Shown here: positions 1 to 40,547 of the stretch, in pieces
Layout: each line of letters starts with the position of its first letter
How positions within the stretch are numbered: position 1 is the first letter of the stretch
Assembly (NCBI GenBank): GCA_028875575.1
Contig: JAPPDF010000072.1
Location: 1-40,547, forward strand
Length of the DNA stretch: 40,547 nt
Direction of reading: 5' to 3'
Origin: Acidobacteriota bacterium
GTDB lineage: Bacteria > Acidobacteriota > Terriglobia > Versatilivoradales > Versatilivoraceae
Made by a program: the position numbers and the translations under genes
The notes under the pieces: model-generated
What the model was told of the DNA's origin: nothing
The model's input: only the letters and a program-made list of their open reading frames with translations
Database searches by the model: none

Positions 1-60
1 CACGCGCTGAAGGGAAAATTCCTGCGCCATGATCATGCCCCCTGGTGAGAAATGTGGGCT
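1..60 (-). repeat. TIR-bounded repeat, copy A (cut by window edge)
   Basis: This is the terminal 60 bp of the same repeat found complete at 4708-4955 and 28450-28694, in minus orientation. Bases 41-60 match the 20-bp terminal inverted repeat with one change (aatgtggg instead of aatgcggg). Bases 1-40 match the adjoining interior of copy B almost base for base, including one arm of the internal hairpin. The rest lies left of the window. The element edge falls on the stop codon of rseP. Confidence 0.85.
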
Positions 61-1405
61 AGGGGAAATACTTTCCCAGGGATGCGGGAAGCGATTTGAT
101 GATGTCGTTGTAGGTCACCGCCACGACCAGCAGGATCACCATGACGACGCCCACCTGTGTCACCCTCTCCCGAACGCTCAAGCTGAGGTCCCGTCCAACC
201 AGAGACTCTACCAGAATGATGGCGATGACCCCTCCGTCCAGGATGGGGATGGGCAACAGATTGACGATTCCCAGGTTGATGCTGATCACGGCGATGAACA
301 TGATCAAATCGGTGATGCCGGACTGTGCGGCCAGGCTGGACTGTCTGGCAATCGCTATCGGACCACCGACCATGCTCACCGGAGCGGTGCCCCGAAGCAG
401 CCGATGAAGGAACTCGAACAGCAGTCCGGCGAAGCGGACATTCCGCTCGATTGAAGCGTCCAGCGCCTCCACCAGGGAGAGCTGCTGGACGGTGGTTCTG
501 GCCATGGGGTTCAGCATGACCCCGATCATTCGTCTTTGGGTGGTTTCGTCCAGGTAGGGGGTGACCTGGAATTCCAGCTCCCGGCCGTTGCGCAGGACCG
601 TAATCGGTATTACCGGATCCTGGTTCCGGCCCATTGCGTCCACCAGGTCGAGTCCGGCTTGGCTGAGTACCACTCCGCCCACCTTGACCACCTGGTCTCC
701 CGGCAAGATGCCGGCCTCGGCGGCTGGTTTGCCTGCCAGCACCTGCTGGACCTGAACCGAAGCCAACTCGAAGGGGGCAATTCCCAGGTAGCCGGCACTG
801 TCGCGACCGCGGGCCGCGGGAGTCAGAGTCAATGGGAAGGCTTGTTCTCCTCGCTGGACCTCCATTTGCAAGGGAACTCCGGGACTGATGCTGACCTCCA
901 GAAGAAACTCTTCCCAGGTGGGGTCTTGCCTGGCGCCGGCAGCGACGATGCGGTCACCCGGCCTGAGATCGGACTGGAGGGCAGGAGAGTCGGACTTGAT
1001 CAAGCCCACCACCACCGATTCCCGAGGCCAGACAGGTACCTCGTACCGGTAGTAGAAGAGCCCGGTCAGCAGGACCACCGCCAGCACACCGTTCATGACC
1101 GGGCCCATTACGGCCACAATGAATCGCTGCCACTTGGGATGCGAAAGAAACTCTTCGACTCCCCCGGTTACGTCGTCGGGGTTTTCACCCGCCATCTTGA
1201 CGTACCCTCCCAAGGGAATCGCACAGACCTTGTAGTCCGTTTCCCCGCGCCGAAAGCCGAACAGGCGTGGACCGAAACCGACCGAAAAGGCCTCGACGCG
1301 AATCTTGAAAAACTTGGCCGCGCCAAAGTGGCCCAGTTCGTGAACCACCACCACGGTCCCGAACACCACCAGCACAGCCAGAACACCCCATAGAAAATCG
1401 ATCAT
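59..1405 (-). CDS. rseP: Site-2 intramembrane zinc protease RseP
   Basis: Membrane-embedded M50 metalloprotease that cleaves anti-sigma factors and remnant signal peptides within the membrane. The zinc motif HELGH is at residues 22-26, inside the first transmembrane segment. Two PDZ domains follow (about 130-200 and 210-285). The second active-site motif, NLLPIPILDGG, lies near residue 385 in the C-terminal membrane region. The 448-residue length is usual for the family. It is the last gene of uppS-cdsA-dxr-rseP and starts about 85 bp after dxr. The TAG stop is formed where repeat copy A begins: the gene ends GKYFP and the next bases are the TIR. The end looks natural, so the insertion appears not to have truncated the protein. 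Confidence 0.96.
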   Translation of the reverse strand: MIDFLWGVLAVLVVFGTVVVVHELGHFGAAKFFKIRVEAFSVGFGPRLFGFRRGETDYKVCAIPLGGYVKMAGENPDDVTGGVEEFLSHPKWQRFIVAVMGPVMNGVLAVVLLTGLFYYRYEVPVWPRESVVVGLIKSDSPALQSDLRPGDRIVAAGARQDPTWEEFLLEVSISPGVPLQMEVQRGEQAFPLTLTPAARGRDSAGYLGIAPFELASVQVQQVLAGKPAAEAGILPGDQVVKVGGVVLSQAGLDLVDAMGRNQDPVIPITVLRNGRELEFQVTPYLDETTQRRMIGVMLNPMARTTVQQLSLVEALDASIERNVRFAGLLFEFLHRLLRGTAPVSMVGGPIAIARQSSLAAQSGITDLIMFIAVISINLGIVNLLPIPILDGGVIAIILVESLVGRDLSLSVRERVTQVGVVMVILLVVAVTYNDIIKSLPASLGKYFP

Positions 1406-1489
1406 TTCAGCCTGCTGTCCAATTGGAACGCTGTTGAGACATCGCCCGGAAAACCGTCGATCCCCTGTCGGGGCAGCCCTCGGGACTTG

Positions 1490-2665
1490 CTAACTGAAGT
1501 CCTTTTGAATCAAGCGCCGGGTTTCCCTTCGCACCGATTCATCATACTCCAGAATTTCCGCGATCGAAGAGAATTTGCCCACCCCGTCCGCCTGCTCCAT
1601 CATCCTGGCGACGATCCGCGGAATTCCAGGGAAGTCGATCTTCCTTTGCAGGAAGGCTTCTACCGCCACTTCATCCGCCGCGTTAAGCGTGCAGGGCAGC
1701 GCCCCCAATTCACGAGCAGCCTGGTAGGCCAGGTCCAGACTGGGGAATTTGCCCGAATCGGGGTGCATGAACTCCAACTTGGCCGCCTGGTTCAGATTCA
1801 GTCTCGGCCTGCGCCCCGGCAGACGCCGGGGGTAATTGAGCGCGTACAGGATGGGTTGACCCATGTCGGTGATGCCGAGCTGAGCGATCACGGACCCGTC
1901 CACAAACTCCACCATGGAGTGCACGATAGACTGAGGATGAACCCAAACCGAGATCTGGTCGACATCCAGGTCGAAGAGCCAGCGTGCTTCCAGGACCTCC
2001 ATTCCCTTGTTCATCAGGGTCGCGGAATCGACCGTGATTCGGTCTCCCATTTTCCAGGTCGGATGCCGCAGGGCCATCTCAGGCGTGACCCGGCTGAGCT
2101 GCTCGCTGCTGTAACCCAGAAAGGGGCCGCCGGATGCGGTGAGGATGACTCGTGCGACTTCGTCGGCTTGGCCGCAGCGCAGACACTGGTGGATCGCGTT
2201 GTGCTCGCTGTCGACGGGGAGGAGCTGCACCCCGTTGCGCTGAGCCAGCTCCGTCACCAGTTCGCCGGCAACCACCAGCACTTCCTTGTTGGCCAAAGCG
2301 ATCTGCTTTCCACATTCAATGGCCCTGCAGGTGGGAGCCAACCCGGCGACTCCCACAATAGCGCTCACCACCAGGTCGGTCTCGGGGTGGGTAGCCACTC
2401 GCAGCAGGCCCTCCTCCCCGACCACGATCTCCGGATGGGCGGACGGATCCAGGTTTTTGAGCTTTTGGGCCAGTGTCGTTGCTGCTTCCGGGGTGGATAC
2501 GGACACAAGTTCGGGGTGAAACCTTCCGACCTGATCGGCCAGCTCGGTCGTGTTCCGGCCGGCGGCCAGGGCGATCACCCGAAACTCCCCGGGCAGCTCT
2601 TCCGCCACCCTCAGGCAGTTCCGGCCCACCGAACCGGTTGACCCCAGCAAGGATATGGTTTTCAT
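1490..2665 (-). CDS. dxr: 1-deoxy-D-xylulose 5-phosphate reductoisomerase
   Basis: Second step of the MEP isoprenoid pathway: NADPH-dependent conversion of DXP to 2-C-methyl-D-erythritol 4-phosphate in the cytoplasm. The N-terminus has the nucleotide-binding loop GSTGSVG. The metal and substrate motifs VDSEHNAIHQCL, TASGGPF and NKGMEVLEARWLFD are present. I chose the ATG at 2665 (391 aa) because the family normally begins MKxISLLGSTGS. A GTG at 2683 that overlaps the cdsA TAG would add six residues and cannot be excluded; neither start has a clear Shine-Dalgarno sequence. The gene follows cdsA with almost no gap and precedes rseP, the usual order. Confidence 0.96.
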   Translation of the reverse strand: MKTISLLGSTGSVGRNCLRVAEELPGEFRVIALAAGRNTTELADQVGRFHPELVSVSTPEAATTLAQKLKNLDPSAHPEIVVGEEGLLRVATHPETDLVVSAIVGVAGLAPTCRAIECGKQIALANKEVLVVAGELVTELAQRNGVQLLPVDSEHNAIHQCLRCGQADEVARVILTASGGPFLGYSSEQLSRVTPEMALRHPTWKMGDRITVDSATLMNKGMEVLEARWLFDLDVDQISVWVHPQSIVHSMVEFVDGSVIAQLGITDMGQPILYALNYPRRLPGRRPRLNLNQAAKLEFMHPDSGKFPSLDLAYQAARELGALPCTLNAADEVAVEAFLQRKIDFPGIPRIVARMMEQADGVGKFSSIAEILEYDESVRRETRRLIQKDFS

Positions 2666-2682
2666 GACTTTGAGACAGGACA

Positions 2683-3489
2683 CTAGGCCTGTCCAATCAA
2701 TCGCAGGTAAAAATACAGCAGCGGGGCTGCGAACAAGACCCCGTCAATACGATCCAGCATTCCGCCGTGTCCGGGCAATAGTTCGGACGACTCCTTGGTT
2801 CGAGCGCCCCGCTTCATGGCCGACTCGGCCAGGTCTCCCACCTGGCCGGCGACCCCCAGGGAGCAGCATAGGAGAACGCGGGGAATGAGAGGGATCTGGG
2901 GAATCAGAACCTGGCTCGTCAACGCCGCCAAGCTGTTTCCCAACAAGGCGCCAATGGCTCCCTCCCAGGTTTTTCCGGGGCTGATTCTGGGGGCCAGGAG
3001 GTGCTTCCCCAGCAGGCTTCCGATGTAGTAGGCGGCGGTGTCGCCCAGCCAGACTGTCAGCAGCAGAAACAGGACCCACGACGGCCCGTCACCCTGGGGG
3101 CGGTTGTGGATAGCCAAGAGAAATCCCAGGGTGGTGGAGACATAGACAAGGCCCAGCAGGGTCACCCCACAGCTTGGCAGTGTTTCCTGCAGCTTGTGCC
3201 CCCGTCGGAGGGTCAGGACGAGGCAGGTGACTGCCGCCAGGATCAACAGCCACAAAACGGCCGAATGGTCGCGGGGAGACCAATAGAAGCTACCGACCAG
3301 CAGAAGCGAAAAAGTATGGGCGGCTGCTCGGAAGACATGGATGCCGGTGTCTCTGGACAGCCGAAAGAACTCCTCCAGGGCAATGGCGGCCACCCCTGCG
3401 ATGAGCGCCAGGAAGCACCAGGACGGCAGGTAACCGACCACTCCGATCAGCGGGGGGACGAGCACAACGCCTGTCAGCCAGCGTTTCAT
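2683..3489 (-). CDS. cdsA: Phosphatidate cytidylyltransferase (CDP-diglyceride synthase)
   Basis: Integral membrane enzyme making CDP-diacylglycerol from phosphatidic acid and CTP. The protein is 268 aa with about seven hydrophobic segments. Near the C-terminus it carries the family signature around HGGMLDRIDGVLFAAPLLYF, preceded by SPGKTWEG. The reading frame stays open upstream, but that extension is arginine-rich, lies opposite uppS and is not family-like. I therefore place the start at the ATG at 3489 (MKRWLTGV), which overlaps the uppS stop by 4 bp (ATGA) and implies translational coupling. The gene stops at 2683 beside dxr. Confidence 0.94.
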   Translation of the reverse strand: MKRWLTGVVLVPPLIGVVGYLPSWCFLALIAGVAAIALEEFFRLSRDTGIHVFRAAAHTFSLLLVGSFYWSPRDHSAVLWLLILAAVTCLVLTLRRGHKLQETLPSCGVTLLGLVYVSTTLGFLLAIHNRPQGDGPSWVLFLLLTVWLGDTAAYYIGSLLGKHLLAPRISPGKTWEGAIGALLGNSLAALTSQVLIPQIPLIPRVLLCCSLGVAGQVGDLAESAMKRGARTKESSELLPGHGGMLDRIDGVLFAAPLLYFYLRLIGQA

Positions 3490-4295
3490 TGATTGGCCAA
3501 ACCTCCATAACGCCGCTCCCGGGATTGATAGGAGAGCACCGCCTTGAAGAAGTCCTTCCGTCGAAAATCGGGCCACAACGTCTTGGTCACCCAGATTTCG
3601 GAATAGGCAATCTGCCACAGCAGAAAGTTGCTGATGCGCAACTCGCCGCTGGTCCGGATCAGCAGGTCCGGATCCGGCTGTCCTGCAGTGTAGAGGCATC
3701 GAGCGATGGACTGTTCGTCGATGGCAGGCTCGTCCTGACTGCCGTTCTTGCGCTGCTGCCACAGGGCATTGAAGGCGTCGACCAGCTCGGCTCGCCCGCC
3801 GTAGTTGAGCGCTACGTTGAAGAGCAGACCCCGGTTTCGGGAGGTCTTTTCTCTGGCCCACTGAAGCTCCCGCTGAATGGAGGGGTCCAACTCCTGAGTC
3901 CGCCCCAAGGTCCCAAAGCGGATGTCATTGGCCATTAAATTGGCAATTTCCCTGTTCAGGTACTCCTTGAGCAAACTCATCAAGGTGGCGACTTCGCTGC
4001 GCGGGCGCTTCCAGTTCTCAACGGAGAAAGCGTAGAGGGTCAGGATTCGCAGCTTGAGGCGAGCCGCGGTTTCCACCGTCTCTCGCACCGACGCTATCCC
4101 GGCCCGGTGCCCGGCCACCCGGGGCAAGCGGCGCTGCTGGGCCCAGCGGCCGTTTCCGTCCATGATGATGGCCACATGCTGGGGAACGCTGTCGAGGTCC
4201 AGTTGATCGAAAAGTCGACGGTCTTCTTTCTCCTCCCCCCAGTAGGGAGCGAAGTTGCGTTGAATTTCCCGACTGTTTCCTGACATGAGCCTCAT
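3486..4295 (-). CDS. uppS: Isoprenyl transferase (undecaprenyl diphosphate synthase)
   Basis: Cis-prenyltransferase that extends farnesyl diphosphate with isopentenyl diphosphate to the C55 carrier lipid for peptidoglycan and surface polysaccharide synthesis. Family motifs are visible: IIMDGNGRWAQQR (catalytic Asp and diphosphate loop, near residues 43-55), TLYAFSVENWKRP, and the C-terminal block with DLLIRTSGE and SEIW. The length of 269 aa is typical, with a slightly long N-terminus. The start is the ATG at 4295; a second ATG three codons later is possible. First gene of the uppS-cdsA-dxr-rseP unit. The 658 bp upstream hold two repeat copies and then truA on the same strand. Confidence 0.95.
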   Translation of the reverse strand: MRLMSGNSREIQRNFAPYWGEEKEDRRLFDQLDLDSVPQHVAIIMDGNGRWAQQRRLPRVAGHRAGIASVRETVETAARLKLRILTLYAFSVENWKRPRSEVATLMSLLKEYLNREIANLMANDIRFGTLGRTQELDPSIQRELQWAREKTSRNRGLLFNVALNYGGRAELVDAFNALWQQRKNGSQDEPAIDEQSIARCLYTAGQPDPDLLIRTSGELRISNFLLWQIAYSEIWVTKTLWPDFRRKDFFKAVLSYQSRERRYGGLANQ

Positions 4296-4420
4296 CCCGA
4301 ATGGATGGCTGTCAAGTTAGCCTGAAAGTGACCCCCACCGCGGGGGTTGGTTGGGTGAGAAACCGGGCGATGCCCTGGCCACCTCGTTTCGATCCGGCGG
4401 TGATGGGGCCCCGGCCTGGC

Positions 4421-4692
4421 GAATCCGCGTATCTCGGTGCAGGGCCGAACTCGCGAGGCGGGTCGAGGCATGGAGCCGGATTTGTCCCTTCAAGGCGTGC
4501 TCGCGACCGAAGGGCGTCGCCGGGCACTACGTCCGAGGAAGCACTTGCGCATTGAAGGGGAGAAGACAAGTCGGGACGCGCCCAGCACCGTGTGTAAGTG
4601 CCAACCTTCAAGATAGCACCAACAAACTGTTGAAAACAAACGGTCTTTACAGGGTGTGCCCAGCGTCCCGGTGGGAGATGGCAATCCTAGTT
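4421..4692 (+). repeat. TIR-bounded repeat, copy D (old, degenerate)
   Basis: A diverged copy in the same orientation as copy B, 15 bp before it. The left end (about 4421-4442) resembles the TIR with several changes. The interior shares the hairpin block GTGCTCGCGACCGAAG, with arms CCCTTCAA (4486-4493) and TTGAAGGG (4552-4559). The right half resembles copy C around AACGG and the outer GGTGGGAGATGG end. Boundaries are approximate. With copy B it fills the 658-bp gap between uppS and truA, where I see no gene. Confidence 0.65.
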
Positions 4693-4707
4693 CCGAGGCA
4701 GATCACG

Positions 4708-4955
4708 AGCCCGCATTTCTCACCAGGGGGCATGATCATGGCGCAGGAATTTTCCCTTCAGCGCGTGCTCGCGACCGAAGAGCGTAGCGGTCACTACGGT
4801 CGAGGGAGCATGTGCGCGCTGAAGCAAAAAAGACAAGCCAGGGCATGCCCAGCGCCGTCTGTTACCCACAAGCCCTTTACATTGAGCCAATCCAGGTACT
4901 GAAAGATAAATTTCCTTTCGTCATGCTACCAGCGGCCTGATGAGAAATGCGGGCT
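4708..4955 (+). repeat. TIR-bounded MITE-like repeat, copy B (intact)
   Basis: A 248-bp element bounded by AGCCCGCATTTCTCACCAGG (4708-4727) and its inverted copy (4936-4955, one mismatch). It carries a 69-nt imperfect hairpin with outer arms CTTCAGCGCG (4756-4765) and CGCGCTGAAG (4815-4824), then a conserved block around GCCAGGGCATGCCCAGCGCC. There is no transposase and no clear target duplication. Its right edge falls on the truA stop codon. Copies: A at 1-60, D at 4421-4692, C at 28450-28694. MITE-like is inference from the TIRs, size and copy number. Confidence 0.88.
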
Positions 4956-5769
4956 AGTAGCCGACCCAAACCAGGAAGAGACCTTTGGCTGGAGCGGTCG
5001 GGCCAGCTCTGGAACGGTCTTTCGATTGCAGAATGGCAGGGATGGCTTCCACCGGGAGCTTGCCCCTGCCCACTTCCAAAAAGGTGCCGACCAGATTCCT
5101 GACCATGTGGTGCAGAAACCCGTCGGCACAAACGTTATATTCCAGGAGTTTTCGCCGGGTGTCAAACACAAAAAGGGAGGTGGTGACTTGCCGAATCTTG
5201 GATTTCGCCTGGCTGTCGGCGTCGCAAAAGGCGCTGAAGTCCCGTTTCCCCACCACCAAATCGGCGGCCCGATTCAACTTCTCATAGTCGAGCCTGCGAT
5301 GGAAGTGATGGACATAGGGGTAATCGAAGGGTGGGCACCAGGAGGTGTTCAGGATTCGATAGCGATAGTGTTTGGTTCGGGCATGGTGTCGGGCATGGAA
5401 GTCGTCAGCCGCCTTCTCAATTCCGGTAACCCGGATGGTTGCCGGCAGACGGGAGTTCAAGGCCTTCCAGAGGCTGGACGGTTCCAGGCGCGAGGTCGTA
5501 TGGAAATGACAAACCTGGGCCAGCGCGTGAGCTCCGGCGTCGGTTCTTCCCGAGCCGCAAACATGGACCGGCTCCTGCACGATGCTCTCAAGCGTGCGGG
5601 TCAACTCACCCTGGATGGTTCGGAGTCGGGGCTGGATCTGCCATCCGTGGTAGCCTGTTCCATCGTACTGGAGCTCCATCCGGAGGTTTTGCGAGGGCGA
5701 CCCCGGGCCTTGCGGCGAGACGGGGCGGTCTGGATCGGAAGCGGGGCCGGTTGGCATCTGGACCTGCAC
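4954..5769 (-). CDS. truA: tRNA pseudouridine(38-40) synthase TruA
   Basis: Converts uridines 38-40 of the tRNA anticodon stem-loop to pseudouridine. The N-terminal domain motif YDGTGYHGWQIQP is near residues 35-47, and the catalytic aspartate lies in SGRTDAGAHALAQVCHF. The C-terminal half has HHMVRNLVGTFLEVGRG and ends GLFLVWVGY, as expected for the family. The chosen ATG gives 271 aa with about 30 extra N-terminal residues rich in Pro and Ser; an internal ATG just before ELQYDG would remove them. The TAG stop is created at the edge of repeat copy B directly after the last family residue. It follows pyrE by 32 bp and is probably co-transcribed with it. Confidence 0.94.
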   Translation of the reverse strand: MQVQMPTGPASDPDRPVSPQGPGSPSQNLRMELQYDGTGYHGWQIQPRLRTIQGELTRTLESIVQEPVHVCGSGRTDAGAHALAQVCHFHTTSRLEPSSLWKALNSRLPATIRVTGIEKAADDFHARHHARTKHYRYRILNTSWCPPFDYPYVHHFHRRLDYEKLNRAADLVVGKRDFSAFCDADSQAKSKIRQVTTSLFVFDTRRKLLEYNVCADGFLHHMVRNLVGTFLEVGRGKLPVEAIPAILQSKDRSRAGPTAPAKGLFLVWVGY

Positions 5770-5801
5770 TTTGCACCGAGCGACGTGAGCGGACCCTCGG
5801 G

Positions 5802-6374
5802 TCAGGCGCGGCTGCCCGGTTTACGGGGTTTGGATCCGGATTTGCAAAGCGGACACTCCTCGGGCAGGAAGGTTGGAATATTCAGGCTCCAAAGGCAGTG
5901 GTGGACCAGACCCGTTAGTGCCTTTCCACCACTTCGATCGATGATGGAGGCTACCGCTACCGGCGTGGCGCCGTGATCTTCCACCAGCGCCATCGTCTCT
6001 CGGGTCGATCCTCCGGTAGTAACGACGTCGTCTGCGATGAGAGCTTTCTCGCCCTCACGGATCCGGAAGCCTCGACGAAGTCTCAGGACATCGCCCACGC
6101 GTTCGGCGAAGACCGCCCGGCAACCGAGGCTGCGGCCGAGTTCGTGTCCGATGAGAATGGCTCCCATCGCCGGGGAAACCACCAAGTCGGGCTTTTCCGA
6201 GCCCATCAGGGAAGTCAATCGGGTTGCGCACCACTCCGCGTACCTCGGCCACTGCAGGACCTTGGCACACTGGAGGTATTGAGGGCTGTGAAGACCGGAG
6301 CTGAGCAGGAAGTGTCCCTCCATAAGGGCTCCGGTATCGGTGAAAATCTTCCGGATCTGGTCTGAAGGGGGCAT
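5802..6374 (-). CDS. pyrE: Orotate phosphoribosyltransferase
   Basis: Fifth step of de novo pyrimidine synthesis: orotate plus PRPP gives OMP. The PRPP-binding motif LIADDVVTTGGSTRE is clear, and the N-terminal SGLHSPQYLQCAKVLQ matches the family's substrate region. The start is set at the ATG at 6374 (MPPSDQ, 190 aa); an in-frame ATG at 6413 would add 13 residues. Neither has a good Shine-Dalgarno sequence. The C-terminus has a Cys pair (ECPLC) and a basic tail, also seen in some other bacterial and archaeal PyrE. It leads into truA and diverges from the TolC-like gene across about 220 bp in which I see no strong promoter. Confidence 0.93.
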   Translation of the reverse strand: MPPSDQIRKIFTDTGALMEGHFLLSSGLHSPQYLQCAKVLQWPRYAEWCATRLTSLMGSEKPDLVVSPAMGAILIGHELGRSLGCRAVFAERVGDVLRLRRGFRIREGEKALIADDVVTTGGSTRETMALVEDHGATPVAVASIIDRSGGKALTGLVHHCLWSLNIPTFLPEECPLCKSGSKPRKPGSRA

Positions 6375-6595
6375 TGACGGGATTGCCGACTCTGAATGCA
6401 GGGATGGTAGCATCGGCTATTTGCGAAATCAATTGAGGCGGCAGCGGGGTAGCCGGCCACGGGGCATCAGACCGGGTGCGGGACGGGCTTCCGGGATTGG
6501 AATTGTTGAAACCAACGCGCTAGGGAACACGTTTTTCATTACCGTGCCGCATATCGTTGATGCGTATGGGTGACCACTCAGAGAAGGAGCCGTCA

Positions 6596-8350
6596 ATGCG
6601 TCGAACTCAACACTTCATTCACACCTTTTCCAGGGGACTGATGCCCTTGTTGCTCGGGTTGGGCATTCTGTCAGCGCCAGCCGCGATGCGGGGCCAGGCG
6701 GTGTTTCCTCTTCCCGACTGGTTCAGGGACAATATCGTTCGCCCCCCCATTCCGGAACGCCAAGGGGAATCCTCGGATTTCTTGAGCAGCCTGATGCAGC
6801 GCGACCAGGTGGGATTGACCGAAGCCGACGCCGTTCAGATGGTGCTGGAGAGCAATCTGGACGTGGTGGTCGAGCGATTCGATCCCCGCATGTCCGAGTA
6901 CGAGATCGACATGGCCTACCGGCTCTTCGACCCCACGCTTTCGATGACCCTGGGTGCGAACAGGGATACGCGGCCGCTGACCACCACCTTTCTGACCGGA
7001 ACCGAGACCCAGACCAGCCTGTCCCACAACGTCAACGTGGGAGTGAGCAAGCTCTTCGAAACCGGGACGCTCTTCGGAGTGGACTACACCAGCAACCGCG
7101 TCTCCGACAACAACCTGCGGAACTTTCTCAATCCCTACTGGCGGGCCTCGCTGACCGCATCCATCAGCCAGCCGCTCCTCAGGAATTTCGGTCTCCTCCC
7201 CAACACCCGCCTGATCAGAATCGCCCGCAACAACAAGGACATCAGTCAACATCTCTTCGAGCAGCAAGTCGTGCAACTGGTCAATCAAGTCCAGAATCTG
7301 TACTGGGATCTGGTCTTTGCCGGCAAGGACGTGGAGGTCAGGAGAAAGTCCCTGGACCTGGCCGTCAAAACCAACGAAGATAACAAGCGGATGGCCGAGA
7401 TCGGGACCCTGGCTCCCATCGACGTGGTTCAGTCGGAAGCCGAGATCGCCAACCGCAGGGAGTTGTTGATCCGGGCCGAGTATTCGCTGGCGCAAATGGA
7501 AGATCAGATGAAAAAGCTGATCTCCTCCCTGGGCGATCCAGGCAGGGTGGCAGTGAGGATTGTGCCTCTGGATTCCCTGGCGACCATGGATGATTACAGG
7601 GACTTCGACCTGGTGCAGGCGGTGAGTTATGCCATTGAACAGCGGCCGGAGATCAAGCAGCAGCGCAAGCGGATTGACAATTCGGGCATAGACCTCAAGT
7701 ATTTTCGAAACCAGCTCCTTCCCGATGTTCGCTTCAATGTCAGCTACGGGACGGCGGCTCTGGAAGGAGTCAGCAGAGTGTTCGAAGGGGGCGGGTTCGG
7801 CGGGTTGCCGTTCTTTGGCGGAACGCCGGTGGTTGCCGGCAGCACCGGCCTGGGAGATGCCTTCAACCGGCTGCTGGGCTCCGATTTTCCCACTTATGGG
7901 GCTTCGATCTCGGTTGAGATTCCTCTGAGCAATCGCTCTCGGCGTGCGGACTATGCTCGAGCCAGCGTGGCCCGGCGGCAATCGGAAAAGCGGCTTCGCG
8001 CCCTGGAGCAGCAGATTGCCCTGGAGGTTCGAAACGCCCACACCCAACTGGAAATGAACCGTGCGCGAATCGAAGCTACTCAAAAGGCTCGGGAGTTGGC
8101 GGAGCGTAACCTCGAGGCAGAGCAGAAGAAATTCCAGCTCGGCACTTCTCAAATCCGATTCGTGTTGGAGGAGCAGGTTCGCCTGGCCGAAGCCCAGACC
8201 AACGAAGTCAACGCCCAGGTGAGCTTCACCAAGGCCAAGCGGGATTTGGACAGGGCCATGGGCAAGACGCTTGAACTGCAGAACATCTCGATTGGAGATG
8301 CGATTGCCGGAAAGGTGGCTCGAACGGGGGCGTCAAAAGACAGTGGATAG
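6596..8350 (+). CDS. TolC-family outer membrane efflux protein
   Basis: Outer-membrane channel subunit of a type I secretion or RND-type export system. The N-terminus has a basic start and a hydrophobic signal peptide ending near MRGQA. Two OEP-type repeats follow, with long amphipathic helices: LTEADAVQMVLESNLDVVVERF opens the first, and the Ala/Gln/Glu-rich helices (ARASVARRQSEKRL onward) form the second. A glycine-rich insert (near residues 400-430, GGGFGGLPFFGG) lies between strands of the second half. The start is the ATG at 6596, with AAGGAG seven bases upstream; earlier TTG/ATG codons in frame lack this. No adaptor or pump gene is adjacent, so the partner is unknown. The stop TAG lies inside the heptamer repeat that follows. 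Confidence 0.88.
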   Translation: MRRTQHFIHTFSRGLMPLLLGLGILSAPAAMRGQAVFPLPDWFRDNIVRPPIPERQGESSDFLSSLMQRDQVGLTEADAVQMVLESNLDVVVERFDPRMSEYEIDMAYRLFDPTLSMTLGANRDTRPLTTTFLTGTETQTSLSHNVNVGVSKLFETGTLFGVDYTSNRVSDNNLRNFLNPYWRASLTASISQPLLRNFGLLPNTRLIRIARNNKDISQHLFEQQVVQLVNQVQNLYWDLVFAGKDVEVRRKSLDLAVKTNEDNKRMAEIGTLAPIDVVQSEAEIANRRELLIRAEYSLAQMEDQMKKLISSLGDPGRVAVRIVPLDSLATMDDYRDFDLVQAVSYAIEQRPEIKQQRKRIDNSGIDLKYFRNQLLPDVRFNVSYGTAALEGVSRVFEGGGFGGLPFFGGTPVVAGSTGLGDAFNRLLGSDFPTYGASISVEIPLSNRSRRADYARASVARRQSEKRLRALEQQIALEVRNAHTQLEMNRARIEATQKARELAERNLEAEQKKFQLGTSQIRFVLEEQVRLAEAQTNEVNAQVSFTKAKRDLDRAMGKTLELQNISIGDAIAGKVARTGASKDSG

Positions 8351-8565
8351 TGGACAAAAGGCAGTGGATAGTGGTTAGTGATTAGCGGATAGTTTTTTTA
8401 ATCGACACGCAAAGCATATTGTCGGTCACGGCGTGGTCGTGTGTGGGTTGCATACGGGTCATCAGGCACTTGCCTGTTCCCGAAACCCTCGTCATACCAC
8501 TCTCCACTCCCCACCCCCCACTCTCCACCAGAAACCAGCCACTAACCACTGATCACTAACCACTG
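8341..8565. repeat. Heptamer repeat arms in inverted orientation
   Basis: The left arm (8341-8393) is a run of 7-bp units of the type AGTGGAT/AGTGGTT/AGTGATT. The right arm (about 8497-8565) is a run of complementary units (CCACTCT, CCACTAA, CCACTGA, TCACTAA). About 100 bp of unrelated sequence separates them. The left arm contains the stop codon of the TolC-like gene; the right arm ends three bases before the TTG start of the next gene. A related short run follows frr at 40374-40400. It resembles STRR-type heptamer repeats described in cyanobacteria, but that parallel is only by form. Confidence 0.8.
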
Positions 8566-8567
8566 CT

Positions 8568-9371
8568 TTGCGGATCTCGGTCACAGTCATCACGCTCAAC
8601 GAGGAGAAGCACCTCGGCCGCTGCCTGGAATCGGTTCGCGGCATAGCCGACGAATTGATCGTGGTGGATGCCGGCAGCCAGGACCAGACCTGCGCGGTTG
8701 CAGCTCGATGGGGCGCCCGCGTCTACAAGCGCACCTGGACCAACTACTCCGACCAGAAGAACTTCGCGGCCGAACAGGCATCCCACCAATGGATCCTCAG
8801 CCTGGACGCCGATGAGTGTCTCAGCCCAACTCTCAGGCAGCAGTTGCTGGACGTGAAAGCCCATCCGACGCCGGCCAACGCCTACGAGTTTTCACGGCGA
8901 GCCTTCTATCTTGGCCGCTGGATTCGCCATTGCGGCTGGTATCCCGACCGCAAGCCGCGTTTGTATCGGCGCCGGCACGGGCAGTGGGTCGGCGACTTCG
9001 TCCATGAGCATCTTGCCTGCGACGGGCCCGTTGGCCGCCTGGAAGGCGATCTTCTCCACTACACCTGCGACTCGGTATCGGACCATGCCCATCGGGTCGG
9101 GAAATACACCAGCCTGGCGGCTCGGGATATGCATGCCAGGGGAATCGGGAGCGGTCCCCTCAAGATCCTGGGTTCGCCGGTTGTGGCCTTTTTGAGCAGC
9201 TATTGCTTCAAGGCCGGCTTTTTGGACGGAGTGCAGGGCCTTTTGATTTCAGCCTTCGCCGCCTACTACAATTTCCTCAAGTATTCCAAACTCTGGGATC
9301 TGCAGCGGTCCCCACCACCCGGCCAGGCGGCCGCAAAGGACCCCGCGAGCAACCGGGGCGGCCTTCCGTGA
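8568..9371 (+). CDS. Family 2 glycosyltransferase (LPS core/KdtX-WaaE type)
   Basis: A GT-A fold transferase, likely adding a sugar to lipopolysaccharide core or another surface glycan at the inner membrane face. The N-terminal strand ISVTVITLNEEKHLGRCLESV, the VDAGSQDQT loop and the DADE metal-binding motif (LDADECLS) are present. The C-terminal half has the FVHEHL region and a hydrophobic segment (VVAFLSSYCFKAGF) typical of the WaaE-like group. The length is 267 aa. The start is a TTG at 8568, which gives the normal family N-terminus (MRISVTVI). It has no Shine-Dalgarno sequence because the repeat right arm abuts it. A second glycosyltransferase follows 75 bp later. Confidence 0.9.
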   Translation: MRISVTVITLNEEKHLGRCLESVRGIADELIVVDAGSQDQTCAVAARWGARVYKRTWTNYSDQKNFAAEQASHQWILSLDADECLSPTLRQQLLDVKAHPTPANAYEFSRRAFYLGRWIRHCGWYPDRKPRLYRRRHGQWVGDFVHEHLACDGPVGRLEGDLLHYTCDSVSDHAHRVGKYTSLAARDMHARGIGSGPLKILGSPVVAFLSSYCFKAGFLDGVQGLLISAFAAYYNFLKYSKLWDLQRSPPPGQAAAKDPASNRGGLP

Positions 9372-9446
9372 AAGCTGTCAGGACCGGACAGGCGTGGATT
9401 GCAGCTCCCGGACTTCGGGGCGAGTGAGGGAACCGGTTCATTCACC

Positions 9447-10538
9447 ATGAGGATCCTTCACCTGGATTCCGGATCCGCCTGGCGGGGTGGTCAGCAGCAA
9501 TTGCACTTTCTGATCGGAGGGCTGAAGAGACGGGGGATTCAGCAGTTTCTGGCCGTACGCAAGAGGAGTCCTCTGGCAACCCGTGCCGCCGAACAGGAGG
9601 TGCCGGTTCGTGGGCTCTCCCTGTCTTCAGAGTGGGACTTCATCTCGCTGGCGGGCATGGCCGGGTTGGTTGGACGTTTCCGGCCTGATCTCATTCACGC
9701 TCACGATTCACGGACACTGGGTCTGGCCGTTTGGCTGAAGACCCTCGGTTGGGGTGGCGGTGTCGTGGCTGCCCGCAGAGTCGCCTTCAGCATCCGCGGC
9801 AACCCCTGGTGGAAGTTCAAATATGCCCGGCAGACCAGCCGGGTGATCGCCGTTTCCCGCTATGTTCGGGATCTGCTCATTGAGGAGGGTTTGGAACCGG
9901 GCCAGGTAGAAGTTATCTACGATGGCGTCGATACCGAGGCGGAGCCGCTGCCGGAGCAACGGTCCAGCGCGCGACGCCGCCTGGGCGTGGCCGACGGCGA
10001 GTTTCTTATCGGATGCGTCGGTCACTTTACGCCGGAGAAGGGTCATGCGTTACTGATCCGGGGGTTTTCCGAGATCCTGACGACCCATCCCGACTCCCGG
10101 CTTGCCGTTGTGGGAGAGGGACCGCTTGGAGAGGAGCTGGAATTGTTGATCCGGGAACTGGGCCTCCACGGCCGTGCCGTGCTGCCGGGATTCGTCTCCG
10201 ACCTGGATGAAGTCCTGCCGGGATTCGATCTGTTGGTGCATCCATCTCTGACAGAGGGTCTGGGGTCGGTTCTCCTTCAGGCCATGTCCCGCCAGGTTCC
10301 CGTTTGCGCCAGCCGCGCGGGCGGGATTCCCGAAGCGGTGATCGATGGAGAGACCGGGTTCCTGTTCTTGCCGGGGAGCGCCGAGGCTCTGGTTGAGTCG
10401 GTGTTGCGTGCCAGACGCAATCCCGGACTGGCCCGCCGGCAGGCGGAGCAGGCGGCCGCCAGGGTCCGGTCGACTTTCTCGGTGGAGCGGATGGTGGACG
10501 AGACCCGCAGGATCTACTCGGATATACTCAACAGTTGA
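9447..10538 (+). CDS. Family 4 (GT-B) glycosyltransferase
   Basis: A retaining GT-B transferase using a nucleotide sugar, probably acting with the upstream GT2 in surface glycan synthesis. The N-terminus MRILHLDSGSAWRGGQQQ is the acceptor-domain glycine loop, and HAHDSRTLG follows. The C-terminal Rossmann domain starts at IGCVGHFTPEKGH. In the nucleotide-sugar site (EGLGSVLLQAMSRQVP) the second glutamate of the usual EX7E motif is glutamine, an oddity that may affect activity. The ATG at 9447 gives 363 aa with the family's normal start; the upstream in-frame extension is not family-like. pilD follows after 17 bp. Confidence 0.9.
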   Translation: MRILHLDSGSAWRGGQQQLHFLIGGLKRRGIQQFLAVRKRSPLATRAAEQEVPVRGLSLSSEWDFISLAGMAGLVGRFRPDLIHAHDSRTLGLAVWLKTLGWGGGVVAARRVAFSIRGNPWWKFKYARQTSRVIAVSRYVRDLLIEEGLEPGQVEVIYDGVDTEAEPLPEQRSSARRRLGVADGEFLIGCVGHFTPEKGHALLIRGFSEILTTHPDSRLAVVGEGPLGEELELLIRELGLHGRAVLPGFVSDLDEVLPGFDLLVHPSLTEGLGSVLLQAMSRQVPVCASRAGGIPEAVIDGETGFLFLPGSAEALVESVLRARRNPGLARRQAEQAAARVRSTFSVERMVDETRRIYSDILNS

Positions 10539-10555
10539 ATCCGGTTTAACCTCCT

Positions 10556-11392
10556 ATGTCATTAATGGAATGGGTTTTAATCTCCCTGGGCCTGAAGATC
10601 GGCAGCTTTCTGAACGTATGTATTGTCAGAATACCCCGCCGGCAATCCGTCGTTTCTCCCAGGTCTTCCTGTACGCACTGCGGCCAAGCCCTGAAGCCTT
10701 ACGACAACATCCCTCTGATCAGTTTCCTCCTGCTGCGCGGGAAATGTCGGTTCTGCAATGCAACCATTTCCTGGCAGTATCCGGTGGTCGAGGCGCTGAC
10801 CACAGCCATCTACTGGGGCACCTTTGTCAGTTACGGGCTCCAGTGGAAAACGGCGGTGCTCCTGGTCTTTTTTTCGGCATTGATCGTGCTGGTTTTCATA
10901 GACCTGAACCATCGCCTTCTGCCGGACGTCATCACTCTGTCCGGGATCGCGCTCGGGATCGTCCTGAGCGTGCTGGTCGGGATCGAGGACGACACCGGAA
11001 CCGCTCTCGTACAGTTGGCGGGACACCCGGATTCCAGTGTTCGCTGGGGCTGGCTGGCGAGTTCTCTGTTAGGAGCGTTCGCTTGCGGCGGATTCCTGTG
11101 GCTGGTTGGAGCCGTCTACTACAAGCTGAAAAAAGTGGAGGGATTGGGAGGCGGCGATCTGAAGCTGATGGGCATGGTGGGGGCCTTCCTGGGGGTTAAG
11201 CTCGGCTTGCTGACCATCATGCTGGGCTCTGTGCTTGGGGTTCTGGTCGGTCTGGCTTATATCAGGATGACCGGTAAGGACTACCGCTACCCGCTTCCCT
11301 TCGGATCCTTCCTCGGAATCGCAGCCGTCGGCGTGGCCCTTTGGGGAGAGCAACTGCTCTCCTGGTATCTCGGGATCGCCGGCAGGATGTGA
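10556..11392 (+). CDS. pilD: Prepilin peptidase / N-methyltransferase
   Basis: Inner-membrane aspartic protease that cleaves type IV prepilin leaders and methylates the new N-terminal residue. Two Cys pairs of the methyltransferase domain are seen (CTHC and CRFC, near residues 39-42 and 64-67). The catalytic aspartates lie in FIDLNHRLLPD and in GGGDLKLMGM. About eight hydrophobic segments and a length of 278 aa fit the family. It starts 17 bp after the glycosyltransferase and faces the PilX/W/V-like minor pilin genes, its likely substrates, which lie convergent to it across about 230 bp. Confidence 0.94.
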   Translation: MSLMEWVLISLGLKIGSFLNVCIVRIPRRQSVVSPRSSCTHCGQALKPYDNIPLISFLLLRGKCRFCNATISWQYPVVEALTTAIYWGTFVSYGLQWKTAVLLVFFSALIVLVFIDLNHRLLPDVITLSGIALGIVLSVLVGIEDDTGTALVQLAGHPDSSVRWGWLASSLLGAFACGGFLWLVGAVYYKLKKVEGLGGGDLKLMGMVGAFLGVKLGLLTIMLGSVLGVLVGLAYIRMTGKDYRYPLPFGSFLGIAAVGVALWGEQLLSWYLGIAGRM

Positions 11393-11418
11393 AGGTCCGC
11401 CCTTATTGGAAACAAACC

Positions 11419-11465
11419 AAAAAAGAGTGATCCACGAAGGAACACGAAGGACGACGAAGGGCCAC
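11419..11465 (+). repeat. CACGAAGG-type interspersed repeat
   Basis: A 47-bp unit beginning AAAAAAGAGTGATCC with three tandem near-copies of CACGAAGGA. It recurs inverted at 27539-27586 with about five differences. The rest of the 230-bp gap between pilD and the PilX-like gene holds a partial inverted echo (TTCGTGGTTCCTCGTCG near 11550) and no gene that I can see. Confidence 0.75.
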
Positions 11466-11622
11466 TAAGCGTGACCGCTCTGCCGCATCGGTAGGGCTGC
11501 GGCCCCTGACGTCGTCGCCGCAAAGGAGATCCATCGGTACTTGGGTCTATTCGTGGTTCCTCGTCGACAATCATCGGCAGTTTCTTCCTCCAATGATCTG
11601 TCCGGCAGGCCAGGGGCGGCCC

Positions 11623-12930
11623 TTACTTGAGACCCGTGAGTGGCCGGCAGGAGAGCCGGGCATGCCGGAGAGCCTGATATTGGGCTGCCACGATCCCGGA
11701 GAAATAGCGGATTCGAGTGCTTGCTCCTTCGATTAGCGAGGGAGCAGCCCCCTTCGCCGGATGGGAGACGATGGCTCCCCGAATGCGTATCCCGGCGCCC
11801 GAACCCACCGAATATCCCCTGAACCTCAACCGGCCGTTGACCAGGATGACTCCCTCGTAGCGGAAGGAACCCGACACCGTCAAGTCTCCGTTGACGATCA
11901 GGAAGCCCTGTCCTTCGGAATTCCCCGAGACCACCAGATCGCCGTCCGCGAATGTGGGCACCCGGCGGTCCGTTCCGGGCCGTCCGAGCCGCAGGTTGGT
12001 TCCCGAGTAGATGCCCGAGGAAAGGCTGACAGCCGGGTCCACCCTTTGAATGGGGATCGACAGCGGAGGTTCGAACATGGCTGTCAGGGCGGCGATATTG
12101 TGGCTTGAGGACGAGGACGAGACGATGGCGGGCGCTCCCCGGACCGCTCCGGTGTCCCCGGAGACTCCGCTCCGAGTGTCGATTCCGGCCAGGTCGCTCC
12201 TGCCGTTCCCGTCGTTTCCGATGATCGTGACGGCATCCGGCAGCCGCACTGCGGTCTTGCTGTAAACGGCGGCCGAAAGGGGAGGCAAGGGAGGCCGAGC
12301 CAGCTCGGCGCGAACCATCTGTCTGGAACCGGAGCGGTCGGTAGCCATTCCCGTCAACAGGTAGACCGGCGAACCGTAGTGACCGGGCCGAGACCCCACG
12401 AATTGGAAAGCCTTTAACGCCGGGGCGCGGTTGTCATAGCCGTAGCCGACGACCTCCCCGTTGTTGGTTGAATCGCCGTCGAGTTCATAGCCTGCGCGCT
12501 CTTCGGTCTTTCGCGAGACTCGGACCCAGGCGAATTCCACCCCGGACAGGTCGGAATCTATGAATCGGGCCGACGTGATTCCGTGAGTGCCGTAGGCGGG
12601 GTCAAAGAAGGGGTTGGTGTCCCTGGTCCCCGCGGTGGGGTCGATGGTGGTGTCGCGGCGAAGATAGACGGCCTCGTGATCGGCCACCGGCAGCATTGCC
12701 GGCAGCTTGGAGCGGGCTTCCTCGACCGCCGACTCGGCGAGATAGCGGTTGACGAGGCGCGAGCCAAGATTGTGGTTGATCAGGGTTTCGGTGGTGGTGA
12801 CGAAGGTTGCGGTCAGCCCCACGAGAGTCAGGATGGAAAGGGCCATCAGGACGGCCACCAGCGCCATGCCGCCCTCCCGGGCGGCACACTTGGCTGCGAG
12901 GAACGCCATTGGGTCAATCAAAGGGGTCAT
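11623..12930 (-). CDS. PilX-like minor pilin / pilus assembly protein
   Basis: Predicted inner-membrane and periplasmic minor pilin-like protein of 435 aa. After a short basic leader, REGGMALVAVLMALSILTLVGL (residues 18-39) is the PilX-type N-terminal hydrophobic helix, lacking the canonical G-F-x3-E of major pilins. Repeated short beta segments near the C-terminus (FLIVNGDLTVSGSFRYEG, GVILVNGRLRF) suggest a beta-rich surface domain, commonly fused to PilX_N. The ATG at 12930 overlaps the stop of the PilW-like gene by 4 bp, so the genes are coupled. Last gene of the minus-strand pilin set. Subfamily identity is inferred from the N-terminus and gene order. Confidence 0.75.
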   Translation of the reverse strand: MTPLIDPMAFLAAKCAAREGGMALVAVLMALSILTLVGLTATFVTTTETLINHNLGSRLVNRYLAESAVEEARSKLPAMLPVADHEAVYLRRDTTIDPTAGTRDTNPFFDPAYGTHGITSARFIDSDLSGVEFAWVRVSRKTEERAGYELDGDSTNNGEVVGYGYDNRAPALKAFQFVGSRPGHYGSPVYLLTGMATDRSGSRQMVRAELARPPLPPLSAAVYSKTAVRLPDAVTIIGNDGNGRSDLAGIDTRSGVSGDTGAVRGAPAIVSSSSSSHNIAALTAMFEPPLSIPIQRVDPAVSLSSGIYSGTNLRLGRPGTDRRVPTFADGDLVVSGNSEGQGFLIVNGDLTVSGSFRYEGVILVNGRLRFRGYSVGSGAGIRIRGAIVSHPAKGAAPSLIEGASTRIRYFSGIVAAQYQALRHARLSCRPLTGLK

Positions 12931-13565
12931 GGGTTGTACGGCCTTACGCGAACCGATTGACTCAGGGTCCGATGGTGGCCGGAGCGTAAGTCGGGCGCCC
13001 GACTGCGAAGGGTGAGGTCAATACGCACACTTGCTGCCTCGGCCGCCCTCGAAGTGGCGACCCCGGAGGCGTCGAAATAGAGGAAGCGGCAACTTTCTAT
13101 GCTCCGGGAGAGCGTTTGGGCAGGAGCGCCGGGCAGGCTCCCGGCATCGCCGATGGGTCCGGCCCTGCGAGTCAGCGTCAACGGGGGAATTTCGCCCGAC
13201 ACCGTGTACTCGACGTAGTCCACTCGATTGTCGGTGTTGATGTCTCCGGTGAACACCAGCTTGCCGGCATGGCTCTCGGCCAGGATTCCCCTGGATACGA
13301 GGTTCAACCTGCCGGAAGACCGCAGAAAGTGTCCATCGTAGGTATTGGGAGGCGGAAGCCCGGCCCGACGCAACTCCTTGACCATGAGGGTCAGGATGTC
13401 CCGGAGTTGTCGGCGCATCTCCGATTCCTGTCGTCCGAGAATGGCAACCCTGTCTCCCTCCAAGAGCGTCGAGAGGGCCGCTGCCAGGATGGCGCTGACC
13501 AGTCCCAGGACAAGGACCAACTCGAGCAGGGAAAATCCCCGAGCCTTGGCGGGTTTCCGGGTCAT
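12927..13565 (-). CDS. PilW-like minor pilin
   Basis: A 212-residue prepilin-like protein with a short basic leader (MTRKPAKARG) and the cleavage and helix motif GFSLLELVLVLGLVSAILAA, including the fifth-residue glutamate. The body is mostly predicted beta strands (SGRLNLVSRGI, RVDYVEYTVSGEIPPLTLTRR), like PilW/GspJ-type minor pilins that form the priming tip complex. It starts 10 bp after the PilV-like gene and overlaps the PilX-like gene by 4 bp. PilW is assigned from order and overall pattern; GspJ-like is the alternative. Confidence 0.78.
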   Translation of the reverse strand: MTRKPAKARGFSLLELVLVLGLVSAILAAALSTLLEGDRVAILGRQESEMRRQLRDILTLMVKELRRAGLPPPNTYDGHFLRSSGRLNLVSRGILAESHAGKLVFTGDINTDNRVDYVEYTVSGEIPPLTLTRRAGPIGDAGSLPGAPAQTLSRSIESCRFLYFDASGVATSRAAEAASVRIDLTLRSRAPDLRSGHHRTLSQSVRVRPYNP

Positions 13566-13575
13566 GGGTTGCCGA

Positions 13576-14121
13576 CTACATTCCCAACGCGGGAGCGGTG
13601 TAAAGCCTTACGATTCGCATGTTGACCGGGCGGAAGGGGGAGTGGCCGCCGGTCTGACGGGTGGCGCCCGTAACAACTTTTCGACCGTCGATGGTGCGAA
13701 CGTGCCAGCGGGTTTCCAATTCGATTCGGGTCGAGCTGAACGATTGAAGCGTCACCATGGTGGTCCTGGCATGGGAGGGAGAAGGGGGCGCCGAGAAGTC
13801 GATCTCGTAGTCCGGGGTCAGCGACTCGGTTGAATCGGCCAGTTCGGCCCGATCCAACGGCAAGGACTTCAGCTCTTCCATCGTGGACTGGGTCATCCTG
13901 AGTGCCGCTGCCTCGAGTTTGGAGTTAAAATGGCTGGACAGGGCCAGTAGCAGCAGGGAGGCTGTCGACAGCAGGCCAATGGTCAGGACCGCCGAGGCAA
14001 TCAGCAGTTCCAGCAGGGTGAAGCCGCCAGCGCAGACCCAACCGCTAACCCTCCGGCGGCGGAGCGGTACCGATAGCGCCAGGCCCGTTTTGAGGCGAGA
14101 AAAACCCTGGATCCTGTTCAT
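13576..14121 (-). CDS. PilV-like minor pilin
   Basis: A prepilin-type protein with motif GGFTLLELLIASAVLTIGLLSTASLLLLAL, preceded by an unusually long leader (about 33 residues from the ATG at 14121). An upstream in-frame start at 14196 would lengthen the leader further. An internal start nearer the motif is also possible. The rest fits a small PilV/GspI-like fold, with TMEELKSLPLDRAEL after the helix. It is the first gene of the minus-strand V-W-X set and diverges from a GspH/FimT-like gene 97 bp away, so all four probably build one pilus tip or pseudopilus. Confidence 0.75.
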   Translation of the reverse strand: MNRIQGFSRLKTGLALSVPLRRRRVSGWVCAGGFTLLELLIASAVLTIGLLSTASLLLLALSSHFNSKLEAAALRMTQSTMEELKSLPLDRAELADSTESLTPDYEIDFSAPPSPSHARTTMVTLQSFSSTRIELETRWHVRTIDGRKVVTGATRQTGGHSPFRPVNMRIVRLYTAPALGM

Positions 14122-14218
14122 GGAGGTCTTGGAAGTTGCTGGTTGCCGGACCCATGATAAGCCAACCACAGGGGTTGTCAACACCTCCGGAAGCATTTGC
14201 TCGGCTACAGGCCAAACA

Positions 14219-14776
14219 ATGATTCATCCTACTGATAAGAAGGGATTTAGTATTTTGGAAACTGTGGTGGTGGCAGGCTTGATTTTCATCCTTTTGGGAT
14301 TTGCGATTCCCGGTTTCAGTCGCTATTGGGAAGTCTACCGGTTGAATTCGGCGGTTCAGACGATGCTTTCCAATCTGGACCGGGGACGTTACCGGGCCAT
14401 TGCCAGGAACCGGGAAGTGGTGGTGCGGTTCCAGCGGGAGCAGCGGTCCTACCGCCTGTTCGAGGACCTGGACGGCAATGGCCTGTGGGGGGCGTCGGAA
14501 CCACTGGTCGGGGCCTATTCGCTACCGGGCCGGATAGACTTCAGCAGCACCGGGTTGAGTGGCCCGCCCGCTGCTGCTACTCCCCGTCCGCTGGCGGATC
14601 CCATCACCTTCGGCGGGGACCGGTTTACCTTCAACCCGGAGGGTTATTGCAACAAGTTGGGAACCATCTACCTGCAGAACGCCTCCGGCGACGCCGCTGC
14701 CATATCCTGCTCAATGCCGGGAGTCGGACGCCTGCGACGCTACGGGTGGCATCGAGCCCAGCAAGTCTGGCAATGA
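14219..14776 (+). CDS. GspH/FimT-like pseudopilin
   Basis: A 185-residue prepilin-type protein. The leader MIHPTDKKG precedes FSILETVVVAGLIFILLGFA, with glutamate at position five after the cleavage glycine. The SNLDRGRYRAIARNREVVVRF segment followed by beta-rich sequence and a terminal PGVGRLRRY is typical of GspH/FimT minor pseudopilins. The chosen ATG at 14219 gives a normal short leader; the longer frame upstream runs opposite the PilV-like gene. It is divergent from the PilV/W/X-like genes. A transposase remnant begins directly after its stop. Confidence 0.8.
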   Translation: MIHPTDKKGFSILETVVVAGLIFILLGFAIPGFSRYWEVYRLNSAVQTMLSNLDRGRYRAIARNREVVVRFQREQRSYRLFEDLDGNGLWGASEPLVGAYSLPGRIDFSSTGLSGPPAAATPRPLADPITFGGDRFTFNPEGYCNKLGTIYLQNASGDAAAISCSMPGVGRLRRYGWHRAQQVWQ

Positions 14777-14779
14777 GGA

Positions 14780-14929
14780 TTGGCCGAATTTCTGCAACAG
14801 CCGGTCCGGATCTTTGCCGACCTCTCCTACTCCACTCTCAAGAGCTGGTCCCGCGAGCGCCGTGTCGTGGCCAAAGCCGAGGTCCTCTACCGCGGCCCCA
14901 ACCCCCGCTTCGTCGTCACCTCCCTGTCG
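14780..14929 (+). pseudogene. IS1380-type transposase remnant
   Basis: About 50 codons resemble the internal catalytic region of IS1380-family (DDE) transposases: the string VRIFADLSYSTLKSWSRERR, then VVAKAEVLYRGPNPRFVVTSLS. The similarity stops after about 14929, although the frame stays open to 15019 with unrelated sequence. No N-terminal part or inverted repeats are seen; the fragment begins right after the GspH-like stop. It is a broken relic whose right part overlaps, antisense, the last codons of the subtilase gene. The family call rests on remembered motif similarity. Confidence 0.7.
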
Positions 14930-17900
14930 GCAATTGTGTTCAGTCCGCGAAGGGAAGCGGGCGGAATTTGCCTCGTCGGAAACCGTCTGCTGACATGGGT
15001 GGGCAGTCGCCTGCCGTGAGCCGGGATATAGGCTCCGTCCCCACTCCGCTGCCCCGGCGCCCCTCCGTCGTTGACCACCCCGTAGGCCAGAAAGGAGTTG
15101 TTGCCGGACACCTTTCTGATCCGGACATAGCCCTGCCGCGTTCCCGGGGCATTGTCGGCCAGAATGGCGTTTATTTGATGCCAACCCAGGGCCGGGACCG
15201 TCCGGGCAATCGTCCTGACCAACCCGCCTGAGTCTCCATCGTAGATGTCGAGGCTGAAGATGCTGTCCGAGTCGTCGACTTCCCCGATATTGACCAGCGC
15301 CAGGTTACTGCGGTTTTCCTGGTTCTGCTGTAGGGCATCGATCCAGGCGCTGACGGTAAAGGCCGCCCGGTCGGGCACCGCGTTGTAGAAGAGGCCGTAC
15401 TGGCCGCCGCGACCGTCTGAAGAGCTCGTGCGGGCCCCGATGACGATTCCACTCATGTCGCCGCCATCTGCTATGGCGAACAGAGCACCGGCCAGTCCGC
15501 CCCTGGACGCACCCAGGCCCTCGACACCCTCCCTCCTCATAACAGTGTGGATGAGGTCGGGAATGATTCGCTGCCGGCCGGCTCCAATCGTCAGGCTGAA
15601 GTGGGTTGTGCGATCAGGAGTTCGGATCCCGTCGGCCACGAAGCTGAATCGGATGTTCTTGGGCTCGTCCGAGAAGTTGGTCACCGTCAACTCGCTGGAG
15701 AACTCTCGTGTTTCCACGATCACCGGCAGGGTGTGGCGCAGGCTGCCCGCCAACGAGCCTGGCGTGACCGGAAAGACGAACGAGCCGTCCGAGTTGGCCT
15801 GGTCGTTGATGACCCCGTAGGCGTAGAAGGGTGCTTTCCCGTCGACCCGCTCCACCTTGACGTAGCCGTTGGACACGGTCCCCAGCAGTCCCGAATACTG
15901 GTGGAATCCTCCCGGCTGCAGCGTCACGTCGTTCAGGTCCGGGGGATTGGAATCGGCTGCATCCCCGGAAAACACCGTGGTCCTCAAGGTGATCGGTCCC
16001 TCCTCCGAGCTTCCCATGTGCTGAAAAGCCACGTTGGAGCGGTCCCGGGTGTTCTGGCGCAAGCCGCACAGATAGACCGGCTCTTCGAATCCGTCACCGC
16101 TGCCGATCCCGGGATAGGACAGGCCCGCCCGACCCTCGGGTACAAGCGTGGTGGTTCGGACCAGGGCACCCAAATGCTCTGTGGCCAGGGCCTGGATGGC
16201 CAGGGTCCCGATCCGATTGCCCGAAGCGCGGATGGGGATGCCCAACCCTCGCAGGTAGCCCAGGGCATCGGACTCGATCCGCTGCTCCCCGGGAGCCAGC
16301 AGGTCCGAGGCCGCGCCGCTTCCCCTTCCGATATGGGCCGTGTAGGTATAGTAGACGCTTGCCTCCCGAGCCCCCCGGTTGGTCAGGACTAGTTCCGAGG
16401 TAAAGAAGGAGCCCCGGCGCCCCTTGGTGCTCAGAATCACCGGCACGAATGAACGCATGCTGTTCCGGGGTGCCAGGACTTCCGTCGGGCCTGAATCGGC
16501 CACCCGGGCGTTGTTGGTCTCGCTGTTCTCGGCCACCCGATCCAGGTCGTCCACGATGGCTCCCAGGTAGTAGCGGCCGGGACTCACCCGGGGTGGGATG
16601 GGAAACGAACGGCTGCAGCTCTCGGACTCTCCGGCCAGTAGGCCCGCCTCGTAGGAGCAGGCGGCGAACCAGGTGTCGTCGGTGGTGATGGAGGTGTCGG
16701 CAGACAGAAAGAGCCCCAGCCGGAACGGGCCCGCGTTGGCTGGACCCTGATTGCGAATGACGGCTGAAATTGAAGCCGTGCTGGCGATCGTCGCCGTCGA
16801 GGGTCCCGTCAGCAACGTCGTGATCAGGTCGGGGAGATTGGAAGCTGACGGTTCGAAGACGGCAACCACCCGCTTGATCGAGTCCATCTCGACCAGGCAA
16901 CGGTTCCCGGAGGCGGACTCGCATTCCTGCCAGCTCTTGAAGCGGAAACCGGGATTTGGACTGGCTGTCAGGGTTAGCAGAGTGCCCGAGGAATAGGAGT
17001 GCTCGGGGATCACGGCGTCAAGGGCGGCATCGACCTGGATGCGTGGCGTGACCAGGCCGTTTCGAGGGTCGGTGATGGGAATGCCGGTCCGCAACAGCAT
17101 GGAAAGCAGTTGCGGCACCGTGGCGTTGGGGGCCTTGGACTTCAATACGCCCCAGGCGCCGGCGACGTGGGGGGCCGAAAGAGAAGTGCCCTTTAAAGAG
17201 ATGAATTCGTTATCGAGCGTGGAAGTCGTGATCAATGCACCCGGAGCCAGCAGGTCCAGCACGGGGGAGCTGTTCGAGAATTCCGAGACTGCATCCGCAG
17301 TGGTTTCGCCGCTGCCGTCACCGGTCGATCCTACGCTGATGGCGCTGGAGATGCAGGCGGGGGAGTTGATAGCCGAGTCGTAATGGTTGTTCCCAGAGGC
17401 GGCGACGGGTGCAATTCCGACTGCCCGCAGATTGTCCATGGCAGCTTTGGTGGCCGGAAAATCGGAGTCGCAGTCCCCTGAGAACTGGCCTCCGCCAAAG
17501 CTCATGTTGACGGCTGCGATGTTGAAGTCGGCGCTGAGCTCGAGCACCCGCTCCAGTCCGGCGAGCGAGTGGCTGTTGTATGAAATGATGCCTTCCCCAC
17601 TCTGGGAAAATACCTGGATAGCGATGATCCGGGCATCCCGGGCCACGCCCGAGAACTCCGTCCCCCGGCCGGCGGCGACTCCGGCCACACGCGTCCCGTG
17701 ATAGCAGCCGCTCAAGGACGAGGGACAGGGCGCTCCCGACCCCGGCAGAATCGATTCGTCCACGCCCTCGGGACAAAGCGAAATTCTTCCCCCGCCAGAT
17801 CCCGAATAGCAGGCCTCCGACACCACCTTGCCCGCCAGAAAGGGGTGATCCTTGTCTACACCCGTGTCCAGGATGGCGATCGTCTGGCCCGAGCCGGCGT

Positions 17901-18912
17901 ATCCCTGATCCCAGGCATGGGGAGCCCCGATCAGGGGGGTGCTTTCCGCCAGCAACGGCTTGAAGGCCAGGTCCTCCTCGATGCTGACCACCTCCGGGTC
18001 TGCGGCCAGAGACTCCAGCGCGGCTTCATCCACTTCCATCGCCACGTAGGGAATGAACTTGAACCGTCGAATAGAAGAGACTTCAAGATTGTCCATTCGA
18101 TTCAACAACGACTGTTGGGCTCGAGCAATCAGGGGAGAGCGGGACTTTGCTTCTCCCAAGTTGCCGGCAGCCGAGACGGGAGATCCGCCTTCGGTCCTCA
18201 CCCCTGCGATCACTCTCACATGGTCTTCTGACCGGACTTTGGCTCTCAGGGCGGAAAAGGCCTTGGCCCTCTGCGCCTTGACGATGGGTTCCCCGGCGAT
18301 GTCGAGACCGTTGTCGAGACTATCCTCGATGAGGGACAAGCTGCTGACACTGACCGTGGCCTCGGCGCAATTGGGCTCCCGGCTTGGAGTCAGGGTCCCG
18401 GCTCCCCGGGGTGTAACCCTCATGGTCAGAGGAAAGCAATCGCCGGCCACGATGATGGTCCTGGTGTATTCGTTGTCGCCTTCGTCGCTCTCTGCAATCT
18501 GGTTGCCGGCATCGGCGACGATGCGGAGTGCGTGCGTGCCGACGCCCAGTCTTCCGATGGGATAGTCCTCGCGAAAACGAAAAACTTGAGGGGCCAGGGG
18601 TGCGGGAGCATCGAAGCTTTTCCACAGTTGGCCGTCCACAAAGAGATCGATACGGAAGGGTCGGGTCACCGCAGAACTGCCGCTGTTGATCACCGCGAAA
18701 TCCACGAAAATATTGTCGGAAGGCACCAGCCTTCTGCTGTTGAGGTTGTCGCCCTGCCGGTTGGAGACCACGATGACATCCGACCAGTCCCTGGGCTTGA
18801 AGGGCTTGAGATTGGGCGAGCCGTTTTGGGAACGATAAGATCCGGAGCAGACCAGAGTCAGCACGACCGCGACACCCCAGGCTCCTATTCGTAAGTGGGC
18901 GTTACCGCGCAT
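14887..18912 (-). CDS. Secreted subtilase with CARDB and repeat domains
   Basis: A 1341-residue secreted S8 serine protease. N-terminal signal segment (9-22), then a CARDB beta-sandwich (about 45-155). Next is PLTMRVTPRGAGTLTPSREP plus NC (161-182), the first half of an InlB-like beta-repeat. An I9-like propeptide (about 231-318) and the S8 domain follow, with Asp349 (LDTG), His405 (YHGTRVAG), Asn508 (ASGNN) and Ser577 (GTSLSAPHVAG). The second half of the beta-repeat (YSSGTLLTLTASPNPGFRF, from 640) comes next, then a second CARDB (692-812). Two copies of an approximately 240-residue module (about 818-1056 and 1057-1298) close the protein. The last 43 residues are arginine-rich, fall outside the module and overlap the transposase remnant, suggesting a replaced 3' end. 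It starts 33 bp after the LRR gene, so an operon is likely. The substrate is unknown. Confidence 0.88.
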   Translation of the reverse strand: MRGNAHLRIGAWGVAVVLTLVCSGSYRSQNGSPNLKPFKPRDWSDVIVVSNRQGDNLNSRRLVPSDNIFVDFAVINSGSSAVTRPFRIDLFVDGQLWKSFDAPAPLAPQVFRFREDYPIGRLGVGTHALRIVADAGNQIAESDEGDNEYTRTIIVAGDCFPLTMRVTPRGAGTLTPSREPNCAEATVSVSSLSLIEDSLDNGLDIAGEPIVKAQRAKAFSALRAKVRSEDHVRVIAGVRTEGGSPVSAAGNLGEAKSRSPLIARAQQSLLNRMDNLEVSSIRRFKFIPYVAMEVDEAALESLAADPEVVSIEEDLAFKPLLAESTPLIGAPHAWDQGYAGSGQTIAILDTGVDKDHPFLAGKVVSEACYSGSGGGRISLCPEGVDESILPGSGAPCPSSLSGCYHGTRVAGVAAGRGTEFSGVARDARIIAIQVFSQSGEGIISYNSHSLAGLERVLELSADFNIAAVNMSFGGGQFSGDCDSDFPATKAAMDNLRAVGIAPVAASGNNHYDSAINSPACISSAISVGSTGDGSGETTADAVSEFSNSSPVLDLLAPGALITTSTLDNEFISLKGTSLSAPHVAGAWGVLKSKAPNATVPQLLSMLLRTGIPITDPRNGLVTPRIQVDAALDAVIPEHSYSSGTLLTLTASPNPGFRFKSWQECESASGNRCLVEMDSIKRVVAVFEPSASNLPDLITTLLTGPSTATIASTASISAVIRNQGPANAGPFRLGLFLSADTSITTDDTWFAACSYEAGLLAGESESCSRSFPIPPRVSPGRYYLGAIVDDLDRVAENSETNNARVADSGPTEVLAPRNSMRSFVPVILSTKGRRGSFFTSELVLTNRGAREASVYYTYTAHIGRGSGAASDLLAPGEQRIESDALGYLRGLGIPIRASGNRIGTLAIQALATEHLGALVRTTTLVPEGRAGLSYPGIGSGDGFEEPVYLCGLRQNTRDRSNVAFQHMGSSEEGPITLRTTVFSGDAADSNPPDLNDVTLQPGGFHQYSGLLGTVSNGYVKVERVDGKAPFYAYGVINDQANSDGSFVFPVTPGSLAGSLRHTLPVIVETREFSSELTVTNFSDEPKNIRFSFVADGIRTPDRTTHFSLTIGAGRQRIIPDLIHTVMRREGVEGLGASRGGLAGALFAIADGGDMSGIVIGARTSSSDGRGGQYGLFYNAVPDRAAFTVSAWIDALQQNQENRSNLALVNIGEVDDSDSIFSLDIYDGDSGGLVRTIARTVPALGWHQINAILADNAPGTRQGYVRIRKVSGNNSFLAYGVVNDGGAPGQRSGDGAYIPAHGRRLPTHVSRRFPTRQIPPASLRGLNTIADREVTTKRGLGPR

Positions 18913-18945
18913 GCGTCAGTCTCTCTTCGGAAATGATTCGAACCA

Positions 18946-21900
18946 TCATGGGCCTGATCCGGTGTCCTCCGACTCGGAGTTTCCGGGAAGGCTCCCGGTG
19001 AAGAACTGCAACTTGGTGCCCGTGGTCCTTATTCCAAGAACGGAAACAGCCAGTTGAAAGGGGCTGGTGCCAGGAACATCCAGGCACATCTCGATGATGG
19101 TCGGCCGGTCGAACTCCCCGAACGAGAATGCTTGATGTCTCCCGGAGACCTCCAGGCTGTCCGGAGCACCGACCAGGTTCCTCTTCAGATCGAAGGCACG
19201 AAAGTGCAGCTGGGTTCCGGACGGCGCAGCTTGGCCCGGTTGGGCGGGCACCACGGCAAGAACCACATCGTCTCCGTTGCCGTACTGGCCCGTCCACCTG
19301 CGACAGTCCCCGTCTGCCAAAAGATCTCCGGAGAACTGGCCGCCCAGGGTATGGAGTTCGTCGACCTCCCCATCGACCTGGTTTTCAAGCAGGGCCCGTC
19401 CCTGAACCTGGAGGGAGCCGGCAGAACAGGGGGACCGAGCGAAAACGGAGACGGCCCCCACTGTCGCTTCCTGCGCATCGGGTGCCGTCAGGGTCAGAAT
19501 CTCGGCGCCTCCTCTCGGAATGGTGACGTGGTGCAGGTTCCGGTCCGGGAACAGTCCGTCGAAGGATACTGCCGGAGCCGGGGTGGTTCCCTGGTGAAAA
19601 AGCACGACCACTTCACAGTCAGTTGCCTGGGGATCTCTGTGGGTGACGACAAGCTCGGTTCGGGCCATGCTTTCATCCAGGGGGCCCATGAAGACATGCG
19701 GGAGGGTGGCCACCGTCGAGCAGCGCGCGCCATCCCACAGGGAGAGGCAGAAGGGATCCTCGTCGTCGGTCTCGAAGTCGGAAACGGTGAGGGTGTGGAT
19801 GGACCCCTGACCGGAACCAAGAAGCAGGCTTTCGGTCTCCAGGTAGGGAGCGTCGGGACCGGCTCCGTCGGACCGGTGTAGACCGATTTCCTCGAGCTTT
19901 CCCAAGGTCAGCAGGAGGGTCCGTTTCCCCTGAACAACCGAATCCTTTGGCAGGCTAAGGGTGATTTTTCGTTCGGTTTCCCCGGCCGGAAACACCAGCC
20001 CGCTGTCCGGCGAGGGCGAGGGACCCGTCAACTCGCCCGTGGACCCACTGACGCCCACCCTATAGGGCACCCGTACCGCCACCGGCAAGGCCCGGCTCAA
20101 CTCGACCGGAACTCTTATGGGGGCGCCTTCAGCCACCCGCTGAAAGGCCGTAGGGAAAGAAATCCCCGCTTTCAGGTGTGAGTCGACCCGCAATTCACCT
20201 CGACGGAGAAGCAGGTCGATAAGCATTTCGTGGCCGAGTGTATCGAGCACATCGTCGAATATCCCCAGGGGCAATTCGCTCAGAGGGTTGAAACTCAGCT
20301 CCAGATCCGCCAATCCGCTCAGTCCGTTAAAGACTCCCTCGGGCAAGGAGCTCAGGGAGTTGGACGATAGGTTCAGCCAGCGCAGGGCTTTCAGCCCGTG
20401 AAACACTCCCTCGGGCAAGGTGCCGAGGGAGTTGGAATGCAACCACAGTAAGTGCAGCGAACCCAGTCCGCGAAATATCCCCTTGGGCAAGACGCTGAGG
20501 GAGTTTCGAAATAGCATCAGCTCTTCCAGGTTAGCCAGCCCGCTAAAGATTCCCTCGGGCAAGACATTCAGGCTGTTACGCTGTAACCGCAACATATCCA
20601 GATTGTTAAGCCCGCTAAAGATCCCCTCGGGCAACGAAGTCAGGGAGTTACTGTACAGAATCAGTTCTCTCAGTGAGCTCAATCCCTGGAAGACATTTTC
20701 GGGTAGTGAAGACAGGGCGTTGCCCTGCAGCCACAGTATTTCCAGCTTGCCCAATCCGCTAAAGATCCCCTCGGGTAATACAGTGAAATCATTGTCATTT
20801 AGCAAGAGGCTTCGCAGGGAATTCAATTCATCGAAAACTCCATGGGGCAAGCTGCTCAGGGAGTTCCTCTGTAGCCAGAGCTTATCCAGGTTGTTCAGTC
20901 CGCGAAAGATCTCCTCCGGTAAAGAGTGCAGTTGGATGTCAGCCAAATGCAGACTTTGCAGAGAATTCAGGCCCTGAAAGACATTTTTGGACAAAGTTTG
21001 CAGGGGGTTATCCCATAGCCACAGGTCTCTCAGGGAACTCAGGTCTCTAAAGATCCCCTCGGGCAAGCTGCGAAGGGAGTTGCTATTCAACGACAGAAAC
21101 ACCAGCGAATTCAGTCCGCTGAAATCGTTCGCTCGAAGATGGGTGATGCCGGCCCCCCAAAACCTCAGCCTTTCGACGCCGGTAAGGTGCGCCGTGGTGA
21201 CGTCAGCGCAGTCGGATACCTCCGGGATCGCTGCGACCAGCGCGTCCCGCACCAGCCGCGTGCGCTCGCAGACGTCTGCCGGAAGGGCGTTGACAATGGT
21301 GACGGTGTGGACGGCGCCCTCATCAGGGCGGATCAGCAGGGAATCTGCCATCAGGTAGGGAGCGTCGGGGCCCGTGCCGTCGGAACGACTCAGTCGGATT
21401 CGGGAGAGTTCCCCCAGCCTCACCTCGATCGTCTTGCCCAGGCTGTTCGCGTCTTGCGATAGGCTAAAGACGATGTCCTCGGGGAGCCGGCCCGGCGCGA
21501 ACAGCAATTCTCCGGCAGGGAGGGGCTGCAGACCGGCATCATCATCCGCGGAGGCGGTCCACTCCAAACTGTACGGTACACGAACGGCCACTGGCAGGCC
21601 ACGGCCCGAATTCTCTCTAACTCTAACTCGCACAGTGTAACCGGCAACGGTGCTTTGCCCTTTCGACTGGAAGGCAAGGCTGGCCATGAGGAAGGGATCG
21701 ACCCGCAGGTCTTCCAACGTATCCAGCACCTCGTCGTAGACTCCCAGGGGCAACCCTCTCGGAAATCTATTCATGGAGTTGTCCTGCAACCACAGCGCTT
21801 GCAGGGAACTCAGTCCGTTGAGGACGCCTGCGGGTAACGTGTTCAGTTTGTTTTGATGGATGAACAGCTCTGCCAGTGAGTTCAGCCCGTGGAAGATCTC

Positions 21901-22212
21901 CTCGGGCAATGTCCTGAGGAGGTTGTGACTCAGGTTCAGCGTCCTGAGGCGGCTCAACCCTTCAAAGTCCCCTTGGTGAAGCCAGACGATATCGGAATGC
22001 GAGAGATCCAAAGTTGTCACTCGGGCCAGGTGCCCCAGAGTTACGCCCTCGCATCTTGACACTCCTGCCAACTGCACCAACCTGTCCCGAACCTGCGGCG
22101 TGCGGTCGCAAATCCCCCGCGCGGCTACGGTGTCCACCATCATGAAAAAGAGCCACGCAACCCAGCAAAGGACCAGCGACGCTCTGTGAGGTCGTGTCGG
22201 TTTCCCAGGCAT
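18946..22212 (-). CDS. Secreted leucine-rich-repeat protein, duplicated LRR plus Calx-beta-like modules
   Basis: A 1088-residue secreted protein of unknown function. A signal peptide (1-31, ending VAA) follows the ATG at 22212; an in-frame start at 22287 would bury it. Two modules follow. Each begins with a Cys-flanked helix (CDRTPQVRDRL and CERTRLVRDAL), has 24-residue LRRs of the form LPEGIFSGLxxLxxLxLxxNxL, and ends in a beta domain (LPVAVRVPY to GPDAPYL) resembling Calx-beta. The first module has three repeats, the second twelve (about 359-646). The final 275 residues are Cys-containing beta-rich sequence that I do not recognise. The repeats are of the typical type seen in Slit and lamprey VLR proteins. 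It probably binds protein or glycan ligands. The subtilase gene lies 33 bp downstream. Confidence 0.85.
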   Translation of the reverse strand: MPGKPTRPHRASLVLCWVAWLFFMMVDTVAARGICDRTPQVRDRLVQLAGVSRCEGVTLGHLARVTTLDLSHSDIVWLHQGDFEGLSRLRTLNLSHNLLRTLPEEIFHGLNSLAELFIHQNKLNTLPAGVLNGLSSLQALWLQDNSMNRFPRGLPLGVYDEVLDTLEDLRVDPFLMASLAFQSKGQSTVAGYTVRVRVRENSGRGLPVAVRVPYSLEWTASADDDAGLQPLPAGELLFAPGRLPEDIVFSLSQDANSLGKTIEVRLGELSRIRLSRSDGTGPDAPYLMADSLLIRPDEGAVHTVTIVNALPADVCERTRLVRDALVAAIPEVSDCADVTTAHLTGVERLRFWGAGITHLRANDFSGLNSLVFLSLNSNSLRSLPEGIFRDLSSLRDLWLWDNPLQTLSKNVFQGLNSLQSLHLADIQLHSLPEEIFRGLNNLDKLWLQRNSLSSLPHGVFDELNSLRSLLLNDNDFTVLPEGIFSGLGKLEILWLQGNALSSLPENVFQGLSSLRELILYSNSLTSLPEGIFSGLNNLDMLRLQRNSLNVLPEGIFSGLANLEELMLFRNSLSVLPKGIFRGLGSLHLLWLHSNSLGTLPEGVFHGLKALRWLNLSSNSLSSLPEGVFNGLSGLADLELSFNPLSELPLGIFDDVLDTLGHEMLIDLLLRRGELRVDSHLKAGISFPTAFQRVAEGAPIRVPVELSRALPVAVRVPYRVGVSGSTGELTGPSPSPDSGLVFPAGETERKITLSLPKDSVVQGKRTLLLTLGKLEEIGLHRSDGAGPDAPYLETESLLLGSGQGSIHTLTVSDFETDDEDPFCLSLWDGARCSTVATLPHVFMGPLDESMARTELVVTHRDPQATDCEVVVLFHQGTTPAPAVSFDGLFPDRNLHHVTIPRGGAEILTLTAPDAQEATVGAVSVFARSPCSAGSLQVQGRALLENQVDGEVDELHTLGGQFSGDLLADGDCRRWTGQYGNGDDVVLAVVPAQPGQAAPSGTQLHFRAFDLKRNLVGAPDSLEVSGRHQAFSFGEFDRPTIIEMCLDVPGTSPFQLAVSVLGIRTTGTKLQFFTGSLPGNSESEDTGSGP

Positions 22213-23081
22213 GTCGTTTAGCCCGAATTGCTCGCCAGAGTTAGGACACAGCCTCGAACACGCCCCCACTGGGGCCCCGGCCGCCACCCTGGGTTCGATC
22301 GAACCCGGGACAATGCCCCAGCCACTCCAGGGCGGGTCGCGGCTTGTGTGCTTGCTCGGCCGTTGATATCGGAAGACCGAGACATGGAGCCGTGTCCGTG
22401 TTGCCGGGAATGCTTTGTCAACAGTCGGAACTCCCGAGCCCTGTCCGGCTCCGACGGCACCCGATCGGAGTCCTCGCGCGGTGGCCTGCTACTCCTCAGC
22501 CGAGGAGGAAACGGGTATTCGATGGATCGCAGGACAGGATAGACAAAGCAAGTGAATTCAGCGTGATCGTGAACACGATTGTGGTGATAATTTGGTGATG
22601 GTCTGCAAGAAACCGTTTTTTGTAACGCTCGGACAGCGCGGTGCGCTTTGAATTCAGCTCTTTCAGGGATCCGATGCCCTCAGTCTTGCAGGCCAACCCA
22701 GTCAAGAACTCCCTTGGTAAGAAATAGGGGTTCACAGTGATGAGGTAACGCTGAAGGGTCTGCTTGCGGTATTAGAGGGGGCAGGAGAATTGCGTGTAGG
22801 TGATGCCGGTCTTTGGGGGGGCATGCGGCCTCTGGGAGCCATTTTCAGGTTGGCAGGGCAGATGAAGTCTTGTCCTTGGACTCGGAAACCGGAGTCGGGT
22901 TGGTAACGGGCATTGGGTGCGATGACGAGTTGAGCTCCGAGCTGCTGGTGATTATTGTGAAAGGCTGTAGTGCCGGGAGGCCAATCAGGGAAGGTCTGGA
23001 ACCGGTTTAGGGATCCAGAGTATCAGACTTGCAGAGACTTATGACGATTCAGGCCGAGGGTTTCCCGAAAGGGAAAAACTC
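22213..23081. other. 869-bp region without a recognisable gene
   Basis: Between the start of the LRR gene and the stop of the DUF1501 gene no open frame shows a recognisable family or good start signals. The left part should hold the LRR/subtilase promoter. A 14-bp palindrome lies at 22566-22579. Short frames at 22496-22735 (minus) and 22813-23010 (plus) look like chance. The stretch may be decayed sequence. Confidence 0.5.
22566..22579. promoter_or_regulatory. Palindrome ATCGTG-AA-CACGAT
   Basis: A perfect 6+6 bp dyad with a 2-bp spacer, about 350 bp upstream of the LRR gene. The size fits a dimeric regulator's operator, but there is only one copy and the distance is large. Role unproven. 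Confidence 0.25.
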
Positions 23082-24536
23082 CTACGCCAGCAGCTTGGTG
23101 ATGACCTTGCCGCCGACGTCGGTCAATCGGGCATCCCGCCCGCGGAACTTGAAGGTCAGCCGGGTGTGGTCGATCCCCAGCAGGTGCAGGATGGTGGCCT
23201 GAACGTCGTGCACGTGAACGACGTCCTCGACCGGTGAGAAGCCAATCTCGTCGGTCTTGCCGATCGTCTGGCCGGGTTTGATCCCGCCGCCCGCAAACCA
23301 CATGGTGAATGCATCGATGTGATGGTTGCGGCCGATGGTGTCGCGGACTTCTCCCATCGGAGTTCGGCCGAACTCTCCGCCCCAGACGACCAACGTTTCG
23401 TTCATCAAGCCTCTCTGCTTGAGGTCGCGGATCAACGCGGCGATGGGCCGGTCGACCTCCAGGCACACCTTGTCGAGGCTGTTGCCCAGGTTGGCTCCGG
23501 CTCCTCCGTGATGATCCCAGTCCGTGTGGTAGAGCTGGACGAAACGCACGCCCCGCTCGACGAGGCGGCGGGCCAGGATGCAGTTGTTGGCAAACGACTT
23601 GGCACCGGGCTCGGCCCCATACATTTTGAGCGTGGCTTCGGGCTCGGTGGAGAAGTCAATCAGTTCGGGACCGCTGGCCTGCATGCGGTGAGCCATCTCG
23701 TAAGCCGAGATCCTGGTGGAAATCTCCGGGTCGCCCACCTGCTTGAGTCGCATGTTGTTCAGGTCGAGAATGGCATCGATGGTCGCCTGTTGTTGAGCCG
23801 GGCGGAATCCCCGGGGCGACGACATGTTCAGGATCGGGTCGCCCCCGCTGCGGAAGGGCACTCCCTGATGCGCCGTGGGCAGGAAGCCGCTGGACCAGTT
23901 CAGCGCGCCCCCGCGTGGCCCTCGCCGACCGGACTGCAACACCACGAATCCCGGCAGGTCCTTGGACTCGCTACCGATGCCGTAGCTGATCCAGGAACCC
24001 ATGCTGGGATGACCGAAGATCGGAGTGCCGGTGTTCATCATCACCTTGGCCGGCGCGTGGTTGAAGTTGTCGGTGTGGACCGATTGGATGAAGGTGAGGT
24101 CGTCGACGACGCCGGCCGTGTGCGGGAGGCATTCCGACACCCATGCACCCGACTGGCCGTAGCGCTTGAAGGTGCGGTTGACGCCCAGCAGATTGGGCGG
24201 ATCCTTGGCGAAACTGTCCATGAAGGCGAAGCGCTTGCCTTGCATCCAGGAGGGGGGAATGGGTTGGCCGTTCAACTTCTGCAGTTCGGGTTTGGGTTCC
24301 CACAGCTCGAACTGGCTCGGTCCGCCGGCCATGAACAGGTAGATGACGTTCGTGGCTTTGGGTGCGACGTGCAGTTTGTCGAGGGCGGGTCCCTTCATTG
24401 CCGATCCGAACAGTGAATCGCCCGCGAAAAGGGCAGTCAACGCCGTCTTGCCGAGACCCACGCCGCATCGCTCGAAGAAATGACGGCGGGTGATGGCGTG
24501 GAGAGCTCGATTTTCCAGGTCTTCGGGTTCCATCAT
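23082..24536 (-). CDS. DUF1501 family protein (Tat-exported)
   Basis: A 484-residue sulfatase-like-fold protein of the DUF1501 family. The N-terminus has a twin-arginine signal (ITRRHFFERCGVGLGKTALT). Family features follow: VIYLFMAGGPSQFELWEPKP, the GAWVSECLPHTA block, HTDWDHHGG and VVWGGEFGRTPMGE. Its ATG overlaps the stop of the upstream DUF1549/DUF1553 gene (ATGATG, 4 bp), so the two are translationally coupled. This pair is abundant in Planctomycetota, Verrucomicrobiota and some Acidobacteriota and is thought to act on polymeric substrates at the cell surface; the activity is not established. A second ATG three bases downstream is equally usable. Confidence 0.92.
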   Translation of the reverse strand: MMEPEDLENRALHAITRRHFFERCGVGLGKTALTALFAGDSLFGSAMKGPALDKLHVAPKATNVIYLFMAGGPSQFELWEPKPELQKLNGQPIPPSWMQGKRFAFMDSFAKDPPNLLGVNRTFKRYGQSGAWVSECLPHTAGVVDDLTFIQSVHTDNFNHAPAKVMMNTGTPIFGHPSMGSWISYGIGSESKDLPGFVVLQSGRRGPRGGALNWSSGFLPTAHQGVPFRSGGDPILNMSSPRGFRPAQQQATIDAILDLNNMRLKQVGDPEISTRISAYEMAHRMQASGPELIDFSTEPEATLKMYGAEPGAKSFANNCILARRLVERGVRFVQLYHTDWDHHGGAGANLGNSLDKVCLEVDRPIAALIRDLKQRGLMNETLVVWGGEFGRTPMGEVRDTIGRNHHIDAFTMWFAGGGIKPGQTIGKTDEIGFSPVEDVVHVHDVQATILHLLGIDHTRLTFKFRGRDARLTDVGGKVITKLLA

Positions 24537-27082
24537 GGCCTCGTAATGAACTCGTCCAGGTTGAGCAGGACGCGGGAAGCAGCCACCCAGGAGGCCAGCG
24601 AGGGAGCATGGTCGCTCCCGGCGGTTTCGCCGGTGACCTGGTGGGCATCAGTAGGGCGAATGCCGAAGTCGTCGCGCATGTGGGTCAGGAAGGATTGCAG
24701 CCGTCCCTCTTCTTCCGCATTCGGGAGTCGAGCCAATGAGCGCTCGAAAGCGTAGCGGATGCGTTGGGACCGGGTTGAGCCACCCCGTGCGACCGTAATC
24801 CGGGCAAAGGCTCGGGAAAACTCCGTCTGGGTCTGATCGTTGAGAAGAGTCAGTGCCTGCAGTGGTGTGTTGGAGCGGTTGCGGCGCGTCTCGGTGGACT
24901 GAGCGTTGGGGGCGTCGAAGGTGGTCAGGCCCGGAAAGGCAGCCGAGCGACGAAAGAAGGTGTACATGCCGCGGCGGTAGCGGTTGGGTCCCTCTTCGGT
25001 CTTCCACTTGCGGTTGACCTGGGTGAACTGACCCGACCCTTCGGGTTGAGGGGGGAACACACTCGGGCCTCCAAGGGTGGAAACCAGCAGGCCGGACGTG
25101 GCCAGGGCGGCATCCCGGATTATCTCGGCCTCCAGGCGCAGGCGGTTCTGCCGGGCCAGAAGCCGGTTTCCCGGGTCGACTTCCGACAACTCGGGCCGCG
25201 CTTCCGATGACTGCCGGTAGGTCGCCGAGGTGACGATCAGTCGGTGCATCGCCTTCACGTTCCAATCCCGGCGTACAAACTCCGAGGCCAGCCAGTCCAG
25301 CAGCCGCGGATGGCTGGGCGGCGTTCCCTGCGACCCGAAGTCGGCCTCGGTTTCGACCAACCCCAAACCGAAATAGCGTTGCCACATGCGGTTGACCGTC
25401 ACCCTGGCCGTCAGCGGATTGTCCGGTGACACCAGCCAGCGTGCCAGATCGAGGCGGTTGAGTTTCCGGCCGCCGGTCAGTCCGGGAAGAACGTCGGGAG
25501 TGCCCGGGTCAACCGTCTCTCCTCTCTGGGTAAAGTCACCGGAGAGGTGGATGTAGGCGGTACGCGGCTCGGGCAACTCCCGCATGATCAGGGCTGCATC
25601 GAGCGTGGGTTCAGCCTCTTGAAGGGTTCGCAGCCCCTCCCGGCGGGCCTGCCAGGCAGGGTCTTGCGCAAAAAAGAAGAGGTCCAGCACGCGTCTTTGG
25701 TAGATGTTTCGCCGCTCCGGCAGAATCTCGAGGGATTCCCGGATTTGCGGCGCAATCGAGGCCCGCTCCTCCGGGGGAAGTCCTTCTTCCCAGTTGTCCA
25801 GGGTTTCTTCCAGCTTGACCTGGTAATCCTTCAACTCCTTCTCCAGGATCGATCTCTGCTGTCGTAGCGCTTCCCGTCGTGCGAACTCTTCGGGCTTCCC
25901 GAACTCGAGCATCGGGTCCAGCTTGCGCTGGTTTTTTTGCTCGACGGAGACTTCACCCCCCAGCTCGTCGATGTTGTTGAAGAAGGCATAGAGCCGGTAG
26001 AAGTCCTTCTGCGAGATCGGGTCGAACTTGTGGTCGTGGCAGCGGGCGCACCCCACCGTCAGTCCCAGGAATGCCTCGCCGGTGGTGCTGACCCGATCCA
26101 CCACGGCTTCCACGCGGTATTGCTCGAAGTCGATGCCGCCCTCTTCGTTGATCATGGTGTTGCGGTGAAAACCCGTGGCGACCAGTTGATCCCGGGTTGG
26201 ATCGGGAAGAAGGTCACCGGCGAGCTGCTCCGTCACGAAGCGGTCGAAGGGCATGTCCTGGTTGAGCGCGTCGATCACCCAATCGCGGTATTTCCACATG
26301 GGACGGTTGCCGTCGCTGGAGTAACCGTTGGAGTCGGCATAGCGAGCGATGTCGAGCCAGTGGCGTCCCCAACGCTCTCCGAAATGGGGGGAATCCAGCA
26401 AACGATTCACCAAGCGCTCGTAGGCGCCGGGCCCGGTATCGGCCAGGAACTCTGCAATTTCCCGGGGAGTCGGCGGCAGGCCGATCAGATCGAGGCTGAC
26501 CCGGCGAATGAGCGTCCGCCGGTCGGCTGCGGGCGAAGGCGTGAGTCGACTGGCTTCCAGCCGGGCCAGAACGAAGCGGTCGATGGGGCTGCGGACCCAT
26601 TCTTCGTCCTTCACCGGGGGAGGCTCGTTCTGTCTTGGCGGTTGAAAGGCCCAATGGGAAGGCCCGGCGCGCTGGGTGTCCTCTCCGGCCTCCACGCCCC
26701 AGGGAGCTCCGGTCTGGATCCAACGGGTCAACACAGCCACCTCGCGGCTCTGCAACGGTCCGGCCGGCGGCATCTTCAGCTCGCCCGTTCGGCGGAGGGC
26801 CTGAACCAGAAGGCTGCGGCCCGGTTCCCCGGGGACGACGGCAGCCCCACGCTCGCCACCCAGCAGGGCCGACTCGCGCGACTCCAGAGAAAGCCCGCTC
26901 ATTCTGGTCTGGCTGTTATGACAGCCCAGACAATGCCTGGCCAGCAGCGGTCGCACACTCTCCTCAAAGAACCGCTTTTCCTCCAGGCTCGCCTGAGCGA
27001 CGACGAACCGGGGCGCCGTCAGACACAGCACCATCAGAGCAAGCCGAAACAGCATCGATCGGGGTGTCTTGTGCACAGTCAT
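24533..27082 (-). CDS. PSCyt1 / DUF1549 / DUF1553 protein
   Basis: An 849-residue exported protein. From the ATG at 27082 (MTVHKTPRSMLF) there is a clear signal peptide ending VVAQA; the upstream start at 27169 would place it internally. Domains in order: a cytochrome-like PSCyt1 domain with a c-type heme motif (HCLGCH); DUF1549 (SPIDRFVLARLEASRLTPSP, then LDLIGLPPTPREI and WGRHWLDIARYADSNGY); and C-terminal DUF1553 (PDNPLTARVTVNRMWQRYFG, then ATYRQSS). A Glu/Gln-rich coiled segment lies between them. It is coupled to the downstream DUF1501 gene. The family suggests a periplasmic or surface redox-linked function; the substrate is unknown. Confidence 0.93.
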   Translation of the reverse strand: MTVHKTPRSMLFRLALMVLCLTAPRFVVAQASLEEKRFFEESVRPLLARHCLGCHNSQTRMSGLSLESRESALLGGERGAAVVPGEPGRSLLVQALRRTGELKMPPAGPLQSREVAVLTRWIQTGAPWGVEAGEDTQRAGPSHWAFQPPRQNEPPPVKDEEWVRSPIDRFVLARLEASRLTPSPAADRRTLIRRVSLDLIGLPPTPREIAEFLADTGPGAYERLVNRLLDSPHFGERWGRHWLDIARYADSNGYSSDGNRPMWKYRDWVIDALNQDMPFDRFVTEQLAGDLLPDPTRDQLVATGFHRNTMINEEGGIDFEQYRVEAVVDRVSTTGEAFLGLTVGCARCHDHKFDPISQKDFYRLYAFFNNIDELGGEVSVEQKNQRKLDPMLEFGKPEEFARREALRQQRSILEKELKDYQVKLEETLDNWEEGLPPEERASIAPQIRESLEILPERRNIYQRRVLDLFFFAQDPAWQARREGLRTLQEAEPTLDAALIMRELPEPRTAYIHLSGDFTQRGETVDPGTPDVLPGLTGGRKLNRLDLARWLVSPDNPLTARVTVNRMWQRYFGLGLVETEADFGSQGTPPSHPRLLDWLASEFVRRDWNVKAMHRLIVTSATYRQSSEARPELSEVDPGNRLLARQNRLRLEAEIIRDAALATSGLLVSTLGGPSVFPPQPEGSGQFTQVNRKWKTEEGPNRYRRGMYTFFRRSAAFPGLTTFDAPNAQSTETRRNRSNTPLQALTLLNDQTQTEFSRAFARITVARGGSTRSQRIRYAFERSLARLPNAEEEGRLQSFLTHMRDDFGIRPTDAHQVTGETAGSDHAPSLASWVAASRVLLNLDEFITRP

Positions 27083-27134
27083 TGCCTCAATGTTGCGTGG
27101 GGCGCTGCTGTCGGTTATCGGGCCCCCGCCTGCA

Positions 27135-27164
27135 GGACGGATCATACGAGAGTGAAACAAGGGA
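27135..27164 (+). repeat. 30-bp interspersed repeat, copy 1
   Basis: GGACGGATCATAC followed by GAGAGTGAAACAAGGGA recurs at 40420-40447 with two single-base gaps. It lies just upstream of the DUF1549/DUF1553 gene. Function unknown. Confidence 0.6.
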
Positions 27165-27223
27165 TTCATATTGGCTATCGCGAGCAGGCGCCACGTCCCA
27201 TTAAACCGGTTTTCTATCTATTG

Positions 27224-27376
27224 AACATCGATGCACAGGATGCACAGGATTAGCAGGACGAGAGCTTCCTGCACCAGAAGCCGGCTCGGGCGATAATCCG
27301 GTGCGGATTCGCGGATGTCCAGGACTGCAAGCCCGCCGTCTCCAGAAAAATCCTGTGCATCCTGTGCATCGATGTT
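27224..27376. repeat. 153-bp element with perfect 28-bp inverted ends
   Basis: Bases 27224-27251 and 27349-27376 are exact reverse complements. Each arm contains ATCGATGCACAGGATGCACA, that is, tandem GATGCACAG units. The 97-bp centre shows no gene. The element lies in the 635-bp gap between the ubiE stop and the DUF1549/DUF1553 start, which has no gene but also carries two other repeats. Confidence 0.85.
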
Positions 27377-27538
27377 AATAATTCATGCAAATCACGATGC
27401 GATGGGAAGCGCCCCCTACTGGCTTCGCCGCGGTCCTTGTTGCCCCTTCGCGGACGAATCCTTTTTGTGCCTTGCGTCCTTCGTTGACCCCTGTTTAGAC
27501 CTTTAGCGCATCCCTCGTGAGCCTTCTCCAACCCCTTG

Positions 27539-27586
27539 GTGGCCCTTCGTAGTCCTTCGTGTAACTTTGTGGATCACTCTTTTTTT
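27539..27586 (-). repeat. CACGAAGG-type interspersed repeat, second copy
   Basis: Reverse-complement copy of the unit at 11419-11465: the T-run, GATCACTC, then CTTCGTG units. More degenerate units (CCTTGCGTCCTTCGTTG and similar) extend left to about 27440. Downstream of ubiE. Confidence 0.75.
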
Positions 27587-27717
27587 GTTGTTTCAGGCAA
27601 GCGACCGAAGTCATACCGACAACCCCAGGGACTAAAGAGTTGCTCTTGGAGTTCCCCAGGCACCGTAGACTGTCGTTGAATCTTGCAAGGGTGCATTATA
27701 CACCCCGCCGGCACGGG

Positions 27718-28443
27718 TCACACCGCCGACTTCCCATGTTTGATTCCCCAGTGCAGAGCGGCAATCCCGCCACTGAGATTGCGGAAGGAGACCTTGGCGA
27801 AACCCGCTTCCTTCATCAGTCGGCAGAGTCGGGCTTGGTCGGGAAAGTCCTGCACCGAGTCGTGCAGATATCGATAAGCGGTGCCGTGCCCGGAGATGCC
27901 CTGGCCGATCCTGGGCAGAATCCACAGGAAGTAAAGCTGGAAGAGCCAGTTGAAGAGTGGACGCGTGGGCCGTGAGAATTCCAGAACCACGATCCGGCCC
28001 TCGGGTTTCAGCACTCGCCACATCTCTCCCAGCCCTTCACTCCAGCTTTCCAGGTTGCGGAGCCCGAACGCCACGGCCAGTCCGTCAAAGGTGTCGGTCG
28101 GGAAGGGCAGCCTCAGAGCATCGGCTTCCAGGAGCTGGACCCGTTGCTGCAGTCTCCGCTTGGCGAGTTTCTCGCGGCCCAGCTTCAGCATGGGGTGACT
28201 GAAGTCCGAACCCACGATTCGAGCCGATCCCTGTTTGGCCATTTCCACGAGCAGGTCTCCGGTGCCGCAGCAGAGGTCCAGGCAGAGGGCCTGCCGGTCC
28301 TCCAGCGGGTGGGTCAGCAGGGAGGCCGCCTGGCGGCGCCAGCTCCGGTCCACGTTGAGAGACAGCAAGTGGTTCAACAGATCGTAGCGGGGGGCGATCG
28401 AGGAGAACATCTGGCGGATCTGACTGGCTTGTTGACTCAACAT
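27718..28443 (-). CDS. ubiE: Ubiquinone/menaquinone biosynthesis C-methyltransferase
   Basis: SAM-dependent methyltransferase for the quinone ring (MenG/UbiE). Motifs: FSSIAPRYDLLNHLLSLNVD near the N-terminus, the SAM-binding DLCCGTGDLLVEM, and VAFGLRNLESWSEGLGEMWR; the C-terminus GGIAALHWGIKHGK is typical. The ATG at 28443 gives 241 aa and the family start (MLSQQ). An in-frame ATG at 28458 lies inside the TIR of repeat copy C and would add MRAPY; it has a GGTGAG just upstream. Either way, the translation-initiation region lies in or against the repeat. aroB is upstream on the same strand across the element. Whether the quinone is menaquinone cannot be seen here. Confidence 0.94.
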   Translation of the reverse strand: MLSQQASQIRQMFSSIAPRYDLLNHLLSLNVDRSWRRQAASLLTHPLEDRQALCLDLCCGTGDLLVEMAKQGSARIVGSDFSHPMLKLGREKLAKRRLQQRVQLLEADALRLPFPTDTFDGLAVAFGLRNLESWSEGLGEMWRVLKPEGRIVVLEFSRPTRPLFNWLFQLYFLWILPRIGQGISGHGTAYRYLHDSVQDFPDQARLCRLMKEAGFAKVSFRNLSGGIAALHWGIKHGKSAV

Positions 28444-28449
28444 GTAGGG

Positions 28450-28694
28450 AGCCCGCATCTCTCACCAGGCCGCTGAATACATCTTGGAGCGCCGTTGGTA
28501 TTCAGCACTTGATCGAATCGATTGTGAGTTCTTGCGAAACCAGACGGCGCTGAGCGTGCCCTGGCTGGTTCTTTTCCCCTCAGCGCGCACATGCTCGCTC
28601 GACCGTAGTAGCCGCTACGCTCTTCGCTCGCGAGCACGCGCTGAGGGGAAAATACCTGCGCCATGATCACGCCCCCTGGTGAGAAATGCGGGCT
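28450..28694 (-). repeat. TIR-bounded MITE-like repeat, copy C (intact)
   Basis: A 245-bp element bounded by 20-bp TIRs (28450-28469 and 28675-28694, one mismatch), in opposite orientation to copy B. The internal hairpin has perfect 16-bp outer arms (28572-28587 and 28637-28652). A second hairpin (GCTGAATAC/GTATTCAGC) lies near the ubiE end. The outer stem differs from copy B by a paired T-A to C-G change. It overlaps the aroB stop codon and ends six bases before the ubiE ATG. Confidence 0.9.
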
Positions 28695-29788
28695 CGGCGA
28701 GACTGGCTCAGGTATTCCCGGACGACCGCTTCCACGACGTCGGGTGGGGTGTCCTCCACGATTTCCACTTCGCCGATGCGTCGGGGCAGCACGAATCGAA
28801 GACGGTGGTCGGTAAATTTCTTGTCGGAGCGCATGTGGTGGTGGATCGATTTCCAGGTGAGGTTCCCCAACGGGGGAAGTGGGGAGAGCCGTCTCAGGTC
28901 CGATTGGATGGTTTCAGCCTCGGTCGGATCGATCTTGTCCAGTTGCAACGCGATCCGGGTGGCCAGGATCATTCCGTGGCCGATGGCCTGCCCGTGGGTG
29001 AACCGCCTGTAGCGGGTGGCCGCCTCGATGGCATGGCCGAGCGTGTGACCGAAATTGAGCACCATGCGGGCCTGGCTTTCCCGTTCATCCCCGGAGACGA
29101 CGGCGGCCTTGATTTCGACGCAGCGGACAATCATTCTGGCCAGTCCGACTCTGTCCCGGCCAGGATAGCTCCGGTGCTGCCGAACCACCCGGTCGTAGAG
29201 CTTGCGGTCGGCAATCACGCCGTACTTGATGGCTTCAAAGAGTCCCGAGTCCAGCTCCTGGCGGGGCAGCGTGAGAAGCAGTTCCGGGTCGACCAGGACG
29301 GCCCGGGGCTGATAAAAGGCGCCCACGAGGTTTTTCCCCGTGCTGAGATTGACCCCGGTCTTGCCTCCGATGGCGCTGTCGATCTGGGCCACCAGAGTGG
29401 TGGGAACCTGAATGTAGGGCAATCCGCGCAGGTAGCTGGCGGCCGCGAATCCGGCCACGTCCCCAACCACGCCTCCCCCCAGCGCGACCACGGGGGTGCG
29501 GCGGTTGACACCCAGCCCGGCCAGCCTCTTGTAGATCGATTCCAGCGTGGACAAGGTCTTGAAGCGCTCCCCATCCGGAATCTCCAGGACCTCGTGAGGC
29601 AATCCCGCCTCGGTTAACGACCGCTGCAGGGCCTCTCCATGCAAGTCCAGGATTCGCCGGCTTGAAACCACTACCAGCCTGGCTGCGGATCTCCAGGGAT
29701 GGAGAAGGCTCCCGACCTTGGACAGCAGGCCGTTTTCGATGTAGATCCGATACCCTCTATCGGCCAGGTTCAGGGGTACGATCTTCAT
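28667..29788 (-). CDS. aroB: 3-dehydroquinate synthase
   Basis: Second shikimate-pathway enzyme, NAD- and metal-dependent cyclisation of DAHP. Motifs present: IPDGERFKTL, ALGGGVVGDVAGFAAASYLRG, the string QVPTTLVAQIDSAIGGKTGV, GKNLVGAFYQP, FEAIKYGVI and NFGHTLGHAIEAAT with the metal-binding histidines. Length 373 aa. The last eight residues (ARISHQGA) and the TGA stop are encoded by the TIR and first bases of repeat copy C; the family would be expected to end near YLSQSR. Loss of the native stop and a short extension is inferred. ubiE lies downstream. Confidence 0.95.
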   Translation of the reverse strand: MKIVPLNLADRGYRIYIENGLLSKVGSLLHPWRSAARLVVVSSRRILDLHGEALQRSLTEAGLPHEVLEIPDGERFKTLSTLESIYKRLAGLGVNRRTPVVALGGGVVGDVAGFAAASYLRGLPYIQVPTTLVAQIDSAIGGKTGVNLSTGKNLVGAFYQPRAVLVDPELLLTLPRQELDSGLFEAIKYGVIADRKLYDRVVRQHRSYPGRDRVGLARMIVRCVEIKAAVVSGDERESQARMVLNFGHTLGHAIEAATRYRRFTHGQAIGHGMILATRIALQLDKIDPTEAETIQSDLRRLSPLPPLGNLTWKSIHHHMRSDKKFTDHRLRFVLPRRIGEVEIVEDTPPDVVEAVVREYLSQSRRARISHQGA

Positions 29789-29896
29789 GATGAAGTTCCC
29801 GTGGAACCGTTCGTGGGTGGGACGGGTCCCGGTCCGGCCGGCACCATGATTCTCGGACCGCGGCTCGCCGGTTGCCGGGTCAGGTCGCCCACCCGA

Positions 29897-30289
29897 TCAG
29901 GAAGGGGTCTTCCCGGCGGCCTCCCACTTGAGGTATCGCCTGAGATCGTTGCGAATCGAATTGACAATCAGAGCCAGGATGCCGGCGTCATCCAGGAATC
30001 CTATGCCCGGAATCACATCGGGAGAGATGTCGATCGGGTTCAGGAAATAAAGGATCCCCGCCAGCGCCAGGACGAGCGATTTCCAGGGGAGAGGCCGGTA
30101 CTCTCCACTGGACCAGGCCGCAACCAGCCGGCAGAGAGCCAGAAGGTCGACCCAGACCATGAGCAGCCAGCGTCTGTTTCGGTAGGCCTTGGTCAGGGCG
30201 TCTCGCACCAGCCGCCCCACGCGGCTCCGATCGGAGGCGACCTTCCCGGCTTCTGCCGCGGCAGTTTCAAAGCTGCTCGAGTCACCCAT
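29897..30289 (-). CDS. DUF1232 (YkvA-like) membrane protein
   Basis: A 130-residue small membrane protein. The signature ILYFLNPIDISPDVIPGIGFLDDAGIL (residues about 79-105) defines DUF1232. A hydrophobic segment (WLLMVWVDLLALCRLVAAW) precedes it. The start ATG has GGAGAGG just upstream. Function is not known for the family. It is divergent from pcm, and aroB begins about 110 bp downstream on the same strand, so it may be co-transcribed with aroB. Confidence 0.85.
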   Translation of the reverse strand: MGDSSSFETAAAEAGKVASDRSRVGRLVRDALTKAYRNRRWLLMVWVDLLALCRLVAAWSSGEYRPLPWKSLVLALAGILYFLNPIDISPDVIPGIGFLDDAGILALIVNSIRNDLRRYLKWEAAGKTPS

Positions 30290-30309
30290 CGCCTCTCCAT
30301 TCCCCAGGC

Positions 30310-30336
30310 GGGCCCGACCGGGCCCTGTGCTACAAT
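30310..30336 (+). promoter_or_regulatory. Possible pcm promoter with GGGCCC dyad
   Basis: TACAAT at 30331-30336 is a good -10 candidate between the divergent DUF1232 and pcm genes. No convincing -35 is seen. GGGCCC-GACC-GGGCCC (30310-30325) directly precedes it and could be an operator or hairpin. Weak evidence. Confidence 0.3.
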
Positions 30337-30392
30337 CGCTGACGACCCTCCTGAGACCTCATGTCTGCAGCAGGATTTTACCACCGGGTGTC

Positions 30393-31076
30393 GTGGCTTT
30401 CCTAAACCGTGGCCGAAAAGCTCTGACCGAGTCATCCTACCGGCTCCTCCGGGAGCGCATGGTGGAGGAACAAATCCTGGTGCGGGGAATCACCAGTCCA
30501 GGGGTTCTCCAGGTCATGCGGGAGGTTCCTCGCCACTGTTTCGTGCCGGGTGCGCACCGCGAACAGGCTTATGAAGACCGCCCCCTGCCCATTGGCAACC
30601 AACAGACGATCTCTCAGCCCTACATCGTGGCGCTGATGACCGATCTGGCTCAGGTGGACCGGGAGGCGGTAGTTCTGGAGGTCGGAGCCGGATCGGGTTA
30701 CCAGGCCGCCGTCCTGGCCCGGCTTGCCCGGCAGGTGTTTGCCCTGGAGCACGTGGCCCCATTGGCGTCCCGCGCCGGCAGTCGCCTGAAGGAGTTGAAC
30801 ATTCACAACGTGGAAGTCGGAATCGGAGACGGCTATCTGGGCTGGCCTGAACACCAGCCCTATGACGCGATTCTGGCTTCGGCAGCTATCGATCATGTGC
30901 CTCAGGCCCTGTTGGATCAGTTGAAACCCGAGGGCCGGATCGTGCTTCCACTGGCCAGAGGCTTCGACTGCCAAGTGCTGGTAGTGGTGCAAAAGAGTCG
31001 GGACGGGAGGAAAATGGAGCGGGAAGTCATTCCGGTTCGCTTCGTTCCCTTCGTCACATCGGGAACGTCGGGGTAG
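30393..31076 (+). CDS. pcm: Protein-L-isoaspartate O-methyltransferase
   Basis: Repairs damaged proteins by methylating L-isoaspartyl residues. Motifs: MREVPRHCFVPG, PLPIGNQQTISQPYIVALMT (substrate region), VVLEVGAGSGYQAAVLA (SAM binding), and PYDAILASAAIDHVPQALLDQL. A GTG at 30393 gives 227 aa and about 22 residues before the conserved MVEEQI; the ATG at 30459 is an alternative. The open frame further upstream runs opposite the DUF1232 gene and is unlikely to be translated. About 120 bp follow before the Sel1-repeat gene. Confidence 0.92.
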   Translation: MAFLNRGRKALTESSYRLLRERMVEEQILVRGITSPGVLQVMREVPRHCFVPGAHREQAYEDRPLPIGNQQTISQPYIVALMTDLAQVDREAVVLEVGAGSGYQAAVLARLARQVFALEHVAPLASRAGSRLKELNIHNVEVGIGDGYLGWPEHQPYDAILASAAIDHVPQALLDQLKPEGRIVLPLARGFDCQVLVVVQKSRDGRKMEREVIPVRFVPFVTSGTSG

Positions 31077-31194
31077 CCGGGTGCGTTGACCGGTGCCGAG
31101 GTAACCGCTCCAGGGAAGGACTTGCCGGCATTGGAGAAATCTCGGTTCTCGAGGCTGGTTTGCGCCGAAAGCGAGCTGGATGGGAGGGATGTCC

Positions 31195-31914
31195 ATGAGG
31201 AGAAAACCGATGTTGATCAGGATAGGGATGCTGCTGACCCTTGGACTACTGCTCCCGGGCATGGCCGGGTTGGGAGTGCCGGAGGGAACGCCCGACGAGG
31301 ATGACGCCATCGAGTCTCTGCGGTATCGGGCCGCGCAGGGAGACATCAGCGCCCAGATGGAGCTCGCAAACAGATACGATCTGGGTGACGGCGTGCCGCG
31401 GGACGAGATAGAGGCTGCCAAATGGATTCGCCGCGCCGCCGAGAAAGGAGACGTCGCAGCCCAGATGAAGCTCGGCACCCTTTACGACCTGGGTCGCGGC
31501 GTGCTGAGAGACCTGAAGGAAGCCAGCAAATGGGTGCGACGGGCCGCCGAGCAGGGGAGTCCTGCCGGTCAACTGGCCCTGGCCATGATGTACACGGAGG
31601 GCAGGGGAGTGCGCCGTGACCGGAAGGAAGCCGTCAAGTGGTATCGGTACGCGGCCGAGCAGGGTGAGTCCAGCGCCCAGCACGCCCTTGGCCTCATCTA
31701 CAGTGTCGGCATCGGGGTGCCCAGGGACAGGATAGAAGCCTACAAGTGGTGGAGCCTGGCAGCTTCCCGTTGGGAGTCGTTCGGACGGGACCGGGATCAG
31801 TTGGCCGGGATGATGAAGCCGTCCGAGCTCGTGGAGGCCCAGCGGCGGGCACTCGAGTGGAGGCCCAAGAGTTGGGAGAAGTTGAAGGAAGAGGGGGCGA
31901 AACGGCAGCCGTGA
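31195..31914 (+). CDS. Secreted Sel1-repeat (TPR-like) protein
   Basis: A 239-residue protein with an N-terminal signal segment (IGMLLTLGLLLPGMAGLG). Four Sel1-like repeats of about 36 residues follow, built on AAxxGDxxAQxxLAxxYxxGxGVxRDxxEAxKWxRxAA; this fold mediates protein-protein contacts. The ATG at 31195 has GGAGG seven bases upstream; two earlier ATGs in frame are close alternatives. The final 35 residues are charged. The stop overlaps the GTG start of the isocitrate dehydrogenase gene (GTGA), implying coupling, although the two functions have no obvious link. Confidence 0.87.
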   Translation: MRRKPMLIRIGMLLTLGLLLPGMAGLGVPEGTPDEDDAIESLRYRAAQGDISAQMELANRYDLGDGVPRDEIEAAKWIRRAAEKGDVAAQMKLGTLYDLGRGVLRDLKEASKWVRRAAEQGSPAGQLALAMMYTEGRGVRRDRKEAVKWYRYAAEQGESSAQHALGLIYSVGIGVPRDRIEAYKWWSLAASRWESFGRDRDQLAGMMKPSELVEAQRRALEWRPKSWEKLKEEGAKRQP

Positions 31915-32915
31915 AATACAGAATCACCCTGGTTCCCGGAGACGGCATCGGGCCGGAAGTCACTACCGCCACCACCAAGGTGGTCGAGGCGGCCGGCGTC
32001 GACGTGGAGTGGGAAGTCATCGATGCAGGGGCGGTGGCCCTGGAGCGCCACGGAGCCTATCTGCCCGACAGCCTGCCGGAGTCCATTCGCCGCAACGGGG
32101 TGGCCCTGAAGGGGCCGGTGACCACGCCCATCGGCGGCGGATTCACCAGCATCAACGTCACTTTGCGACAACAGTTGCGCCTCTACGCCAACTTTCGTCC
32201 CATCCGAAACCTGCCCGAAGTCAAGACGCGGTTCGGGGATGTGGACCTGGTGGTCATCCGGGAGAACACGGAAGACCTCTATTCCGGTCTTGAGCACGTG
32301 GTGGTGCCCGGCGTGGTGGAAAGCCTGAAGATCATTACGGCCGACGCCTCAACCCGCATCGCCAGATTCGCCTTCGACTTCGCCCGCCGTAAGCGGCGCA
32401 AGAGGGTAACCGCCGTCCACAAGGCAAACATCATGAAACTGAGCGACGGTCTCTTCCTGGAGTGTGTCCGGGAGGTGGCCGGGCTCTATCCCGAAATCGA
32501 GTATGAGGAATCGATTGTCGACAACACCTGCATGCAGCTGGTGCTGGATCCCCAACAGTTCGATGTCCTCCTTCTGGAGAACCTATATGGCGACATTGTG
32601 AGCGATCTGGGCGCCGGGCTGGTGGGCGGGCTGGGCCTGGTCCCCGGCGCCAACCTGGGTGAGGATTGCGCCGTTTTCGAGCCGGTTCACGGAAGCGCTC
32701 CTTCGATTGCAGGCAAAAACCTGGCCAATCCGACGGCCATGATCCTCTCGGCGGTGCTTCTGTTCCGGCATTTGGGCGAGCTCGAAAAGGCGCAGCGGGT
32801 GCTCTCTGCCGTTGAGGCGGTTTACCGCGGGGGAGAGGCCTTGACCTCAGACCTTGGGGGAAGGGCCACCACCACCGAATTCACCGAGGCGGTAGTTCAG
32901 CATCTGGTCAATTGA
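31911..32915 (+). CDS. Isocitrate dehydrogenase, NAD-dependent type
   Basis: Member of the isocitrate/isopropylmalate dehydrogenase family, 334 aa. Motifs: LVPGDGIGPEV, NVTLRQQLRLYANFRPIRN, VVIRENTEDLYSGLEH, the YGDIVSDLGAGLVGGLGLVP metal site, and VFEPVHGSAPSIAGKNLANP. The cofactor loop HGSAPSIAGKN looks like the NAD-preferring rather than the NADP type. The close match to eukaryotic-like NAD-IDH motifs favours isocitrate as substrate; isopropylmalate or homoisocitrate is less likely. The GTG start at 31911 overlaps the Sel1 gene stop; the longer open frame upstream lies within that gene. TCA cycle role inferred. Confidence 0.9.
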   Translation: MKYRITLVPGDGIGPEVTTATTKVVEAAGVDVEWEVIDAGAVALERHGAYLPDSLPESIRRNGVALKGPVTTPIGGGFTSINVTLRQQLRLYANFRPIRNLPEVKTRFGDVDLVVIRENTEDLYSGLEHVVVPGVVESLKIITADASTRIARFAFDFARRKRRKRVTAVHKANIMKLSDGLFLECVREVAGLYPEIEYEESIVDNTCMQLVLDPQQFDVLLLENLYGDIVSDLGAGLVGGLGLVPGANLGEDCAVFEPVHGSAPSIAGKNLANPTAMILSAVLLFRHLGELEKAQRVLSAVEAVYRGGEALTSDLGGRATTTEFTEAVVQHLVN

Positions 32916-32993
32916 GGGGGCTCTGCGGGGACGGCCGAGGGGATGGACGAGGCGCCACGGCGGAAACATCGGGGAGGCGCATTCGGGCTCGAG

Positions 32994-33188
32994 TCAGGAC
33001 TTTTCGCTTCCTTCCCTGGACTTCTCCACGGCACCCGACTGGCTGTCACTCCCGCTGACTCCCTTCTTGAAGGAAACGATACCCTCTGCCAGGGATTTTC
33101 CCAGAGACGGGAGTTTCTTGGGGCCAAACACCAGCAGCGCAATGACCACGATGATGACCATCTCCGTGATTCCGACGGGGCCTAACAT
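32994..33188 (-). CDS. tatA: Sec-independent protein translocase TatA
   Basis: A 64-residue pore subunit of the twin-arginine translocase. One N-terminal membrane helix (ITEMVIIVVIALLVFG), then the hinge and amphipathic helix (FGPKKLPSLGKSLAEGIVSFKK) and a polar tail. The Shine-Dalgarno AAGGAGG lies about 6 bases before the ATG. TatB and TatC are not in the window. The DUF1501 protein in this window carries a Tat signal and is a plausible client. The gene follows the second LRR gene on the same strand. Confidence 0.93.
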   Translation of the reverse strand: MLGPVGITEMVIIVVIALLVFGPKKLPSLGKSLAEGIVSFKKGVSGSDSQSGAVEKSREGSEKS

Positions 33189-33279
33189 GATTCGCCTCCT
33201 TCATGGGAAAGCCAATTAGCCAACCCGTTCGGGTTGGGCTGTGCTTGCTACGGAAGTATAGATCCCCTTCGCTCCCTGC

Positions 33280-34113
33280 TCACTTCAGATTGACCCGAAC
33301 GCCGAAGCCTTCCAGTTGCTTGGTCTGGCCGCGGGCGGTGTCGGTGCTCAATGGGTTCCCGGCCAGATAGAGCCGCAGGTAGGGAGCAAATCGTTTCTCG
33401 CCCTCAAAATCCTTCTTGCTCATGGCCACCAGCTTGCCGAGGTCGCTGATCCGGTTGTTGTTGAGTATCAGGTAGCGGAGCTCGGTCAACGGCACCAGTG
33501 GGGACAGGTCGGTGATCCGGTTATCGGTCAGGTCCAGCGAGGAGAGGAAGCGCAACTGGCCGAGCGGCTTGAGGTCCGACACCTGATTGCCCGCGAGGTA
33601 AAGCGACCAGAGCTTGTGCAGGCCCGTCACGGCGCTGATGTCACTGATTCGATTGTGGGAGAGGTATAGGGAATTGAGGGCGGTCAAGCCCTTGATCGGG
33701 GTCAGATCCGAAACTTGATTGCCTTCCAGTTGCAGATATTGCAGCTTGATCAGTCCCGCCAGCGGTTGGATGTCCTCAATCCGGTTCCCCGAAAGGTCAA
33801 TGGTTTGAATCCCTTTCAGGTCCTTCAAGGGACCGAGGTCGCTGATCTGGTTGTTGGCCAGGTCCAGGGCAGCCAGGTTCAGGCATTTCTCCAGGCCTTT
33901 CAGATCCTGAATTTCGGCCCCACGGACTTTCAGCGTGGACAGGCGTTCCAGATCCTCCCGGGTGAGCGCCTCGGTAGCGAACACCGCCTTCTTGACGGCG
34001 GCTTCCAGCGTCTTGTCGGCAAAGGCGGAGCCGGCGTCCTCAGCCGCCAGAGTTCCGGTACCGGTGAACAGCAGCAATGCGGTGGCGAGTGTTGGTTGAA
34101 ACCGTCTGTTCAT
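33280..34113 (-). CDS. Secreted internalin-like LRR protein
   Basis: A 277-residue exported protein with a signal peptide (ATALLLFTGTGTLAAE). A short helical cap (DKTLEAAVKKAVF) precedes about seven 22-residue repeats of form LxxLxxLxLxxNxISDLxPL, the internalin/LRR_4 type. This differs from the 24-residue repeats of the large LRR protein in this window, so the two are not recent copies. The ATG at 34113 has GGAGG six bases upstream; a frame start at 34134 lacks this. It lies between lepA and tatA, all on minus. A ligand-binding role is likely; the target is unknown. Confidence 0.87.
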   Translation of the reverse strand: MNRRFQPTLATALLLFTGTGTLAAEDAGSAFADKTLEAAVKKAVFATEALTREDLERLSTLKVRGAEIQDLKGLEKCLNLAALDLANNQISDLGPLKDLKGIQTIDLSGNRIEDIQPLAGLIKLQYLQLEGNQVSDLTPIKGLTALNSLYLSHNRISDISAVTGLHKLWSLYLAGNQVSDLKPLGQLRFLSSLDLTDNRITDLSPLVPLTELRYLILNNNRISDLGKLVAMSKKDFEGEKRFAPYLRLYLAGNPLSTDTARGQTKQLEGFGVRVNLK

Positions 34114-34227
34114 GCGAACCTCCAGAGCGTTCACCTGCGACGCCGGTTGGACCGGAGTGCAAGTCTAATCCCAATCCACCCTCCCCGCAAGTCTTCCGGC
34201 GCCGACCCGAATCGCTGATGTCCTGTC

Positions 34228-36024
34228 TCAGTCGGTTTTCAGAACTGCCAGGAAGGCCTCCTGCGGGATGTCCACCCTGCCCACCCGCTTCATGCGGCGT
34301 TTGCCTTCCTTCTGGCGTTCCAGCAGCTTGCGCTTTCGGGTGATGTCCCCGCCGTAGCACTTGGCGGTGACGTTCTTCTTCATGGCCCGCACTGTTTCCC
34401 GGGCAATCACCTTGCTGCCGATGGCAGCCTGGATGGGTACCTCGAACATCTGTCGGGGAATCAGCGACTTCATCTTTTCCACCAGGGCGCGGCCGCGGCC
34501 GTGAGCCTTGTCTCGATGGACGATGACCGACAGGGCGTCCACCGTCTCCCCACCTACCAGTATGTCGAGCTTGACCAGGGGAGATGTCCAGTGATCGGAG
34601 AGTTGGTAATCCCAGGAGGCGTAGCCGCGGGAAGCGGACTTGAGTCGATCGTAGAAATCCATCACGATTTCGTTGAGAGGGAGATCGTAGGTGATCAGGA
34701 CCCTGGTTGGCGTCAAATAGTCCAGGGATTTCTGGACGCCTCGCTTGTCTTCCAGCAGCCTCAGCAGCGGCCCTACGTACTGGTGATGGGTCATGATCAT
34801 GGAAGTGACCACCGGTTCCTCGATCTTGTCGACCTGGGAAGGGGGCGGCAGCCGGGTGGGGTTGTCCACTTCCACCACCTCGCCTTCGCTGGTCGTGACC
34901 CGGTAACGAACCCCCGGCGCCGTCGTGATCAGTGAGAGATCGAATTCCCGCTCCAGCCGTTCCTGGACGATCTCCATGTGGAGGAGTCCCAGAAATCCGC
35001 AGCGAAACCCGAAACCCAGGGCAGTGGAGGTCTCGGGCTCGTAGAAGAAGGATGAGTCGTTCAGCCGCAGTTTTTCAAGCGCATCCCTGAGGGCCGAATA
35101 CTGGTTGGGCTCGATGGGGTAAAGGCCGGAGAAGACCATGGGCTTGATCTCCTGGAAACCGGGGAAGGGAACACGGGTGGGGTTGGCCTCCTCGGTGAGG
35201 GTGTCCCCGATCTGAGTGTCGGAGACCTTCTTGATATTGGCGATTACAAACCCGACCTCTCCCGCCGAAAGTTCCGGAACCGCTTCCATCTTGGGGGTCT
35301 GCACCCCCACCCGCTCGACCTCGTAGGCTCGGCCGTTGGAGACCAGCCGGATCCTCATGCCCGGCCTGAGCGTGCCGTCGATCACGCGAACCAGGACGAT
35401 GACCCCGCGATAGAGGTCGAACCAGGAGTCGAAGATCAGGGCCTTCAGGGGCTCGGCCCGGCTTCCCTGCGGGGCCGGGACCTCCCTGACGATTCCCTCC
35501 AGAACTTCCTGAACTCCGGTACCGTGTTTGGCGCTGACAAGCAGCGCGTTTCGGGTGTCCAGCCCGATGACCTGCTCGATCTGTTCCTTGACGCGGTCGG
35601 GCTGGGCTCCCGGCAGGTCGATCTTGTTGATGACGGGAACGACCGTGAGGTTATTGTCGATGGCCAGGTAGGTGTTGGCCAGGGTCTGGGCTTCAACACC
35701 CTGGGAAGCATCCACCACCAGCAGGGCTCCCTCGCATGCCGCCAGGCTTCGGGAGACTTCATAGCTGAAGTCGACGTGTCCGGGGGTGTCGATCAGGTTC
35801 AGGATGTAGTCGGTTCCGAGGCGACCGCGGTACTTCAGGCGTACCGCATGGGCCTTGATGGTAATCCCGCGCTCCCGTTCCAGCTCCATGTCGTCCAGAA
35901 CCTGTTCGGCCATCTCCCGTTGCGACAGCGTCCCGGTGAATTCGAGCAGGCGGTCGGCCAGGGTCGATTTGCCGTGGTCGATGTGGGCAATGATGGAGAA
36001 GTTTCTGATGCGTGCAGGATCCAT
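34228..36024 (-). CDS. lepA: Elongation factor 4 (LepA)
   Basis: Ribosome-bound translational GTPase that helps translation under stress and back-translocates tRNA. The G-domain motifs AHIDHGKST (residues 13-21), DTPGHVDF and NKIDLPGA are present. The elongation-factor domains follow ([20 protein letters not shown]), then the LepA-specific C-terminal block with [20 protein letters not shown] and [20 protein letters not shown]. Length 598 aa, normal. The start ATG begins [18 protein letters not shown], the family N-terminus. The upstream 480 bp separate it from the divergent rplM operon. Confidence 0.97.
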
Positions 36025-36187
36025 GCTCGGCTTGGCGGCCTCCGGCGCGGCGGCTCCGCGGTCTCGGAACCGAATTCAGTTCGCTTTAGTCGTCCAGCGC
36101 CCTGTCTCAGAAGTAAGATTACCATCTCCGATCCAGGTTCCGCAGGGAAAGGCTCGGTTCGAGCGATCCCTGGCGTTTCAGCCAACA

Positions 36188-36253
36188 GGCGCCGTTCTGC
36201 TCCCTTTCCCGGGAACCTCCGTCGGCCCCAAGGGGTTCGGGCGGAACGGCGCC
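36188..36253. other. Strong 66-nt hairpin between lepA and rplM
   Basis: GGCGCCGTTC (36188-36197) and GAACGGCGCC (36244-36253) are perfect inverted arms. The stem extends to 15 pairs with two G-U pairs, and a smaller inner stem (AACC/GGTT) is possible. It lies in the 479-bp gap (36025-36503) where I see no gene. No U-tract flanks it. It is upstream of the likely rplM promoter, so probably not part of that leader. Confidence 0.6.
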
Positions 36254-36432
36254 GGCTTCAGCATCGCTCCTCTTCACAATGAGTGACATGGCTTCGTCGC
36301 CGCTGCTTGAATTCGGAGCCGTTGCGCTCCAGAAGATGCCAATCCTGTTTCCGAGACCGGTCACTGGCGCGCTTGTGCTTGTCGAATGGTCTGCAGGTTT
36401 CCGCCACATGACAGTCTCAGAGCAGGTTTTTC

Positions 36433-36461
36433 TTGACAACCACCTAGGTATCGAATAGCTT
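36433..36461 (+). promoter_or_regulatory. Likely promoter of the rplM operon
   Basis: TTGACA at 36433-36438 is a perfect -35. TAGCTT at 36456-36461, 17 bp later, is a weak -10. It lies 43 bp before the rplM start and points at the operon. Confidence 0.5.
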
Positions 36462-36503
36462 CGGGGATTTGTGCGCCGGTGCGCCTTGAACCTGGAAAGT
36501 CCC

Positions 36504-36938
36504 GTGACGACCTATCAACCCAAACCAGCCGAACTCCAGCGAAGATGGTATCTGGTTGACGCTCAAGACGTGGTTCTGGGGCGTTTGGCGACCCATGTGG
36601 CCACCCTGCTCATCGGCAAGGGAAAACCAACCTGGGCTCCCCACCTGGATATGGGCGATCACGTGATTGTGGTCAATGCCGAGAAGGTCCGGCTGACCGG
36701 CAATAAATGGGAGCAGAAGGTCTATTACCGCCACTCGGGCTATCCGGGGGGGATCAAGGCGGTGACGGCCAAGGATCTCCGGGCGAAGCGGCCGGACCGA
36801 ATGGTGAAAGGGGCAGTCAAGGGCATGCTGCCCAAATCCCGGCTGGGCCGGGCCATGGCCAAAAAGCTGAAGGTGTACCGGGGAGAGGTTCATCCTCATG
36901 ACGCCCAGAAACCGGAACCTTCGCAAGTGCCTCAATAG
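36504..36938 (+). CDS. rplM: 50S ribosomal protein L13
   Basis: Early-assembly 23S rRNA-binding protein. Motifs: [21 protein letters not shown] at the N-terminus, [20 protein letters not shown] in the centre and [20 protein letters not shown] near the C-terminus. The GTG at 36504 (VTTYQPKP) gives 144 aa, the usual length, with GGAAAG a few bases upstream. The upstream start at 36471 would add 11 residues not seen in the family. First gene of rplM-rpsI-rpsB-tsf-pyrH-frr; rpsI follows in 28 bp. Confidence 0.96.
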
Positions 36939-36966
36939 GTGTTCGGACCGTTAAAGGAGCCAATGC

Positions 36967-37362
36967 ATGGAGGCGTTAGTTCAATACTACGGAACGGGAC
37001 GGCGCAAGTCCTCGACGGCGCGGGTCTACTTGAGGCCGGGTCAGGGTGAGTTTCTCATCAATCGTCGTTCCATGGAGTCATACTTCAAGAATCTGACTCT
37101 GAGAATGTTGGTGAAGCAGCCTTTCGAGGTTACCGAGACCTCGGAAAAGTTCGACACGATCGTCAACGTGAACGGGGGTGGGCCTTCCGGACAGGCTGGT
37201 GCCGTCCGGCACGGAATCGCGCGCGCCCTGCTCGAATACGACGGCGAGCTGAGGAAGACACTCAAGAAAAGCGGCTTCTTGACCCGGGATTCCCGCATCA
37301 AGGAGCGAAAGAAATACGGGCAGCCTGGAGCCCGCAAGCGTTTCCAATTCTCCAAGCGATAA
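36967..37362 (+). CDS. rpsI: 30S ribosomal protein S9
   Basis: Small-subunit protein whose C-terminal tail reaches the P-site tRNA. Motifs: [19 protein letters not shown] at the N-terminus, [21 protein letters not shown] in the centre and the basic tail ending [10 protein letters not shown]. Length 131 aa. The ATG at 36967 is preceded by AAAGGAGC. It is normally paired with rplM, as here. rpsB follows after 24 bp. Confidence 0.97.
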
Positions 37363-37386
37363 CCCTAGAATGCTCAGGAGGTTTGT

Positions 37387-38199
37387 TTGGCATCTGTCTC
37401 GATGAAAGAACTGCTGGAGGCCGGGGTCCACTTCGGCCACCAGACCAGGCGCTGGAACCCCAAGATGAAGCCCTATATTTTTGGGGAGCGCAATGGAATC
37501 TATATCATTGACCTGCAAAAGACCTTGCGCATGTTCAAGGAGGCCACCCGCTTCATCACCGAGGTGGCGGCTCAGGGCGGGGCCCTTCTTTTCGTCGGGA
37601 CCAAGCGTCAGGCGCAAGATGCCGTTGCCGAGGAGGCCCGACGGTGTGGCATGTTCTATGTCAACCAGCGTTGGTTGGGGGGACTGCTGACCAACTTCGT
37701 CACCATCAAGAAATCGGTCGCACGGTTGAAGGAGTTGGATGAAATGTCGACCGACGGCCGATACGAGCTCCTGTCCAAAAAGGAGGTGGCCCGGCTGGAA
37801 CGCGAGCGGCGCGGGCTGGAGAAAAACCTCTCGGGGATCAAGGATATGAAGTCGCTTCCCCGCATTCTCTTCGTGATCGACTCCAAGAAGGAAGAGATTG
37901 CCGTCCGCGAGGCCAACCGGCTGCAGATTCCGGTGGTGGCGGTGGTCGACACCAATTGCGACCCGGATCGCATCGATCACGTGATTCCGGGGAATGACGA
38001 TGCGTTGCGAGCCATCAAGCTCTTCACCTCCAAGGTGGCCGACGCAGTGGTCGACGGTACTGGCGTCTCGAAGGATGAGGCCGAGGTCCGGGAGGACGCG
38101 GTCAAAGACGGCAGCCAGGCCGCGCCCGAAGGCGAATCGGCTTCGGAGAAGGATGTTCCACCGGTCAAGAGTGGCGGCGAGGCCCAGGGCGTGGCCTGA
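37387..38199 (+). CDS. rpsB: 30S ribosomal protein S2
   Basis: Late-assembling 30S protein. Motifs: [52 protein letters not shown] and [24 protein letters not shown] start at 37387 has AGGAGGT six bases upstream and gives 270 aa; an ATG at 37402 is an alternative. After the core it has a roughly 45-residue acidic, Ser/Glu-rich tail (from about [14 protein letters not shown]), longer than the usual bacterial S2. tsf follows after 234 bp. Confidence 0.97.
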
Positions 38200-38367
38200 G
38201 GATTAGGGCGAACGGATTGCCGCAGGCCGGAACCGGCCGAAGTTTGCAGCCGGGGTGTGATTTCCCTCTGTTCTACCTCAACTCATTCTTTCCCCGGAAA
38301 ACGTTTCCCGGTCCAACCCGAAGCACACCAGGACAGAAACCGCCAGCCACCGGATGCCGTCAAATCA

Positions 38368-38387
38368 GGCGCCGTTTCCCAGGCGCC
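38368..38387 (+). other. Possible hairpin between rpsB and tsf
   Basis: GGCGCC-GTTTCCCA-GGCGCC (38368-38387) can form a 6-bp stem with an 8-nt loop. It lies 47 bp before tsf. There is no T-run, so a classical terminator is not supported. It may be an attenuator or chance. Confidence 0.25.
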
Positions 38388-38433
38388 CGCAGAGTGATTC
38401 ATCAGCGATAATCTTGTTTGAGAGGATGTGGAA

Positions 38434-39081
38434 ATGGCCATTACTGCCCAACAAGTCAAGAGTCTGCGAGAGAGAACCCAGGCCGGAGTGCTGGACTGCA
38501 AGTTGGCGCTCCAGGAAGCCGAGGGAGATTTCGAGAAGGCGACCGTCATTCTCAGGAAAAAGGGGTTGGCGGCGGCTGCCAAGCGGGCCGACCGAGCGAC
38601 CGCGGAGGGACTGATTTTTGCCTACATCCACCCCGGTGACAGCCTGGGAGTCCTGGTAGAGCTGAACTGCGAAACCGATTTTGTGGCCAAGACCCCGGAG
38701 TTTCGGGACCTGGTCAAGGACATCGCCATGCACATCGCCGCAATGGCGCCAAGGTATGTGCGCCGGGAGGACGTGCCCCAGGGCGAGATCGATCAGGAAA
38801 AGGAGATCTATCGATCCAAGGCCTTGGCCAGCGGCAAGCCGGAGAAGATCGTGGAGCGGGTGGTTGAAGGCCAGCTTGGCAAGTTCTTTGGCGAGGTGTG
38901 TCTGCTGGAGCAGCCTTTTGTCAAGGATCCCTCGATCTCGGTGGGACAACTGGTGGCCGACCGGATAGCCTCCACCAAGGAGAATATCAACGTGCGGCGA
39001 TTCGTGCGGTTCAAGCTGGGAGAAGGGCTGCAGAAGAGATCAGCCGACTTTGCCGGAGAGGTAGCGGCTCAATTGGACTGA
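38434..39081 (+). CDS. tsf: Elongation factor Ts
   Basis: Guanine-nucleotide exchange factor for EF-Tu. The N-terminal motif [20 protein letters not shown] and the core [20 protein letters not shown] are diagnostic. The length is 215 aa, the short form (single core subdomain) also found in Thermus and other bacteria. The ATG at 38434 has GAGGA 7 bases upstream; a GTG at 38428 is in frame. pyrH follows after 16 bp. Confidence 0.96.
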
Positions 39082-39097
39082 GTTCATCGGAGAGCCT

Positions 39098-39814
39098 GTG
39101 GCGGCGCCCGTGTACAAGAGAGTTCTGCTGAAGCTGAGTGGTGAAGCCCTGATGGGGAAACAGGGGTTTGGGGTGGACCCCCAGGTTGCCGGAACCATCG
39201 CACGGGAAGTGCGTGAGGTGCACCACCTGGGCGTGGAAGTCGCCATCGTCATCGGTGGCGGCAACATATTTCGGGGACTGTCTGCTACCGCGCAGGGGAT
39301 GGAGCGGGTGTCGGGCGACCTCATGGGGATGCTGGGTACGGTGATCAACGCCATCGCTCTGCAGGACGCCCTGGAAAAGGTGGATGTGTTTACCCGGGTG
39401 GTGTCGGCCATCGAGATGCGCGAAGTGGCCGAACCCTTTATCCGCCGGCGCGCCATCCGTCATCTGGAAAAACGCCGGGTGGTCATCTTTGCGGCCGGCA
39501 CCGGCAATCCCTATTTTTCGACCGACACGGCGGCGGCGCTGAGGGCCATGGAGGTCAAGGCGGAGGTGATTCTGAAAGCCACCAAGGTCGACGGGATTTT
39601 CAATGCCGACCCGATGAAGGTGAAAGATGCCAGGATGTTCGACCGAATCAGCTATATCGATGTGATCGGCAAGGGTTTGAAAGTCATGGACGCCACCGCG
39701 ATATCCTTGTGCATGGAGAACCGAATGCCGATCGTTGTTTTCAACCTGGGGAACAGCGGCAACATCAAGCGCGCCGTTCTCGGGGAAAAGATTGGAACCG
39801 TCGTCAAGGTGTAA
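39098..39814 (+). CDS. pyrH: Uridylate kinase
   Basis: Hexameric UMP kinase giving UDP in pyrimidine synthesis. Motifs: [12 protein letters not shown], the glycine loop [30 protein letters not shown] and [17 protein letters not shown]. Length 238 aa. The start is GTG (VAAPVYKR), weakly supported by nearby purines; an alternative is not obvious. Standard place between tsf and frr. pyrE, another pyrimidine gene, is at the other end of the window. Confidence 0.96.
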
Positions 39815-39818
39815 GCCC

Positions 39819-40376
39819 ATGATCAAGGATGTCATCAAGAACACGGGAATCCGCATGGAGAAGGTGGTTGAGGATCTTCGCCGCTACCTGGCCACGGTGC
39901 GCACCGGGCGCGCTTCGGTCTCGTTGCTGGATCCGATCAGCGTGGACTACTACGGGACGGCGACTCCCATCAGCCAGGTGGGAACGCTGGCTGCTCCGGA
40001 TTCGACCCTGCTCACCGTGCAGCCCTGGGATATCTCTCTTCTACCGGCCATTGAGAGAGCCATCCTGGCGTCGGACCTGGGCTTGAACCCCGCCAACGAC
40101 GGCAAGATCATCCGTATTCCCATTCCCCCTTTGAACGAAGAGCGCCGCAAGCAGTTGGCCCGACATGTCGGCAAGGTGTTGGAGGAGCATCGAACAGCCC
40201 TGCGCCACATCCGGCGGGACGAGAACGATATCCTGAAGAAGATGTTAAAGGACAAGGATCTCTCGGAAGACGACGAACGCAGGGGTTTGGAGGAAATCCA
40301 GAAACTGACCGACCGATTCGTGGTGCGCCTGGAGGAACTGGCCAAGAGAAAAGAAGAGGAGATCCTTACGATTTAG
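39819..40376 (+). CDS. frr: Ribosome recycling factor
   Basis: Splits post-termination ribosomes together with EF-G. Motifs: TGRASVSLLDPISVDYYGT and the VQPWDISLLPAIERAILASD block with PPLNEERRKQLARHV. The ATG at 39819 gives 185 aa, the usual length; the longer open frame upstream is inside pyrH. It starts 4 bp after the pyrH stop. In many genomes uppS follows frr; here frr is followed by repeats, and uppS is at the left end of the window. The TAG stop begins a heptamer-repeat-like run. Confidence 0.97.
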   Translation: MIKDVIKNTGIRMEKVVEDLRRYLATVRTGRASVSLLDPISVDYYGTATPISQVGTLAAPDSTLLTVQPWDISLLPAIERAILASDLGLNPANDGKIIRIPIPPLNEERRKQLARHVGKVLEEHRTALRHIRRDENDILKKMLKDKDLSEDDERRGLEEIQKLTDRFVVRLEELAKRKEEEILTI

Positions 40377-40400
40377 TGATTGGTTGTTAGTGGAAAGTGG
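40374..40400 (+). repeat. Short heptamer-type repeat after frr
   Basis: TAGTGATTGG...TTAGTGGAAAGTGG begins at the frr stop codon and resembles the AGTGGTT/AGTGATT units at 8341-8393. Partial and degenerate. Confidence 0.5.
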
Positions 40401-40404
40401 CCCT

Positions 40405-40425
40405 CCGTCCCATACGACGGGACGG
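40405..40425 (+). terminator. Hairpin downstream of frr
   Basis: CCGTCCC-ATACGAC-GGGACGG is a 7-bp perfect stem 28 bp after the frr stop. There is no T-run, so a Rho-independent terminator is only possible. It overlaps the start of the 28-bp repeat at 40420. Confidence 0.3.
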
Positions 40426-40447
40426 ATCATACAGAGTGAAACAGGGA
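40420..40447 (+). repeat. 30-bp interspersed repeat, copy 2
   Basis: GGACGGATCATACAGAGTG followed by AAACAGGGA matches 27135-27164 apart from two single-base gaps. The remaining 100 bp to the window end show no gene. Confidence 0.6.
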
Positions 40448-40547
40448 CCTGTAACGAAGCTCGTAGACTGGGGCCCCATCGGGACGCCGCGATTGCCCCC
40501 CACCGGTTCGACTGCGGGCGGAGCCCTTGTCTCACCGACTCCCCCTC

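Follow-up and report, generated by a model that had tools for sequence, protein, structure and literature searches.

The hairpin at positions 28572-28652 is the core of a ~245-bp non-coding MITE, a new family of a known kind, and there is reasonable evidence that its pairing is maintained in the mobile lineage. Throughout, the window is the whole 40,547-nucleotide stretch of acidobacterial DNA that was analysed. Our preferred reading, with a probability of roughly 0.6, is that the hairpin is the MITE's structural core, that an IS1380-type transposase probably moves the MITE, and that keeping the fold favours the copies of the mobile lineage. The initial annotation of the window had seen the repeat's hairpin but had not recognised the repeat as a MITE.

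The element and its ends

The features of the window on which the analysis draws are as follows:

28452-28692, plus strand: MITE copy C, full length (TIR matches; empty site in four relatives)
28572-28587, plus strand: outer stem, left arm, 16 pairs (sequence, fold)
28637-28652, plus strand: outer stem, right arm, 16 pairs (sequence, fold)
28579, plus strand: left base, with partner 28645, of the pair singled out by the initial annotation; C-G in copy C (copy alignment, parsimony)
28645, plus strand: right base of that pair, with partner 28579 (copy alignment, parsimony)
28597-28627, plus strand: apical two-sided pair, 28597 G with 28627 C, in a register shared with the outer stem
4710-4953 (4706-4957 with flanks), minus strand: MITE copy B, full length, in the opposite orientation to copy C
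4469-4680, minus strand: copy D, a decayed MITE adjoining copy B (profile match and alignment)
1-58, plus strand: copy A, a right MITE end cut by the contig start (TIR match)
28667-29788, minus strand: 3-dehydroquinate synthase-like (aroB) gene (ORF call; named by reading of the sequence)
27718-28443, minus strand: ubiE/menG-like methyltransferase gene, flanking copy C on the side opposite aroB (ORF call; named by reading of the sequence)

Copy C is bounded by 18-bp TIRs, CCCGCATCTCTCACCAGG (28452-28469) and CCTGGTGAGAAATGCGGG (28675-28692), with decayed 4-bp flanks (GGAG and CTCG). The same ends flank copy B, outside which lie CGAG (4706-4709) and CTAG (4954-4957), and one such end is seen in copy A, where the CTAG that follows holds the stop codon of a gene at 59-1405 (minus strand). 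At 59-62 and at 4954-4957, and for 24 copies across the genome, the 4-bp target supplies the stop codon of the adjoining gene, so that insertions fall precisely at gene ends. The aroB-like frame at copy C now ends inside the MITE. Genes were called with a simple codon-usage script.

Across the 4.49 Mb genome (101 contigs) there are 166 TIR matches, 81 forward and 85 reverse, against none for a reversed-pattern control; the inner arm word matches 44 + 46 times, and the number of MITE copies is approximately 90-100. The complete copies that were aligned (n = 55) measure 243-249 bp. Identical flanking 4-mers (TSD) were found at 32 of 58 copies, where shuffling gave a mean of 17 and a maximum of 24; the matching 4-mer is CTAG in 23 copies, and all eight TTAA copies carry TTAA on both sides. 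No full-length copy (~245 bp) contains a match to PF13701 (IS1380 transposase) and the MITE therefore has no transposase gene. In short, the element has TIRs and a target duplication, is dispersed in many copies, is polymorphic between relatives with empty sites, and carries no transposase gene, as expected of a MITE. Every one of the seven genomes sampled from the genus has it, whereas 54 other relatives all lack it. In unit size it does not fit a REP/RAYT palindrome (20-40 bp), the unit here being a ~245-bp TIR element.

A PF13701 profile search of the genus returned fragments only, with no intact autonomous IS1380. Three of these relics lie between MITE-like TIRs (1-3 mismatches), one in the same genome as the window (L103) and two in two relatives (L126 and L129). 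Because transposase relics in the genus carry the MITE's own TIR, IS1380-type mobilisation is likely, judging from the shared ends. PF01609 transposases were also considered as movers; the genome has none. When 84,980 genomes were searched with CCCGCATTTCTCACCAGAG, this end turned up in Myxococcales, Gammaproteobacteria, Planctomycetota, Acidobacteria and other groups, mostly at the borders of short elements that are folded over their whole length.

The window has further sequences of this kind. A PF13701 fragment at 14795-14929 (plus strand; E 3e-8) lies between two genes and is a relic of an autonomous element, and 22222-22730 holds the decayed remains of a 509-bp element whose ends are IS1380-like, each with 4 mismatches, and whose inner end is CCAGAGTT. 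Two inverted repeats have no evident relation to the MITE: 11415-11469 with 27535-27589 (55 nt, 89%) and 27224-27251 with 27349-27376 (28 nt, perfect). At 20248-21982, 72-nt periodic repeats in a long minus-strand reading frame are probably leucine-rich repeats.

Versions of the MITE of ~131 bp, with the same ends and without the whole hairpin, occur three times in the same genome (L058 342-472, L073 1171-1300 and L067 2266-2396) and about 18 times across the genus. The hairpin is thus not strictly needed for insertion. Within the genome, copies with the hairpin outnumber those without it by about thirty to one. ATGCCC stands at both edges of the part that is missing.

Paired changes and rates across copies

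The outer stem of copy C pairs TTTTCCCCTCAGCGCG (28572-28587) with CGCGCTGAGGGGAAAA (28637-28652) over 16 uninterrupted pairs. As DNA, 28572-28652 folds at -29.7 kcal/mol (z -5.9), and none of 200 shuffles equalled it. The 16 perfect pairs reported by the initial annotation are real, but they are not an extension as it supposed: 16 pairs are the family norm and copy B, with the arms CTTCAGCGCG/CGCGCTGAAG, is a decayed copy, so copy C gained no pairs. The two-sided difference at 28579/28645 is likewise genuine (C-G in copy C, T-A in copy B), with the direction reversed from the T-A to C-G change first proposed; parsimony on 108 copies makes C-G the older state and T-A derived in copy B's clade. 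In the apical part, the pair 28597/28627 is G-C in copy C and C-G in other subfamilies. Copy D does keep pairing arms despite its decay, CCCTTCAA/TTGAAGGG, with one private double change from G-C to A-T and also several one-sided mismatches.

We aligned 109 hairpin-covering copies to one model. The model pair 129/195, corresponding to 28579/28645 in the window, is T-A in 57 copies and C-G in 42, most of the others being unpaired or gapped; at the neighbouring pair 130/194, 92 copies have T-A and 15 have C-G. A tree-aware test on 100 copies counted 13 paired-to-paired (WC-to-WC) double changes in the stem, against a mean of 1.4 and a maximum of 8 under a null that keeps the tree, the substitution types and the column rates (0 of 2000 replicates reached 13); in L083, what looks like a double change at 130/194 may come from a base shifted in the alignment. 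Sliding the pairing register left 0-3 double changes. When all position pairs were considered, the register of the stem (the antidiagonal i+j=324) collected 18 events, and the runner-up 6. An R-scape-like pairwise test (G-statistic, APC, tree-preserving null) gave no significant pair among the copies, the best stem pair having E ~1.5, since the statistic is dominated by a few old splits between subfamilies. The covariation claim therefore rests on the event count and on no one pair; at the level of individual pairs, the covariation check proposed with the initial annotation gives no clear support.

The rates of change point in the same direction. Substitutions per site in the left part of the element, the stem, the apical part and the TIRs came to 3.87, 0.69, 0.66 and 0.40, respectively, on internal branches, and to 2.29, 0.76, 0.66 and 0.92 on short terminal ones. 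The hairpin is thus 5-6 times slower than the left part on internal branches, a ratio that can be inflated by the noisier alignment of the left region. The constraint on the hairpin is nearly TIR-like on internal branches, and is relaxed at the tips relative to the left part.

What happens after insertion can be read from orthologous sites. The copy C site is occupied in G005, the nearest relative, and empty in G001, G003, G004 and G006. Between copy C and its G005 ortholog there are three stem differences, all one-sided, with the pairs broken in G005. Pooling five orthologous insertion pairs, with the ileS copy described below left out, gave seven one-sided and no double stem changes, which on these few data is compatible with the proportion in the lineage (chance ~0.48). 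One further pair of apparent orthologs, L071 and L157, which differ as T-A/C-G, was set aside: L071 is cut off by a contig edge, and the match is confined to one flank.

Slow change of the hairpin on internal branches, together with decay after insertion, places maintenance mainly on the mobile lineage and not at this locus. Since the arms tend to change together across copies, the importance of the fold seems to lie with the element that spreads and not with the adjoining gene. The initial annotation's proposal that the folded form is maintained thus stands for the repeat family (double changes, one register, internal-branch constraint), whereas selection at the copy C locus is not supported, given the three one-sided differences in G005.

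What keeps the hairpin folded

Roughly a hundred copies, with empty sites and orthologous insertions, make it possible to ask whether the fold serves the element, serves the host or is a by-product of replication. The answer leans towards the element, although at one locus, the ileS leader, there seems to be constraint in the host. According to the preferred reading, an IS1380-type transposase probably recognises the CCCGCATTTCTCACCAGG ends and inserts the MITE at CTAG or TTAA. Lineages whose hairpin is kept folded would leave more copies, so that compensatory changes would accumulate in the mobile lineage; after insertion the constraint would be relaxed and the arms would drift one-sidedly, as at copy C. 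The likeliest benefit of the fold would be that a compact foldback element, sitting mostly at the ends of genes, transposes more efficiently or is better tolerated by the host.

The exceptional locus lies upstream of a gene that, from its translation, we take to be ileS. A MITE is common to G003 (L269), G006 (L274) and G004 (L275) at this site and absent in G000, G001, G002 and G005. The G004 and G006 copies differ at one of 242 bases, where their flanks match at 85-90%. In the comparison with G003, nine of 75 sites differ in the left part and one of 128 in the hairpin half (p 0.0006). This suggests that the MITE hairpin may have been co-opted in the ileS leader of the three species. An upstream TATAAT is conserved in all seven species. 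We entertain, more tentatively, a wider reading: that a folding requirement, arisen by convergence or by descent, is general to IS1380-type MITEs of distant phyla and aids their spread, with one hairpin co-opted in the ileS leader. This is possible, and we would not put it at even odds.

Template switching during replication, in which one arm serves the polymerase as template for the other, would keep the pairing without any benefit of the fold. Such switching has been described as able both to create and to maintain hairpins (PMC8794818), and L041/L065, like L111, do show two stem pairs changing on a single branch. Against this, several mismatches persist that arm copying should have removed: a C.A mismatch at 127/197, between compensated pairs, in a clade of ~14 copies, and an A.C mismatch at 137/187 kept by a subfamily of 27. 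Internal TC/TC mismatches are near-invariant in all copies. Mismatches left unrepaired across whole subfamilies argue against frequent arm copying. The arms of copy C have also diverged one-sidedly, and conservation of the apical part would need a separate cause. We consider template switching unlikely.

The hairpin might instead be selected by the host, copy by copy, for a function in RNA at 3' ends or in leaders, where it would stabilise the mRNA or act as an attenuator or a processing site. Known MITEs act in this way (PMC10969869, PMC2229807). The genomic positions would suit such a role: not one of the 62 copies whose flanks could be used is inside a gene, convergent neighbour contexts outnumber divergent ones (18 to 6), and 24 neighbouring genes terminate exactly at the duplicated CTAG or TTAA, with the stop codon inside it. 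The ileS copy, with its conserved hairpin part, also fits. However, the gene-end location is explained by the target itself, because CTAG and TTAA hold stop codons. The copies show no orientation bias relative to neighbouring genes (16 versus 20), and copy C's ortholog carries the three one-sided stem changes. RNA from the minus strand is predicted to fold with G-U pairs, but wobble mismatches show no strand preference, with 45 versus 41 over all 16 stem pairs and 281 versus 245 in an unpaired control; an asymmetry that at first pointed to minus-strand RNA (13 versus 3 internal events) was gone once the 16 pairs and the control were used. A host-level function of each copy is quite unlikely.

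Recombination among members of two old subfamilies, which would move whole hairpins and mimic repeated double changes, agrees with most C-G/T-A differences tracking subfamilies and with a few branches that could be mosaics (e.g. L159 and L160), but is highly improbable given at least four private pair types without a donor among the copies (T127-A197 in L041/L065, T128-A196 in L111, G129-C195 in L142 and A133-T191 in copy D) and given L022, a T-A copy in a C-G subfamily that still has the markers of its subfamily between the altered arms. To judge from their sequences, these private doubles and the T-A of L022 cannot come from recombination between known copies.

Comparison with known repeats

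Comparison with Rfam gave no match at the gathering score and weak matches at chance level only. The pneumococcal repeats SPRITE and BOX have extensive predicted secondary structure, and SPRITE is enriched near the 3' ends of convergent genes (PMC3049150). SPRITE resembles a Rho-independent terminator, whereas the MITE hairpin has no terminator-like site: AAAA follows the stem on both strands, and no intrinsic terminator (G+C-rich stem with a T-run) was found in 28400-28800.

The IS1380 family, taken in PMC10813416 as an outgroup to eukaryotic piggyBac, shares with the MITE the TIR (the PF13701 relics of the genus lie between such TIRs) and insertion at CTAG/TTAA. The MITE differs in having no transposase and, by eye, its sequence beyond the TIR does not follow that of the relics. 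Foldback MITEs with IS1380-type TIRs also occur in Myxococcales, Gammaproteobacteria and other groups (L194-L230), with the same terminal repeat and YTAR target and a strongly folded interior. These are 157-229 bp long, fold end to end and, beyond the ends, share only short words with the MITE described here; we did not treat a 13-base word in common with the Myxococcales MITEs, GCGAGCACGCGCT (E 0.007), as a sign of homology. In Myxococcales MAG sequence, two IS1380-TIR foldback MITE subfamilies (L263 and L261 versus L196) show many two-sided differences that preserve pairing.

Foldback is often stated for bacterial MITEs; among the papers searched, we found none testing it by compensatory change. 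Like the MITE described here, ERIC, Correia/NEMIS, RUP and QMITE are short, non-coding, intergenic and multicopy, with TIRs, a target duplication and a very stable stem-loop (PMC10969869, PMC2229807). The likeness is one of description. Unlike them, this MITE has a separate, asymmetrically placed internal hairpin beside an unpaired and fast-evolving left part, and the maintenance of its pairing was tested across copies.
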